From the NCBI RefSeq assembly GCF_030160295.1, contig NZ_BSOB01000051.1, positions 1-54,560 on the forward strand: a stretch of DNA of 54,560 nt, read 5' to 3'. Below the pieces are notes generated by a model that saw nothing but the letters and a program-made list of their open reading frames with translations, was not told where the DNA came from and did not search any database. The DNA comes from Dyella acidisoli. Its GTDB lineage: Bacteria; Pseudomonadota; Gammaproteobacteria; Xanthomonadales; Rhodanobacteraceae. Shown piece after piece: positions 1 to 54,560 of this stretch; position 1 is the first letter of the stretch, and each line of letters starts with the position of its first letter. Made by a program: the position numbers and the translations under genes.

Positions 1-41
1 CCACGCTCTTCGGCGCTCAGGTGCTCATACCTCCGCCTCAT
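1..41 (-). CDS. IS30-family transposase, N-terminal fragment
   Basis: The minus strand from 41 encodes MRRRYEHLSAEERG and then leaves the window. The H-L-S-x-E-E-R signature at the extreme N-terminus is typical of IS30-family DDE transposases, where it begins the helix-turn-helix region. A GGAG ribosome-binding sequence lies a few bases upstream. Only 13 codons are visible, so it cannot be said whether the gene is intact. Its sequence differs from the second copy at the right edge (MGKHYSHLSAEERG), so the two are not identical transposons. Confidence 0.75.
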   Translation of the reverse strand, partial: MRRRYEHLSAEER

Positions 42-84
42 CCGCTTCTCCACTCAAGTGATGCACTTGAGTTTAGAAACCGCC
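1..84 (-). mobile_element. IS30-family element, left-hand partial copy
   Basis: This is the outer end of an insertion sequence reading out of the window on the minus strand. The terminus at position 84 reads inward GGCGGTTTCTAAACTCAAGT, nearly identical to the IS terminus at 54457 (GGCGGTCTCTAAACTCAAGT). A palindrome, ACTCAAGTG-ATG-CACTTGAGT, occupies 52-72 and is absent from the right-hand copy, so the two are related but distinct elements. The transposase start follows at 41. The element interrupts the left arm of long inverted repeat copy 1: repeat sequence resumes at 85 with AACCCAAAGAAATGG. Only about 84 bases are present, so a target duplication cannot be tested. Confidence 0.8.
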
Positions 85-520
85 AACCCAAAGAAATGGC
101 CTGAGAAGCTCGCGGCATGGGTAAGGTAAAAGCCTGAACGTTTCTGGCTAGATAGGTGGTTGATCGCCCATGGTTCAACGCTCCCGCTATACCGCGAGGC
201 GTCGAAGCGCTGAGGACTTAAAGCAGATCGGGCAGATCTCAGCAAAGCTCAACCTGTCGGAGGGCGCGCTTTAAGCCCTCAATGCTTCGACGCCTCGCGG
301 TATAGCGGCGCCGTGGAAGCTTGGCCCGTCAACGACCAAAGCATGGCGATATCTTTCAGGCTTGTAACCTATGCAATGCCATGAGCTCTTGAGGCCATTT
401 CTTTGGGTTACTTTTCTTTGGGCCAGCAAAGAAAAGTGACCCGGTCGCTTCGCGACCGGAAGCGCCGCAGGCAATGGTTCAATCCTCGAAATAACCAGCC
501 GAGGCGAGACACCAATCAGG
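85..520. repeat. Long inverted repeat element (LIR) copy 1, left arm truncated by IS30
   Basis: First of four copies of a non-coding, imperfect giant hairpin of about 550 bp. The central stem is CCGCTATACCGCGAGGCGTC...GACGCCTCGCGGTATAGCGG (about 183-306) around a 40-base loop. Outside it, AAAGAAATGGCC on the left mirrors GGCCATTTCTTT on the right. The right arm continues with GGGCCAGCAAAGAAAAGTGACCCGG, a small GTCGCTTCGCGAC hairpin and a terminus ending GAGGCGAGACACCAATCAGG. The outer left arm is missing because the IS30 end sits at 84/85. Short open frames inside (for example one translating to HFSLLAQRKVTQRNG) recur in every copy and are not genes. Confidence 0.9.
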
Positions 521-949
521 CCGAAGGGAGAGAGGCACGCATTGCAAACTTCCCTGACAGCAGTGGGCCTTCACCAGAATGACGGTAAGGCACAGCGCTG
601 CCTTATCGAGAAGCGTGCCAATGCTCGATATCGAAATCGCCCATATCCACCTCTCGATAAGGGAGTTAATAGACAGCCGCCTCCCCCAAACCCGGCCAGT
701 AGTTACCCCTGAAACTACGTGACATTCAAAATCCCGGTCCGATAATGACAACCTGATGGCACGCCTTGGCCCTGTTCTGCCAACAAGCGCACATCTCCTG
801 ACATGCCGATGGCGCAAATGTTTTGTCCATTCCGGGCCAGCGTGAGGCAAAATTGACACGTGCGAGCCGTACGATATGGCTTGTCTTCAAAATGAAACGT
901 GGTCTTTTCTGACAGCCCGCGCCGTAGGGTTTTATCGGGGGAAAATAAG
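521..949. other. Intergenic region between LIR copy 1 and the first gene
   Basis: It begins with CCGAAGGGAGAGAGG, half of the CCTCTCCCTTCGG repeat family that also borders LIR copies 3 and 4. The rest has no open frame with a convincing start or protein family. The last 100 bases hold a plausible sigma-70 promoter for the gene starting at 950. Confidence 0.5.
853..880 (+). promoter_or_regulatory. Candidate sigma-70 promoter for the Cache-HAMP gene
   Basis: TTGACA at 853-858 is a perfect -35 box. It is followed after 16 bases by TATGGC, a weak -10 box. The pair lies about 70 bases before the ATG at 950. The reading rests on hexamer match and position only. Confidence 0.4.
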
Positions 950-2077
950 ATGTTCAAAGATTCATTGCGGGCTCGCCTGCTATTGCCTGTGCTCGCGCTG
1001 GGCTTGGCGGCAGTTATTGCTACGGCCGCTGCCTTGGCCTTCATTGAAGCAAATCGCGTGCGCACCGAAGCCCAGGCTTCCATTGACAGCCAGACCACCG
1101 GACTGAAGAGCCTGTTCGGCGTGACGCATTCGATCATGCTTGAGCGCGTGCACAGCGCCATGCGACTGCTTCGTCAAGAAGGTGAAGAGCAAGGCGCACC
1201 CAGCCCCGGCCAACCGATTTCCGTGGGGAGCCGCGAAGCGAATGATTTGGTGCTCGGCGGCAAGCCGCAGGGCAATTCCTTCCAGTTGGTGGACAACGTA
1301 ACGTCCATCATGGGCGGCACGGCCACGCTCTTTTCCACCACCGGCGACGATTTCGTACGCGTGTCCACCAACGTGAAGAAAGACAACGGCATGCGCGCCA
1401 TCGGCACCGTGCTCGATCCGCATGGCCCGGTTATTGGAGAGATTCGGCAAGGGCGCAGCTTCTATGGCGTCGTGGATATTCTCGGCTCGCCGTACGTCAC
1501 TGGCTACGAGCCCATCTACGACCATGCCAATCCCAAGCCGATCGGCATCTGGTACGTGGGCTACAAGACCGACCTGGAGCCGCTGGACAAGGTCATCAGC
1601 AACAGCCACGTGCTGGAATCGGGCTTTGTTGCGCTGCTCGACAGCAAGGGAACGCTTCGCTTCCATTCGAAAACCGGCGCAACCGTCGATCCGGCCGTCA
1701 TGACCAAGATCGTCCAGGAGCAGCCTTCCGATTGGACGGTGCAAAAAAGCGATGTGCCTGACTGGGGCTTCACCTTGGTGGCGGCTTACCCCAATAGCGA
1801 CATCAACAGCGTGATCGTGCGGCAGACCCTTTGGATCGCCCTGCTCGGACTGCTGATCTGCCTGCTGTTGCTGGGCCTGCAATATGTGTTGATCCAGAGC
1901 CGCGTGTTGCAACCCATTCAACGACTGACCGAAGTTGCCGATGCACTGAGCATGGGCAAGTTGAACAACATCATCGAAGAGGTGAAACTCAAAGATGAGA
2001 TCGGCACGCTGGCCAAAGCCATTGCGCGCCTGTCCAACAGCGTTCGGTTGGCGATGGAACGGCTCAGCAAGCGCTGA
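950..2077 (+). CDS. Membrane Cache-HAMP sensor protein without an output domain
   Basis: A 375-residue inner-membrane sensor. It has a transmembrane helix at about 7-27, a periplasmic Cache_3/Cache_2-type ligand-binding region at about 40-285 (with the blocks GDDFVRVSTNVKK and GIWYVGYK), a second helix at about 293-315 and a HAMP domain to the end. Such Cache regions usually sit on chemoreceptors or cyclases, but here the protein stops after HAMP with no methyl-accepting, kinase or GGDEF domain. I chose the ATG at 950 because GGGGGAAAA lies just upstream and it directly precedes the hydrophobic N-terminus; an in-frame start at 899 would add 17 polar residues. It may pass its signal to the protein encoded 45 bases downstream or to the cyclase further along; that is inference. 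Confidence 0.8.
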   Translation: MFKDSLRARLLLPVLALGLAAVIATAAALAFIEANRVRTEAQASIDSQTTGLKSLFGVTHSIMLERVHSAMRLLRQEGEEQGAPSPGQPISVGSREANDLVLGGKPQGNSFQLVDNVTSIMGGTATLFSTTGDDFVRVSTNVKKDNGMRAIGTVLDPHGPVIGEIRQGRSFYGVVDILGSPYVTGYEPIYDHANPKPIGIWYVGYKTDLEPLDKVISNSHVLESGFVALLDSKGTLRFHSKTGATVDPAVMTKIVQEQPSDWTVQKSDVPDWGFTLVAAYPNSDINSVIVRQTLWIALLGLLICLLLLGLQYVLIQSRVLQPIQRLTEVADALSMGKLNNIIEEVKLKDEIGTLAKAIARLSNSVRLAMERLSKR

Positions 2078-2121
2078 GCTTCACGTCAAGATGTACTTCC
2101 TGGACTTTGCGGGAAACGAAC

Positions 2122-2685
2122 ATGGTTAGCGATTTTCGTCCGTTGATCGAGGTATTGCGTGAGCTGCGTACGCTCATGCAGAAGAAGATGTCTGGTTACT
2201 TCTTCATCGCTACCGAGAACAACCATTCGTCAACGATCCTGCTGCGCAACGGCCAGGTGGACGAGGTTACGTTCAGCCGCTATCGCAGCGACGAGGCCGT
2301 CAAGCAGCTGGCAAACGTGTCGGCTGCTCGCGCCCGGTTTCAGCCCGGCGCGATTGGTGCGTCGGTCAGCCGAACGCCGCTCGGCGAAGCCGCGTTGCAG
2401 TGGCTGCTTGGCGGTTTTGAAAATGACGCAGGCATGCGCCAGCGGACCGCGGCCGTTCCCGAGCAACGCGTTGCGCCCACTGGAGATCCCGCGACGTACC
2501 GCGACGCCATCGAGAAAGTGGCCCTTAGCTATTTGGGCCCCATCGCTGGGCTGTTGTGCGATGAAGCGTTTTCCAGTTCGAAGGATCTGGAGCAGATCCT
2601 GCAGCAGATCGGCTCGAATCTTTCCACGCCTGAGGAATTCAGGCGTTTCCTGGCGGAAGCGCGAGCAGTGCTGGCGGGTAAGTAA
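2122..2685 (+). CDS. Cytoplasmic PATAN/DUF4388-like protein with kinase-tail-like C-terminus
   Basis: A 187-residue soluble protein with no signal peptide or membrane helix. Residues about 5-75 (SGYFFIATE, then LLRNGQVDEVTF) resemble the DUF4388/PATAN modules of bacterial signalling proteins. The last 60 residues, with YLGPIAGLL and a following D-L-E-Q-I-L-Q-Q-I helix, resemble a small helical domain found at the C-termini of some serine/threonine kinases. The ATG at 2122 follows GGGAA at good spacing; a TTG 15 bases upstream is less likely. It sits 45 bases after the Cache-HAMP gene on the same strand, suggesting co-transcription and a partner role. The family call is by eye. Confidence 0.55.
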   Translation: MVSDFRPLIEVLRELRTLMQKKMSGYFFIATENNHSSTILLRNGQVDEVTFSRYRSDEAVKQLANVSAARARFQPGAIGASVSRTPLGEAALQWLLGGFENDAGMRQRTAAVPEQRVAPTGDPATYRDAIEKVALSYLGPIAGLLCDEAFSSSKDLEQILQQIGSNLSTPEEFRRFLAEARAVLAGK

Positions 2686-2736
2686 TCTGCTCAAAAGCTC
2701 GGGCATACAAGTTGCTAGATCAAGCTGGTAGATACT

Positions 2737-2756
2737 GAGCTCGCTTCAGCGAGCTC
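2737..2756 (+). terminator. Hairpin between the sensor genes and the methyltransferase gene
   Basis: GAGCTCGC-TTCA-GCGAGCTC is a perfect 8-bp stem with a 4-base loop, 52 bases after the stop at 2685 and 22 bases before the ATG at 2779. There is no U-tract, so it may be a weak terminator or an RNA element in the leader rather than a true intrinsic terminator. Confidence 0.35.
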
Positions 2757-2778
2757 TCGGAAGTCCTACTATGGCCCG

Positions 2779-3600
2779 ATGAACACGCCCTCCTCGCCGT
2801 CATCGAACGATACCCGTCACGGCAGCTTAGTCTGCGTTGGTCTTGGCATGACCCTGGGTTCGCACCTCACACCGTTGGCGCGCAGTCACATCACGCAAGC
2901 AGATGTGGTGTTCGCAGCGCTTTCCGATGGTGTCGTGGAGATGTGGCTGGAACGCATGCATCCGGATGTGCGCAGCCTTCAGTCCTACTACCAGGAGGGC
3001 AAGTCGCGCATGAAGACCTACCGCCAATGGGTTGAGGTGATGATGGCGGAGGTGCGCGCCGGCGAGCGTGTTTGCGGGGTGTTTTACGGTCATCCGGGCA
3101 TTTTTGCCTGGTCACCGCACAAGGCCATCGAAGTCGCGCGCGCGGAAGGTTTTCAGGCGCATATGGAGCCAGGCATTTCTGCCGAAGACTGTCTTTATGC
3201 CGATCTGGGCATCGATCCCGGGCGCTTCGGCTGCCAGCATTTCGAGGCCAGCCAGCTGCTTTTTTATGAGCGCCGCATCGATCCCGCCGGCTATCTGGTG
3301 TTGTGGCAGGTTGGGTTGGTTGGCGATCGATCGCTGGCGCGCTTTCAAACCGGGCCGGCGTATCGGCAGGTGCTGGTGGATCTGTTGAGTCGCGACTATC
3401 CGCTAGACCACGAGGTGATAATCTACCGCGGGGCAACACTACCGATTGAGAAACCGCGCGTCCGCCGCGTCGCTCTGCGCGATCTCCCTCGTATCCAGAT
3501 CACCGTTGAGGAGACGGTGGTATTGCCGCCAGCAGAAGCCCTGAAGCCGAACCTCGCCATGCAAGAGCGGTTGGAGGCACTGGACAAAGCGGGCGCCTAG
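2779..3600 (+). CDS. Borosin-type peptide alpha-N-methyltransferase (split type)
   Basis: A 273-residue SAM-dependent enzyme of the tetrapyrrole (corrin/porphyrin) methylase fold. Beyond the fold, it carries the blocks diagnostic of borosin methyltransferases such as fungal OphMA and Shewanella SonM: GSLVCVGLG (15-23), YYQEGKSRMKTY (70-81), VFYGHPGIF (101-109) and PGISAEDCLYADLGIDPG (from 131). R77 and Y81 fall where OphMA has catalytic R72 and Y76; Y71 aligns with Y66, while the Y63 position is Gln. These enzymes methylate backbone amides of a peptide. In OphMA the substrate is fused to the enzyme; here there is no C-terminal extension, so the substrate must be separate, and a fitting gene lies 206 bases downstream. 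A classical cobalamin or siroheme role is unlikely because no such pathway genes are near. Confidence 0.85.
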   Translation: MNTPSSPSSNDTRHGSLVCVGLGMTLGSHLTPLARSHITQADVVFAALSDGVVEMWLERMHPDVRSLQSYYQEGKSRMKTYRQWVEVMMAEVRAGERVCGVFYGHPGIFAWSPHKAIEVARAEGFQAHMEPGISAEDCLYADLGIDPGRFGCQHFEASQLLFYERRIDPAGYLVLWQVGLVGDRSLARFQTGPAYRQVLVDLLSRDYPLDHEVIIYRGATLPIEKPRVRRVALRDLPRIQITVEETVVLPPAEALKPNLAMQERLEALDKAGA

Positions 3601-3806
3601 GAGTGATGTAAAGGACTCGACCTAGGGGGACGGTCTTTACATAACGATATCCGCCTCTAGGGAAGGCGGGTTTCAGCAGCAAATTTGCAGGTCAAAAAGC
3701 GCTGGCGGCAGCAGTCGTCTCGCTTTATCACGCTGACGCCTGGATGACGTCGGCGTATCAGCGTCATCTTGCTGTTCCATGACAAGCAAAGTGGGGGAGG
3801 AAACAT
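3601..3806 (+). other. Leader between the methyltransferase and precursor genes
   Basis: A 206-bp gap with no convincing open frame. A weak hairpin, GTAAAG...CTTTAC (about 3608-3640), follows the methyltransferase stop. A longer imperfect inverted repeat built around TGACGCC and GGCGTATCAGCGTCA lies at about 3730-3765. It could hold a separate promoter or an RNA processing site that sets precursor levels apart from enzyme levels. This is inferred from position alone. Confidence 0.35.
3792..3800 (+). promoter_or_regulatory. Strong ribosome-binding site of the borosin precursor candidate
   Basis: TGGGGGAGG six bases before the ATG at 3807 is one of the strongest Shine-Dalgarno sequences in the window. 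The methyltransferase has none this good. That fits a substrate peptide made in excess over its enzyme. Confidence 0.6.
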
Positions 3807-4109
3807 ATGGCAGACACGATCGAATTGCTGGAGGCCATCGGCCAGAACGCATCCTTGCGTTACGCATCGGCCGATGAATTGACACGCATGCTCGAGCAGG
3901 AAAAGGCGTCCAAGGGCCTTACGGCTGCAGTGGCGCTTGGTGATTGCGCGCCATTGTTTGCGGAACTCGGGCCTAAGCCGATGAATGCGCCGCAAATTTC
4001 TCAGGCTCCCGCCCGCGAGGACGACGAGCCCGAGGAAGAAGAAAACGACATCGATGAGCCGCTGAATATCCGCACGCTCGATCACGGCAAGTCGTTTTCG
4101 CCGCACTGA
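3807..4109 (+). CDS. Candidate split-borosin precursor peptide
   Basis: A 100-residue protein with no signal peptide. Residues 1-55 are predicted helical and carry the pattern L-L-E-A-I-G-Q-N-A-S-L near the start and A-A-V-A-L-G-D-C-A-P-L-F near residue 45. This resembles the helical borosin-binding domain of SonA, whose matching segments read LGQDAQL and AVMTGD. Then come a linker, a run of acidic residues (about 70-84, EDDEPEEEEND) and a short tail LNIRTLDHGKSFSPH. In RiPPs the core lies at the C-terminus; here it is not the usual hydrophobic Val/Ile-rich stretch, so methylation sites cannot be called. Pairing with the enzyme rests on order, strand, length and N-terminal resemblance. It could instead be a regulatory partner. 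Confidence 0.7.
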   Translation: MADTIELLEAIGQNASLRYASADELTRMLEQEKASKGLTAAVALGDCAPLFAELGPKPMNAPQISQAPAREDDEPEEEENDIDEPLNIRTLDHGKSFSPH

Positions 4110-4119
4110 CGAAGTCACT

Positions 4120-5901
4120 ATGTCCCGGCTGGCGAGCCGCTTCCGGTTATGGCCTGTAATAGTGGCCATCGCTTGGAGCGTGCTCGCGCAGCCTGGTTAT
4201 GCTGCCACGTCCATTACAAACGGGGCTGCGTTTCTCGATCAAACGGAAAGCCTGCGCACCACGGATCACCCGCGGTTCGTGCAAATGCTGGCGCAGATTC
4301 ACCAGGAAGCACCTCGCCTCACCTCAAGAGAGCAATGGCATTTACGTTATCTCGATGCATGGGAAACCATGTTCGAGGGCGACTACACAAAATCCGAAGT
4401 GATGCTCCATGAGGTGATTGATCATTCCGGTGATGCCGGCCTTGCTGCAAAGGCATCGGCGCTACTCCTCACCAACCTCGCGGCCAATCGACGCTACGAG
4501 GAAGCCTTCGCACTGGCCAATCATGTGACGACCTGGCTGCCCGCGGTGAAGGACCCGCAGGTCCGCTTCATGTTGCTGATGAACCTGTCGCAGATGCTGG
4601 ACATTGCCGACCAAACCGACTTGGCCATCAAGTACGCACACATGATGGAGGATGCTGTTCCTCCTGGCGAAACGCTGTGCCGTCCTCGCTCTTTGCAAGC
4701 TGCAGCGCTTTTCAACGCCAAACATCTGACATCTTCCAGCCCGGAACTGCAGCAGGCCATCGATACCTGCGTAGCCGCCGGGCAACCGATCCTCGCCAAC
4801 ACCATGTGGCTGGTTCTGAGCAGCCTTTACCTGGATGAAAATCAACCTGCCAAGGCGATGGCCCTGCTCGATCGGATCATGCCCAGCATCCGCACCAACC
4901 ACTACTATCCTCACATGCTGTCAGCGCAGGTGCAGCGGGCACAGGCATACGCAAAGCTGGGGGATGACAGCAACGCGCGGACGGCAGCACTCGCTGCTGT
5001 GGCCATGAGTGGCCCCAACGACATCAACGAGTGGCTGAAAGATGACTACGAGGTGCTCTATCAGGTCGAGAAGAGGCAAGGTCATTTGGCCGACGCACTT
5101 GCTGCCTACGAGCATTACGTCATCCAGGACAAGGGACATCTCAACGACATCAGTGCTCGAACGCTGGCGTACGCCGCTACCCAGCAACACCTGCTGGTGC
5201 AAAAACTCGAAACCGACAGCCTGAGCAAGCAGAACAGCATCCTGCGCCTGCAACAGGCACTGGCCACCAAGGCGGTCGAAACCAGTCGGCTTTACATCGC
5301 GCTGCTGCTCGTGGTGCTGGTATCCATCGTGTTCTGGCTGTTCCGGCTCAAGCGTTCGCAGCTTCGCTTCAAACAGCTCTCATGCCTGGATGGGCTTACC
5401 GGCATTCTTAATCATCAGCATTTCGTCAGCGAGGCTGCACGCGCGTTGCATTTGCTGGAAAAAAAATCCGGCAGTGCCTGCTTGATATCCATCGACCTGG
5501 ATTACTTCAAGCAGGTCAACGACACCCACGGCCACGCCATTGGTGATGCCGTGCTCCAACACACCGTAACCATCTGCAAGCAGCATCTGCGCACAAGCGA
5601 TCTGTTCGGTCGTCTCGGCGGCGAAGAATTCGGCATTCTGCTGGTCGATTGCTCCAGTGACCAAGGCACCGCTATTGCCGATCGCATCCGCAAGGCCATT
5701 GAAGCTACACCCGTGGATGTAGACGGTAGCGTTGTATCGTTTTCCGCCAGCTTCGGCGTGGCCTGCACTGATACATCCGGTTACGAACTGCAACGCTTGT
5801 GCAGGGAAGCCGACGCCGCGCTCTACAGGGCCAAACGCACCGGGCGCAATCGCGTTATTACCGACGCAGAATGGGCGTTTGACGGAAGCCTGGAAGCGTA
5901 A
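4120..5901 (+). CDS. Membrane diguanylate cyclase with periplasmic TPR-like sensor
   Basis: A 593-residue protein that should make cyclic di-GMP. Residues 1-28 form a signal sequence ending GYAATS. Residues about 30-385 form a periplasmic helical-repeat (TPR-like) sensor. A transmembrane helix lies at about 389-410, then a GGDEF domain at about 425-585. The active-site motif is GGEEF (500-504), and RTSD (491-494) is a well-placed RxxD inhibitory site, so product feedback is expected. It starts 11 bases after the precursor stop, so the two are almost certainly co-transcribed. This links the borosin locus to c-di-GMP signalling, at least in expression. Confidence 0.9.
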   Translation: MSRLASRFRLWPVIVAIAWSVLAQPGYAATSITNGAAFLDQTESLRTTDHPRFVQMLAQIHQEAPRLTSREQWHLRYLDAWETMFEGDYTKSEVMLHEVIDHSGDAGLAAKASALLLTNLAANRRYEEAFALANHVTTWLPAVKDPQVRFMLLMNLSQMLDIADQTDLAIKYAHMMEDAVPPGETLCRPRSLQAAALFNAKHLTSSSPELQQAIDTCVAAGQPILANTMWLVLSSLYLDENQPAKAMALLDRIMPSIRTNHYYPHMLSAQVQRAQAYAKLGDDSNARTAALAAVAMSGPNDINEWLKDDYEVLYQVEKRQGHLADALAAYEHYVIQDKGHLNDISARTLAYAATQQHLLVQKLETDSLSKQNSILRLQQALATKAVETSRLYIALLLVVLVSIVFWLFRLKRSQLRFKQLSCLDGLTGILNHQHFVSEAARALHLLEKKSGSACLISIDLDYFKQVNDTHGHAIGDAVLQHTVTICKQHLRTSDLFGRLGGEEFGILLVDCSSDQGTAIADRIRKAIEATPVDVDGSVVSFSASFGVACTDTSGYELQRLCREADAALYRAKRTGRNRVITDAEWAFDGSLEA

Positions 5902-6435
5902 AAGCGACAATGCATAGCTTGGGGTGCAATTTCAGTTTCTGCATCAATTGCTGGGATTGGCATCCCAGCTTACGACATTCGATTGTGCCGAAATCAACAT
6001 CAAATTTGCTTTAATTCCTCAAGACGCCCCGATGGGTATTGCACAAGCTTGTGCCGCTTACGCTGCCTTGTTCTGACAATGCACGCGATAGCTGGGGAGT
6101 AACGACACGAATGTCGCTGCCACGCGGGCCGAAAGCCACCGCGATGGTGATGTTGCGCCCTCTTCTGCATGCAGAAAACGCTGAGGTAGGGTTCCGTGAA
6201 CTTGCCACGTTGTTGATGTATGTCGAGAGGTTTGCCTCACCACGCCCCGCCTGTTTCTACTTGCAGGAGTAGAAGGAAAGTCGCGTAGGCTGGGATGCAC
6301 TCCCAGCTTCTGCATCCAATGCTGGGATGGCATCCCGACCTTCGCACTGAGATTTCGACGTTTTTTCGTAGTCGCCGCCGTGGCGACTCTGTTCTTCGAA
6401 CACGAATGCAGCCGAATCCTTAGTGAGAACACGCC
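5902..6435. other. Intergenic region with two related short palindromic repeats
   Basis: No gene is supported here. Two copies of a short repeat frame the region: 5916-5973 and 6284-6344. They share TTCTGCATC, AATGCTGGGAT and GGCATCCC, and each contains a hairpin of the type GCTGGGATTGGCATCCCAGC. The first could end transcription of the cyclase gene. A 77-codon open frame at 6039-6272 has no recognisable family or ribosome-binding site. Confidence 0.5.
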
Positions 6436-7185
6436 ATGGTACTGCCACACTCCATTAGCTCGTGCGATGCGTTCCTTTCGGACATTACGGCGAGCGATGT
6501 CCTGCAGGCCATGTTTGATCCGTTGCAAGATGTCGTCTTCAGCATCAAGGATCGACAAGGCCGATATGTACTCATGAGCGAAGCGTGCGTGAAGCGTTGC
6601 GGCCTGCATCGCAAGGAAGAAGCGATCGGCAAGACAGCGTTTGCGCTGTTTCCCGAGCCGATGGCGCAGCGCTACGCCCGTCAGGATGAACATGTATTCC
6701 AAACCGGCAGACCGATGATCGGCAGTCTTGATTTGACGGTTTACAACGATGGCAGTACGGGCTGGTGTCTCACTACGAAGCAGCCGCTGCGCGATCGCGC
6801 CGGGACTATCGTCGGTTTGACGTGCGTTTCGCGCGACCTGGTCGAGCCGAGTCGCGCGCGGATGATCGATAGCGCTTTCGCGGATGCGATCGATCACATG
6901 CGCGAGCACTATGCGGAGAAGTTGCGCCTGGAAGATCTGGCGCGGCTGGCGAGTGTTTCAGAGGCGCAGTTCGAGCGGCGAATGAAGCGGGTGTTTCAGC
7001 TTTCTGCCGGGCAGTATCTGATCAAGTTGCGCATTAGCGCCGCTGCACGGATGCTGCAGCACAGTGAGGAGCCGATTTCAGGAATTGCGCAACAGGTTGG
7101 GTTTTTCGATCAAAGTCTTTTGACGCGTGCGTTTCGTCGGGTGACTGGGATGTCGCCAGGACAGTATCGACGGACTTTTTCGTGA
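6436..7185 (+). CDS. AraC-family regulator with N-terminal PAS domain
   Basis: A 249-residue cytoplasmic transcription factor. Residues about 18-130 form a PAS sensor domain (VVFSIKDRQGRYVLMSEAC, then PLRDRAGTIVGLTCVSRD). Residues about 145-247 form the AraC double helix-turn-helix, including ISGIAQQVGFFDQSLLTRAF and the end GMSPGQYR. The ligand or redox signal is unknown. The gene stands alone; the nearest candidate target is the secreted Kelch protein gene 165 bases downstream on the same strand. Confidence 0.85.
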   Translation: MVLPHSISSCDAFLSDITASDVLQAMFDPLQDVVFSIKDRQGRYVLMSEACVKRCGLHRKEEAIGKTAFALFPEPMAQRYARQDEHVFQTGRPMIGSLDLTVYNDGSTGWCLTTKQPLRDRAGTIVGLTCVSRDLVEPSRARMIDSAFADAIDHMREHYAEKLRLEDLARLASVSEAQFERRMKRVFQLSAGQYLIKLRISAAARMLQHSEEPISGIAQQVGFFDQSLLTRAFRRVTGMSPGQYRRTFS

Positions 7186-7350
7186 TGATCGCGGGGTAGT
7201 GTGACGTTCATAGCACTTTTCCACTGAGGAGCAAGGAAGCCAAAGCACACAGGTAAATCCGTCGACTTACACCGTGCTTTTTTCCTATATCGGCATCTCC
7301 TGCAGCGGCAGTGTTACTCCCTGGTTACACCACAAGGGAGGGATAGTCAT

Positions 7351-9459
7351 ATGAAAATATCGAGATGTACTCCGTGGTTTGCGCTGCTTGCACTCTGCGC
7401 AAACGTTTCCGTTGCTCAAACCTGGACACCGTTGACGAACGCGCCGCCGATTGATATCGGCTATATCGCACTCGCCACGGATGGTACGGTTTTGGCGCAC
7501 GCCAGAACGTATTCTGCTGCTGATTCGCAGTGGTACAAGCTCACGCCCGACATCAATGGCAGTTATGTAAACGGTACGTGGACCCAGATTGCGTCGATGC
7601 CGTCGGGATACGCACCCATCGATTTTGCCGGCGGCGTGCTGGCCGATGGCAAGCTGCTCGTGGAGGGTGGCGAATACAACAACGCACAAGACGTCGAGTC
7701 GAATCTCGGCGCCATTTACGATCCAGTAGCCAATACTTGGACATCCGTTTCGCCGCCATCAGGCTGGAGCCAGATCGGTGATGCGTCCGGCGTAATACTC
7801 GGGAACGGTACGTTCATGATGGGCCAGCAAGGGCTGTACAGCAGCGCGTTGTTCAATGAGTCCACGCTCAGCTGGAGCCTTACCGGCGCCAACAAACCCG
7901 ATTACAACATCGAGGAGAATTGGATCTTGCTGCCCAACAGCAAGGTGTTGAACGTCGAAACCTACGCCTACTCCAACTACAACGCTACAGGCACCGGGTC
8001 CGAGGTTTACGACCCCGCCACCGGACTATGGAGCGATGCTGGAAGCACGCTGGTGCAGCTGTGGGATTCGGCAGCGAATTGCGGCGGTGAAAACTCGGCC
8101 ACTTACGAGATCGGCCCGATGGTGTTGCGGCCCGATGGAACGGTGTTCGCCACCGGTGCCAACTCGTGCGGCGCCGGCCATACGGCGATCTACGATACGG
8201 CGACCAGCACGTGGCGCGCAGGCCCGGATTTTCCCAATGGCCTGGATATCGCCGACGGTCCAGCCGCGGTGGAACCGAACGGCAACGTGCTGATGATGGC
8301 CAGCCCCGGCGCCTACCAAACACCATCCACCTTCCTGGAATGGGACGGCAGCAATTTGTCCATCGTGCCGACACCTTCGACGGCGTCCGGTGATTCATCC
8401 TGGTACGGCGCGATGCTGGTATTGCCGAACGGTCAGATCCTGTTCTCCGATCTCAGCCAGAACCTTCAGGTATGGACGCCAGCCGGCACGTATCAGCCTG
8501 CATGGCAGCCCACGGTGAGTACCGTGTCCACTGCGCTGGCACCCGGCAGCACGTATCCGATTTCCGGCACGCAGTTCAACGGACTGTCGCAAGGTGCCGC
8601 CTACGGCGACGATCAGCAGATGGCTAGCAATTATCCGTTGGTGCGCATCGTCAACAATGCCACCGGCCACGTGTTCTATGCCCGCACGCATGGGCATAGC
8701 AGCATGGGCGTAGCAACCGGCGGCGCGATCGTGTCTACCAATTTCGATGTGCCCACCAACATCGAAACGGGTGCGAGCGAACTTTATGTCGTCGCCAACG
8801 GCATTCCATCCAATCCCGTGGCGGTCACGGTGGGTGGAAGTTCTGGTGGTGGCTCCACGGCAACGCTGAGCCCGCCAGCGATCAACTTCGGCGACGTCGC
8901 CGCGAATGGTTACAGCAATTGGCAGGCTTTGACTTTGACCAACAACGGCACCAGCGCCGTGTCGATCAGTAGCGTAACGGTCGACGGAGATGGCTTTAGC
9001 GATACGAGCTATTGCAGCGGCTCGCTGGCAGCGGGATCGCAGTGCGTGATCTACGTGTTGTTTCATCCAACGGCCAACGGAACCTTCAACGGTACCGTGA
9101 CCATTAGCGACAATGCGTCGAACGGCCCGCAAGTAGCCACTTTGAGCGGTACGTCCGGAAGCAGCGGCGGCGGCGGCAACATCAATTTCTCGGGAAACGT
9201 CGCCTCGCAAGGTGGATACGCCTACACACCTAACTTCACGAGTGCCACGGGAACGGTGAGCGCGACCTTGAACGTACCGTCAGGGACTAGCTGGCGATTC
9301 GTTGCGGACAACGCAACGACCAATCAGGCGGTTGCGGAACAGGATGGTGCCGGCCCGCTGACGATCACTTTCAACGCGGCTTCAGGCGATAACTACAACT
9401 TCTTCGTGCAGGCCAGTTCCGGATCGGGTGCATGGTCGGTTGCCGGATCGCATCCGTAG
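7351..9459 (+). CDS. Secreted Kelch-type beta-propeller protein with choice-of-anchor D domain
   Basis: A 702-residue exported protein with a signal peptide (1-22, cleavage after SVAQ). Residues about 25-385 form Kelch/galactose-oxidase-like repeats (GGVLADGKLLVEGGEYNN, GPMVLRPDGTVFATG, MLVLPNGQILFSD). A galactose-oxidase-type Ig-like domain follows to about 500. A glycine/serine linker leads to a choice-of-anchor D (ASPM-SPD-2-Hydin type) domain at about 510-605, then another linker and a 90-residue C-terminal beta domain. AGGGAGGG upstream is a strong ribosome-binding site. Catalytic copper ligands of galactose oxidase are not evident, so carbohydrate binding or surface adhesion is as likely as catalysis. 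Confidence 0.75.
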   Translation: MKISRCTPWFALLALCANVSVAQTWTPLTNAPPIDIGYIALATDGTVLAHARTYSAADSQWYKLTPDINGSYVNGTWTQIASMPSGYAPIDFAGGVLADGKLLVEGGEYNNAQDVESNLGAIYDPVANTWTSVSPPSGWSQIGDASGVILGNGTFMMGQQGLYSSALFNESTLSWSLTGANKPDYNIEENWILLPNSKVLNVETYAYSNYNATGTGSEVYDPATGLWSDAGSTLVQLWDSAANCGGENSATYEIGPMVLRPDGTVFATGANSCGAGHTAIYDTATSTWRAGPDFPNGLDIADGPAAVEPNGNVLMMASPGAYQTPSTFLEWDGSNLSIVPTPSTASGDSSWYGAMLVLPNGQILFSDLSQNLQVWTPAGTYQPAWQPTVSTVSTALAPGSTYPISGTQFNGLSQGAAYGDDQQMASNYPLVRIVNNATGHVFYARTHGHSSMGVATGGAIVSTNFDVPTNIETGASELYVVANGIPSNPVAVTVGGSSGGGSTATLSPPAINFGDVAANGYSNWQALTLTNNGTSAVSISSVTVDGDGFSDTSYCSGSLAAGSQCVIYVLFHPTANGTFNGTVTISDNASNGPQVATLSGTSGSSGGGGNINFSGNVASQGGYAYTPNFTSATGTVSATLNVPSGTSWRFVADNATTNQAVAEQDGAGPLTITFNAASGDNYNFFVQASSGSGAWSVAGSHP

Positions 9460-9485
9460 AATTCTGAAGATCATCGCGAACCCAA

Positions 9486-9513
9486 CGCGAGCCGGGCATC
9501 TGCCCGGTTCGCG
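9486..9513. terminator. Hairpin between convergent genes
   Basis: CGCGAGCCGGGCA-TC-TGCCCGGTTCGCG is a near-perfect 13-bp stem lying between the stop of the Kelch gene (9459) and the stop of the STAS gene (9535). Its position suggests a shared bidirectional terminator, but no clear U-tract is present. Confidence 0.5.
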
Positions 9514-9534
9514 CACAATCATGAGCGTGAACGC

Positions 9535-9921
9535 CTACTCCATGTCTTCGCCCAGCATCTTGCGCTGGATCTGGTCCAGGTAGGTGTCCAGCTCATGCAT
9601 GCTCTGGAAGATTTCCTTGATCGGCACGGCCTTCACGATATCGAACACCTTGCGCACTTGCACCTGCGGGTTCAACAGCAGCGTTTGACCATCGCGTGCG
9701 CGCATCAGCTTTCGGGCCTTGGCGATGCTGCGCAAGCCTGCGCTGCTGATGTATTCGAGCAACGATAAGTCGAGCACCAGCGTGCTGCCACTTTCCATCT
9801 GCTGTAGCACTTTGTCCGCCTCCCGGTCGAATTCACCGAAGGTCAGTGCATCCAGGCGACCTTCCAGGTGCAGCGTGGATTTGTGCGGACTCAATGCATC
9901 GATGTGCAGCTTAAAGGCCAT
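9535..9921 (-). CDS. STAS-domain anti-sigma factor antagonist
   Basis: A 128-residue single-domain STAS protein of the SpoIIAA/RsbV type. The strand-helix core with the phosphorylatable serine is LSLLEYISSAGLRSI. In partner switching, the unphosphorylated antagonist binds an RsbW-like kinase and frees its target. The ATG at 9921 follows CCCGGAG; a start 10 codons upstream is possible but lacks a site. The gene overlaps the end of the phosphatase gene by 11 bases, so translation is probably coupled. A C-terminal amphipathic helix (DTYLDQIQRKMLG) extends beyond the usual domain. Confidence 0.85.
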   Translation of the reverse strand: MAFKLHIDALSPHKSTLHLEGRLDALTFGEFDREADKVLQQMESGSTLVLDLSLLEYISSAGLRSIAKARKLMRARDGQTLLLNPQVQVRKVFDIVKAVPIKEIFQSMHELDTYLDQIQRKMLGEDME

Positions 9922-12241
9922 GATCGTGCTCCGGGAGATAGGAACAGGCAAAGCGCAGTTGCAGATGATTGCCGTATTCGTCGTAGGTGTAGATCAACTC
10001 GCTGGCCATGGCGCGCACGAGGTGGATGCCCAGGCCACCGATCTCTTCCTTATCGGCAATGTCGCCGGTGAGGCTGGGCGAACCTGATTGCAGCGGATCG
10101 AAAGGTTCACCGTCATGATTCAGCTCCACCAGGATGGCCTCTTCCACCACCGTGAGGCGCAAACCAATCGTGTCTTCGCGTTCCTGCGAGCGTCCGTGTT
10201 GCACCATGTTGACCATCAATTCTTCCAGCACCAGGCGCACGTCGGTGCGCAGGTCGTGCGGCACACTGGCCACGCGCAGGGTTTCTTCGCAACGCCCCAA
10301 TGTATCGAAGACCTCATGCAGAGCGGCAGGAAAAACCAGTTCGAGCATCGAAGCGCCCTCTTCCAACCCAACGTGATTCCATCGCAACGCCACCAGCGCG
10401 ATATCGTCGGACTGCCCATGTTCGGCCGAATAGTGCTCGATATCGTCGACCAGAAATTTCACCGGATCGCCATCCCCACCTTCATGATACTGCCCGATCC
10501 TGGCGATGATTCGCTCGCCGCCATACGGAATCAATGCAGCGTCGGTGGCTTCGGTTACACCGTCTGTATACATCAGCAAGGTATCGCCCGGCCGCATGCG
10601 AACGCGGTGGATGGGATACAACGCGTCTTCGTCCAATCCCAGGGCAGGGCCTGACGCGAGCGGCAACCATTGCGGCGGAACATTCTGGCCCCATCGCACC
10701 GGCGGATCGTGGCCCGCACTCGCCATGGCCATGTTTCCACTCACTGCGTCCAGGAAACCGCAGAGCAAGGTGACGAACATGCAATTTTCATTGTTCTTGC
10801 ATAGCTCACGGTTGAGCAGCTGCAGCAGATGCTGGGGGGATTGCGCGCGCGTCGACATCGCCTTGGCGAGCGTAATGGTGCGCGCCATGAACAGGGCGGC
10901 GGGAATGCCCTTGTCCGCCACGTCGCCGATGATCACGCAGAAGCGTTGGCCGGGCAGCATGAAATAGCTATAGAGATCGCCGCCCACGATTCTGGCTGGC
11001 TTCAAGGCGGCGAACAGCTCGAAGTTCTGGCAACGCGCATCGAGATAGTGCGGCCCCGGCAGCAGATCTGTTTGTATCTGTTGCGCGATTTCCAGCTCGC
11101 TGGACAAGCGCTGTTGCTCGCGCGCGATGCGCGTGAGTTCAACCAAGTGGGCAGCCAGTTCCTGTCGCATCTTGTCGAATGCGCGAGTGAGTCGACCGAT
11201 CTCGTCCGAACGGTGCACTTTCGGCAGGGCAAAATCCAAGGCGCCGCGAGCGACTAATTCCGCGCCCTCCGCCAACATGCCCAACGGTGTCAGCAGACGC
11301 CTGATGATCATCATCGTAAGCAGCGCAAGCAACAGTAACGTAAACGCGCCGGTTACAAGCACCGATAGAAACGCGCGCTGCACCTGTGCATAGATGAGCT
11401 CATTGGGCACCACCAGAGCCAGATTCCAATCGGTGCCACGGATCGGCTGGCTGTAGACCCACACATCCCCTTGCTGGTCTTGCAGGTGCAGGCTCGACCA
11501 GCCATCGGAAGTGACATTCGCGCGCAAGGTGCCAAGCAAGGGCGAATCGGCCTTTTTCCCGACTAGACCGGGAGTGTCATTGGCCAAGTACATGCCTTCC
11601 CAGTCGACCACAAACACATGTGTGCCAGCAGGGACATCCATCGACAACAACACGCTTTGAAGCCAGTCGAGCGTCACGTCCGCATTGACCACACCGATGA
11701 CCTTGCCATCGACTTGCATCACCGATGAGTAACTGACCAACTGCCGATGACGCGACTGCGATAGGAATGGCGCTTGCCAGCAGCCTCGGTCACAAGCAAC
11801 GCCCTTCTTGAACCAGGGCGCTTCCCAATAAGGCAGCGGGTCTTTGAGGAGGTCGCGCCGCTCGAGCGAGCCATCGTATTGGCGACTGACGAAGGGCGAC
11901 TGGCCGGCGCTTTTGACGGCTGGCGTATTGGGAACGAAGGCTGCCGCCAACCCTGCCAGGTCGGCGTTTTCCGCCATGGCATCGCGGATCAGCGACTCTG
12001 CATCTCCTGGGCGTGGTCCGATGATGGCGGCCAGCACCCGCGCCGTATTCGTGACCTTGTCCATTCTTTCCTGGATCAGGCTGCTGCCTTGGCTGGCGAG
12101 CGCCTCGGATTCCCGATGGGTCTGCTCCAGCAGGCGATGCCCCACCATCCGAAACAACAGGAATCCACTCGCAACGAACACCACGGTTGCGCCGGACAGA
12201 ACCCACACAGCTAACCGTGAAGCAAGGCTGCGCAATACCAT
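9911..12241 (-). CDS. Cache-HAMP-PP2C (SpoIIE-type) phosphatase fused to an RsbW-like ATPase
   Basis: A 776-residue inner-membrane regulator. It has a transmembrane helix at about 11-33, a periplasmic double-Cache domain to about 285, a second helix at about 291-315 and a HAMP domain. A SpoIIE/RsbU PP2C phosphatase follows at about 400-615 with metal-binding GGDLYSYF, VIGDVADKG and QSDDIALVAL. A C-terminal HATPase_c domain of the RsbW type runs from about 640-765, with N-box VLEELMVNMVQHG and GGLGIHLV. Carrying both phosphatase and kinase-like ATPase lets one protein switch the phosphorylation of the STAS antagonist encoded next to it. No matching sigma factor is nearby, so the output may be another target. 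Confidence 0.9.
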   Translation of the reverse strand: MVLRSLASRLAVWVLSGATVVFVASGFLLFRMVGHRLLEQTHRESEALASQGSSLIQERMDKVTNTARVLAAIIGPRPGDAESLIRDAMAENADLAGLAAAFVPNTPAVKSAGQSPFVSRQYDGSLERRDLLKDPLPYWEAPWFKKGVACDRGCWQAPFLSQSRHRQLVSYSSVMQVDGKVIGVVNADVTLDWLQSVLLSMDVPAGTHVFVVDWEGMYLANDTPGLVGKKADSPLLGTLRANVTSDGWSSLHLQDQQGDVWVYSQPIRGTDWNLALVVPNELIYAQVQRAFLSVLVTGAFTLLLLALLTMMIIRRLLTPLGMLAEGAELVARGALDFALPKVHRSDEIGRLTRAFDKMRQELAAHLVELTRIAREQQRLSSELEIAQQIQTDLLPGPHYLDARCQNFELFAALKPARIVGGDLYSYFMLPGQRFCVIIGDVADKGIPAALFMARTITLAKAMSTRAQSPQHLLQLLNRELCKNNENCMFVTLLCGFLDAVSGNMAMASAGHDPPVRWGQNVPPQWLPLASGPALGLDEDALYPIHRVRMRPGDTLLMYTDGVTEATDAALIPYGGERIIARIGQYHEGGDGDPVKFLVDDIEHYSAEHGQSDDIALVALRWNHVGLEEGASMLELVFPAALHEVFDTLGRCEETLRVASVPHDLRTDVRLVLEELMVNMVQHGRSQEREDTIGLRLTVVEEAILVELNHDGEPFDPLQSGSPSLTGDIADKEEIGGLGIHLVRAMASELIYTYDEYGNHLQLRFACSYLPEHDHGL

Positions 12242-12425
12242 GACTCCCCCAACGTCGTCATAGCCGGGCGTCCGGGTCTTCGAGGCAGGACGGCCGTGAA
12301 TGGGGGCACGGAATAGATCCGAGCACCCCTAGGAGCCGATAGTAGACCAACAACTCATAGTTGGTACTGCACGCCATCACAGCGCAGACGGCTATACGGC
12401 TGCCTGGCCATGACAATGACTTTGG

Positions 12426-13508
12426 CTAGCGGGAGGGTTTTGATGCCACCTGCAACAGCGGATGCTTGTGCTGCTCCTCCACCAGCTTGCGCCACCACGG
12501 CTGCACACTTTCGGCGTAAGTCGGTTCGAAGGGCTCGCCCAGCAGCGGCATCACAAGCCCTTCGGGCGATTTTGCATACAGCACTTCCGCCGGCTCCGCC
12601 CACGGATGCATCGCCAGATTGAAGGTGGCCCAATGCACCGGCAGGAAGCGTCCACTGCCCAGTTGCGCCCATGCCTGCAAGGCATTGTCGGGGCCGAGAT
12701 GGACGTTGCCCCACGAGGGATGGAAGGCGCCCACCTCGATCATCACCAGATCGAAGGGCCCAAGCCGCTGGCCGATTTCCGTAAACAGCGGCGAAAGGCC
12801 CGTGTCGCCACTGAAGAACACAGCATGCCGCTCGCCGCGCATCACGAAAGACGACCACAGCGTGCTGTTGCGATCGCTCAAACTACGGCCGGAGAAGTGA
12901 TGCGATGGTGCGGCGGTGATGGTCAGTCCATTGACGACAGTGGTGCTCTCCCACCAATCGAGTTCGATGATGCGCTCGGGTGGCACGCCCCACGCTTCCA
13001 GACGTGCGCCCACACCGAGCGAGGTTACGAACGGCACATTCAAAGCAGCGAGCGCGCGAATGCTGACGTAATCGAGATGATCGTAGTGATCATGCGAAAT
13101 CACGATCGCATCGAGCGGTGGTAATGCGTTGATCTCAACTGGTACCGGCTGAAAGCGCTTGGGCCCTAGAAACGGAAACGGCGACGCGCGCAGACCCCAC
13201 ACCGGATCGGTGAGCACACGTCGCCCGTCGATTTCCAATAGCACGGTGGAATGGCCCAGCCAGGTCGCGCGCAAACCGGACTGCACGCGTCGCGTCCATG
13301 CAGGGCGCGGATCGAGCGATGGCAACGGACGTGAAGGTACACGCTCTGCTTTGCCGCGGAACATGAAGTCCACCAGCGACGGCCTGTCTCCATGCTCGCG
13401 CAACGCACTTGCCGGATAGGTGTTGATGAACCCCTCGCCGGCGAATTGCTTGGAGGCACGTACGCGCTCCAGGCGAAGACCGTTGAACTGTGGACCCGAC
13501 CGTGACAT
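12426..13508 (-). CDS. Metallo-beta-lactamase-fold hydrolase, NAPE-PLD/RomA-like
   Basis: A 360-residue hydrolase with the dinuclear-metal motif SHDHYDHLD, preceded by the strand ATWLGHSTVLLEIDGRRVLTDPVW that is typical of the N-acylphosphatidylethanolamine phospholipase D-like branch (RomA in enterobacteria). Later ligands fit SHHFSGRS, FSGDTG and PVHWATF. No clear signal peptide is seen. The substrate is unknown; phospholipid or lactone hydrolysis is family-based inference. It stands alone, 184 bases downstream of the phosphatase gene on the same strand. Confidence 0.8.
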   Translation of the reverse strand: MSRSGPQFNGLRLERVRASKQFAGEGFINTYPASALREHGDRPSLVDFMFRGKAERVPSRPLPSLDPRPAWTRRVQSGLRATWLGHSTVLLEIDGRRVLTDPVWGLRASPFPFLGPKRFQPVPVEINALPPLDAIVISHDHYDHLDYVSIRALAALNVPFVTSLGVGARLEAWGVPPERIIELDWWESTTVVNGLTITAAPSHHFSGRSLSDRNSTLWSSFVMRGERHAVFFSGDTGLSPLFTEIGQRLGPFDLVMIEVGAFHPSWGNVHLGPDNALQAWAQLGSGRFLPVHWATFNLAMHPWAEPAEVLYAKSPEGLVMPLLGEPFEPTYAESVQPWWRKLVEEQHKHPLLQVASKPSR

Positions 13509-13671
13509 GGACTACCTCTCAGGAGCTTTTGAGACTTGTGTCTGGACAGCCATGTCGCAGCTACGAGTCGGTATGTGTCCTTGAGTGCGGTTATCCAAGG
13601 GGCTGTGTGTCTTTCGTTGGGGGGTGCAGAGGATGGATGTAGAGAACTCGCGACACGGTTGCGGTCCGACG

Positions 13672-14215
13672 CTAGTCGGGTCTCCGCATAGCTGGGTATG
13701 TCGTGGTGTTGTGCCATTGCCTGCGGCGCTTTCGGACCCTAAAGGGCCCGAGTCACTTTTCTTTGCTGGCCCAAAGAAAAGTAACCCAAAGAAATGGCCT
13801 GAAGAGCTCACAGCATTGCATCGGTTACAAGCCTGAAGGATGTCGCCTTGCTTTGATCGTTGGCGGGCCAAGCTTCCACACCCCCGCTATACCGCGAGGC
13901 GTCGAAGCGCTGAGGACTTAAAGCAGATCGGGCAGAGCTCAGCCAAGCTCAACCTGTCGGAGGGCGCGCTTTAAGCCCTCAATGCTTCGACGCCTCGCGG
14001 TATAGCGGGGGCGTTGAACCTGAGCGGGCAACCTTCGATCTAGCCATAGACGTTCAGGCTTTTCCCTTCCCTATGCCACGAGCCTGTTAGGCCATTTCTT
14101 TGGGTTACTTTTCTTTGGGCCAGCAAAGAAAAGTGACCCGGTCGCTTCGCGACCGGAAGCGCCGCAGGCAATGGTGGCATTCACGACATGCCAGCTGAGG
14201 CGAGACGCTAATCAG
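13672..14215. repeat. Long inverted repeat element (LIR) copy 2
   Basis: A full-length copy with both arms. The left terminus is degenerate (CTAGTCGGGTCTCCGCATAG); the right terminus is intact (GAGGCGAGACGCTAATCAGG). Inner arms: CACTTTTCTTTGCTGGCCC with GGGCCAGCAAAGAAAAGTG, and AACCCAAAGAAATGGCC with GGCCATTTCTTTGGGTT. The central stem (about 13885-14010) surrounds a loop containing CTCAACCTGTCGGAGG. The last bases of the right arm include the stop codon of the LysR gene at 14208. No IS interrupts this copy, so it shows the empty IS30 target AAAAGT/AACCC. Confidence 0.9.
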
Positions 14216-15167
14216 GCCTGCCAACAATCGCCTTCATTTGCTTAACCACTCCGCTGCTCCGCGTTTCATCAATCACAAATTCAACGAAGCTCGACACCCG
14301 ACGCGGCAGATTCTTGCGTGCGGGATAATAGATGCAGATATCCCCGCGTTGCGCGAAGTACTGCGGCAGCACACGCTTGAGCTTGCCTTGCTCGATCAGC
14401 GGAATTGCATGATGCGCACCAAGCAAGGTGATGCCGCAACCCGCTGCGGCAAGCTCGGCCTGCGCTTCGGTATCCGTCACCATCAGACGTGAGCGCGGCT
14501 GGATGACCAGATCCTTTCCCGCACCTTGCAATGTCCATGCTTCGATCCGCCCTTTGGTCGGCGAGCGAAACGCGATCAGGGAATGGCTCTCCAGATTTTC
14601 AGCACGAAGATCTTTTCCATGCTGAGCCAGATAAGCAGGCGACGCACACAGGATCAGCACCAGTGGCGCGAGCGGCCTGGCAATGATGCTGGAATCGATA
14701 TCGCGCCGCTGCCCGATTGCGCAGTCGTAACCCTCGGCTATCAGATCCACATGCCGGTTCTCGAAATGAAGGTCGAGACTGATCTCGGGAAAACGCTCTT
14801 GAAACCGCTTGAGGCAAGGCACCAGGACGGTGCGACTGAAGGCGACCGGCAACGATACCTTCACGGTTCCCCTGGGTTGGCCTTCCTCCGGCGACAGGCT
14901 CGCCAGCGCTTCTTCGATCTGCTGCGCGGGTTGCTGGATGAGCGCATACAAGCGTCGTCCTTCTTCGGTGATCGAAAGCGAGCGTGTGGTGCGTTGAAAG
15001 AGCCTGCAACCGAGTGAATCTTCAAACACACCGATCTGCTTGCTGACTGCACCAGGCGTGACACTTAGCACACGCGCTGCAGCGGAAAAACTGCCAAGCT
15101 CGTAGACCGTTGTAAACAACTTCAAGACCTTGAACAGGTCGATGGAATCATTGCTGACAGTATTCAT
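14208..15167 (-). CDS. LysR-type transcriptional regulator
   Basis: A 319-residue regulator. The winged helix-turn-helix is at about 12-70 (YELGSFSAAARVLSVTPGAV, then FQRTTRSLSITEEG), followed by a periplasmic-binding-protein-like effector domain to about 305. It is divergent from the monooxygenase gene at 15297 with about 130 bases between them, the usual layout for LysR control of a neighbour and of itself. The stop codon and last two codons lie in the terminal bases of LIR copy 2, so repeat insertion probably reshaped the C-terminus. Effector unknown. Confidence 0.85.
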   Translation of the reverse strand: MNTVSNDSIDLFKVLKLFTTVYELGSFSAAARVLSVTPGAVSKQIGVFEDSLGCRLFQRTTRSLSITEEGRRLYALIQQPAQQIEEALASLSPEEGQPRGTVKVSLPVAFSRTVLVPCLKRFQERFPEISLDLHFENRHVDLIAEGYDCAIGQRRDIDSSIIARPLAPLVLILCASPAYLAQHGKDLRAENLESHSLIAFRSPTKGRIEAWTLQGAGKDLVIQPRSRLMVTDTEAQAELAAAGCGITLLGAHHAIPLIEQGKLKRVLPQYFAQRGDICIYYPARKNLPRRVSSFVEFVIDETRSSGVVKQMKAIVGRPD

Positions 15168-15296
15168 TTGTTCCTGTGGCTCACAACAGTTTCGTCGCTG
15201 GTTGGCATAGACGCCTATGACAAGCGTGCCGAGAATCAGCGCGATAACGCGGGGGGAACTTAACTGGATTGCCGAATTTCAGTACAGGAGTCAGTG

Positions 15297-15593
15297 ATGG
15301 TTGTCGAGTATATCCGCTACAAAGTTCCAGCCACGGAAGCCAAGGCTTTCGAGCAGGATTACGCAAAGGCCGGCGTAATGCTCGCCACATCGCAACACTG
15401 CTTGCATTATGAGCTGTCGCGCTGCGTGGATGAGCCTGGCAGCTATGTCATTCGCATCGAATGGGATTCGATAGATGGCCACATGAAGGGATTTCGCGGT
15501 AGCGAGGTGTTTCAACGTTTCTTTGCGCTTGTCAGACCTTACGTTCACCAGATCGAAGAGATGCGGCATTACGAGCCGCTCTCGACGGACTAG
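15297..15593 (+). CDS. Antibiotic-biosynthesis-monooxygenase-fold (ABM) protein
   Basis: A 98-residue ferredoxin-like alpha/beta protein of the ABM (dimeric alpha-beta barrel) family, with VEYIRYKVP at the start, HCLHYELSRCVDEPGSYVIRIEWDS in the middle and VRPYVHQIEEMRHY near the end. Members act as small monooxygenases, quinol oxygenases or heme-degrading enzymes. CAGGAG six bases before the ATG at 15297 decides the start over the GTG at 15294. It is divergent from the LysR gene and probably controlled by it. Confidence 0.75.
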   Translation: MVVEYIRYKVPATEAKAFEQDYAKAGVMLATSQHCLHYELSRCVDEPGSYVIRIEWDSIDGHMKGFRGSEVFQRFFALVRPYVHQIEEMRHYEPLSTD

Positions 15594-15618
15594 CCTCTGG
15601 ATCAACCCTTTCGAATTC

Positions 15619-15822
15619 ATGAATCCATCCGAGTTGCAGATCAATCGCATATGGCAACTGGCTTGCGCCATCGAACCTGATGAGGACCGCGTGCTGGAGT
15701 GGTGGCATAACGACGCGCTGGTGGCCTTGGGTGGCCTCAAGCCGTGCGAACTGTTGGAAAGAGGTCTCGGAGACCGGCTCGAAGCGTATTTGACGGCGAT
15801 TTATGCCGATGCGTTGGAGTAG
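15619..15822 (+). CDS. Small MbcA/ParS/Xre antitoxin-like (DUF2384) protein, possibly truncated
   Basis: A 67-residue product whose second half (WWHNDALVALGGLKPCELLERGLGDRLEAYLTAIY) matches the toxin-binding C-terminal domain of Xre/MbcA/ParS antitoxins, normally preceded by a helix-turn-helix. That N-terminal domain is missing, and no RES/ParT-type toxin is adjacent, so this may be a remnant or a stand-alone domain. It begins 25 bases after the ABM gene with a weak ribosome-binding site, so translation from 15619 is uncertain. Confidence 0.5.
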   Translation: MNPSELQINRIWQLACAIEPDEDRVLEWWHNDALVALGGLKPCELLERGLGDRLEAYLTAIYADALE

Positions 15823-15912
15823 CGATTTCAAGAACAAAACGATCGTTGTCCAATACGTTAACCGAGTGTGCGATCAAACCTGGCTTGCGATGACGCTTGA
15901 TCTCGCTCGGTC

Positions 15913-16030
15913 GTCATTCCGGCGAAGGCCGGAATCCAGTTCAAATGTGTCGTGCGAAGCACTCAACATAAAAGGTGCTGTGTCCTTCGGACGCATATTC
16001 AAACTGGATTCCGGCCTTCGCCGGAATGAC
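15913..16030. repeat. Paired GTCATTCCGGCGAAGGCCGGAAT repeat
   Basis: Two inverted copies of the short palindromic unit GTCATTCCGGCGAAGGCCGG (15913 and ending at 16030) flank about 75 bases. The same family recurs at 19601, 33409 and 47832. Its position after a gene and before the convergent SPFH gene is typical of REP-like intergenic repeats. Confidence 0.75.
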
Positions 16031-16063
16031 GGTGAGGTAATTGGGAACGCTGTCGCGAGATTC

Positions 16064-16106
16064 GCCTCACCCCACCCCAACCCTCCCCCGCAAGCAGGGG
16101 AGGGCG
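16064..16106. repeat. CCTCACCCCAACCCTCCCC intergenic repeat
   Basis: GCCTCACCCCACCCCAACCC followed by a CCCTCCCC...GGGGAGGG hairpin, ten bases past the stop of the SPFH gene. It belongs to the CCTCTCCC repeat family scattered through the window and may serve as terminator for the SPFH gene. Confidence 0.7.
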
Positions 16107-16116
16107 TGGTTTTCAG

Positions 16117-18135
16117 TTACGCGTGTTCATCCGGCTGCTTGCCGTTGAACGAGCTCTGCCAATTTTCCGCAGTGCCTCCCTCAAGCTTCTCCGCCATGAA
16201 TGCGTTCGCCAACTGAGCAAGCGTGGAGAGCGCATTGCCGCCATCCGCGCCCAAGGCAATCTTCGGCACGATGGCGATCTGGCCTTCGCGCAAGGCATCG
16301 GTGAATTGCCGGCCTAGATCATTGATCAATTGCATACGTGCACCTTCACCGGTCAACGCGTCCGCCTTGGCGCGAATCGCACTGGCTTCGGCCTTACCCA
16401 CTGATTCCGTCGCAGCGGCCTTGCCTTCGCCCACGGCGATCTGGCGTTTGCGTTCAGCCTCGGCATTGATGTTGATCACTTCTGCTTCCTTCGTCGCTGC
16501 GGCAATCGCAGCGTCGCCTTCGTTCGTCCTGATCTTGACGTTGATTTCGGACTTGGTGAGTTCAGTCTGGATCTGCGTTCTGGCTTGTGCCTCGCGCAAG
16601 GTGCGTTCCTTGATGGCCGCTTGTTGCTGTTGGTCGTAGGTGTCCATCTGTTCCTTCGCCACCTGGCGATCGCGCAACTGGTTGAGGATAGTGTCGATGC
16701 GCTGACCCGAAGCGTCACCTGGGTTGCCGTGCGGCGTACCGATCAGCACTTCCTGCAATTCGAGGTTGTAGGCGGCGAAACGCCCTTGCATATCGATGCT
16801 TGCCTTTTCCTGGATGGCTGAACGTTCCTGCAGCAGTTCGATCAAGGTTTTGGTTTGTCCGGTGTTCTTGAAGTACGCAGAGACCATCGGATCGAGCGTC
16901 TGGTCGACCAGGCGCTTGATGTCGCCGAAACGCTGCACCACCAGTGGTGCCTTGCGGTAGTCGATATGCACGACCACCGACAGCGGCATCAGCGGCTCGA
17001 ACGCATCCTTGGTGATCAGCGCAACCTCGGAGAGGTTCTCGTCGTATTTGTGCGCATTGGTGATTTCCTTCGACCATTTGAGAATGAAGTTGGTGGTCGG
17101 CACGAGTTGGATCTTGCCCGCGTAGGTATTGAAGGCGTATTTGCCCGGCAGCAAGGGTTCCTTCCATACGCCGCGACAACCGTTGTCGACCAGTTCACCA
17201 TGCGAATACCCATCACCGGAACGGTCCGCACCTGCCTTGCCGAAATACGAAACCACGACGCCCACGCTGCCCACCGGCACGATCGTTTTGCGAATGAACT
17301 CCACAGTCCCGAACAAGCGGTTAAGGTAGTAGGTACCTTCCACCAATACCTGGTGCTGGCGACCGCGTCGACCGCCGGCGCGCAGGAAGGCGTTGATGTT
17401 CTGGAAGTTGTTGTGGAAAGTCGCTCGGTTGGCAGGGTCATCGCCGACGCGCGGTGCCACGATTTCATCGGGCGGCAGCACCGGACCATCGTGAATGGTC
17501 ACGACGCCCAGCACGTCCCTCGGGTCTTCGTCCGCGCGTTCGGACTTATCGGTCACACCCGCTACCGATGCATTGCCGCCAATGACGACCGGCATGAAGC
17601 CATTACGCTCGCCCAATACGCGACCCATCTGTTCGATGGTGCCCTTCTCTTCATCCGACAACAGCAAGCCATGTACGCGCGCTGCCGTGATGATCGCAAA
17701 CTGCGCCACGTTGATGGCATGCGTACCCTCACGAATGATCGCGCGTTGCGGACCTTTCTGGCCGCCCGCTTTAAGAAACGCCGCAGCATCTTCCACGCCG
17801 GCATCGACAATCGCGCCGAGCGCCTGGCCGTCCGTCAATTCGTTTCCGTCACGCGCGAAGATGTAGCCGAGCTCGCCCTGCGGAATCGTTACCAGATCAA
17901 CTTTGTGCACACGGAACTGGAACGGAAAGAAGTAATGAAGACCACCGCGTAGAACCTGGGGCTGGAAACCGACTTCGCCTTTCAAGGCAATCAGGCCGTG
18001 GGTAAGCGACGGCGCACCCCATAGCCGCTCGACGATGCCAACGCGGTCGTTGGGAATATAAACGATGGCATTGGACGCAAAGATCAATATCACCAGCATG
18101 ACTACAGTTACTGCAGACGCAATAAGCAAATACAT
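16117..18135 (-). CDS. SPFH/Band 7 (flotillin-like) membrane protein
   Basis: A 672-residue protein with an N-terminal membrane helix (1-22), an SPFH/prohibitin-homology region and a long coiled coil at about 480-620 rich in Ala, Glu and Lys (KEQMDTYDQQQQAAIKERT, NAEAERKRQIAVGEGKAAA), as in flotillin-type scaffolds. An inserted segment at about 95-300 separates the first SPFH strands from the core (IVPVGSVGVVVSYFGKAG). The ATG at 18135 follows AGGGA at suitable spacing; an upstream in-frame start would add 24 residues. Such proteins organise membrane microdomains; partner proteins (NfeD-like) are not nearby. Confidence 0.8.
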   Translation of the reverse strand: MYLLIASAVTVVMLVILIFASNAIVYIPNDRVGIVERLWGAPSLTHGLIALKGEVGFQPQVLRGGLHYFFPFQFRVHKVDLVTIPQGELGYIFARDGNELTDGQALGAIVDAGVEDAAAFLKAGGQKGPQRAIIREGTHAINVAQFAIITAARVHGLLLSDEEKGTIEQMGRVLGERNGFMPVVIGGNASVAGVTDKSERADEDPRDVLGVVTIHDGPVLPPDEIVAPRVGDDPANRATFHNNFQNINAFLRAGGRRGRQHQVLVEGTYYLNRLFGTVEFIRKTIVPVGSVGVVVSYFGKAGADRSGDGYSHGELVDNGCRGVWKEPLLPGKYAFNTYAGKIQLVPTTNFILKWSKEITNAHKYDENLSEVALITKDAFEPLMPLSVVVHIDYRKAPLVVQRFGDIKRLVDQTLDPMVSAYFKNTGQTKTLIELLQERSAIQEKASIDMQGRFAAYNLELQEVLIGTPHGNPGDASGQRIDTILNQLRDRQVAKEQMDTYDQQQQAAIKERTLREAQARTQIQTELTKSEINVKIRTNEGDAAIAAATKEAEVININAEAERKRQIAVGEGKAAATESVGKAEASAIRAKADALTGEGARMQLINDLGRQFTDALREGQIAIVPKIALGADGGNALSTLAQLANAFMAEKLEGGTAENWQSSFNGKQPDEHA

Positions 18136-18725
18136 AATTGTGGGTCCCTGTGAGAAATGAACCTGACACGTGGTCAGGGCCGTAATGCAATGCGCCAAGT
18201 TGTCCATCGGTGAGCTTGGGCCGAGCTTGGCCGCAACCCGGGCTTGCGCCTGGGCTGAAAGTTGAAAAGCGGTTGAGTGATTACGCGCTAAGGGTGTCGT
18301 CGATCACCGGCTCCATCAAGCGAGCCAAGCCGATGCGAATCGTTCGGCGATTGCCAAGTCGTCATAGAAAACGCGATGGATAATGTGCACATGGCGATGA
18401 CCAGGAGCAAACGCACGCTCAGAGTCGTTCACGCTTCAAGTGTGGGTAGGGGGAAGAGAGATGTGCCTGCTAGCTGAAGGCTAAGGCGTAGCTGTCTTTC
18501 GCGGCGCGCCGAAACAAGCAGGACACTGAAAGATGCGGATCATGTTGGCCGGTCGGTTGACCTTGGATGCGCGCATTCTACGCCCGATTTTTTGGGAGTG
18601 GTGTGACGTTATAACGTGCGCCTGCGTGGCGTTGCGACGACAATCGTAGGTTCGGTTAGCGCAGCGTAACCCAACAATGCCGCTTCGAATATGTTGGGTT
18701 ACGCTGCGCTAACCTAACCTACGCC
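18136..18725. other. Intergenic region upstream of the SPFH gene
   Basis: About 590 bases hold no supported gene. The proximal part should carry the SPFH promoter on the minus strand. The distal part ends in the large palindromic repeat at 18645-18723. Confidence 0.5.
18645..18723. repeat. CGTAGGTT-type palindromic repeat
   Basis: CGTAGGTTCGGTTAGCGCAG and its inverted partner CTGCGCTAACCTAACCTACG enclose AACCCAACA...TGTTGGGTT, giving a long imperfect hairpin three bases from the stop of the dipeptidase gene. Related units occur at 47717 and 49468. It probably ends the dipeptidase transcript. Confidence 0.75.
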
Positions 18726-19520
18726 TTACAGCGAAATGTGTCGCACAGGGAAGTCGAAGTACGTGTTTGGATAGGGCTCGTTGTTCAACGTGAAGTGCCA
18801 CCATTCTGTATCGATCGACACGAAGCCTGCATCGACCATCAACGACTGCAACAGCAGACGATTTGCTTTGGCTTGTGCAGAGATATTTTTGAATGATGGG
18901 TGCGATGCCTCGTTGAAGCAGTCGTAACCCGTACCGAAATCCAGGCTGTTATCAGGAACGCGTACAGCCGCCGGTGCGGCACAATCAACCAATGTCGTTT
19001 TCCCGTCTACGCTTGGAATGGTGCTGCCAAGCGGCACGATGGTGAGATCGATCGTGCTGCCGCGGCTATGGCCGGAATGGGCAGCGACATAGCCTTCGTC
19101 GAACAGGCGATCCTTGGGAACGGCGGGATAGAACTCCGCTTTCATTTTCGCGTCGTTTGGATCAGTCGCCCAATGCGCGAAATCGTCGACGGCGCTTTGT
19201 GGGCGATAGCAGTCGTAGGCTTTGAGCGTGAGGCCCATCGGGAGCAGTTTGTCCTCAACCTGTTTCAGCGCAGCGACGGCTGATGCGGTAAGCAGGCATG
19301 CGGGTTCTTCGTAGCCGTGAACTTGGCGGCCGACGAAGTTGTGGCTGGAGAAATACCGCATGTCGAATTGCATCTGCGGGATTGTCTTGCTGACGTCCAC
19401 GATGTCGTGTGGGCGTTGTTTTTCGAGCTTGAAGTTGGTTGGGGCTGCTGCTGCAAAGAAAGAAGCGAATCCAATGGCCATCGCCATGATTGTAACAACG
19501 GTGTATTTCTGGCTTTTCAT
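18726..19520 (-). CDS. VanX-like D-alanyl-D-alanine dipeptidase (M15D), exported
   Basis: A 264-residue zinc peptidase. It has a signal peptide (about 1-28, ending FFAAAAP). The zinc-binding motif is SGHSRGSTID and the catalytic Glu/third ligand is EWWHF, both hallmarks of the VanX/DdpX group; DCYRPQSAV supplies the conserved arginine. It would cleave D-Ala-D-Ala released from peptidoglycan, so in a Gram-negative periplasm the likely role is cell-wall recycling, not vancomycin resistance. The ATG at 19520 immediately precedes the signal peptide. It lies downstream of the propeller-protein gene, separated by a strong hairpin. Confidence 0.85.
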   Translation of the reverse strand: MKSQKYTVVTIMAMAIGFASFFAAAAPTNFKLEKQRPHDIVDVSKTIPQMQFDMRYFSSHNFVGRQVHGYEEPACLLTASAVAALKQVEDKLLPMGLTLKAYDCYRPQSAVDDFAHWATDPNDAKMKAEFYPAVPKDRLFDEGYVAAHSGHSRGSTIDLTIVPLGSTIPSVDGKTTLVDCAAPAAVRVPDNSLDFGTGYDCFNEASHPSFKNISAQAKANRLLLQSLMVDAGFVSIDTEWWHFTLNNEPYPNTYFDFPVRHISL

Positions 19521-19591
19521 GCTGTGATCCAAGCGCGGCGTTTCTTGCTTGATATCACAAATGATGAAACTCACCCGCCAAGCTACTTAAT

Positions 19592-19637
19592 CTTCAGGGT
19601 CGTCATTCCCGCGAAAGCGGGAATGACGACCCTGAAG
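19592..19637. terminator. Perfect 21-bp stem with GAAA loop
   Basis: The stem starts CTTCAGGGTCGTCATTCCCG at 19592, closes with a GAAA tetraloop at 19613-19616, and is a perfect 21-bp duplex built around the GTCATTCC repeat. It lies between the end of the propeller gene (19716) and the start of the dipeptidase gene (19520) and could separate their transcripts. Confidence 0.6.
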
Positions 19638-19665
19638 TATCTACCACACTTCTTCGCAAGATTGA

Positions 19666-19705
19666 CCCCTCACCCCAACCCTCTCCCCGAAGGGGAGAGG
19701 GAGAG
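19666..19705. repeat. CCCTCACCCCAACCCTCTCCCC repeat
   Basis: CCCCTCACCCCAACCCTCTC is followed by the CCCC-GAAG-GGGAGAGG hairpin. It is a canonical copy of the CCTCTCCC family, placed 11 bases past the stop of the propeller gene. Confidence 0.8.
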
Positions 19706-19715
19706 ACGAGTAACA

Positions 19716-20714
19716 TTACTTCCCACTTACCACCAGCAAGGTAAAGCCACTCACCGGCTTGCCCTTCTGCGCAACTTTCGCACCCACGAGGTAAATCGTC
19801 TGCGAATCCGCATCGAGCGCCATGGTACGCGCGCTCTTCATGGTGGGCACATCCGCAAGCTTGGTGTACTGATCGGCCGAATCCTGGCGAATCACGTTCA
19901 ACACGCCCTCTCGGCTGGAGCTGAAGATCTCGTGCCGCTGCGCGTCGTAAGCGGCGGCATCAGGCTCCTTGCTGACGGCAATCTTCGCGACCTGATGGCC
20001 ATCATTCGCATCGGTGACGATCATCCAACCGTTCGCGCAAACGGAGAACAGCCGCTTGTTCACGCTATCCAGCGCCAAACCAGTGGGACCTTCGCAAGGT
20101 GCGAGCGGCCAGGTGTGGAGGACTTTTCCAGCCTTGATGTCGATATGGACCAGTTCGCCTTTGTCTTCGATGTTGACGTACAGATTGCCCTGGCCATCGC
20201 TCGTTGCGAATTCGGGATTGCCGTCAAGCGCAATGGTGGCGAGTTCTTTGCCCTGGGCCGGATCGATGACGCTGATGTTGTTGCTGTCGCCATTCATGGC
20301 CAGCACGTGCTTGGTGGCCGGTTCATAGATGATGGCGTCGGGGTCCTGGCCGCTTACGGGGATGTGGCTGAGCACCTTGAGCGTGTCCAGGTTGATCACG
20401 CTGATGTCATTGCCATGGCCATTGCTTGCATAAGCGCGATGCAGATCCGGCACCAATGCCACACCATGCACGTGTTTCATGCCAGGGATCTCTTGCACCA
20501 GCTTGCCGCTGTTCGCATCGACGACCATGACGCGGTCATCGCGGGCAATGAAGAGGCGATGGGCCGATGCATCCAAGGTCACGTAGTCCCAGCCGCCGGT
20601 GCCGCCGAGTGCGTACTGCTGAGTCACCTTGTAAGTGCTCGCGCTAGGTTCCGCGCTCCAGGCGGGAGCGCTGAGCAAAGCGGCCACGATCAGAGTCCAT
20701 GCGATTTTTTTCAT
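19716..20714 (-). CDS. Exported YVTN-type seven-blade beta-propeller protein
   Basis: A 332-residue protein with a signal peptide (1-22, ending PAWSA) and YVTN/NHL-type repeats such as HRLFIARDDRVMVVDANSG, DISVINLDTLKVL and NISVIDPAQGKELATI. Such periplasmic propellers bind ligands or partner proteins. It lies 52 bases after the histidine kinase gene on the same strand, at the end of a receptor/two-component operon, so an accessory sensing role is plausible. The ATG at 20714 directly precedes the signal sequence; upstream in-frame starts would bury it. Confidence 0.75.
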   Translation of the reverse strand: MKKIAWTLIVAALLSAPAWSAEPSASTYKVTQQYALGGTGGWDYVTLDASAHRLFIARDDRVMVVDANSGKLVQEIPGMKHVHGVALVPDLHRAYASNGHGNDISVINLDTLKVLSHIPVSGQDPDAIIYEPATKHVLAMNGDSNNISVIDPAQGKELATIALDGNPEFATSDGQGNLYVNIEDKGELVHIDIKAGKVLHTWPLAPCEGPTGLALDSVNKRLFSVCANGWMIVTDANDGHQVAKIAVSKEPDAAAYDAQRHEIFSSSREGVLNVIRQDSADQYTKLADVPTMKSARTMALDADSQTIYLVGAKVAQKGKPVSGFTLLVVSGK

Positions 20715-20766
20715 AGTGTTTGCCCTTGACGGTTTTTGTAGAGGGAGACCCGACGCTGCCTTGGCA

Positions 20767-22146
20767 TTACGCGTCTTGTCGATGAGGAAAATCCAGCTGT
20801 ACACGCAAGCCCGGTCCGGCATCACCCAGCGTCAGCACGATATCGTGCAAATCGGCAACTGCAGCAACCAGTGCCAATCCCAAACCACTTCCGCGGGTGC
20901 TGCGCGAGGCATCGAGACGCACGAATCGCTTCAGCACCCTGGTTCGCTCCTGCGCAGGAATGCCAGGGCCTGCGTCCTGCATGACGACCTGACATCCTTG
21001 CTCTGCAGCGACCAACTTGAGGGTAACGGGTGTTCCGATCGGTGTATGGTGCAAAGCGTTTTCGAGCAGATTGACGAACATCTGCGTGAGCAACAGGGCG
21101 TCGCCGCGTACGTTCACGCTGGGCTGTATCTCGGCGCTTAGCACACGCTCCTCGTCTTCCAGCACCGGCCCATAGTCGTCAACCAGACGCGCCAGCAACT
21201 GGGACAGATCGATATCCGTGAAGCCTTCTCGCTGCTGTCGGCTTTCCACTTTGGCAATGCGCAGCATCGCGGCAAACGTGTCCAGTACGCTATCGACATC
21301 CGCCAGGGCGCGCTCACAGGCGTTGCTGTACCCCTCCAGGCTGGTGGCTTCGTCCATCGCAGCTTCCAGCCGCTGGCGCATATGCGTGAGCGGCGTGCGA
21401 AGGTCATGGGCGATGTCATTCGACACCTGGCGCAGACCTTCCACCAGGGTTTGGATGCGCTCGAGCATGCTGTTCAGGGAAACAGCCAGCCGATCGAATT
21501 CGTCGCCACGGCCGGTGATCGAAACGCGCGCAGCAAGATCGCCAGCCGCAATGCGAGAGGCCGCTGCGGCAATCGCTTCCACACGGCGCAGATAGCCGCG
21601 TGCCGTCACCATGCCACCGGCCAGGGCCAACACGACGGCAGCCAATCCCGCCCAGGTGAAGACGCGTTTCAGCAGGGCATCCAGTTCGTCGACACTCGCC
21701 AGATCACGCCCAACCACGAGCGTGCTTCCATCATCCTGTGCAGCGCCGTAGACCAGAATGCGGCGCACCGCATCTTTACCGCTGCGAAGTCCCTCATGCT
21801 GCTCGATCGTGCTCCAGCCGACGGCCGGCTCTTCCCGGATATCCCCAACGACCAGCGTGCGGCGGGCGTCGAACAAGCTGTAGTCGTAGGCGCCCCTGGG
21901 TACCTGCGCAAGCGATCGTTGTATGGAAGCGGCACGCTGGGCAGGCGGATGGGCAATCACTTCGCCGAACTCGTCGATGATGGTCTGACGCAGTTGATTT
22001 TCGATGTAGTGGCGGGCGGCGAACCATGAAACGAGAAAGAGCGTCAAGGCCATCAATGCGAACATCAACGCCTGTATGACAGCCAGTCGAAATGCAGCAC
22101 TGCGCACCATGCGTGCGCCGACATGGACGTTCAAGCCCAAGGGCAT
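20767..22146 (-). CDS. Sensor histidine kinase of an OmpR-type two-component system
   Basis: A 459-residue inner-membrane kinase. It has a transmembrane helix at about 20-42, a periplasmic domain of about 120 residues, a second helix at about 165-187, and HAMP at about 188-240. The HisKA domain contains the phosphoacceptor in SNDIAHDLRTPLT; the ATPase has N-box NLLENALHHTP, G1 DAGPGIP and G2 GSGLGLAL. All catalytic boxes are intact. Its ATG abuts the stop of the response-regulator gene (TGAATG), so the pair is translationally coupled. The signal may relate to the ligand of the adjacent TonB-dependent receptor; that is inference from gene order. Confidence 0.9.
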   Translation of the reverse strand: MPLGLNVHVGARMVRSAAFRLAVIQALMFALMALTLFLVSWFAARHYIENQLRQTIIDEFGEVIAHPPAQRAASIQRSLAQVPRGAYDYSLFDARRTLVVGDIREEPAVGWSTIEQHEGLRSGKDAVRRILVYGAAQDDGSTLVVGRDLASVDELDALLKRVFTWAGLAAVVLALAGGMVTARGYLRRVEAIAAAASRIAAGDLAARVSITGRGDEFDRLAVSLNSMLERIQTLVEGLRQVSNDIAHDLRTPLTHMRQRLEAAMDEATSLEGYSNACERALADVDSVLDTFAAMLRIAKVESRQQREGFTDIDLSQLLARLVDDYGPVLEDEERVLSAEIQPSVNVRGDALLLTQMFVNLLENALHHTPIGTPVTLKLVAAEQGCQVVMQDAGPGIPAQERTRVLKRFVRLDASRSTRGSGLGLALVAAVADLHDIVLTLGDAGPGLRVQLDFPHRQDA

Positions 22147-22830
22147 TCAGTGCCCCTGCTTCAGGGATAGCGTGTAGCCTTCGCCTCTCACCGTGCGGAT
22201 GATGCGCGGACCGAAATCCCGCTCTATCTTGCCGCGAAGCCGGCAGACGTGTGTGTCGACCAGGTTCGTATGCGGCGACGATTGAAAGCCCCATACGTGC
22301 TCGAGCAGCATGCTGCGCGTGATGATTTCGCCAGCGTGCAACGCAAAATATTTCAGGAGATCCCATTCACGTGGTTGCAAGTGGATCTGCTTTCCGGCAC
22401 GAAAAACCCTTTGCATGATCAGGTCGAGTTCCAGATCGCCCAGGCGCAACAGCGTCATCGTGTTCGCATGGGCACTTCGACGGGAGATCGCGTTGAGCCG
22501 TGCGATCAGTTCACTCAAAGCGAAGGGCTTGCCTAGATAATCATCTGCACCGGCCTCCATGCCATCGATGCGCGCATCCACATCACCGAGCGCGGTAAGC
22601 ATGAGCACACGTGCTTGTGTGCCGCAGCTGCGAAGCTTTTTCAGCACGCTCATTCCATCGAGCGCAGGGAGCATCCGGTCGAGCACGATCACATCGTAAT
22701 CGTGCTCGCAGGCGCGCAGCAGGCCATCCTGGCCATCGCCGCTCTCGTCCACCGCGTGCCCCTTCGCGCGCAGACCCGAGGAGACGTACGTCCTCGTGTC
22801 GATATCGTCTTCGACCAGCAAAATTCTCAT
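22147..22830 (-). CDS. OmpR/PhoB-family response regulator
   Basis: A 227-residue regulator. The receiver domain has the acidic pocket VEDD (6-9), phospho-acceptor D51 in VIVLDRMLP and a conserved lysine in LGKPF. The winged-helix DNA-binding domain occupies about 130-225 (LQPREWDLLKYFALHAGEI, THVCRLRGKIERDFG). It lies 78 bases after the TonB-dependent receptor gene and directly before its kinase. It probably controls the receptor operon. Confidence 0.92.
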   Translation of the reverse strand: MRILLVEDDIDTRTYVSSGLRAKGHAVDESGDGQDGLLRACEHDYDVIVLDRMLPALDGMSVLKKLRSCGTQARVLMLTALGDVDARIDGMEAGADDYLGKPFALSELIARLNAISRRSAHANTMTLLRLGDLELDLIMQRVFRAGKQIHLQPREWDLLKYFALHAGEIITRSMLLEHVWGFQSSPHTNLVDTHVCRLRGKIERDFGPRIIRTVRGEGYTLSLKQGH

Positions 22831-22908
22831 GACAGCTTTCTCGGGGCGATACGCTTGGCTTGATCACACGATCCAGTGGGCGAGGCTAAGCCACCTCGCC
22901 CCGCCCGG

Positions 22909-25569
22909 TCAAAACTGGAAGCGGATGCCTGTCAGGTACGTCACATCGTAGAACTCGCGCTGGATCGGACGGCTGGGATTTCCCTGGTAGAACGCATGCG
23001 GCGTATTCAGCAGGTTCTTGACGGCGAAGTAGATGGACCAATTCGACGGAAATTCATAGCTCGCGTCGAAATCCATCGACGTACGCGAGGCATTGAAGAC
23101 GTCACTGCTGCGGTCGGTGCCGATCGCGAACAGGTCCGACGAGACCGAGTAGGCGGCCAGGTTCAACGAAAGGCCGTAGCGCTTATAGAACAACGACGCG
23201 TTCCAGGTGTTCTTCGACGTGGACGGCAGCAGCGAGTACTCGCCCGGACGGATTTCGAAGCGCGAATCCACCCAGGTGTAGTTGGCGCCGGCGCCCAGGC
23301 CCATCAGCCAATCCGGCAAGCCTTGGAACTGCTGGTTCCAGTTCAATTCCAGGCCGCGCGCGTAGGACGGACCGGCGTTCTTGAATGTGTACACGCGCAA
23401 GGGCTGCGAGTTGCCTGGGAAGAGGCTGTTGTCGAACGCCTGCGTGGTCTGGATGGGAACGATGTAGTTCGAGATTTCCTTGTCGAACACGCCCACGGAC
23501 ACGATGCCCGCGCCCGGGAGGTACTTCTCGAAGCTCGCATCGACGCTATTGGCGGTCGCCGGCTTGAGGCTGGGGTTGCCCGTCTGGACGATGCCCGAGC
23601 CCAGGTCGACCGACAGCGACGGATTGGACTGGTTGAAACCAGGGCGCGCGATGGTGGACGAGTAGGCCACGCGCGCGACCATGTCATCACCCAGGTCGTA
23701 GCGGAACTGCAGGCTGGGGAAAACGTTGTGATAGTTGTGCCGGGTGTTGACCGGGTTGGCGAAGGGGCTGCCCGAGGCATCCACGCCGGCCGAGAACGCA
23801 TTGCTCCGGTCGCGTGTCTCTTCGTAACGCACACCACCGAGGATGCCGAGGTTGCCGTACGTGCCCAGGTATTCACCGTAGCCGGCGTAGATATCTTCGT
23901 GCTCGTCCAGGAATTGCTGCTGCGCGCTCAGTATTTCATTTGCGCCGATCGTGCCGTAACCGAAGATCTGCTGCAGCACGCTCGGGGCGATATCCACGCC
24001 GTTCTGGTAGATGCCGCCGTAATAACTCTCGTAGCCGCCGTTACCCGTCACCTGCGACATCGGAATCGGCGTGGTAGCGACGTTGTACGGCTGTGAGTTG
24101 GTCTGCTTGTGGCGTTGGCGAACGCTGAGGCCAAAATTGAGCGACTGGTCGGACAGGCTGCCCCAGTTCACCGGCGTCTTGGAATTGATGGCGTAGGTCC
24201 ATTCGCGATCGAAGTTGTAGGCCGTGCTGTTATTGATCGCCGTCAACGTGTAATTGGCCGGATCCAGATAACCGGGCAGGCCAGTGATCGTATACACCGG
24301 CACATGGCCCGGCCCGGTATTGTTGTAGGTAATCAAGCCCTGCGCGCCAGCCGGCGCATTGTAAGTAAAGGTGGAGTTGTAGTCGTACGGCTTCTTGTAG
24401 GTGCCTTCCACATACGCCACGTGATAGTCAATGCTCGTATCGCCTATCTCGTTCTGGCCGCCCAACATGTAGAAATGCTCTTTGGAAGTTTCCTGCTCGT
24501 CGCGCAGCGACTTGGTGATGGCGGTAGAAGAATTCAGCGTATCCTGCAACTGGCCATTCGGCAGGATGGTGGTGTTGCCGTCCGGGAACACGTCGAAGTA
24601 CTGGCGCTCGTAGTACTCCGTATAACCCGCCTCGAACGCGCGGAAGTACCACTGGTTTTCGTCGTCGAGCTTGTAGCCCATGTCCACCGCATAGCCGTGG
24701 CGCTGGCGATGCAGCTCGTAGTCGCGCTGCTCGATGTCGTTCACCGCCTGATACGGATGTGCGCTGTCATTGAAATAGGCGGGCTCTACGTCATCGATGC
24801 CGCGCCCATCGTTGTGCTTGGAGGCGGTCACGCTGATCCAGAAATTATTGAAGCGGCCACCGCCGGTGAGCGAGAAGTTGGTCACACCGGTGCCTCGGAG
24901 CGGTTCATAACCGCCGCCTACGTCGCCTTCAAGAAAGCTGCCCTGTTCTTCCGGTGCCGTCTTGGGCAGCACTTCGATGGTGCCGCCCAGTGCTTCGGCA
25001 TCCTGGCTCGGCAGGTTGGACTTGGTGACCTTGATCGCGCCGATGAAGCCGGTGGGAATAGAGTCGAGTGCCACGCCGCGATAGCCACCGAAGGGCGATG
25101 CATTGTTGGTGGGCAACAGGCGCACGCCGGCGTACGTCGTGCTGTTCAAGTCCGCATCGAAGCCGCGGATGTTGACGTAACGGCCTTCGCCTTCGTCCGT
25201 TTCCAAGGAGATGCCTGGGATGCGCCGCACTGCTTCGGCCGTATTCACGTCCGGCAGAGAGCGAATTTCATCGCCCGTACGTATGTTGATCAGGTTCGGC
25301 GCGTTCTGCTGGGTTGCGCGCGCCTCTTCTTCCGTCGTGCGCGGCGCCACGACATGCACGCCTTGCAGATCCTTCACCTTTTTCTTTTCGTTCGCTTCGT
25401 CGCTATCGGTTGCCGCCGAGGGTGCGGAAGCACTGGTGTCTGCGGTCGGTCCGTGATCGCCAGCCGAAGGCACGCTTTGGGCCCACACGGCAGCCGGCGC
25501 ACATAGCGCACCGAGACTCATGGAAATCGCGTAGCAGAGCAACGCCTTGCGTAGAGATGAAGATTGCAT
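22909..25569 (-). CDS. TonB-dependent outer-membrane receptor
   Basis: An 886-residue receptor. It has a signal peptide (about 1-30, ending AAVWAQ), then a low-complexity stretch and the conserved start of the plug, V-V-A-P-R, with SLPDVNTAEAVRRIPGISLE, RYVNIRGFDADLNST and EALGGTIEVLPKT. The rest is a 22-strand beta-barrel ending with the aromatic terminus YLTGIRFQF. The plug style (D-V-N-T-A-E-A-V-R-R-I-P-G) matches receptors that xanthomonads use for carbohydrates or peptides rather than classical siderophore receptors. GAGG before the ATG at 25569 supports this start; in-frame sequence upstream is not signal-like. It is first in a co-directional group with the two-component system. Confidence 0.9.
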   Translation of the reverse strand: MQSSSLRKALLCYAISMSLGALCAPAAVWAQSVPSAGDHGPTADTSASAPSAATDSDEANEKKKVKDLQGVHVVAPRTTEEEARATQQNAPNLINIRTGDEIRSLPDVNTAEAVRRIPGISLETDEGEGRYVNIRGFDADLNSTTYAGVRLLPTNNASPFGGYRGVALDSIPTGFIGAIKVTKSNLPSQDAEALGGTIEVLPKTAPEEQGSFLEGDVGGGYEPLRGTGVTNFSLTGGGRFNNFWISVTASKHNDGRGIDDVEPAYFNDSAHPYQAVNDIEQRDYELHRQRHGYAVDMGYKLDDENQWYFRAFEAGYTEYYERQYFDVFPDGNTTILPNGQLQDTLNSSTAITKSLRDEQETSKEHFYMLGGQNEIGDTSIDYHVAYVEGTYKKPYDYNSTFTYNAPAGAQGLITYNNTGPGHVPVYTITGLPGYLDPANYTLTAINNSTAYNFDREWTYAINSKTPVNWGSLSDQSLNFGLSVRQRHKQTNSQPYNVATTPIPMSQVTGNGGYESYYGGIYQNGVDIAPSVLQQIFGYGTIGANEILSAQQQFLDEHEDIYAGYGEYLGTYGNLGILGGVRYEETRDRSNAFSAGVDASGSPFANPVNTRHNYHNVFPSLQFRYDLGDDMVARVAYSSTIARPGFNQSNPSLSVDLGSGIVQTGNPSLKPATANSVDASFEKYLPGAGIVSVGVFDKEISNYIVPIQTTQAFDNSLFPGNSQPLRVYTFKNAGPSYARGLELNWNQQFQGLPDWLMGLGAGANYTWVDSRFEIRPGEYSLLPSTSKNTWNASLFYKRYGLSLNLAAYSVSSDLFAIGTDRSSDVFNASRTSMDFDASYEFPSNWSIYFAVKNLLNTPHAFYQGNPSRPIQREFYDVTYLTGIRFQF

Positions 25570-26093
25570 GAAACGAGCCTCGATTTGAAAAAAAGCTCCC
25601 TTACGGCGCATGTGGGTATGCGTCGATGGGTGATGTCTGGGTGACTCGTTCAAACTAGGCGTCGCGTATGACGGTTCTGTTACTCGGGATTGACGATGCA
25701 GTAAGACAGTCCGGCAAAGCGGATTGGCTTCATTAGATTGAATGTTGTTTGCTACGCCTCGACGTGAAGAAGTCGCTGCCATCAACATAGATTCACTTAC
25801 AACGGCTGGATATTTAAAGCTCGCGACGAAACATCCTGAGTGAACCCCTCTCCCTTCGGGAGAGGAGCTTGCCCTCGACTCGATCGGGGGTGCCGTAAGG
25901 CGGGTGAGGGTTCGAACGAAGCGCGATACCCATCTCTCGCGCAAGTCGTCGTGATCGCGCGTTGCTCGCACCCTCACCCCAACCCCTCTCCCGAAGGGAG
26001 AGGGGCTCAGTCCACGCGCCGTTTAACACCATGAAGCGATGAGACGTCCAAGTAACGCAGCGCTATCATCCCTTCACTAACCGACGAGGCCGT
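25570..26093. other. Divergent intergenic region between receptor and LysR genes
   Basis: About 520 bases hold the receptor promoter (minus strand) and the LysR promoter (plus strand), but no clear -35/-10 pair stands out. The distal part is filled by the composite repeat at 25823-26010. No gene is supported. Confidence 0.5.
25823..26010. repeat. Composite CCTCTCCC repeat with inverted ends
   Basis: It starts CGAAACATCCTGAGTGAACC, runs into CCTCTCCCTTCGGGAGAGG, then a unique middle (CCCTCGACTCGATCGGGGGTG, GGCGGGTGAGGGTTCG), and closes with ACCCTCACCCCAACCCCTCT and CCCGAAGGGAGAGGGGCTCAG. The same modules appear in the opposite order at 44018-44186, and its two ends flank LIR copy 3. It looks like one mobile or amplifiable unit rather than chance similarity. 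Confidence 0.8.
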
Positions 26094-26990
26094 ATGGACC
26101 GATTCGCATCGATGGAAACCTTTGTGTGCGTCGTGGAAGCCGGTTCCTTTTCGGCGGCAGCGCGACGGCTCAACGTAGGTCAACCCGCCGTGTCCAAGTC
26201 GATCGCGCAATTGGAAGAACGACTTGGCGTGCGGCTGGTGGTGCGCACCACCCGTGGCCTTACACCAACCGAAGCCGGCCAGCAGTATTACGAACGGGCC
26301 AAGCGTTCGATAGAGGAAGCCAACGAAGCGGAGCTTGTAGCGCGTGGCGCTGGCAAAGGGCTTAGCGGAAAGCTGCGCGTGTGCGGCGCAGTCACGTTCG
26401 CGCGCCTGCACATTGTGCCGCGCCTCAAGCCGTTTCTGGATGCGCATCCTGATCTCAAGATCGATATCGTGCTGGACGATCGGCAGATCGATCTGCTGGA
26501 ACACGGCATCGACGTAGCGCTGCGCATGGGTGATTTGAGCGATTCCAGCATGACGGCACGACGCCTCGCGCAATCGCGGCGTTTTGCAGTCGCCACGCCG
26601 GCCTATCTGAAGACGCATGGGGAACCGAAAACGCCCGCGGAACTCGCACAACATGAAGCGGTGATCTACAGCCCCGGCGGCAATCACACTGCGTGGGATT
26701 TCCGGCGCGGCGAAACAGAGATTTCCGTGGCCGTGAACGGGCGCATCCAGGTGACCGCCGCGGAAGGTGTGCGTGCGGCGGTGTTAGCAGATATGGGCAT
26801 CGCCATCGCATCGGAATGGATGTTCGCATCCGAAATTGAAAACGGCAGGGTCAAGACGCTGCTGAAGGACTGGCAATTGCCTATCATCGACTTGTGGGCG
26901 GTGTTTCCGACCGGGCGCATGGTAAGCGCCAAGGCACGCGCCTTCGCTGACTTTGTCGAGGCGATGCTGAAGGACACCGCCTCGACCTAA
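26094..26990 (+). CDS. LysR-type transcriptional regulator
   Basis: A 298-residue regulator. The helix-turn-helix is at about 5-65 (VVEAGSFSAAARRLNVGQPA, VRTTRGLTPTEAG), then the effector-binding domain. It belongs to the large group that includes DmlR-like and aldehyde/quinone-responsive regulators. GAGG precedes the ATG. It is tail-to-tail with the peroxiredoxin-like gene, 10 bases apart, and divergent from the TonB-dependent receptor across a 524-base gap. No adjacent target is obvious. Confidence 0.85.
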   Translation: MDRFASMETFVCVVEAGSFSAAARRLNVGQPAVSKSIAQLEERLGVRLVVRTTRGLTPTEAGQQYYERAKRSIEEANEAELVARGAGKGLSGKLRVCGAVTFARLHIVPRLKPFLDAHPDLKIDIVLDDRQIDLLEHGIDVALRMGDLSDSSMTARRLAQSRRFAVATPAYLKTHGEPKTPAELAQHEAVIYSPGGNHTAWDFRRGETEISVAVNGRIQVTAAEGVRAAVLADMGIAIASEWMFASEIENGRVKTLLKDWQLPIIDLWAVFPTGRMVSAKARAFADFVEAMLKDTAST

Positions 26991-27000
26991 GGTTTCAAGG

Positions 27001-27669
27001 TTACGCGATGCTGTAGCGCTGCAGCACCGGTAAAAGTTCTTCCGGCTCCGGCCGATGCGTGTAATCCGGATTGACTTCCGCGTAAACGATGATGCCATCC
27101 GGCGCGACGACGTAGCGGGCGGGAATCGGTAGTGTCCAGCTGTCGTCGCCATTGAACGCCGGCAGCTGGTTTTTCAGCTTCTTGTACAGCTCCACCAGGT
27201 AGTTCGGCAGCGTATAACGAAGGCCGAAGGCCATGGCGACATCGTTGTGCGGATCGCTGAGGATCGGAAACTCAAGCTGATTGTTGCGCATGGACTTGAG
27301 GCTATTCACCGCGATCTGCGGCGATATCGCCACCAGGTTGGCACCCGCTTCATGGATGGCTGGCAGCGTGGCTTGCAGCGCCTTCAATTCGAAATTGCAG
27401 TACGGGCACCACACGCCGCGATAGAAGCTGATCACCAGCGGACCTTGCTTGAGCAATTCGGTGGAAGACACCGGCTTGCCGTGTGCATCGTTCAATACGA
27501 AAGCTGGCGCCTTGTCGCCCGCCTTGAGTGCGCGTGTTGCCTGACCGGAGGCGATCAGCTCCAGGGTGGCGCGTTCCATGATGGGATGGATTTCCGGTGG
27601 TGCGTTGTATGGCGGCTTGCCGGCGCGGAAATCGGCTTTGAAGGCATCGAGTGTGGCTTGAAGAGACAT
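27001..27669 (-). CDS. Peroxiredoxin-like (AhpC/TSA-type) thiol oxidoreductase
   Basis: A 222-residue thioredoxin-fold protein. The active-site strand reads FYRGVWCPYCNFEL, a CxxC arrangement where classical peroxiredoxins have a single peroxidatic Cys, so a thiol peroxidase or disulfide reductase role is possible. No signal peptide. AGGAG lies eight bases before the ATG at 27669. It follows the RclC-like gene by 117 bases on the same strand, so both probably belong to the regulon of the RclR-like protein nearby. Confidence 0.8.
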   Translation of the reverse strand: MSLQATLDAFKADFRAGKPPYNAPPEIHPIMERATLELIASGQATRALKAGDKAPAFVLNDAHGKPVSSTELLKQGPLVISFYRGVWCPYCNFELKALQATLPAIHEAGANLVAISPQIAVNSLKSMRNNQLEFPILSDPHNDVAMAFGLRYTLPNYLVELYKKLKNQLPAFNGDDSWTLPIPARYVVAPDGIIVYAEVNPDYTHRPEPEELLPVLQRYSIA

Positions 27670-27786
27670 AGCATGGACTCCTGGGTTGGATATGCAGTGG
27701 ATGTGCTGCCCATCTTGTGGATCCATCGCCGCGGGAAGAACCCGCGGCGTGTGCATATCTCCCATTCCTGCCTGGAATCGCGGCGT

Positions 27787-28281
27787 TCAACCCTGAGTTG
27801 GTAGCGCGCGTACCCGCACTACGTCTTCCTTGAGCAAATAGATCGACACGGCCAGCAGCACCACGTCCTTCATCAGGAATGGAACATTGCCGACCATCGC
27901 CGGAAAGCCACCGGCCGATGCGGCCCAGCCATTTGGCATGAAGGGAATGATCGTCACGGTCATCACGAAAGTAATCACCGAACCGGCCGCGCCGAGTATC
28001 CCAAGACGCTTGTTCCAGAAGCCCGCCAGGATAAGCGCGCCGAACGTCCATTCGGAAACGCCAAGGAACCAGCTTGCGCCGCGAATGCCGAACACCGGAT
28101 ACATCCATGAAATCAGCGGGCCGTTGCTGATGAAAGGAATCAGTACCTGCGCCTCGTATTCAAACCATTTCTGGTAACCGAAGAAGAAAAAGATGATCAC
28201 CATGGAAGCGCGGAGCAGGTGGTAATCGAGATCCCTCTTGAGCAGGGCTGAGCTGGCCAGGATGCGAATGAGCGAGTTCAT
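27787..28281 (-). CDS. RclC-like (YkgB, DUF417) inner-membrane protein
   Basis: A 164-residue protein with about four transmembrane helices (MVIIFFFFGYQKWFEYEAQ, WFLGVSEWTFGALILAGF, GSVITFVMTVTIIPFM, FLMKDVVLLAVSIYLL). The FGYQKWFEYEA and GFPAMVGNVPFLMKD signatures match DUF417, whose Escherichia coli member RclC is induced by hypochlorous acid and protects against it. The ATG at 28281 is divergent from an RclR-like AraC gene, as in E. coli. The promoter region carries the 66-bp element shared with the AhpD-like gene. Confidence 0.85.
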   Translation of the reverse strand: MNSLIRILASSALLKRDLDYHLLRASMVIIFFFFGYQKWFEYEAQVLIPFISNGPLISWMYPVFGIRGASWFLGVSEWTFGALILAGFWNKRLGILGAAGSVITFVMTVTIIPFMPNGWAASAGGFPAMVGNVPFLMKDVVLLAVSIYLLKEDVVRVRALPTQG

Positions 28282-28331
28282 GATGCGGTCCTCTTGAGAA
28301 TGAGCGAATGGGGTTTGCGTTGCGGTGATGG

Positions 28332-28397
28332 CACTTTACGCAGCCATGCTGAGCTGGTTAATGTTGCAATCACTCAAATGCATGCTCATTCGTCTCA
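28332..28397 (-). promoter_or_regulatory. Conserved 66-bp promoter/operator element, copy A (before the rclC-like gene)
   Basis: Plus-strand reading: CACTTTACG-N17-TTAATG-N9-CTCA-N4-CATGCTCATTCGTCTCA. The copy at 29999-30064 has the same blocks with the same spacings and one mismatch in the last block. Read toward the rclC-like gene it is TGAGACGAATGAGCATG...CATTAA...CGTAAAGTG, ending 50 bases before the start codon. TGAG repeats suggest direct AraC-family half sites; CATTAA and TAAAGT could serve as weak -35 and -10 boxes. The other end abuts the ribosome-binding site of the RclR-like gene, allowing autoregulation. Confidence 0.7.
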
Positions 28398-28409
28398 TCG
28401 AGGTCCCGC

Positions 28410-29351
28410 ATGTCACCCCCGCTGGATTGGCTAAGCCGCTTGCTCGAGATCGCGCCGGTGCGCGGCGAGCTCGATTTGCGCTGCATGTATGGCGCGCCAT
28501 GGCGCATCGATCAGAGCGCGTCGGCGCCTGGAGAAATTCCCTATCACGTGGTGCTCGGCGGATCAGCCGTGCTGGAAGATCCAGCTGGTGGCGCGCCACA
28601 TCAGCTCGCAACAGGCGATATCGTGCTGCTTGCCGATGGCGATGCACACACGCTGCATGACGGCAGCGGCAAGCGAGCGAAACGTTCGCACGAGCGCGCG
28701 GTGGCCAACTTGGTCTTCAGCGAAAACGCCGGCAATGGTGCGCGACTGGACATGTTGTGTGGCCGGTTCGTGCTCAGTCCCACGCACGCACGTTTGCTGC
28801 GCGAATATCTTCCGACGCGTTTGATTGCGCATTCGGCCGTCCAAACCGGCGACGCGACGTCGACCGGTATGCATCTGTCCAATCTGCTGGCGTTGATGCG
28901 TGTGGAATCGGGCGGCGAAAGCCTCGGTGGACGCGCGATGCTCAATGCGCTTTCGACGGCGCTGTTTGCCTTGACGTTGCGCTTTGCCAGCGAATCCGGC
29001 GAAGCGCCGGAAGGCTTGCTGGCCCTGGCGGGTTATCCGCGTCTGGCGCCAGCGTTGGATGCGATGCTCCATCATCCCGATCAAGCGTGGACGCTGCCCG
29101 CGCTCGCGCAGCTGTGCAATATGTCGCGCGCAACGTTCGTGCGTTTGTTTCAAGAGAAGCTTGGGCGTTCGGCTAGTGATTTGCTGACGGATATCCGCAT
29201 GACGATGGCGGCGAATGAATTACGCACGTCAGCGGCGTCGACGGGGGCGATTGCGGAGCAGGTGGGGTATCAGTCAGAGGCGGCGTTTCAGCGGGCTTTT
29301 AAGCTGCATATGGGCGTGACGCCAGCGGGGTGGCGGCGTGAAGCGCAATAA
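28410..29351 (+). CDS. RclR-like AraC-family regulator with cupin sensor domain
   Basis: A 313-residue regulator. Residues about 5-185 form a cupin_6/AraC-binding domain; residues about 205-310 form the double helix-turn-helix (LPALAQLCNMSRATFVRLFQ, IAEQVGYQSEAAFQRAF). It aligns with E. coli RclR, the hypochlorous-acid sensor. Cys25 (LRCMYGAPW) and Cys117 (MLCGRFVLS) occupy the positions of the redox cysteines Cys21 and Cys89 of RclR. It is divergent from the RclC-like gene. GAGG six bases before the ATG supports this start. An oxidant-sensing role is inferred from homology and these two residues. Confidence 0.82.
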   Translation: MSPPLDWLSRLLEIAPVRGELDLRCMYGAPWRIDQSASAPGEIPYHVVLGGSAVLEDPAGGAPHQLATGDIVLLADGDAHTLHDGSGKRAKRSHERAVANLVFSENAGNGARLDMLCGRFVLSPTHARLLREYLPTRLIAHSAVQTGDATSTGMHLSNLLALMRVESGGESLGGRAMLNALSTALFALTLRFASESGEAPEGLLALAGYPRLAPALDAMLHHPDQAWTLPALAQLCNMSRATFVRLFQEKLGRSASDLLTDIRMTMAANELRTSAASTGAIAEQVGYQSEAAFQRAFKLHMGVTPAGWRREAQ

Positions 29352-29372
29352 GCAATCTTGCCGATTATTGCC

Positions 29373-29401
29373 CCCCTCCCCTACTACACGTAGGGGAGGG
29401 G
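29373..29401. terminator. Intrinsic terminator-like hairpin between convergent genes
   Basis: CCCCTCCCCTAC-TACAC-GTAGGGGAGGGG is a perfect 12-bp stem followed on the plus strand by ATATTTT. It lies 21 bases after the RclR-like gene stop and 30 bases from the end of the convergent AhpD-like gene. It also resembles the CCTCTCCC repeats, so a repeat may have been recruited as terminator. Confidence 0.6.
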
Positions 29402-29430
29402 ATATTTTCCGGCAGCTTGAAACCAATCGC

Positions 29431-29967
29431 TCACGCAACTGCCGGAAAATCCAGCGTCGTGTCATTGATGCGATTGAACACGTTGGTAAACGTGATGCCT
29501 GCAATCGCCAAACTGATATCCACCAGCTGCGCGTCGTTGTAACCCGCGTTCTTGATCGCAGCGAAATCCGCATCGCTGACCGTGCCACTGCTCTTCACCA
29601 GACTGCGCACAAAGCTGACCAGCGCATCACGCTTGGCGTCGCCAGTCGTTTCACCCTTGCGGATCTGCTTCAGCGCATCAGGCTTCAGGCCAGCCATCTT
29701 GCCCAGCAGGCTATGAGCGGCTTCACAGTAGTCACAGCCGGTGACAGCGCTGACGGTGAGCTTGATGGTTTCCTGGTCTTGCTTGCTGAGTGTGCCGGCA
29801 GCGAGTACGGCATCGGCCTGCAGCATGGCCTTCAACGCGGCTGGGTTAAGTGCGCCGATGGCGGCATAGGTGTTCGGTACGCTGCCGGCGGCTTTCTTGA
29901 TCTGCGCGTAGACCTCGGCGGTGGCGCCCGTGGCAGTGTCGACGGCGGGGGTATGAATGCGAGACAT
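29431..29967 (-). CDS. AhpD-like carboxymuconolactone decarboxylase-family protein
   Basis: A 178-residue all-helical protein of the AhpD/CMD superfamily with the active-site motif VTGCDYCEAAHSLLG (CxxC followed by His), which in AhpD carries out thiol-dependent peroxide reduction. Members are often co-regulated with reactive-chlorine or quinone stress genes. GGAG precedes the ATG. The promoter region holds the second copy of the 66-bp element found before the RclC-like gene, 31 bases before the start codon, so the two genes likely form one regulon. Confidence 0.85.
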   Translation of the reverse strand: MSRIHTPAVDTATGATAEVYAQIKKAAGSVPNTYAAIGALNPAALKAMLQADAVLAAGTLSKQDQETIKLTVSAVTGCDYCEAAHSLLGKMAGLKPDALKQIRKGETTGDAKRDALVSFVRSLVKSSGTVSDADFAAIKNAGYNDAQLVDISLAIAGITFTNVFNRINDTTLDFPAVA

Positions 29968-29998
29968 GGTGGTTGACTCCGTTGGTTGGGGACGGCGT

Positions 29999-30064
29999 CA
30001 CTTTACGAGCGGGGCATGCGCCGCTTAATGCCGCTGCGGCTCAGAAACATGCTCGTTCGTCTCA
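29999..30064 (-). promoter_or_regulatory. Conserved 66-bp promoter/operator element, copy B (before the ahpD-like gene)
   Basis: CACTTTACG-N17-TTAATG-N9-CTCA-N4-CATGCTCGTTCGTCTCA on the plus strand, with block spacings identical to copy A at 28332. The spacer sequences differ, so this is not a simple recent duplication. Read toward the AhpD-like gene it places TGAGACGAACGAGCATG upstream and CGTAAAGTG nearest the gene. Confidence 0.7.
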
Positions 30065-30203
30065 ATCGCCCATTTACTTGAAAAACGGGGCCATTCCTGC
30101 GAGGACTGACTGCTATGTCCCGGCGCCGGCTACTGGCGGCGCGGTCGACGGCGCACAGTTCGCTCCAGCAACGAACCCATCCACTCGTTTCAGGAGAACG
30201 CTC

Positions 30204-30953
30204 ATGAATACCCCCGTCGTATTGGTTACTGGCGCACTCACCGGCATCGGCCGTGCCACGGCCTTCGCTTTCGCGAAAGAAGGTGCGCGCATCGCCGTCA
30301 GCGGTCGTCGCGAAGAAGAAGGCCAGGCGCTTGCCAACGAGTTGCGCGCTACCGGCGTGCAAGCGGAATTCATCCGCGCCGACGTGCGCTTTGAAGACGA
30401 CGTGCGCAAGCTGATCGACCAGATCGTCGCCCGCTTTGGCCGCATTGATGTCGCCGTCAACAATGCCGGCACGGAAGGTCAACTTGGCCCCATCACCGAG
30501 CAAACGGTCGAGAACTACGAAGCCACCTTCGCCACCAATGTGCTCGGCACGCTGCTGTCGATGAAGCACGAGATGCGCGTGATGCTCGCGCAAGGTTCCG
30601 GCTCAATCGTGAATATCTCTTCGATCGCTGGCAAAGTCGGCATGCCCGGCGCTTCTGTCTATGTGGCTAGCAAGCATGCGGTGGAAGGCATCACCAAGAG
30701 CGCCGCGTTGGAAGGTGCCGCAGCGGGCGTACGTGTGAATGCCGTGGCGCCGGGGCCGGTTGCAACCAACATGCTTGATCGCTTCACCGGCGGCAGTGCA
30801 GATGTCAAAGCCGGTTTTCTGGATTCCATCCCGGTGAAGCGTGCAGCGGAGATCGATGAGATCGTGCAGACCATTCTGTTCCTGGCCGGCGACAAGTCGC
30901 GTTATCTGACCGGCCAGTCGATTGGCGTGGATGGCGGCTATACCGCGCAGTAA
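30204..30953 (+). CDS. Short-chain dehydrogenase/reductase (SDR), classical type
   Basis: A 249-residue NAD(P)-dependent oxidoreductase. The cofactor motif is TGALTGIGRA (a TGxxxGIG variant), NNAG at about 90, the catalytic serine in NISSIAGK, YVASK as the Tyr-x-x-x-Lys pair, and the C-terminal TGQSIGVDGGYTAQ. CAGGAG precedes the ATG at 30204; extending upstream adds sequence with no family match. It is divergent from the AhpD-like gene, so the element at 29999 lies between them and could also affect this gene. Its stop directly abuts the stop of the UvrA-like gene. Substrate unknown. Confidence 0.88.
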   Translation: MNTPVVLVTGALTGIGRATAFAFAKEGARIAVSGRREEEGQALANELRATGVQAEFIRADVRFEDDVRKLIDQIVARFGRIDVAVNNAGTEGQLGPITEQTVENYEATFATNVLGTLLSMKHEMRVMLAQGSGSIVNISSIAGKVGMPGASVYVASKHAVEGITKSAALEGAAAGVRVNAVAPGPVATNMLDRFTGGSADVKAGFLDSIPVKRAAEIDEIVQTILFLAGDKSRYLTGQSIGVDGGYTAQ

Positions 30954-33374
30954 TCATCCACGTCGTGCAGCCCGTGCTGGTTTGGACTGCGCGCCGACGT
31001 ACGCTGCGAGATGCTCGCCGGTAAGCGTGGAACGCGCAGCAACCAGATCAGCCGGTTTGCCTTCGAACACGATCTTTCCGCCATCGTGTCCAGCGCCGGG
31101 GCCGAGGTCGATGATCCAATCGGCGTGCGCCATCACCGCTGGATGATGCTCGATGACGATGACCGACTTGCCGGCGTCGACAAGCCGGACCAGCAAGCCG
31201 AGCAGTTGTTGGATGTCGGCGAGGTGCAGGCCGACGGTCGGTTCGTCGAGCACATAGATGCCGCCCTTCTCTGCCATATAAGTGGCCAGCTTGAGCCGCT
31301 GCCGCTCACCGCCGGATAACGTGGTGAGCGGTTGTCCAAGGCTGAGGTAACCAAGGCCGACGTCGACCAGGCCGGACAAGATGGCGTGAGCCGCCGGATT
31401 TTTCGCTTTTCCGGAGCCAAAGAATGCTTCGGCTTCGGTTACCGACATCGCAAGCACTTCGCTGATATCGCGTCCGCCGAGCTTGTACTTGAGCACGGAT
31501 GGCTGGAAGCGCTTGCCTTCGCACTCTTCGCAGGTGGTGGCGACGCCAGCCATCATCGCCAGGTCAGTGTAGATCACGCCGGCTCCGTTGCAGGTGGGAC
31601 ACGCACCCTCGGAGTTCGCGCTGAACAGCGCAGGCTTCACGTTGTTGGCTTTCGCGAACGCGTTGCGGATCGGATCGAGCAAGCCGGTATACGTCGCCGG
31701 GTTGCTGCGTCGCGAACCTTTGATGGCGGCTTGGTCGATCGACACGACACCGTCACGCCCCGACACCGAACCATGAATCAGCGAGCTCTTGCCCGATCCG
31801 GCCACGCCGGTTACCACCACCAGCACACCGAGCGGGATGTCGACGTTGACGTTCTTGAGGTTGTGGGTGCTGGCACCGCGCACCTTCAGCACCTCGGAAG
31901 ACGTGCGCACCGACGGCTTCAACGTGGCGCGGTCGTCCAGATGGCGTCCTGTCAACGTGCCGCTGGCGCGCAATCCGTCGACGGTGCCCTCGAACACTAC
32001 TTCGCCACCGGCGCTGCCAGCGCCAGGCCCGAGATCGACGACGTGATCGGCAATCGCGATGGTCTGCGGTTTGTGCTCCACCACGAGCACGGTGTTGCCC
32101 TTGTCGCGCAGACGCAGCAGCAGCTCGTTCATCCGCTGTATGTCGTGTGGGTGCAGGCCAGTGGTGGGCTCATCGAACACGTAGGTGACATCGGTGAGTG
32201 AGGAACCCAGATGTCCGATCATCTTTACGCGTTGCGCTTCACCACCCGACAGCGTGCCCGATGGCCGATCGAGTGAGAGATAGCCCAGCCCGATCTCCAC
32301 GAACGAATCGAGCGTGTGTTGCAGCGCTTGCAGCAGCGGCGCCACCGACGGTTCGCTGAGGTCGCCAACCCATGCAGCCAGATCGCTGATCTGCATCGCG
32401 CAGGCATCGGCAATGTTGATCTTCTTGATCTTGGAAGAACGAGCCCCCTCGCTGAGTCGTGTGCCGCCGCATTCGGAACAAGTGGTGAACGTGACCGCCC
32501 GATCCACGAACGCGCGGATATGCGGCTGCATCGCTTCCTTGTCCTTGGACAGCATCGACTTCTGGATGCGCGGGATCAGACCCTCATAGGTCATGTTGAT
32601 GCCCGCGATCTTCATCCGCGTCGGTTCGCGGTGAAGGAAGTCTTGCAGTTCTTTCTTGGTGTATTTGCGGATCGGTTTGTCCGCATCGTAGAAACCCGAC
32701 GCGGCGTAGAGCCTGAAATTCCAGCCACCCGCTTGATAACCAGGAATGGTGAGTGCGCCTTCGCTGAGTGACTTGCTGTCGTCGTAGAGTTGCGCAAGGT
32801 CGATGTCGGTGACCGAGCCCATGCCTTCGCAACGCGGACACATGCCGCCGATGCGGGTGAAGGTTTGTTTCACGGTCTTGCTGGCGCCGCGTTCGACCGT
32901 GATCGCACCGACTGCCTTGACCGATGGAACATTGAAGGCGAATGCGCTTGGTGGGCCGACAAACGGCTTGCCGAGTCGACTGAAAAGGATGCGCAACATC
33001 GCGTTGGCGTCGGTCACCGTGCCGACGGTGGAGCGTGCATGCGCACCCATCCGTTCCTGGTCGACGATGATTGCGGTGGTCAATCCTTCCAGCACATCGA
33101 CTTCGGGCCGCGCCAGTGTCGGCATGAAACCCTGCACGAACGCGCTGTAGGTTTCATTGATCAGCCGCTGCGATTCGGCTGCAATGGTGTCGAACACCAG
33201 CGAGCTTTTGCCCGAGCCGGAGACACCCGTGAATACGGTCAGCCGACGCTTGGGGATATCGACGTTGACGTCCTTGAGGTTGTTTTCGCGTGCACCGTGC
33301 ACGCGGATCAGGTCGTGGCTGTCGGCGGTGTGTTGCGCGGGGGATTGCATCCCCTTACTGGTGACCTTGCTCAT
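30954..33374 (-). CDS. UvrA2-like (drug-resistance type) ABC ATPase
   Basis: An 806-residue double ABC ATPase of the UvrA family, shorter than housekeeping UvrA (about 940). It has two Walker A sites (GVSGSGKSSL, GVAGSGKSSL), two signature motifs (TLSGGEAQR, TLSGGERQR) with DEPTTGLH and DEPTVGLH, and zinc-finger pairs CPRCEGMG, CSECGGTR, CPTCNGAG and CEECEGKR. Such short UvrA homologues (DrrC/UvrA2 type) are tied to tolerance of DNA-binding drugs. It follows the VOC and AraC genes on the same strand; this three-gene set suggests an inducible response to an electrophile or antibiotic. Confidence 0.88.
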   Translation of the reverse strand: MSKVTSKGMQSPAQHTADSHDLIRVHGARENNLKDVNVDIPKRRLTVFTGVSGSGKSSLVFDTIAAESQRLINETYSAFVQGFMPTLARPEVDVLEGLTTAIIVDQERMGAHARSTVGTVTDANAMLRILFSRLGKPFVGPPSAFAFNVPSVKAVGAITVERGASKTVKQTFTRIGGMCPRCEGMGSVTDIDLAQLYDDSKSLSEGALTIPGYQAGGWNFRLYAASGFYDADKPIRKYTKKELQDFLHREPTRMKIAGINMTYEGLIPRIQKSMLSKDKEAMQPHIRAFVDRAVTFTTCSECGGTRLSEGARSSKIKKINIADACAMQISDLAAWVGDLSEPSVAPLLQALQHTLDSFVEIGLGYLSLDRPSGTLSGGEAQRVKMIGHLGSSLTDVTYVFDEPTTGLHPHDIQRMNELLLRLRDKGNTVLVVEHKPQTIAIADHVVDLGPGAGSAGGEVVFEGTVDGLRASGTLTGRHLDDRATLKPSVRTSSEVLKVRGASTHNLKNVNVDIPLGVLVVVTGVAGSGKSSLIHGSVSGRDGVVSIDQAAIKGSRRSNPATYTGLLDPIRNAFAKANNVKPALFSANSEGACPTCNGAGVIYTDLAMMAGVATTCEECEGKRFQPSVLKYKLGGRDISEVLAMSVTEAEAFFGSGKAKNPAAHAILSGLVDVGLGYLSLGQPLTTLSGGERQRLKLATYMAEKGGIYVLDEPTVGLHLADIQQLLGLLVRLVDAGKSVIVIEHHPAVMAHADWIIDLGPGAGHDGGKIVFEGKPADLVAARSTLTGEHLAAYVGAQSKPARAARRG

Positions 33375-33408
33375 CGTGTTTCCTTGATCGCTGGGGAATG
33401 CCTCATGC

Positions 33409-33549
33409 CGTCGCCCCGGCGAAGGCCGGGGCCTAGTGTCTTGATTCAGAGCAAAGTCACTGGGTGATTCGCTTCGCTCACCCCTTCGGGGCCGTCCTTC
33501 GGACGTTCTCCGCGCTCCGCGCTACGTCCGGCCTTCGCCGGGACGACGA
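33409..33549. repeat. Inverted GTCGCCCCGGCGAAGGCCGGGG repeat pair
   Basis: GTCGCCCCGGCGAAGGCCGG at the left and CCGGCCTTCGCCGGGACGAC at the right enclose about 100 bases containing several short TTCGG/CCGAA hairpins. This belongs to the GTCATTCCGGCGAAGGCC family and fills the gap between the VOC and UvrA-like genes. Confidence 0.7.
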
Positions 33550-33560
33550 GCTGAGGTTTT

Positions 33561-33971
33561 TTAGCGCAGCTGTTGAATGCGGATCAGATTTCCCGCCGGA
33601 TCACGCACCGCGCAGTCACGCACGCCATACGGTTGATCGGTCGGCTCCTGCACGATTTCGACGTCACGGCCTTGCACACGCTCAAACATGCCTTCGAGAT
33701 CCTTGGTCGCCAGCAGCAGCGCGGCGTAGGTGCCCTTGGCCATCATTTCCGTGATGGTGCGGCGCTCATCGTCGGTGATGCCAGGATAAGCAGCTGGCGG
33801 CGCCAGTACGATGGATGTGCCCGGCTGGTTGGGCGGCCCGACGGTGATCCAGCGCATGCCGCCGTAGCCGACGTCGTTGCGTACCTCGAAACCGAGGGTG
33901 TCGCGGTAGAAGGCCAGTGAGGCGTCCGGGTCATTGTGAGGGAGGAAGCTTGCGTGAATGGAGATGTCCAT
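33561..33971 (-). CDS. VOC-superfamily (glyoxalase/bleomycin-resistance-like) protein
   Basis: A 136-residue protein with paired beta-alpha-beta-beta-beta modules: LPHNDPDASLAFYRDTLGFE at the N-terminus and YGVRDCAVRDPAGNLIRIQQ at the end. These are standard VOC signatures, giving metal-dependent lyase, dioxygenase or drug-binding activity. It is 36 bases downstream of the AraC gene and upstream of the UvrA-like gene on the same strand, so it probably forms part of a resistance operon. Substrate cannot be called. Confidence 0.85.
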   Translation of the reverse strand: MDISIHASFLPHNDPDASLAFYRDTLGFEVRNDVGYGGMRWITVGPPNQPGTSIVLAPPAAYPGITDDERRTITEMMAKGTYAALLLATKDLEGMFERVQGRDVEIVQEPTDQPYGVRDCAVRDPAGNLIRIQQLR

Positions 33972-34007
33972 GGCGTCAGTCTCAGTGGTGGGTGAAGTCC
34001 ATGGCGA

Positions 34008-34463
34008 TCAGTCTAGTTCCGGCTCCGTGATCGGCGCTTCTCGATTCCTGATCGGTTTGGTGACCTGCTTCGCCACGCACGACGGGATGCCCTCGATCGC
34101 GCGCGCTTCCCGTTCCCGACGCAGATAGGCGCTGGGTGAGATGCCCACCAGTTCGGTGAAGCGCGTGCTGAAGGTGCCCAGCGACGCGCAGCCGACCGCG
34201 AAACAAACGTCGGTGACGCTGAGGTCGCCACGGCGCAGCAAAGCCATCGCACGCTCGATGCGCCGCGTCATCAGATACGAGTACGGCGACTCGCCATAGG
34301 CGCGCCGGAACTGACGGCTGAGGTGCCCGGCCGACATGTTTGCGCCACGGGCGAGCGCCTCGACATCCAGCGGCTGTTCGTACTCCCGGTCGATCCGGTC
34401 ACGAACGCGGCGCAGTCGTGCAAGATCGCGCAGGTACTGCGGGGGAGCAGGTTTGCTGGTCAT
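34008..34463 (-). CDS. Small AraC-family transcriptional regulator
   Basis: A 151-residue protein that is almost only the AraC DNA-binding domain (about 12-115: LARGANMSAGHLSRQFRRAY, VCFAVGCASLGTFSTRF, GISPSAYLR), with a basic C-terminal tail and no ligand domain. It resembles the SoxS/MarA-like size class, where amount rather than ligand sets activity. I use the ATG at 34463; longer in-frame starts run into LIR copy 3 and encode repeat-derived sequence. It heads the AraC-VOC-UvrA operon. Confidence 0.8.
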   Translation of the reverse strand: MTSKPAPPQYLRDLARLRRVRDRIDREYEQPLDVEALARGANMSAGHLSRQFRRAYGESPYSYLMTRRIERAMALLRRGDLSVTDVCFAVGCASLGTFSTRFTELVGISPSAYLRREREARAIEGIPSCVAKQVTKPIRNREAPITEPELD

Positions 34464-34577
34464 CGGCGGGATCGTGTCACGGAGTGCCGGGGGGCTCAAG
34501 CAGGTCAAATAGCATAGATATAGATATCTACAGCCTCGCCGCGAAACATCCTGAGTGAACTCCTCTCCCTTTGGGAC

Positions 34578-35126
34578 TTGATTAGCGTCTCGCCTCAGCT
34601 GGGCATGTCGTGTTGTTGGGGCATTGCCTGCGGCGCTTTCGGACGCCATAGGCGCCCGAGTCACTTTTCTTTGCTGGCCCAAAGAAAAGTAACCCAAAGA
34701 AATGGCCTAACAAGCTCACAGCATGGGGAAGGGAAAAGCCTGAACGTCTCTGGCTAGATCGAAGGTTGCCCGCCCATGGTTCGACACCCCCGCTATACCG
34801 CGAGGCGGCGAAGCGCTGAGGACTTAAAGCCGATCAGGCAGATCTCAGCCAAGCTCAACCTGTCGGAGGGCTCGCTTTAAGCCCTCAATGCTTCGACGCC
34901 TCGCGGTATAGCGGCGCGGTGGAAGCTTGGCCCGCCATCGATCAAAGCAAGGCGTCGTCCTGCAGGCTTGTAACCCATGCAATGCTGTGAGCTCTTCAGG
35001 CCATTTCTTTGGGTTACTTTTCTTTGGGCCAGCAAAGAAAAGTGACCCGGTCGCTTCGCGACCGGAAGCGCCGCAGGCAATGTCCCAACAAACGACACGC
35101 CCAGCTGAGGCGAGACGCTAATCAGG
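34578..35126. repeat. Long inverted repeat element (LIR) copy 3, intact
   Basis: The best full copy. Termini are TTGATTAGCGTCTCGCCTCA and its inverse ending GAGGCGAGACGCTAATCAGG. Arms carry CACTTTTCTTTGCTGGCCC, AACCCAAAGAAATGGCC and CCCGCTATACCGCGAGGCG, each mirrored on the other side. The flanks are telling: left CGAAACATCCTGAGTGAACT then CCTCTCCCTTTGGGA, right CCCGAAGGGAGAAGGGCTCAG, which are the two ends of the composite repeat seen intact at 25823-26010. This copy therefore sits inside that composite unit. Confidence 0.92.
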
Positions 35127-35158
35127 TCCCGAAGGGAGAAGGGCTCAGTTTTTCGATT

Positions 35159-35181
35159 GAACCAACCCGCCCCAAAGGCGT
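35159..35181 (+). promoter_or_regulatory. Candidate ECF-type promoter of the sigma factor operon
   Basis: GAAC at 35159-35162 and CGT at 35179-35181 are separated by exactly 16 bases, the usual form of ECF sigma promoters (GAAC...CGT). It lies about 42 bases before the ATG at 35223. This suggests autoregulation by the encoded sigma factor. Confidence 0.45.
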
Positions 35182-35222
35182 ATGAACAACCATACGAACC
35201 AAACCATGCTTGGGGAACAGCC

Positions 35223-35813
35223 ATGCGCAGCAGGCGGGCAGATCAGGCAGGGGGGCCGGGCAGCGTCTCCGTGGACGAGGAAGCTGCCTTGCTCGGGCGT
35301 GTGGCGGCCGAAGAAAAGGATGCATTCGAAGCGCTCTATCGCTTGTACAACCCGCGCCTGCAACGTTTCGTGCGCAGCGTGACCAAGCAGCCGGTGCTGG
35401 TGGAGGAAATTCTCGACGACACCATGATGGTGGTCTGGCGCAAGGCTTACACCTTCAACCACAGCGCGAAGGTGTCGACGTGGATTTTTGCCATCGCCTA
35501 TCGCCAAGCATTGAAGGCACTGAAGCGGCTCGGCTCGTGGGAAGAATCCGAGGTCGGCGATTGCGCCGATGCATCGGCGCCTGGTCCCGACGACGCCTTG
35601 CAACAGCAGGAATTACGTAAGCATCTGGACGATGCACTCGGCACCTTGTCGCCCGAGCAGCGTGCCGTGATGGAACTCACTTATTACTTCGGTTACGCCT
35701 GCCGCGAAATCGCGCAGATCATGGATTGCCCCGTGGATACGGTGAAAACGCGCATGTTCTACGCGCGACGCAAGCTCAAGACGGCGCTGGCGTCGCGCCG
35801 GGAGGCCATATGA
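35223..35813 (+). CDS. ECF-family RNA polymerase sigma factor
   Basis: A 196-residue sigma factor. Region 2 (about 25-95) includes FEALYRLYNPRLQRFVRSV and STWIFAIAYRQALKAL; region 4 (about 135-190) includes LSPEQRAVMELTYYFGYACREIAQIMDCPVDTVKTRMFYARRKL in parts. The ATG at 35223 follows GGGGAA; a TTG at 35157 would add 22 residues. The stop overlaps the anti-sigma start (ATGA, 35810-35813), a sign of coupled translation. It should direct the operon with the anti-sigma factor and subtilase, and possibly itself. Confidence 0.9.
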   Translation: MRSRRADQAGGPGSVSVDEEAALLGRVAAEEKDAFEALYRLYNPRLQRFVRSVTKQPVLVEEILDDTMMVVWRKAYTFNHSAKVSTWIFAIAYRQALKALKRLGSWEESEVGDCADASAPGPDDALQQQELRKHLDDALGTLSPEQRAVMELTYYFGYACREIAQIMDCPVDTVKTRMFYARRKLKTALASRREAI

Positions 35814-36433
35814 ATGGTCGAGTGATCAAGTTCGAAGGGTCCGTGCATGCAGAAGCCGATCGGCTGCTGCCCTGGTATGTGAACGGCACGCTCGAAGAAG
35901 ATGAGCGCAGTGAGGTAGAACGCCATCTGGTCGAATGCGCGGAATGCCAGCACGAAGTGGCATGGCTGCGCACCGTGCAGGAGCAGTTCGTCGAACAGGC
36001 GGACAAGGACGACGTATCGCCAAAGATGCGGCATCTGTATCGCCGCGTTGCCAAACGCCGTGGCGCATCGTCCACATCTTCGCTGTGGCATCGCCGCGAG
36101 AAACGGCTTGCCTGGCTTGCTGCGTTGCAGGTGGCAATCATTCTTGGCTTGAGCGTGGTTGTGTTTCACCAGCAGCAGAACACGTATCGCACATTGAGCG
36201 CGCCGGGCAACCAGGACGCGCTGCTGGTGGTGATGTTCGACCCGCACACCCGCGAAGCACAGATGCGCGAGCTGGTACGCGCCAGCCATGCACGCATCGT
36301 GGGCGGACCGACGGAAGAAGGTGCCTATGTGCTGCGCGTGCCCGAGACGGCCAGCGCGGCTACGCGCAAGCTGCTGCTTAGCTCCCCGCAGGTGACGTTG
36401 GTGGAAGACCTGAGTTCCGGTGGTCATCCATGA
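35810..36433 (+). CDS. Membrane anti-sigma factor with zinc motif and propeptide-like periplasmic domain
   Basis: A 207-residue protein. The cytoplasmic part has the zinc-binding anti-sigma motif H39-x3-C43-x2-C46 (HLVECAEC). A transmembrane helix spans about 100-119. The periplasmic part (about 130-205) reads like a protease propeptide/I9-type inhibitor fold: DALLVVMFD, ARIVGGPTEEGAYVLRVP and a final SPQVTLVEDL, much like subtilisin prodomains. The next gene, overlapping by four bases, encodes a subtilase. This suggests the protease binds or cleaves this domain. GGAGG lies five bases before the ATG. The fold claim is by eye. Confidence 0.8.
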   Translation: MNGRVIKFEGSVHAEADRLLPWYVNGTLEEDERSEVERHLVECAECQHEVAWLRTVQEQFVEQADKDDVSPKMRHLYRRVAKRRGASSTSSLWHRREKRLAWLAALQVAIILGLSVVVFHQQQNTYRTLSAPGNQDALLVVMFDPHTREAQMRELVRASHARIVGGPTEEGAYVLRVPETASAATRKLLLSSPQVTLVEDLSSGGHP

Positions 36434-37677
36434 GGCACACTTGGGTCATCGCAACGGCACTGTGCACGCTTGGTCTGTGCGTCGCGATACATGCGGAAAC
36501 ACAGCAGCCTTCACAGGTATTAGTGATGCTGCGCGCGGCGCCACCTCATCTTCGCGCCGCGGACGATTACGCCATCACTTATGCTAGCTCGCCCGACGAA
36601 GCCGCACGCAAGCGCATCGCACGCGAGCTTGCTCATCAATACGGTTTGCAGCTCGTCGATAGCTGGCCGATGCCGGCACTCGGCGTCGATTGCTTTGTCA
36701 TGCGGATCGTTTCCGGTACATCCGCAAGCGATATAGCGCAGGCGCTTTCGCACGACACGCGAGTGGAATCGGCCCAACCAAGGCAAACCTTCCACACCTT
36801 GGCCAAGGACGATCCGCTTTATGCGCTGCAGCCTACCGCCAAGCGTTGGCACATTGCCGAGTTGCACGCGCTGACCACGGGCAAGAACGTCGCCATCGCC
36901 GAGGTGGATAGCGGTGTGGATGCCTCGCAACCCGACCTCGACGGCCAGATCGCCGAGCAGCGCAACTTCGTGGACGACAGCGGTTACCGTGCTGAGCTGC
37001 ATGGCACCGAGGTGGCAGGAATCATCGTCGCGCGTGAAGGTAATGGTGTCGGCATCGTGGGTGTAGCGCCGCAAGCGCGGCTGCTCGCACTGCGCGCGTG
37101 CTGGCAGTTGGCGGACGGTAGTGCAGCATCCGCCTGCGACAGCTTTACGTTGGCGAAAGCCTTGCAGTACGCGCTGGAAAAACACGTACAGATCATCAAT
37201 CTCAGCCTGACCGGACCGAACGATCGCTTGCTGCAGCGCCTATTGGATGCCGCACTGGCCGGACACGTTACCGTCGTCGGCGCCGTGGACGACACGACGG
37301 CTGACGGCGGATTCCCGGCTTCGTATCCGGGTGTGTTGGCGGTGGCGGGCGAACATGCGGACGTGCAGCGCAGCGACGTTTGGCTTGCACCGGCGGAGGA
37401 CATTCCCACCACGCAACCCGGCGCGCGCTGGAATATGGTCAACGGTTCGTCGTTCGCGGCGGCGGAAGTCAGCGGGCTGGTCGCCTTGCTGCAGGAGCTG
37501 TCGCCTGACCTCACGCTGACGCAGCTGCATGACGCCCTGCATGCGAGATCTGCGTTAGGCTTTGCGTCAATGCGGCCCATGACGATCGACGCATGTGCGG
37601 CCGTGGCGCAGGTGAGCCATCGTTGTACCTGCGACTGCGGCACAACGCGTGCGTCTTTAGGAGTGCCGCGCCGATGA
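36430..37677 (+). CDS. Exported subtilisin-like serine protease (S8)
   Basis: A 415-residue protease with a signal peptide (1-22), a prodomain to about 135 and a catalytic domain. The triad is Asp160 (AIAEVDSGVD), His191 (HGTEVAGI) and Ser341 (NGSSFAAAEVSG). The serine motif is GSSFA instead of the usual GTSMA, a mild change that keeps the nucleophile. It overlaps the anti-sigma gene by four bases, so the three-gene unit is translated together. It may process the anti-sigma factor in the periplasm or be its regulated output. Confidence 0.88.
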   Translation: MRHTWVIATALCTLGLCVAIHAETQQPSQVLVMLRAAPPHLRAADDYAITYASSPDEAARKRIARELAHQYGLQLVDSWPMPALGVDCFVMRIVSGTSASDIAQALSHDTRVESAQPRQTFHTLAKDDPLYALQPTAKRWHIAELHALTTGKNVAIAEVDSGVDASQPDLDGQIAEQRNFVDDSGYRAELHGTEVAGIIVAREGNGVGIVGVAPQARLLALRACWQLADGSAASACDSFTLAKALQYALEKHVQIINLSLTGPNDRLLQRLLDAALAGHVTVVGAVDDTTADGGFPASYPGVLAVAGEHADVQRSDVWLAPAEDIPTTQPGARWNMVNGSSFAAAEVSGLVALLQELSPDLTLTQLHDALHARSALGFASMRPMTIDACAAVAQVSHRCTCDCGTTRASLGVPRR

Positions 37678-38379
37678 GTGCGCCTCGTGTTACGAACCGT
37701 CGTGGCAGTTCTTGTCGCATTGTTTGCGGTGCAGGCCCGTGCACAGATGACGGGCAGCGCAACCCTTCTTTCCGACTACCGCTTTCGCGGTGCTTCTCTC
37801 AGCGATGACCGGCCGGCCGCACAACTGGCGTTCGACTACGACTGGGCCGCGAGCGGCTTGTATGCGGGAGGCATGATGTCCAGCGCACGACTCGATTCAC
37901 GCCACGCTGTGCAAGCTTTGATTTATGCGGGCTACGCGCATCGTGTGCGGCCGGATTTCAGCTGGGAAACCGGCCTGCGGTACACGCGTTTCAGCGGCCA
38001 CGAAGCATATGCGTACGCAGAAGCCTATGCAGGCTTCGCGTTCCGGCAACTCGTCGGCCGTCTTTACTATGCACCGAGTTATTTCCATGCCGGTTATCCG
38101 GCGTGGTACGCCGAACTCAACGACAGCCATGCGCTGTCAGGGAAATGGTATGCGTTTGCGCATGCAGGTTATCTGCGGCGCGGCGGCGACGTGATGGAGT
38201 ATCACGCCAGCCGTTTTCGTTCCGATTTTCGGGTCGGCATCGGCCTGGATCTGGCGCCTTACAACGTCCAATTGAGTTGGACCACTACGCGTGGCGCTTC
38301 CGATGCCGTTTTTGGTTATCCATCCGCTGCAGGCACTACCCGCAACGCCTGGGTTCTGAGCATCTCGTATGCGTGGTGA
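37678..38379 (+). CDS. TorF-like putative outer-membrane beta-barrel protein
   Basis: A 233-residue exported protein with a signal peptide ending VQARAQ and beta-barrel strands starting GSATLLSDYRFRGASLSDDRPAAQ, the signature of the TIGR02001/TorF family. It ends with an aromatic residue (SISYAW), typical for outer-membrane insertion. The GTG start directly follows the subtilase stop, with AGGAG 13 bases upstream; a GTG nine bases later is an alternative. It is probably a member of the sigma-factor operon; function unknown. Confidence 0.7.
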   Translation: MRLVLRTVVAVLVALFAVQARAQMTGSATLLSDYRFRGASLSDDRPAAQLAFDYDWAASGLYAGGMMSSARLDSRHAVQALIYAGYAHRVRPDFSWETGLRYTRFSGHEAYAYAEAYAGFAFRQLVGRLYYAPSYFHAGYPAWYAELNDSHALSGKWYAFAHAGYLRRGGDVMEYHASRFRSDFRVGIGLDLAPYNVQLSWTTTRGASDAVFGYPSAAGTTRNAWVLSISYAW

Positions 38380-38496
38380 TGCTATGGGCGTGGGCACTCG
38401 TTTGATCTGAATGTTCCGCAAAAAAAGCGCGCGTACTTCCCATGCGCTGCATGGGGAGCAGGGGGATTTACGTTCATCCCTGAGGAGGGAGCTGAT

Positions 38497-39582
38497 ATGA
38501 GACGTACTCCGTTCAAAAAGAAGCTCGTGCATTCCATCGTTGCGACCTTGGTCGTCGCGGGGGTGGCAACCGGCATCCTGTATTCCAAGGCCGCGGCTGC
38601 GCAGAGCGACACTGGCCACGTGCTGATCGCCGATCAGTTCAACAACCGCGTGATCGAAGTGGATCGCAAGACGCACCAGGTGGTGTGGCATTTCGGCAAT
38701 GGTTCCGACCTGCCCGGCCCGCACAGCGTGGTAGGAACGAATGATGCCGAACGCTTCGGACCGTTCACGCTGATCTCCGGTACCGGCACACCGCCGGGCT
38801 TGCCCGGATGTTCCGATACGGTGAACGGCTGTCCGGACAATCGCGTATTCATCGTGGATCCGAACGGCAACATCATCTGGCAGTACGGCCAGGCCGGTGT
38901 CGGCGGCGCGGGACCGAACCAGTTGAATACGCCGGTGCAGGCGTTATTCCTGATCAACTTCCCCGGTCATCCGGGGCCGCATGTGTTGATTGCTGACCAG
39001 GTGAATGAGCGCATCATCCTGGTGAACCTGCATCATCAGATCGAATGGCAATACGGCACCACCGGCGTGAGCGGGATCGGCCCGAACCAACTCAATAATC
39101 CGAATAGCGGGGAGGTGCTCGAAAACGGCCACATCCTGATTGCCGATGAAAACAACAATCGTGCAATCGAGATCAAACCCAACGGCACGATCGTCAACAC
39201 GTTTACCGCAGGTGGTACGACCAGTGGTGTGGCATTCGCCAGTCGCCTGCCGAACGGCGATACGCTGATCACCGATTCGAACAACAGCCGCATCGTGGAA
39301 GTGGACGGCTCTGATCACGTCGTTTGGCAATACTTGACCAATGATCCGTTGGGCAATCCCGCGCCATTGCCCACGCGTGCGGTGCGCCTGCACAACGGCA
39401 ATACCTTGATCAGCGACCAGTTCAACGATCGCGTGATCGAGGTGACCAAGGCCGGACAGATCGTTTTTCAGCAGGGCGATCTCAATGTACCCGGCGATGG
39501 ATTCAATCAGCTCAATGGTGCGTATGACGCCAAGCAGATCGGTGACTTCACCGGCTTGACGCCGCCGTTCGATGTGTTCTGA
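38497..39582 (+). CDS. Exported NHL/PQQ-like beta-propeller protein
   Basis: A 361-residue protein with a signal sequence or anchor (about 12-35, ending AAAAQ). Five clear repeats share one pattern: HVLIADQFNNRVIEVD, HVLIADQVNERIILVN, HILIADENNNRAIEIK, DTLITDSNNSRIVEVD and NTLISDQFNDRVIEVT. These are blades of an NHL-type propeller, used for protein or ligand binding. GAGGAGGGA is a strong ribosome-binding site. It lies 118 bases after the beta-barrel gene and is followed by a good terminator, so it may be the last gene of the sigma operon or its own unit. Confidence 0.8.
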   Translation: MRRTPFKKKLVHSIVATLVVAGVATGILYSKAAAAQSDTGHVLIADQFNNRVIEVDRKTHQVVWHFGNGSDLPGPHSVVGTNDAERFGPFTLISGTGTPPGLPGCSDTVNGCPDNRVFIVDPNGNIIWQYGQAGVGGAGPNQLNTPVQALFLINFPGHPGPHVLIADQVNERIILVNLHHQIEWQYGTTGVSGIGPNQLNNPNSGEVLENGHILIADENNNRAIEIKPNGTIVNTFTAGGTTSGVAFASRLPNGDTLITDSNNSRIVEVDGSDHVVWQYLTNDPLGNPAPLPTRAVRLHNGNTLISDQFNDRVIEVTKAGQIVFQQGDLNVPGDGFNQLNGAYDAKQIGDFTGLTPPFDVF

Positions 39583-39609
39583 CCGACTAGCGCATGAACG
39601 ATCAAACAA

Positions 39610-39631
39610 AGCCCCGCCAGCCGGCGGGGCT
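39610..39631 (+). terminator. Intrinsic terminator after the propeller gene
   Basis: AGCCCCGCC-AGCC-GGCGGGGCT forms a perfect 9-bp GC-rich stem followed by TCTGTCT, 28 bases after the stop at 39582. It is the clearest intrinsic terminator in the window. Confidence 0.8.
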
Positions 39632-39772
39632 TCTGTCTGAAGATTGCAAAACCGCTCACAGTCGTCGCAAGGATCGAGAAGGATGCCATTCAGCTGACCC
39701 GGTTAGTCTCACCTACACGGCAATACGCCGTATCGACGGCACCACATCGTAGGGCGCTTACGGGGAAAATTT

Positions 39773-40177
39773 ATGAAACGACATCTGCTCGCACTGGCTT
39801 TGCTTACTTGCGTGCCCATGGTGATGGTCACCACAGCCGCCGTTGCACAAGACCAGGATCACGATCACGGCTGGGACCACCAGGACGACCATGATCATGG
39901 CCACGACCATGACCGCGGACATGATCACGACGATCACGGCTGGCGCGATGACGACCATCACGATCACGGCCATCACTACGGCTGGGACAAGCATTACCAC
40001 CGCGGCGAATACCTGCCTGACCGCTATCGCGGACGAGAATACTACGTCGAGGATTACAGGACCTACCGTCTGAGCCCACCACCGCCGGGCTATGGCTGGT
40101 ATCGCAACGACGATGGCGAGTTCGTGCTGGTTGCGGTTGCGACCGGTTTGATCGTGCAGGAATTGCTGGGGCATTGA
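39773..40177 (+). CDS. RcnB-like exported protein with His/Asp-rich region
   Basis: A 134-residue protein. It has a signal peptide (1-25, ending AAVAQ), a region at about 27-75 made almost only of His, Asp and Gly (HDHGWDHQDDHDHGHDHD), then an RcnB-type C-terminal domain: YLPDRYRG, YRLSPPPPGYGWYR and VLVAVATGLIVQELL. RcnB of E. coli acts in nickel/cobalt homeostasis in the periplasm; the His/Asp run suggests metal binding here. GGGGAA precedes the ATG. No metal-efflux genes are adjacent. Confidence 0.8.
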   Translation: MKRHLLALALLTCVPMVMVTTAAVAQDQDHDHGWDHQDDHDHGHDHDRGHDHDDHGWRDDDHHDHGHHYGWDKHYHRGEYLPDRYRGREYYVEDYRTYRLSPPPPGYGWYRNDDGEFVLVAVATGLIVQELLGH

Positions 40178-40186
40178 TGCTTCTAC

Positions 40187-40323
40187 CCCCTCTCCCCTTC
40201 GGGGAGAGGGTTGGGGTGAGGGGGTGAACCTCGCGAAAGACGCAAATCGAAGCGTCGCTCTTATGAAGATTTGAGCCAGCCTTGCCCCCTCACCCTACCC
40301 TCTCCCCGCAGGGGAGAGGGATC
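40187..40323. repeat. Inverted pair of CCTCTCCCC repeats
   Basis: CCCCCTCTCCCCTTCGGGGAG followed by AGGGTTGGGGTGAGGGGGTG at left, then GCCCCCTCACCCTACCCTCT with CCCCGCAGGGGAGAGGG at right. The two halves face each other across about 60 bases between the convergent RcnB-like and asparagine synthase genes and may terminate both. Confidence 0.8.
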
Positions 40324-40341
40324 AACCTCGCTAGGCCTCAC

Positions 40342-42237
40342 CTATAGCGTTTGTTGCACCAGCACTTCTTCCTGCGCAACCGAAACAGCCACTCGTTCGC
40401 TGTTCAACCACTGCAACCATTCGCTAAGCACGATCAACGTCCAGATCGCGCGCGCATGATCGGCGACACGCGACTGGTGCTCGGCAAACAACGCCTGCGC
40501 GACGCGAACATCGATACCCACTTCAGCAAGCCCGCCGCTTGAAAGATGCGCTTGCGCCCAATCGCGCAACGGCCCGCGCAACCACGAAGCCAGCGGCACC
40601 GACAAGCCACGTTTGCGGCGCGTCACCACGTCTTTGGGCAGATAGTTCAGTGCGTATTGCTTGAGGAACACCTTGGTGGTGAGTCCACGCACGCGTGTTT
40701 CCACTGGCAGCGTGGCAGCGAATTCGATGACAGTCTGATCCAGGAACGGCGCGCGGATTTCCACGCCGTGCAGCATGGCGCCGCGATCGGCCTTGGCCAT
40801 CAACGCATCCGGCAGCGAGTGGCCGAAGTCGTAGCGTTGGATGGTGTCGATCAGGCGTGTCGCGTCGTGCTGTGTATCGTCCGTGGGCGGCGCGATGCCA
40901 AGGCGCTGCTGCCACACGGGCGGAATGCTCGCCGTCCACAGCAGGTGCCGCGCCAGCCCATCCAGTTCCTGCCCGCGAATGAAACGCTTGAGCAGGAACG
41001 AGAGCGTGACTTTCTTGTCGCTGGTCGGCAGCGATTCAATCGCGCGCTGCGCGAGTGCTTTCACCGGCGGCGGCAAGTTGGCGTAGAGGCTGGCCCAACG
41101 CGCGCCGAGATAAGTGGGATAGCCACCGAACAGTTCGTCCGCGCCCTCGCCCGCCAGCAGCAAGCGCACATCCTGCGACGCGCGCTTGGTGACCAGCGAC
41201 AGCGGAATCCACGCCGGATCGGCCAGCGGTTCGCCATTGGCACTCACCAGTTCGCGCAAGGTGCGCGGAACATCCTGGGCGGAAACGTTCACTTCGATGA
41301 AATCGCAACCAAGCTCTTGGGCAAGGTTCGCCGCATGCTGGCCTTCGTCGAACGATTCTTCCGAGAAGCGGATGCAATATGCGGAAATCTTTTTCTCCGG
41401 CCGCACGCTACGCGCCACCGCCGTCATCAGCGCGGAATCGATGCCGCCGCTGAGCAGTACGCCGTAATCCACGTCGATGTCGCTCTGCCGCCGAACGGCT
41501 TCGCGGAAGATCGGATCGAAGGCCTTCGTCGAGGGCGTGTTTGTGGCTTTTTCCGCGGGGAAATTCCAGTAGTGCTGGTGACGGATGCCGCTGGGTTCGA
41601 TCACGATCATCTCGCCCGGCGCCACCTTGTGGATGTGCTTGAGCGGGCTGGTCGGTGCCGGGCAGTAGCCCGAGCGCAGATAGTGCGCCAGCCCGGCTGG
41701 ATCGATCTGCACATCCGGCTGGCAGGCTTTCACCAGCGCAGCCAGCTCCGAGGCGTAGTACACCGTCTGACCGATGATGGCGTAGTACAGATGGCGCTCG
41801 CCGGCGCGGTCGCGCGCCAGGATCAATCGTTGATGGCGACCGTCCCACAACGCCAGCGCGAATACGCCCTGCACGTGCTCGAGGAACGAGAGCCCTTTTT
41901 CCAGATAAAGCGGCGCCAGCACGGCGACGTCGGTGGTGAGCGTGATGTCGTGCCCGGCTTCGGCGAGCGAGTGGCGCAGTTCGCGGTGATTGTCGATCTC
42001 GCCGTTGCAGGCAACGATTACGCCGGCTTCATATTCCAGCAGCGGCGGCTGATGCTGATCCACGCCGCGGATAGCCAGGCGGTTGGTGGCCATGGCCAGG
42101 CCGGGCGTCCGCGAAACGAACGCATCGCCGTGTGGTCCGCGGTGCGCCATGGCCTCGAGCATGGTCTTCGCTTTGCGCTCCAGATGTGGCAGCGGATGTC
42201 CTGCATCCCGACTCAAGATTCCGCAAATTCCACACAT
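40342..42237 (-). CDS. Asparagine synthase-family glutamine amidotransferase
   Basis: A 631-residue enzyme. The N-terminal class II glutaminase domain starts MCGICGIL with catalytic Cys2 and has MAHRGPHGDAF, NRLAIRGVD and VACNGEIDNH. The C-terminal synthetase domain has the ATP loop LLSGGIDSALM and GEGADELFGGYPTY. It belongs to the AsnB type common in exopolysaccharide and surface clusters, where it amidates sugars or peptides rather than free aspartate. It lies last in a minus-strand group with two glycosyltransferases, so a surface-glycan role is plausible; housekeeping asparagine synthesis is the alternative. Confidence 0.88.
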   Translation of the reverse strand: MCGICGILSRDAGHPLPHLERKAKTMLEAMAHRGPHGDAFVSRTPGLAMATNRLAIRGVDQHQPPLLEYEAGVIVACNGEIDNHRELRHSLAEAGHDITLTTDVAVLAPLYLEKGLSFLEHVQGVFALALWDGRHQRLILARDRAGERHLYYAIIGQTVYYASELAALVKACQPDVQIDPAGLAHYLRSGYCPAPTSPLKHIHKVAPGEMIVIEPSGIRHQHYWNFPAEKATNTPSTKAFDPIFREAVRRQSDIDVDYGVLLSGGIDSALMTAVARSVRPEKKISAYCIRFSEESFDEGQHAANLAQELGCDFIEVNVSAQDVPRTLRELVSANGEPLADPAWIPLSLVTKRASQDVRLLLAGEGADELFGGYPTYLGARWASLYANLPPPVKALAQRAIESLPTSDKKVTLSFLLKRFIRGQELDGLARHLLWTASIPPVWQQRLGIAPPTDDTQHDATRLIDTIQRYDFGHSLPDALMAKADRGAMLHGVEIRAPFLDQTVIEFAATLPVETRVRGLTTKVFLKQYALNYLPKDVVTRRKRGLSVPLASWLRGPLRDWAQAHLSSGGLAEVGIDVRVAQALFAEHQSRVADHARAIWTLIVLSEWLQWLNSERVAVSVAQEEVLVQQTL

Positions 42238-42331
42238 GTAAGGACTCTGATCAATGCCGAGGGCGTCACCTGCCCCAATATGCAGATTGTAATGGATGGG
42301 GGGTGTATGGACCGGATAACGGGGCGGTTTT

Positions 42332-42353
42332 GCCCCCCTCTCACCGGGGGGAG
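42332..42353. repeat. CCCCCCTCTCACCGGGGGGAG hairpin repeat
   Basis: A degenerate member of the CCTCTCCC family between the asparagine synthase start and the glycosyltransferase stop. It might separate their transcripts. Confidence 0.5.
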
Positions 42354-42369
42354 AAGGAGCAAAACGCGG

Positions 42370-43917
42370 TCAAAGCTCAACCAGCTTCAACACATTCTTC
42401 CGCCAGGTACCCAGCTCGGTAACCTTCCCTGAGCACTGTGCCAGCGCTGTATCGGCCGCCTTCGGCCCCAGGTCCGGATCGACCACCACCAGCGCCTTGC
42501 CTTCGTTGTGCAAGGCGTGGCACAGCGCCTCGCCGCCGTGCGGCGCCAGCCAGGGAATGCCGTAGACCACCTTGCCCAGGTACATGCGCAGCCCCCACGG
42601 GGTGGCCTCTTCGATGGTGTAATCCAGGTCGGTGTTCTCGACAAAGATGATCGCCTTGTAGCGATCGGTTGGCGTGGCCGTGCTCAACTCGCTAGCGGCC
42701 TGACGGTTGTCGTTCGAGGAGTGCCAGGCATAGGCAGCGCCACCCTTCACTGCCAGCAACACCACTACCCACGCGGCCAGCAAAAGCTTGTGTTTGGTTT
42801 GGCTGAGATCGACGCGATCACGCAGTTCCAGCGCCAACAGCAGCGACAACGGTACGAACAGCGGCAGCATGTACAGCGGCAACCGCGATTGCACCAAGCA
42901 GAACAGCACGAAGGGCACCAGGAACCAGAGCGCCAGGAACAGCTCGACGCTGGGCTCGTTCTTGGTGCCTAGACGCACGGCGGAAACCCAACGGCGCAGC
43001 ACGCGTCCCACCGCGGGCCACCACGGCAGCAGCCCGATCGCCAGCACCGGCACGTAGATCTTGATCCAGCCGAACCACCCCGCATTGCGCTTATGCGCCG
43101 CGGTGAACACGCGGTTGTAGACCTCCTGATGCAGGAAGTACTCCAGCAACCCCGCGTAGCGAATCACCACCACCAGGTACCAGGACAGCCCCACCAGCAG
43201 GAACAACACAATGCCGCTCAACGGGAAAAAGCGGCCCAATCCGCGCCAGCCATCTCGGCGCACGATGAAAGGAATTGCCGCCAGCAGCGGGATCAAACCC
43301 GGCGGCCCCTTGGTGAGAAACGCCAGGCCCCAGCCCAGCCACATCAGCAGCACGTAGCGCTTGCGTCCGCGCTCGTTTTCATCGAACGCCGCACGCAGAA
43401 AGCCCAGCATGGCCAGCGCTTCGCACAAGGTGAGAAACGCATCCGTGCTGACGATATTGCCTGCCAGGAACGGCGCCGCCGCGCAGCCGTACACCACGCT
43501 CGGCAGCCACGGCTTTTGTGGCACCAGCTGGCGCCCCATCGCATGCAGCACCAGCAGCGTGAGCAAGAACGCCAGCGCGTAGGGAGTACGCACCGCCCAG
43601 CTGTTGCGGCCGAACATTTTCACCGAAGCGGCGATCACCCAGTAGGTGGTCGGCGGCTTGGAGAAGTTGACCTCATCGGGGCTGTAAGCCGGCGCCAGAT
43701 AATTGCCGGTATCGAGCATCTGCAGTGCGGCAACGGTGTAGCGGCCCTCGTCCGGACTCCACAGGCCGCGCGTACCCTGGAAGGCGAAGCCGAGCAGCAG
43801 CCCGAAGCAGATCACGAAGATCAGGGACCATCGCGTGGCGCGCATGGTTTCGGGCCGCAAGCGCTGCTCCAAGATGCGGTCGTTCGGCATGTAGGGTTCC
43901 GGATTTGAATTCGACAT
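42370..43917 (-). CDS. ArnT/PMT-like membrane glycosyltransferase (GT39/GT83 type)
   Basis: A 515-residue integral membrane protein with about 11-12 helices, starting near residue 30. The first periplasmic loop carries the acidic catalytic pair in LWSPDEGRYTVAALQML and NFSKPPTTYWVIA, matching ArnT-type lipid A aminoarabinose transferases and related polyprenyl-phosphate sugar transferases. The C-terminal 120 residues form a soluble periplasmic domain. No arnBCADEF genes are in the window, so the sugar donor is unknown. It faces a two-component system across the GT9 gene. Confidence 0.85.
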   Translation of the reverse strand: MSNSNPEPYMPNDRILEQRLRPETMRATRWSLIFVICFGLLLGFAFQGTRGLWSPDEGRYTVAALQMLDTGNYLAPAYSPDEVNFSKPPTTYWVIAASVKMFGRNSWAVRTPYALAFLLTLLVLHAMGRQLVPQKPWLPSVVYGCAAAPFLAGNIVSTDAFLTLCEALAMLGFLRAAFDENERGRKRYVLLMWLGWGLAFLTKGPPGLIPLLAAIPFIVRRDGWRGLGRFFPLSGIVLFLLVGLSWYLVVVIRYAGLLEYFLHQEVYNRVFTAAHKRNAGWFGWIKIYVPVLAIGLLPWWPAVGRVLRRWVSAVRLGTKNEPSVELFLALWFLVPFVLFCLVQSRLPLYMLPLFVPLSLLLALELRDRVDLSQTKHKLLLAAWVVVLLAVKGGAAYAWHSSNDNRQAASELSTATPTDRYKAIIFVENTDLDYTIEEATPWGLRMYLGKVVYGIPWLAPHGGEALCHALHNEGKALVVVDPDLGPKAADTALAQCSGKVTELGTWRKNVLKLVEL

Positions 43918-44017
43918 ATCGGGCGCTTGCGCCTTGGCAGCGCAAGCTCAGCCGGCGATTGTAAGGGACGGAGGTGGCAGGCGGATTTTTAGCGCTGAGG
44001 GATACCCGGAAATAAGC

Positions 44018-44186
44018 CCCTCTCCCTCCGGGAGAGGGGTTGGGGTGAGGGTGCGATCAGCGCGCAGTGAAAAACACTGTGTAAGCCGTCAGTACCGCGC
44101 TTCGCCCGCCCCCTCACCCGCCTCTCGGCACCCCCGATCGGGTCGAGGGCAGGCTCCTCTCCCACAGGGAGAGGGCTCACTTAGGA
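44018..44186. repeat. Composite CCTCTCCC repeat, second copy
   Basis: It contains CCCCTCTCCCTCCGGGAGAGG, GGTTGGGGTGAGGGTGCG, then CCCCCTCACCCGCCTCTCGG, CACCCCCGATCGGGTCGAGG, CCTCTCCCACAGGGAGAGGG and CTCACTTAGGAAGTTCG. These are the same modules as at 25823-26010 in reverse order, including the CGAAACATCCTGAGTGA-like end. Confidence 0.8.
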
Positions 44187-44207
44187 AGTTCGAGGCAAGC
44201 TGTGGCC

Positions 44208-44245
44208 CCTCACCGCCCCCCTTTCCCCTTGGGAAAAGGAAACGG
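44208..44245. repeat. CCCTCACC...CCTTTCCCC repeat overlapping a coding end
   Basis: CCCCTCACCGCCCCCCTTTC followed by CCCCTTGGGAAAAGG, a diverged CCTCTCCC unit. It overlaps the last codons of the GT9 gene, so the C-terminal tail of that protein is repeat-derived. Confidence 0.7.
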
Positions 44246-45322
44246 GTGGATGTTTTCCCCGGAGGAAGGAGGCAGCGCCGCGCTGGCCGCTGATGACGCA
44301 CCAAACAGATCAGGAAACGCCTTCACCACGTTGGCTGCCGCATCCTGTGCGGAGATATCGCGGGTCGACAACGACGTACTACGCGTGCCATACGGCCCAT
44401 ATACGTTTTCATCGGTCACGCAGAACATGCCGACCGTCGGCACCTGCGAAGCTACGGCCAGATGCATCACGCCGCAGTCGGCGCTGATCATCAGATCCAC
44501 CGCCGACATCACCGCACCCATGCGGCGAATGTGGCTGGAGTAGTAGCTCGGCCAGCGCGAATCAAGCATCGAGCGACCGTGCGCAGGCACGATCTCCACG
44601 AACCGGCTTTGCGGCGAAAGCGCCTGCAGCATGGCGAGGAATTCGTTCCACCACTCTGTTGAATAGCGTTTGTTTCCCGTTGCATCGGCAAAGATGCCAA
44701 TGGTGCGACCGGCATCATGCGGCGGTGATTCCGCCAGCAAATCGTGGATAAACGCCTTGCCGCTGGCACGCTCGCCTTCGGTAAGCCGAATATCCATCGC
44801 TGGAAACGCAAGGCTTTCGTTCTGCGCCTGCAAAGCGTGCCAGCGCACCAGCGCCACCGGACGTCGCGCCATATGCCGCGGCGCCATCGATGACGGCACC
44901 ACGTGAGTCAGGCCACGTGGTTGCTTTTCCGCATCATCGAAGCCGAGCTTGTAACGCCCACGGAAAATGCGCGCGAGTGTACGGCTGAAACCGGAGCCTA
45001 CGCAGGGGTCGACGATCAGGTCGTAGTGGGTCTTGCGAATACGCGCGATCAGCGCAAGAAAGCTCACCGGATGCTTGAATCCGCGGCGTGGCAAGCAATA
45101 CACGTTCTTGACGCTGAAGAACGTGGCGAACACATCGGCGGCCAGCGGGCCTTCCGCCACGATGTCGATTTCCGCACCTTTGTACAGCCGTTCCAGTTCG
45201 GCGATCAGCGGTGTCATCAACAGCATGTTGCCGAGCCGATGATTCGGCCGGCACACCAGAATGCGATAAATACCCTGGCGAGGAATGCCGCTGGCAAGCG
45301 GATCGGTAGTGAGTGTGCTCAA
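44210..45322 (-). CDS. Glycosyltransferase family 9 (heptosyltransferase-like)
   Basis: A 370-residue GT-B fold enzyme: ILVCRPNHRLGNMLLMTPLIAEL at the N-terminus, IGIFADATGNKRYS in the middle and DLMISADCGVMHLAVASQVPTVGMF near the end match ADP-heptose:LPS heptosyltransferases. It should act on lipopolysaccharide core or a related surface glycan at the inner membrane. The last 15 or so residues (SSGENIHPFPFPKGKGGR) are encoded by a CCTCTCCC-type repeat and are not part of the fold. The first gene of a minus-strand group with the ArnT-like and asparagine-synthase genes, divergent from the two-component system. Confidence 0.85.
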   Translation of the reverse strand: MSTLTTDPLASGIPRQGIYRILVCRPNHRLGNMLLMTPLIAELERLYKGAEIDIVAEGPLAADVFATFFSVKNVYCLPRRGFKHPVSFLALIARIRKTHYDLIVDPCVGSGFSRTLARIFRGRYKLGFDDAEKQPRGLTHVVPSSMAPRHMARRPVALVRWHALQAQNESLAFPAMDIRLTEGERASGKAFIHDLLAESPPHDAGRTIGIFADATGNKRYSTEWWNEFLAMLQALSPQSRFVEIVPAHGRSMLDSRWPSYYSSHIRRMGAVMSAVDLMISADCGVMHLAVASQVPTVGMFCVTDENVYGPYGTRSTSLSTRDISAQDAAANVVKAFPDLFGASSAASAALPPSSGENIHPFPFPKGKGGR

Positions 45323-45643
45323 AGGACACCTGACGGTTTGATTGCTTTGACTGCGTGTTTCAACGTGAGTGATCCATGTTCATCACGCAGTTCCACATCC
45401 CTGGCGAGCACGCCGCAGCAGTGTGTCGGTGCTGGCTTAGGCCAGACTTACCGGTATGTTACGGCGTTGTAAGGGGTTCGAGGAGGTTGAGCTGTCGTGC
45501 AAGAACCTGCGCCGTCAGCTCACTGAAAGATGTCCGCCGCATTCTGTTCGAACGCCGTCGCGGCACTTGTCATGACAGGTATTGTCGAAACGTTTTGCGT
45601 GGCATAGATCGGAACTATCGTTCTTTCGACCGGAGAGGCCGTC
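45323..45643. other. Divergent intergenic region between GT9 and response-regulator genes
   Basis: About 320 bases hold no supported gene. The promoters for the glycosyltransferase group and the two-component system must both lie here. No clear repeat or direct-repeat operator stands out by eye; GTCATGACAGG at about 45570 is a short palindromic candidate only. Confidence 0.4.
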
Positions 45644-46315
45644 CTGAACGTTCTAATCGTCGAAGATTCCATACGTTTGCGCGACTCGCTCGGGCGTGGC
45701 CTGGGTGCTTCCGGATTCACCGTGGATACCGCCGCCAACGGCATCGCGGCCTGCCAGCACCTGGATACCTACGAATACGAACTGGTCGTGCTTGATCTGG
45801 GCTTGCCCGGCATGGACGGGCTGGGTGTGCTCCGGCATATCCAGGGACGCGCATCGCGTCCACGCGTGCTGGTGCTATCGGCGCGCGACCAGATTTCTGA
45901 TCGCATCGATGCGCTCAACCGAGGCGCAGACGACTACCTGGTCAAGCCGTTTTCATTCGATGAACTGGTTGCGCGCCTGCATGCGCTCGCGCGCCGTTCG
46001 AAAGATGCGCAGACACCCCGTCTAACCGTTGGCAAACTCAGCCTCGATCCCGTCGCGCGCATGGTCCATGTGCAGGGTGAACCGCTGTCGCTCACGCCAC
46101 GCGAATTTTCCTTGCTCGAACTACTGCTGCGGCATCGCGGCCGGGCGTTTTCGCGCGGCGAGATTCTGGAACGGCTGGCCGGTTGCGAATCCAATGCGTC
46201 CGATCGCAGCGTGGAAGTGCTCGTATTTGGTCTGCGGCGCAAGCTCGAACAAGCCGGCATGGACGAACTGGTGCAGACGCGCCGCGGCTTCGGCTACCTG
46301 ATTCCCAAAGCTTGA
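45644..46315 (+). CDS. OmpR/PmrA-like response regulator with apparent CTG start
   Basis: A 223-residue regulator. The receiver has V6-E7-D8 in VLIVEDSIRLRD, phospho-acceptor D51 in LVVLDLGLPGMDG and lysine in LVKPF; the winged helix is at about 128-220 (LTPREFSLLELLLRHRGRAF, VEVLVFGLRRKLEQAG). The nearest standard start, TTG at 45677, would remove the first 11 residues including the acidic pocket. The open frame upstream has no ATG, GTG or TTG back to a stop at 45605, whereas CTG at 45644 follows GGAGAGG at five bases, so a CTG start (or a base error) is likely. Closest by style to PmrA/QseB regulators. Confidence 0.8.
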   Translation: MNVLIVEDSIRLRDSLGRGLGASGFTVDTAANGIAACQHLDTYEYELVVLDLGLPGMDGLGVLRHIQGRASRPRVLVLSARDQISDRIDALNRGADDYLVKPFSFDELVARLHALARRSKDAQTPRLTVGKLSLDPVARMVHVQGEPLSLTPREFSLLELLLRHRGRAFSRGEILERLAGCESNASDRSVEVLVFGLRRKLEQAGMDELVQTRRGFGYLIPKA

Positions 46316-46319
46316 CACC

Positions 46320-47720
46320 ATGACGATGCCGACCGCTTCCGGCAAACCTGCCATGTCGTTGCGCTTTCGCACCACCTTGCTGGTTATCGCGGCCATCGTG
46401 GCGATCCTTGGCACCGCCACGCTAGTAATCGATATCCGCGTCGACAACGAAGTGGCGCAGCGCGCCGACGCCAACTTGCTGGAGCGCGCGCAGGCGCTGG
46501 CGGATATTTTCACTACCCAAACCAAGGCCTCTACACAGCCTTTTCCCTCTTATTGGATTCCATCGTTCCTCGCGGACGACGGCACGGTGTATTTCCGCAT
46601 CGATTGCCGCGGCCAGCACGTCGTGTCGTCTGACCAAGCGGCGCAGCTCGCTTGGCCCGCGCCGGCGCAAGGACAATCCATCGCATTTGCGGACCTCTCC
46701 GATCGCCAGCGCACAGATCTGCGTGCCATTGCGCTGCGCTTTTCGGCTGATGCCAATCTCGCGCCGGGCGGCACAGCAGACACATCGGAATGCGTGCTTG
46801 GCCTGGCGGTCGACCGCAGCGAAGTGGTGGATTTCCAGCAATCCATGGATCGCATCGAATTCGGTTGCGTCGTGCTGGGCTTACTGGCGGTCGCCGTGCT
46901 GACGCCGCTGCTGGTGATGCGCAGCCTGCGCCCGCTATCCGGTTTGGCCGAGGCGATGGAGAAGATCGGCCCCGATACACCGAGCATGCGACTGGCCAGC
47001 ACGAACATCCGAGAACTGGCGCCGTTGATCACGCACTTCAATCAAGTGCTGTCGCGCATGGAAGAAGGGCTGCAGCGCGAACGCCAATTCGCAAGTGGCG
47101 TAGCGCATGAGCTGCGCACACCATTGGCCGAGCTGCGTACCGCCATTGAAGTGGAATTGCGCTACCCCAGCGACCGCGATACGCGCGAACTGCTCATCGA
47201 TATCGGCGATATCGGCGCAAAGATGGAGCGCATGGTGACGGCACTGTTGTTGCTCACGCGCATCGAAGCCGGCATCGAGCAATTGTCGCTGCAACACGTG
47301 GATGTGAGTGCGCTCACACAAGCTTTGATCGAGCGGCATCGACATCGCCTGCAGGAACGCGCATTGAAGCTTGAGGCACACATCGAACCCGGCGTCACAT
47401 GGATGGCCGATCCCGCGCTGCTCGACGTCGTGCTCGGCAATCTGCTGGGCAACGCCTTTACGTACGCACCCTCTGGCAGCACGGTCGAACTGCGCTGCAC
47501 GGCGCTTGACTGGTGCGTAAGCAATCCTGCACCGGACCTCACCGGCGAGGACGTTACACGCATGAAGCAACGCTTCTGGCGCAAAGGCAAGGAAGCCGGC
47601 GTGCATACCGGCCTTGGGTTGGCGCTGGCCGCTTCGGCGGCACGCGCGCAGTCGTTGCGGATGGAGTTGGTGCTGCGTGACGGGAATTTGCAGGCGAGTG
47701 TGCTTGCAACGCCCACGTAG
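46320..47720 (+). CDS. Sensor histidine kinase with atypical ATP-binding G1 box
   Basis: A 466-residue inner-membrane kinase four bases after its regulator gene. It has a helix at about 15-37, a periplasmic domain to about 180, a helix at about 182-203 and HisKA with FASGVAHELRTPLAEL. The ATPase has N-box NLLGNAFTYAP and G2 HTGLGLALA, but where the G1 box should read DxGxG the sequence is VSNPAPDLTGED. Some QseC-like kinases show this N-P form, so activity is likely kept. It is probably a PmrB/QseC-like partner of the adjacent regulator. Confidence 0.85.
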   Translation: MTMPTASGKPAMSLRFRTTLLVIAAIVAILGTATLVIDIRVDNEVAQRADANLLERAQALADIFTTQTKASTQPFPSYWIPSFLADDGTVYFRIDCRGQHVVSSDQAAQLAWPAPAQGQSIAFADLSDRQRTDLRAIALRFSADANLAPGGTADTSECVLGLAVDRSEVVDFQQSMDRIEFGCVVLGLLAVAVLTPLLVMRSLRPLSGLAEAMEKIGPDTPSMRLASTNIRELAPLITHFNQVLSRMEEGLQRERQFASGVAHELRTPLAELRTAIEVELRYPSDRDTRELLIDIGDIGAKMERMVTALLLLTRIEAGIEQLSLQHVDVSALTQALIERHRHRLQERALKLEAHIEPGVTWMADPALLDVVLGNLLGNAFTYAPSGSTVELRCTALDWCVSNPAPDLTGEDVTRMKQRFWRKGKEAGVHTGLGLALAASAARAQSLRMELVLRDGNLQASVLATPT

Positions 47721-47790
47721 GTTCGGGTGAAAACCCCAACATCACGATGTGTGCATGAATGGCAATGTTGGGGTTTTCACCCCAACCTAT
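47717..47790. repeat. GTAGGTT...GGTGAAAACCCCAACAT palindromic repeat
   Basis: GTAGGTTCGGGTGAAAACCC and the inverse GGGGTTTTCACCCCAACCTA enclose about 30 bases. It overlaps the last codon of the histidine kinase gene and probably forms its terminator. Confidence 0.75.
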
Positions 47791-47831
47791 ACAGCTGTCG
47801 CGCAGATCGAGATGACGTTCGCACCCTCAAG

Positions 47832-47911
47832 GTCGTCATTCCCGCGAAAGCGGGAATCCATCTTCGCTTTTACATCAGAGCAAATGGATTCCCGCTTTCG
47901 CGGGAATGACG
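47832..47911. repeat. Paired GTCATTCCCGCGAAAGCGGGAATCCA repeat
   Basis: GTCATTCCCGCGAAAGCGGG at left and CCCGCTTTCGCGGGAATGAC at right, separated by about 35 bases. Same family and inverted layout as at 15913-16030. Confidence 0.75.
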
Positions 47912-47970
47912 GCCGTTGAGGTTACGCAGCCGCCTCTCTTATAGAGAGAGGCGGCCACGCACTCAGCGTG

Positions 47971-49098
47971 TTACAGCACAGGATGAGAGATAGCGCAGGT
48001 ATTAGTGTCATTCGACCACAGGGTTTGCATCGCAAAGGTGCCTGTCGCCGTCACCACGTTGGCAGAACCGCCGGCCGTGCCTGGTGTGATCCAGGCGCAT
48101 TCGTCGCCGATTTCCTCGCCGTTGTAACGACTCCGGCTCTGATGATTGGTCCAGCCGCCAGCAGGATTCTGGTCGGTAACGGTTTCGGCGTACTCATGCC
48201 CCTCTACGATCGAGAAACCATCCAGCACACCCGCCGAACCGCTATTGACGAAGTTCTCGCCGCAGCTGGTCGTCATGTCGAGCACGTATGGCATGTTGGT
48301 AAAGGCGATGTCGCCATAGGGCGAGCTGACGCCTTGGTCGCCGTTGTAGTCGTGCCATGCGCAGAATTGACCACTGGTCGTGTTGAACCCATCCGGGTGC
48401 GTGCCTGAAGGCGACAGGATCACGTATTCAACATAACGGTTGGATGCTGCGGTGGTGTTGCCGAAATGCGCCGCTGCATTGATCGCTTCTTGCGCCAACT
48501 GCGCACCGGTCGCTTGCGACGGCGACGCAACGGAGTTGTCGTACCAGATGCCCGCGAAAGCCGTACCGCCCGTCGGATAGCCGACTTTCGGCGCACCCGT
48601 GGGACAGGATGTGGCACCGGTTCCCACTGTGGAACCATCACAATATTGCGTGACCGTGCCGGACCAGGTTTCGTTGTTGGTGCCCAGCCCCTTGAACAAC
48701 TTCTGCAGATAGGGCACTGCACCGCTGGCATCGCCGGACAAGGTCATATTGCCGTTGGCATCCGTACCGGCGGTTCCCCACTGGCTACCGTAAACCACCA
48801 GATACACCTTGGGCGAGCCGCTGGTAACGCCGATACCGTCGACGCCGCCGCCGTAGGAAAGTGTCTTGGAGCTAGCCCTCAGCGCGGCGGTGGTTTTGTT
48901 CTGCGCCTCAAACGCGTTCATGTTGCGCAGGGATTCCCGGGTTGGCACTACGCCATGGCGATAACCATGTCCGTAAGCCGGCGAATAAGGATTGGTGACC
49001 GACGAGACATCGCTTGCGGATGCCCCAATGGTGGAGACAGCAAACAAGGCGGACACAGCGATTGCTTTCACCAGACCGCGCTTTGCGTAATCGAACAT
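47971..49098 (-). CDS. Secreted protein with HEYAE motif, possible metallopeptidase
   Basis: A 375-residue exported protein with a signal peptide (about 1-31, ending GASASD). A segment at about 95-110 (SPKVYLVVYGSQWGT) opens an alpha/beta core reminiscent of EXORDIUM/phosphate-induced proteins. Near residue 295 the sequence VEGHEYAETVTDQNP carries His-Glu...Glu like a zinc-peptidase helix, and GEEIGDECAW follows about 25 residues later as a possible third ligand. Four or more cysteines suggest disulfides. AGAGGGG precedes the ATG at 49098. Protease activity is a hypothesis; I do not recognise a characterised family. Confidence 0.6.
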   Translation of the reverse strand: MFDYAKRGLVKAIAVSALFAVSTIGASASDVSSVTNPYSPAYGHGYRHGVVPTRESLRNMNAFEAQNKTTAALRASSKTLSYGGGVDGIGVTSGSPKVYLVVYGSQWGTAGTDANGNMTLSGDASGAVPYLQKLFKGLGTNNETWSGTVTQYCDGSTVGTGATSCPTGAPKVGYPTGGTAFAGIWYDNSVASPSQATGAQLAQEAINAAAHFGNTTAASNRYVEYVILSPSGTHPDGFNTTSGQFCAWHDYNGDQGVSSPYGDIAFTNMPYVLDMTTSCGENFVNSGSAGVLDGFSIVEGHEYAETVTDQNPAGGWTNHQSRSRYNGEEIGDECAWITPGTAGGSANVVTATGTFAMQTLWSNDTNTCAISHPVL

Positions 49099-49586
49099 GT
49101 GTTTCCCCTCTGCAGAAATTAAGAAAAGGAAGGTACCCGCCACGGCGTAACACCTGTTGTTCGCGCCGCTTTAGCGGGATCGCACAACGTACACATACGA
49201 CTGAGTTTGCTTTCGCCGAATACACGCCACCCACGCTTGCCCAAGCGCGAGCCCGGACAGACGACGCATTGAATGGATTGCACGACGAATGTGTTCGCCA
49301 CTCCCCAATTGGGCGAACGCGCGCACCCTAATCGAATACAAAACAGGAACACAAGGGCACGTGCAACAGACTTCACACATTGCGCACAATGCTGAATGCA
49401 TGCGCTGTCGGCGCACCATGTTCATTGCAATGAATCAGATCGTTCTAAGTCTGTAAGCCGTGATGTTCGTAGGTTGGGTTACCCCGGACTTGATCCGGGG
49501 GTAACCCAACAAATCTCGGCCATTATTGCTGGATTGCGCTGCGCTGACCCAGCCTACGCTTACCATTCCGGTGCTGTCAGCGCGAC
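49099..49586. other. Intergenic region upstream of the HEYAE-motif gene
   Basis: About 490 bases without a supported gene. The side nearest 49098 must hold the promoter of the secreted protein on the minus strand. The distal part is a palindromic repeat (49468-49559) lying 28 bases from the end of the PAP2 gene. Confidence 0.5.
49468..49559. repeat. CGTAGGTTGGGTTAC palindromic repeat
   Basis: CGTAGGTTGGGTTACCCCGG, CCGGGGGTAACCCAAC and a final GCGCTGACCCAGCCTACG build nested inverted repeats. It is related to the unit at 18645 and likely marks the end of the PAP2 transcript. Confidence 0.75.
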
Positions 49587-50261
49587 CTATTTGAAGTGAT
49601 GCACGAAGCCGATCTTGAACCCACCCGGCAGCCAACTGATGATCAACGGCGAATTGCGCTTCGACGCATAGATACCAAATCCCACGCCGACCCCCGCGCC
49701 TACCAGCACGTCGCTCTGCCAATGTCCGCGCGTCTTCACGCGCGCCACGGCGTCATAGGCAGGCAACAACGCCAACGCATACACAACTGGATGATCCGAG
49801 CCGTATTCGGCCAAGAAGGGCGTTACCGCTGCGGAAATCGCCGCCACTTCGCCACTGGGAAAACTCTGCGCGTGCGAGCCCTGAAAGAACCGATTTGGAT
49901 CAGACGTCTGCGACGGACGCTCACGCTGGAACGTGTATTTCATCGCCTCCGTAGTGACGCCGGTGAAGACCATCGCATCCACGGAACGCCAGAGGGTATC
50001 GCCGAATTTGTCTTGATCGCCGAACGCGAGCGCACCCAGGCCGACACCGGCAATGGAGCCGTACAAAAGGCCGCTCTGGATGTTGCGATTCCAGACACCC
50101 GAGTTGTCGTAGGCCACGCGATGATCGATGCCGAGGAAACCGCCACCTGCCCGCACGTACCCAGGAACCAGGCACGCGATGGACAACACGACCATGGAAC
50201 GTAACACGCGCACGACGCACATCCGCGTATGCAGGCCGATCCTTGCTGGTGCTTGCGACAC
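49587..50261 (-). CDS. PAP2-family phosphatase with altered motif 2
   Basis: A protein of up to 224 residues, probably exported or membrane-anchored (hydrophobic MVVLSIACLVPGYVRA near the start). The three PAP2 motifs are KYTFQRERP (K-x6-RP), PSGE where PSGH is expected, and ARVKTRGHWQSD where SR-x5-H-x3-D is expected. The catalytic His of motif 3 is kept, but motif 2 His is Glu and motif 3 Ser is Ala. Lipid phosphatase activity may be changed. Start uncertain: 50261, 50222 or 50195 are all in frame; none has a strong ribosome-binding site. Confidence 0.75.
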   Translation of the reverse strand: MSQAPARIGLHTRMCVVRVLRSMVVLSIACLVPGYVRAGGGFLGIDHRVAYDNSGVWNRNIQSGLLYGSIAGVGLGALAFGDQDKFGDTLWRSVDAMVFTGVTTEAMKYTFQRERPSQTSDPNRFFQGSHAQSFPSGEVAAISAAVTPFLAEYGSDHPVVYALALLPAYDAVARVKTRGHWQSDVLVGAGVGVGFGIYASKRNSPLIISWLPGGFKIGFVHHFK

Positions 50262-50458
50262 TAAGCCTCCAGTCTTTGGATTCGCTTAGCGTCGGGTGAA
50301 ATTTGCGCTTTGTACCGGCCGCGACGATCTGCACTGACGAAGTTATGCGTGAACATCACATGCTTGTCACGGATTTCATGAAAGCTCATAAGCCAGCGCT
50401 CAGCGACGCTTGCAATGCTTCATGCCTTTAAACACCCACCACTCCCCGGTTCCCTTGC

Positions 50459-51241
50459 ATGCTGCTTCGACGTGTACTGCCGTTCGCCTTGTTCATGCTC
50501 GCATCTGTGGCTGCTCCTCTCGCGCATGCCGATCTCACCGACGAGATCCAGGTATACGACGACAGCATCAATCATCGCGGCCAATGGGGTCTGGAACTGC
50601 ATTTGAATACGACGCCCGACGGTCGGTCGACACCCGCCTATCCCGGTGAAATTCCGCCCGATCACGGCTTTCGCACCACCATGGAGTGGTCCTACGGTAT
50701 TACCGATACGCTTGAGGCCGGGCTCTATCTGCCCTTCCTGCATGACGCTGCTGGTACCAACTATTTCGCCGGACCGCGCGTACGCCTCAAATGGATTCCG
50801 CTTAAACCGGCCGAAGGCGGCTCGGGTCCATTCCTCGGCTTGAACGTGGAAATATCCGCCGTAAACGAGCGCCTGGAGCAAGGACGGCCCGCGGTCGAGT
50901 TGCGGCCGATCATCGGCTACCGCAGCCCGTTGTGGCTGATCGCCTTCAACCCCGTCGTAGATGCCACGTTTCATCCACGCTACGGCAGCAGCAGTTCCGA
51001 CTTCGCACCTGCGCTGAAGGTGGCGAGAACCGTGTGGGCCGGAACGGCGCTGGGCGTGGAGTACTACAACGATTTCGGCCGCATCGGCCAGTTCGATCCG
51101 GCGCGCAAGCAGAACCAGCAATTGTTTGCTGCGGTGGACGTGACGCGCGGTCTTATCCCTTTCAACTTCGGCATTGGCCGCGGCTTGAACGATGCAAGCG
51201 ACAAGTGGACGGTGAAGGCGATTCTGGAGATACCGATCTGA
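50459..51241 (+). CDS. Outer-membrane beta-barrel protein of unknown function
   Basis: A 260-residue exported protein with a signal peptide (1-24, ending LAHAD). The rest alternates in the pattern of amphipathic strands (WGLELHLNTTP, RTTMEWSYGITDTLEAGLYLPF, GLNVEISAVNE, TALGVEYYNDFG, FNFGIGRGLN). A typical strand-final segment closes the protein (WTVKAILEIPI). It has no recognisable catalytic motif. The gene is divergent from the PAP2 gene and convergent with the HiPIP gene. A link with the nearby redox proteins is possible but not shown. Confidence 0.65.
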   Translation: MLLRRVLPFALFMLASVAAPLAHADLTDEIQVYDDSINHRGQWGLELHLNTTPDGRSTPAYPGEIPPDHGFRTTMEWSYGITDTLEAGLYLPFLHDAAGTNYFAGPRVRLKWIPLKPAEGGSGPFLGLNVEISAVNERLEQGRPAVELRPIIGYRSPLWLIAFNPVVDATFHPRYGSSSSDFAPALKVARTVWAGTALGVEYYNDFGRIGQFDPARKQNQQLFAAVDVTRGLIPFNFGIGRGLNDASDKWTVKAILEIPI

Positions 51242-51327
51242 CGTGAGTCACTGCCAGACGCATGGCTCACTCCTGCCACGCGTCATACGCAAGCTCGCAC
51301 GCAACGGCGGAAGAAAACGCGCTGCAC

Positions 51328-51660
51328 TCACGCTTTCTTCGACGTATACGACGTGCACCATCCCTTGGCGTTCACTGCCTTCCCTGGAAAAAGCTGGCAC
51401 GTACCGTAGCCCACATCCGGGCCATGGTAGAACTGGCAGTTCGCGCAGATGCTGCCGGATTTGTACAGCGCGTTGTTCGCGGCACCGGCATCTTCGACGT
51501 AATTCATCGCCTTGGCCGTGGGATCGGTAATGGTGAGATGCGGCAAGTCACCCGCGCGTGTGAACAAGGACCAGCCACCCAGACAAGCACCCAGCGCTGT
51601 GGCAGCTGTGAGTTGCAGGAACCGGCGGCGCGATTCGAACGTTTCTTCGCGATGCGACAT
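51328..51660 (-). CDS. High-potential iron-sulfur protein (HiPIP), Tat-exported
   Basis: A 110-residue periplasmic electron carrier. The signal peptide has a twin-arginine motif (ESRRRFLQL, residues 9-17). The four cluster ligands are Cys72, Cys75, Cys88 and Cys102 (C-x2-C-x12-C-x13-C), the standard HiPIP pattern, so it should bind one [4Fe-4S] cluster. GGAGAAGG before the ATG at 51660 decides this start over a TTG 12 bases upstream. It is divergent from the Cyc2-like cytochrome-porin gene with 128 bases between. HiPIPs carry electrons between periplasmic or outer-membrane cytochromes and terminal oxidases; Iro of Acidithiobacillus is a relative. Confidence 0.92.
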   Translation of the reverse strand: MSHREETFESRRRFLQLTAATALGACLGGWSLFTRAGDLPHLTITDPTAKAMNYVEDAGAANNALYKSGSICANCQFYHGPDVGYGTCQLFPGKAVNAKGWCTSYTSKKA

Positions 51661-51788
51661 GGCCTTCTCCAAGTGAGATGGAACGATGTCAGGTTACGTA
51701 CGCGAAGCGCCGTCGGTTTGATCCAAATCAAACGAGCCCGTTCTCCCGCGAAGCAAGCTTTGCCCAACTTCGGTGCTGGGGGAGAAAG
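51661..51788. promoter_or_regulatory. Shared divergent promoter region of HiPIP and cytochrome-porin genes
   Basis: These 128 bases separate two divergent starts, so both promoters must lie here. GTCAGGTTACGTACGC is followed by TTTGATCCAAATCAAACG. The latter contains TTTGATCCAAATCAAA, a near-palindrome (51717-51732) close to the FNR/Anr consensus TTGAT-N4-ATCAA. Oxygen or redox control of both genes is therefore plausible. Confidence 0.55.
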
Positions 51789-53180
51789 ATGGTCATCGTA
51801 CGTACGCTCGTTCGCGCGGCGCGGAATCGCCTGCTGGCCAGCACGACGGCGTTTGTCTTAAGCATGCTGGTATTGCTGCTGTTGTTGTTTCCAACCAGCA
51901 GCCGCGCCGTACCGGCATTCGCACGCCAGACGCATCAGCCCTGCACGGCTTGCCACATCGGCGGATTCGGGCCACAGCTCACGCCTTTCGGCCGCCAGTT
52001 CAAGCTGATGGGTTACACCCTCAAGGTAGGCAGTGATACCAAGGTGCCGTTGTCGCTGATGGTGGTGGAAACGTACACGCATACGGCAAAGGCGCAAACG
52101 TCTCCGCCGGCCAACAACTTCAACACCAACGACAACACCGAGCTGCAGCAGGCTTCGATCTTCGTGGCGGGACGCATTACCGACAACCTCGGCATCCTTG
52201 CGCAAGGTACCTATTCGCAGGATGGCGGGCTGCTGGGTTGGGATAACAGCGATCTACGTTATGCGCGCTCCTTTACTTTTAGCGGGAAACCCGCGATCTG
52301 GGGGGTGTCGCTCAACAACAATCCCAGTCTGACCGACGTATTCAACACGGCGCCGGCTTGGCAGTTTCCGTACATGTCGCCGAATCTCGCTTTCGGCCCG
52401 GTCGCCACGCCGATCTTGATGGGTGGTCTGTCACAACAAGTGGTGGGTCTCAACGCCTATACGCAGTTCAACAATGCTCTATACGTGGAAGCCGGCGCTT
52501 ATCGTTCGCTGTCACCGGCGTTTCTGCGCGATGTCAATGCGAACTTTACCGGTCGGCTGTCCGGTGTATCGCCCTATGCACGCGTGGCGTACACGTGGAA
52601 TCTTGCCAATGGCAACGTCGAACTGGGCGGATTCCTGTTCAACGCTGCGCGTGGCCAGGTCGGCATCAATGCACAAGGCAACGCAGTTGCAATGGCCGGA
52701 CCGACCGACAAGTTCCGTGATCTTGGCGTGGATGCCAGCTACCAGCTGTTGAACGGCAGCAACCATATCGTTACCGCCAACATGCTTTATCTCACGGAGC
52801 AGCAGCAGTTGGATGCAACGTATGTAGCGGGTGGTTCGTCCAATCTGCACAACAATCTGCACGCACTCAATGCCAACGTCAGCTACTGGTACAAGAACAC
52901 CTGGGGCGCAACGCTGGGCGCTTTCGCCGATGACGGCAGCAAGGATTTGACGCTCTACGGCAACAACGGCAGCCCCAATACCAACGGCGGCATCGTGGAG
53001 CTGAACTGGAATCCATTCGGGCAAGCCAGCTCCTGGGCACAACCGTACGTCAACGTGCGACTGGGTTTGCAATACACCTGGTACACACGCTTCAACGGGC
53101 TCGTGTACAACGTGGACGGTGCAGGCCGGCGGGCAACGGACAACAACACGCTCTATTTCTACGTGTGGCTCGCGTTCTGA
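51789..53180 (+). CDS. Cyc2-like outer-membrane monoheme cytochrome-porin fusion
   Basis: A 463-residue protein. A hydrophobic signal sequence (about 16-40) is followed directly by a short heme domain, PAFARQTHQPCTACHIGGFG (42-61), with one CxxCH site at 52-56 and LTPFGRQFKLMGY after it. The remainder is a beta-barrel of about 16 strands ending with the aromatic terminus YFYVWLAF. This order (FARQT-x3-CxxCH, FGR-x-FK-x2-GY, porin) is the hallmark of Cyc2, the outer-membrane Fe(II) oxidase of iron-oxidising bacteria, but more distant homologues of unknown function exist. GGGGGAGAAAG precedes the ATG. It is divergent from a HiPIP, a plausible electron partner. Confidence 0.8.
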   Translation: MVIVRTLVRAARNRLLASTTAFVLSMLVLLLLLFPTSSRAVPAFARQTHQPCTACHIGGFGPQLTPFGRQFKLMGYTLKVGSDTKVPLSLMVVETYTHTAKAQTSPPANNFNTNDNTELQQASIFVAGRITDNLGILAQGTYSQDGGLLGWDNSDLRYARSFTFSGKPAIWGVSLNNNPSLTDVFNTAPAWQFPYMSPNLAFGPVATPILMGGLSQQVVGLNAYTQFNNALYVEAGAYRSLSPAFLRDVNANFTGRLSGVSPYARVAYTWNLANGNVELGGFLFNAARGQVGINAQGNAVAMAGPTDKFRDLGVDASYQLLNGSNHIVTANMLYLTEQQQLDATYVAGGSSNLHNNLHALNANVSYWYKNTWGATLGAFADDGSKDLTLYGNNGSPNTNGGIVELNWNPFGQASSWAQPYVNVRLGLQYTWYTRFNGLVYNVDGAGRRATDNNTLYFYVWLAF

Positions 53181-53370
53181 ACGGCCCCGCGGATGTCTGG
53201 CGCGATGCCGCACGCAGCTGCCACATCGCGCTGACTAGCTTGCTGATATCACTATTTACACGGAATTTTTGCAGATGACTTGAGGTGCCCCGCCGGCAAG
53301 CGGACGCGATCATGCACTGATCGGCGCTTCAGGCGGATAATGGCGGCGATATCGCCCGAGTACACGCCGC

Positions 53371-53994
53371 ATGGTCGACCCCCGCCATCACTGGGAACAG
53401 GTCTACGAGACCAAAACCGCCGATGCGGTCAGCTGGTTCCAGACGCGTCCAAACACGTCGCTGGCGTTCATCGCCGACAGCGGGATAGCGCTGGATGCAC
53501 CGCTGATCGATGTGGGTGGTGGTGCGTCCACGCTGGTCGACCATCTGCTGGATCTTCGTCACACAGACGTTAGCGTGCTCGACATTTCTTCGCGCGCGCT
53601 TGCTCAGACCAAGGCACGCCTGGGTGTTACCAAAGCACGTCGGGTGCATTGGCTGGTGCAAGATGTCACACACTTCGCGCCTACCCGCCGCTACGCGCTG
53701 TGGCATGACCGCGCGGTATTGCATTTTTTGACGGACGAGTCGGTCAGGTCGGCGTACGTGGAGGCGGTACGCCGGAGCGTTGCTCCAGGCGGCACGGTGA
53801 TCTTGGCGACGTTTGCCGCGAACGGTCCTACCCAATGCAGCGGCCTACAAGTGGCACGTTACGACGCCGACGCGTTGAGTGCGCTGTTTGGCAGCGAATT
53901 CGAACGCATGGCAGCGGCACGCGACATGCACGTTACGCCATGGGGATCGACTCAGGCATTCACTTATCTGCGTTTGCGTCGACGCGACGACTGA
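53371..53994 (+). CDS. Class I SAM-dependent methyltransferase
   Basis: A 207-residue cytoplasmic methyltransferase. It begins HHWEQVYETKTADAVSWFQ, then shows the SAM-binding motif LIDVGGGASTLVDHLL, the acidic loop SVLDISSRALA, LVQDVTHF and RAVLHFLTD, and APGGTVILATFAANGPTQCSGL. Close relatives are small free-standing methyltransferases of unknown substrate. It stands alone, with 190 bases upstream and LIR copy 4 directly downstream. The ribosome-binding site is weak. Confidence 0.85.
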   Translation: MVDPRHHWEQVYETKTADAVSWFQTRPNTSLAFIADSGIALDAPLIDVGGGASTLVDHLLDLRHTDVSVLDISSRALAQTKARLGVTKARRVHWLVQDVTHFAPTRRYALWHDRAVLHFLTDESVRSAYVEAVRRSVAPGGTVILATFAANGPTQCSGLQVARYDADALSALFGSEFERMAAARDMHVTPWGSTQAFTYLRLRRRDD

Positions 53995-54019
53995 GCCCCC
54001 CTCTCCCTTCGGCCTTCGG

Positions 54020-54456
54020 CCTGATTAGCGTCTCGCCTCAGCTGGGTATGTCGTTTGTTGGGGCATTGCCTGCGGCGCTTTCGGACGCCGTAGGCGCCCG
54101 AGTCACTTTTCTTTGCTGGCCCAAAGAAAAGTAACCCAAAGAAATGGCCTAAAAGGCTCACAGCATGGGTAAGGGAAAAGCCTGAACGTGTATGGCTAGA
54201 TAGGTGATTGGTTGCCCAAGGTTCGACGCTCCCGCTATACCGCGAGGCGTCGAAGCGCTGAGGACTTAAAGCAGATCGGGCGGAGCTCAGCCAAGCTCAA
54301 CCTGTCGCAGGGCTCGCTTTAAGCCCTCAATGCTTCGACGCCTCGCGGTATAGCGGCGCGGTGGAAGCTTGGCCCGCCATTGATCAAAGCAAGGCGTCAT
54401 CCTTCAAGCTTGTAACTTCCACTCGCCATGAGCTCTTCAGGCCATTTCTTTGGGTT
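54020..54456. repeat. Long inverted repeat element (LIR) copy 4, right arm truncated by IS30
   Basis: The left terminus is CCTGATTAGCGTCTCGCCTC, preceded by CCCTCTCCCTTCGGCCTTCGG, half of a CCTCTCCC repeat. The central stem (about 54233-54356) matches the other copies. The right arm stops at GGCCATTTCTTTGGGTT (54456), where the IS30 end begins. The breakpoint is the mirror image of that in copy 1: both IS elements sit between AACCC and AAAAGT of an arm. Confidence 0.9.
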
Positions 54457-54560
54457 GGCGGTCTCTAAACTCAAGTGCAACACCCTCTCCCAAAGGAACG
54501 TCATGGGTAAGCACTACAGCCACCTGAGCGCGGAAGAGCGTGGCGCGATCATGGTTGGCA
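54457..54560 (+). mobile_element. IS30-family element, right-hand partial copy
   Basis: It begins GGCGGTCTCTAAACTCAAGT, the same terminus as the left-edge element with one change, and reads out of the window on the plus strand. The stretch between the terminus and the transposase start differs from the left copy, so two separate elements are present. Confidence 0.8.
54503..54560 (+). CDS. IS30-family transposase, N-terminal fragment
   Basis: MGKHYSHLSAEERGAIMVG and then the window ends. The H-L-S-x-E-E-R start is the IS30-family N-terminal signature. AAAGGAA lies a few bases upstream of the ATG. Only 19 codons are visible. Confidence 0.8.
   Translation, partial: MGKHYSHLSAEERGAIMVG

Follow-up and report, generated by a model that had tools for sequence, protein, structure and literature searches.

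A split borosin-type gene pair beside a predicted TPR-GGDEF diguanylate cyclase in Dyella acidisoli and its possible tie to c-di-GMP signalling

To our knowledge, most bacterial borosins are without an assigned function. Split bacterial borosins are already known (PMC8429565, PMC11285071, PMC11395268). The locus described here is like SonM/SonA of Shewanella oneidensis, a type IV split borosin presented in PMC8429565, where the methyltransferase is discrete and the precursor, encoded apart from it, has a leader of five helices. According to the same paper, no split pathway had then been tied to a final product. OphMA and the fungal borosins have a methyltransferase of the same family, but the substrate is fused to it (PMC11395268), whereas here it is separate. 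The legend to Figure 1 of PMC11395268 names GGDEF as a domain in a figure of borosin types. This may be the TPR-GGDEF-methyltransferase fusion that is also seen in the present work. Unlike the legend passage, the locus here has three separate genes, and the passage contains no TPR domains, paired copy numbers or acidic tail.

The DNA analysed is a stretch of 54,560 nucleotides (termed the window) of contig NZ_BSOB01000051.1 (assembly GCF_030160295.1) from Dyella acidisoli, a soil bacterium of the Rhodanobacteraceae. The best reading of the locus is a three-gene cassette on the forward strand: a methyltransferase (positions 2779–3600), a precursor (3807–4109) and a TPR-GGDEF gene (4120–5901). 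The original prediction, made from the sequence alone, had proposed the first two as a split borosin pair; both open reading frames are found where it put them, on the forward strand, and the motifs it quoted are present. Its assertion that no protease, transporter or tailoring gene is adjacent agrees with Pfam searches of the ten proteins scanned (positions 899–13508), but the adjoining gene at 4120–5901 had been overlooked. Here the gene that follows the precursor is a TPR-GGDEF gene; in the main text of PMC8429565, on SonM/SonA, the term “GGDEF” occurs 0 times.

The translated product of the methyltransferase gene (273 aa) has no fused substrate and matches the Pfam family TP_methylase (PF00590, E-value = 4.2e-21). 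A phmmer search of PDB sequences gave SonM at E-value = 7e-76 (residues 15–265) and OphMA at about 2e-49, and the identity with SonM is 48.2% over 251 aligned residues. Residues Y58, R67, Y71, F99, E146 and W166 of SonM are kept as Y71, R77, Y81, F109, E156 and W176, but SonM Q178 is not kept. Y71, R77, Y81, F109 and W176 are invariant in an alignment of 44 sequences; PMC8429565 assigns catalytic roles to Y58, R67 and Y71 of SonM. These matches, which are far outside the range of chance, together with the conserved catalytic residues, bear out the assignment as a borosin-type backbone alpha-N-methyltransferase. The only tetrapyrrole enzyme among the PDB matches listed is precorrin-2 C20-methyltransferase, at just 0.0026; the enzyme thus groups with OphMA and SonM, as had been claimed, and not with cobalamin or siroheme methylases. 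A tetrapyrrole methylase identity was also rejected on the NCBIfam models, where the seven tetrapyrrole/YabN models listed scored 13–37 bits against cut-offs of 163–525. Very probably the enzyme methylates the backbone of a small peptide made by the ribosome.

The precursor gene is preceded by an intergenic region (3601–3806, forward strand), which has a GGAGGA ribosome-binding site at 3796–3801, five bases 5′ of the ATG at 3807; a very strong site had been predicted. A G+C-rich hairpin (3645–3690, forward strand; predicted stem-loop at about 3646–3674) separates the methyltransferase from the precursor. RNA folding z scores are −2.55 for 3645–3690 and −2.39 for 3601–3700, and just −0.23 for 3601–3660. 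This predicted hairpin could allow differing expression levels of the two genes. No Rfam family reaches its gathering score anywhere in the window.

The precursor (100 aa) is encoded separately, beside the enzyme. As a single sequence it matches nothing in Pfam or NCBIfam at E-values up to 1, and nothing significantly in the PDB; a single-sequence search found relatives in 73 of the 83 loci collected by then, far more than chance would give. A profile was built from 85 precursors found near related methyltransferases. In a PDB search with this profile, SonA chains are the first seven of 14 matches (E-values 0.012–0.042), a match whose E-values are weak but whose ranking is specific. Five helices are predicted in the model at residues 2–54, with low confidence beyond, and the SonA leader likewise has five helices (PMC8429565). 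A Foldseek search of the fold gave no significant match, SonA appearing just at E-value = 8.4. The SonA-like helical leader that had been proposed is therefore backed by profile rank and predicted helices, and weakly by structure comparison. A borosin binding domain is recognised at the N-terminus, and the SonA-like leader comprises residues 1–55 (positions 3807–3971).

The methylated sites of SonA are L63 and I65 (PMC11285071), to which Q63–S65 of the precursor would correspond by position. From the alignment and the SonA sites, the putative core should lie at about residues 56–68 (PKPMNAPQISQAP, positions 3972–4010). Unlike SonA, the precursor is longer and has an acidic tail that runs for about 30 residues past the putative core (residues 69–100, positions 4011–4106). 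Inspection by eye reveals no apparent signal peptide. The borosin protease shewasin is an aspartic peptidase. A search of this genome with PF00026 (aspartic peptidase) gave no match, but the control matched in 0 of 14 genomes, so that this negative carries no weight.

The third gene of the cassette (4120–5901, forward strand) encodes a 593 aa protein with an N-terminal signal segment, a TPR superhelix (residues ~31–354), a membrane helix (~385–413, a hydrophobic segment) and a GGDEF domain at residues 423–578 (Pfam E-value = 1.9e-41). The active site is intact (GGEEF, residues 500–504), and the AF2 model has a mean pLDDT of 93.6. C187 and C217 are invariant in the 81 sequences aligned. The protein is predicted to be a diguanylate cyclase whose TPR part is periplasmic. 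RxxD product-inhibition sites are found in 98 of 145 TPR-GGDEF open reading frames.

In a profile search of the PDB with the TPR part, RapF is a match at E-value = 0.0019. TPR matches of about this level (~0.002) lack specificity, as do alignments of the superhelix: a designed protein matches better, and kinesin light chains and APC/C subunits match as well. When the full-length cyclase model is compared with the PDB, the GGDEF rows dominate.

The TPR-GGDEF gene is the sole conserved neighbour among those tested in the fetched loci of relatives; six other window neighbours show no conservation there at E-value = 1e-10. Just upstream of the cassette (899–2685, forward strand) lie a Cache-HAMP protein with no Pfam output domain and a weakly DUF4388-like protein, which are present in one and none of the fetched loci, respectively. 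Further away (9535–12241, reverse strand) a STAS-domain protein adjoins a Cache-HAMP-SpoIIE-HATPase protein in an arrangement resembling a partner-switching module; the SiaA-like match is 73.7 bits, far under the 700-bit cut-off, and there is no conservation with the cassette.

Two sets of loci were used to examine the linkage, which was scored on the TPR part. Sample 1 comprises 80 loci from a species collection and, from the D. acidisoli genome, the two paralogous loci, with the window locus excluded from the counts. Among its 84 methyltransferases the TPR part is downstream on the same strand in 78, upstream only in one (the second methyltransferase of L021, with a GGDEF fragment behind it), at a contig end in three and absent in two (L058 and L069). 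Sample 2 consists of 60 loci that were picked by hand, many of which belong to other families. Its 61 methyltransferases have the TPR part downstream in 40 cases (including L127, which has a weak TPR match and no GGDEF), upstream in six, fused in six and absent in nine. Two of the loci without TPR-GGDEF, L135 and L136, represent additional, more distant methyltransferase copies in genomes of the window's genus. The linkage of the borosin pair with the adjacent cyclase is strong.

In the six fusions the methyltransferase is at the C-terminus of TPR-GGDEF in one open reading frame. These proteins (L106, L115, L116, L132–L134) have a chain length of 829–893 aa and a SonA-like precursor of ~70–87 aa upstream. 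Another kind of joined frame is seen in G586 (C52:3838–5448) and G650 (C345:2758–4368), where two tandem methyltransferase matches lie in one 545-aa open frame.

A tree of the enzymes places 122 in one group (115 linked downstream, one upstream, three at contig edges and three with none). A group of 14 contains all fusions, and SonM falls beside it with a weak support of 0.565. Eight unlinked enzymes are outside both groups.

The distribution of the three genes was followed in 147 Rhodanobacteraceae genomes, which are related to each other and thus do not amount to 147 independent trials. The methyltransferase is present in 94 (E-value = 1e-50), the TPR part in 91 (1e-30) and the precursor in 91 (0.001). 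The genomes with a precursor and those with the TPR part are the identical 91, all inside the methyltransferase set, and the remaining three are those with the TPR-GGDEF-methyltransferase fusion. Within genera the three genes are present or absent together: none of them is found in G017, a member of the window's genus, and in another genus (g9) four members have all three and at least two have none of them. At an E-value of 1e-40 the methyltransferase is found in 95 of 200 genomes across the order and in 9 of 369 across the class, two of the nine being from the window's family.

Two more methyltransferase loci are present in the D. acidisoli genome, with 77% and 64% identity to the window enzyme. 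On contig C37 the order is methyltransferase, precursor, TPR-GGDEF; on contig C14 it is methyltransferase, precursor, TPR-GGDEF, precursor, TPR-GGDEF. A whole-genome search gives totals of three methyltransferases, four precursors and four TPR-GGDEF genes, with one TPR-GGDEF gene behind each precursor. These four are the TPR-part homologues among 31 GGDEF matches genome-wide. Copy numbers of TPR matches and precursors are unequal elsewhere, e.g. 5/3 in G022, 5/2 in G033, 5/3 in G112 and 1/4 in G049.

The acidic tail was scored as the number of D/E residues after residue 60, and a precursor was taken to be directly before a TPR-GGDEF gene when within 160 bases of it. In sample 1, 81 of 100 precursors are directly before TPR-GGDEF, and all 81 have at least seven D/E after residue 60; 15 of the 19 others have fewer than six acidic residues (Fisher 1.5e-14, with no correction for relatedness; the count uses the very loci where the pattern was first noticed by eye). 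The four others with at least six are in L060, L063, L078 and L081. A low-acid precursor in L062 lies 251 bases before the TPR gene; it counts with the others at the 160-base cut-off and would be an exception at a wider one. L058, where TPR-GGDEF is absent, has two precursors, and both are tail-less.

In sample 2 the pattern fails for nine SonA-like precursors, all from the 14-member clade; together with that of L098 they make up the ten of 37 TPR-adjacent precursors that are tail-less by the count used. Just two of 39 precursors are non-adjacent, too few for a contrast, and both have at least six acidic residues. The profile missed the precursors in several sample 2 loci, where candidates were recognised by eye alone. 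In L094 to L100 the short open reading frames that follow the methyltransferase have, as judged by eye, C-termini with a hydrophobic stretch, a proline or glutamate-proline segment and an acidic run.

The idea that the acidic tail pairs electrostatically with a TPR domain of basic charge was considered and rejected. The TPR regions of 145 open reading frames have a mean net charge of −7.5 (sd 6.3); being negative on average, they indicate that the tail does not serve just as a handle for charge attraction.

Two loci display unusual precursor arrangements. In L043 (6885–9141, Luteibacter sp. dw_328) seven tandem precursor genes lie behind one methyltransferase, and only the last, which adjoins TPR-GGDEF, has the acidic tail; the other six are tail-less. 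In L082 (6536–7144) the precursor open reading frame has an FSxALMxP-like C-terminal unit repeated about five times and no acidic tail, and is possibly a multi-core precursor.

It is proposed that the borosin cassette is tied to c-di-GMP signalling and that the periplasmic TPR domain has the methylated peptide as its ligand; taken as a whole, this chain is given a little less than an even chance. In the first step the methyltransferase would dock the helical leader as SonM does with SonA, and N-methylate amides just after it, at about residues 61–68; from the sequence comparisons this step appears highly probable. In the second, which is quite likely on the basis of linkage, fusion and co-occurrence, the methyltransferase/precursor pair would work with the adjacent membrane diguanylate cyclase. 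In the third, the modified peptide would arrive in the periplasm or outside the cell, where the TPR superhelix would bind it, and GGDEF activity, hence the c-di-GMP level, would shift. The acidic tail would mark the cyclase's own precursor, and this genome would have four peptide/receptor pairs served by three methyltransferases. Since the pair is beside a c-di-GMP enzyme in nearly all examined relatives having it, the peptide may be a signal. The third step is tentative; against it, the precursor has no apparent signal peptide, and the ten window proteins scanned include neither a transporter nor a protease family that would account for a route to the periplasm.

The RRNPP receptors, e.g. the Rap phosphatases, have a TPR superhelix and a short peptide encoded next door; they are cytoplasmic and have a DNA-binding or phosphatase output. 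The proposed receptor is similar in having a TPR superhelix that may bind a neighbour-encoded short peptide. It differs in its predicted periplasmic TPR part, signal segment, membrane helix and GGDEF output, which set it apart from cytoplasmic receptors.

A different order of events, which is unlikely though it accounts for several observations, would place the cyclase upstream: TPR-GGDEF would sense an unrelated periplasmic cue, and c-di-GMP would control production, activity or release of a peptide that is the output. Direct control by the cyclase is conceivable where the methyltransferase is fused to its cytoplasmic C-terminal end (the six fetched loci), the extra tail-less precursors of L043 and the multi-repeat frame of L082 are expected of a product, and the RxxD sites (98/145) also fit. 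This order leaves unexplained, however, the TPR-GGDEF gene behind all four precursors here, including the repeated precursor-cyclase arrangement after one methyltransferase, as well as the association of tail and adjacency in sample 1.

It is less probable again that the partnership is cytoplasmic, the precursor, methylated or not, binding the cytoplasmic side of the cyclase, or a methyltransferase-cyclase complex, as an intracellular regulator that is not exported. The lack of an apparent signal peptide and of transporter and protease families in the ten proteins scanned would be natural for such a regulator, as would the position of the fused methyltransferase beside the GGDEF domain in six loci. 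The conserved sensor part, however, follows a signal segment and consists of a TPR superhelix in which two cysteines are invariant, and N-methylated backbones are best known from released peptides.

The locus could also be a plain SonM/SonA-like split pair of type IV, with the cyclase a co-inherited neighbour having no functional tie. The methyltransferase and the leader do match SonM and SonA, and gene order tends to be common to related genomes. This is nevertheless very improbable, as conservation is lacking for the six other neighbours, whereas across families the cyclase is found downstream, upstream or fused, and its presence or absence tracks the pair across the 147 genomes. A tetrapyrrole (cobalamin or siroheme) methylase with an unrelated small neighbour, suggested by the name of the PF00590 family, can be dismissed almost entirely given the SonM and precorrin-2 C20-methyltransferase E-values, the low NCBIfam scores and the retained borosin catalytic residues.

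Besides PMC11395268, no other borosin paper combining at least two of GGDEF, diguanylate cyclase and N-methyltransferase was found in the literature searched, and among the 8 matches listed of 957 for borosins and the genus or order names there is no borosin paper. The literature searched gave no account of a three-gene cassette of this kind, of copy numbers that match as they do in this genome, of the joint distribution, of a TPR part in the periplasm or of the tail pattern; a prior description is possible, e.g. in the surveys of Cho et al. and Imani et al. cited in PMC11285071.

The signalling proposal has a broader form, in which Gram-negative peptide signalling uses an N-methylated ribosomal peptide as a ligand dedicated to the periplasmic TPR domain of a diguanylate cyclase, with several such pairs per genome and a tail that marks signalling as opposed to product precursors; this form is more doubtful than the proposed chain itself. 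A cassette of enzyme, precursor and second-messenger synthase offers a concrete function to test, in which an N-methylated peptide of ribosomal origin would control c-di-GMP. For genome mining, precursors could be searched for directly before TPR-GGDEF genes, and two precursor classes, tailed and tail-less, can be told apart. If the proposal is true, Gram-negative peptide signalling would include a borosin-controlled c-di-GMP switch.
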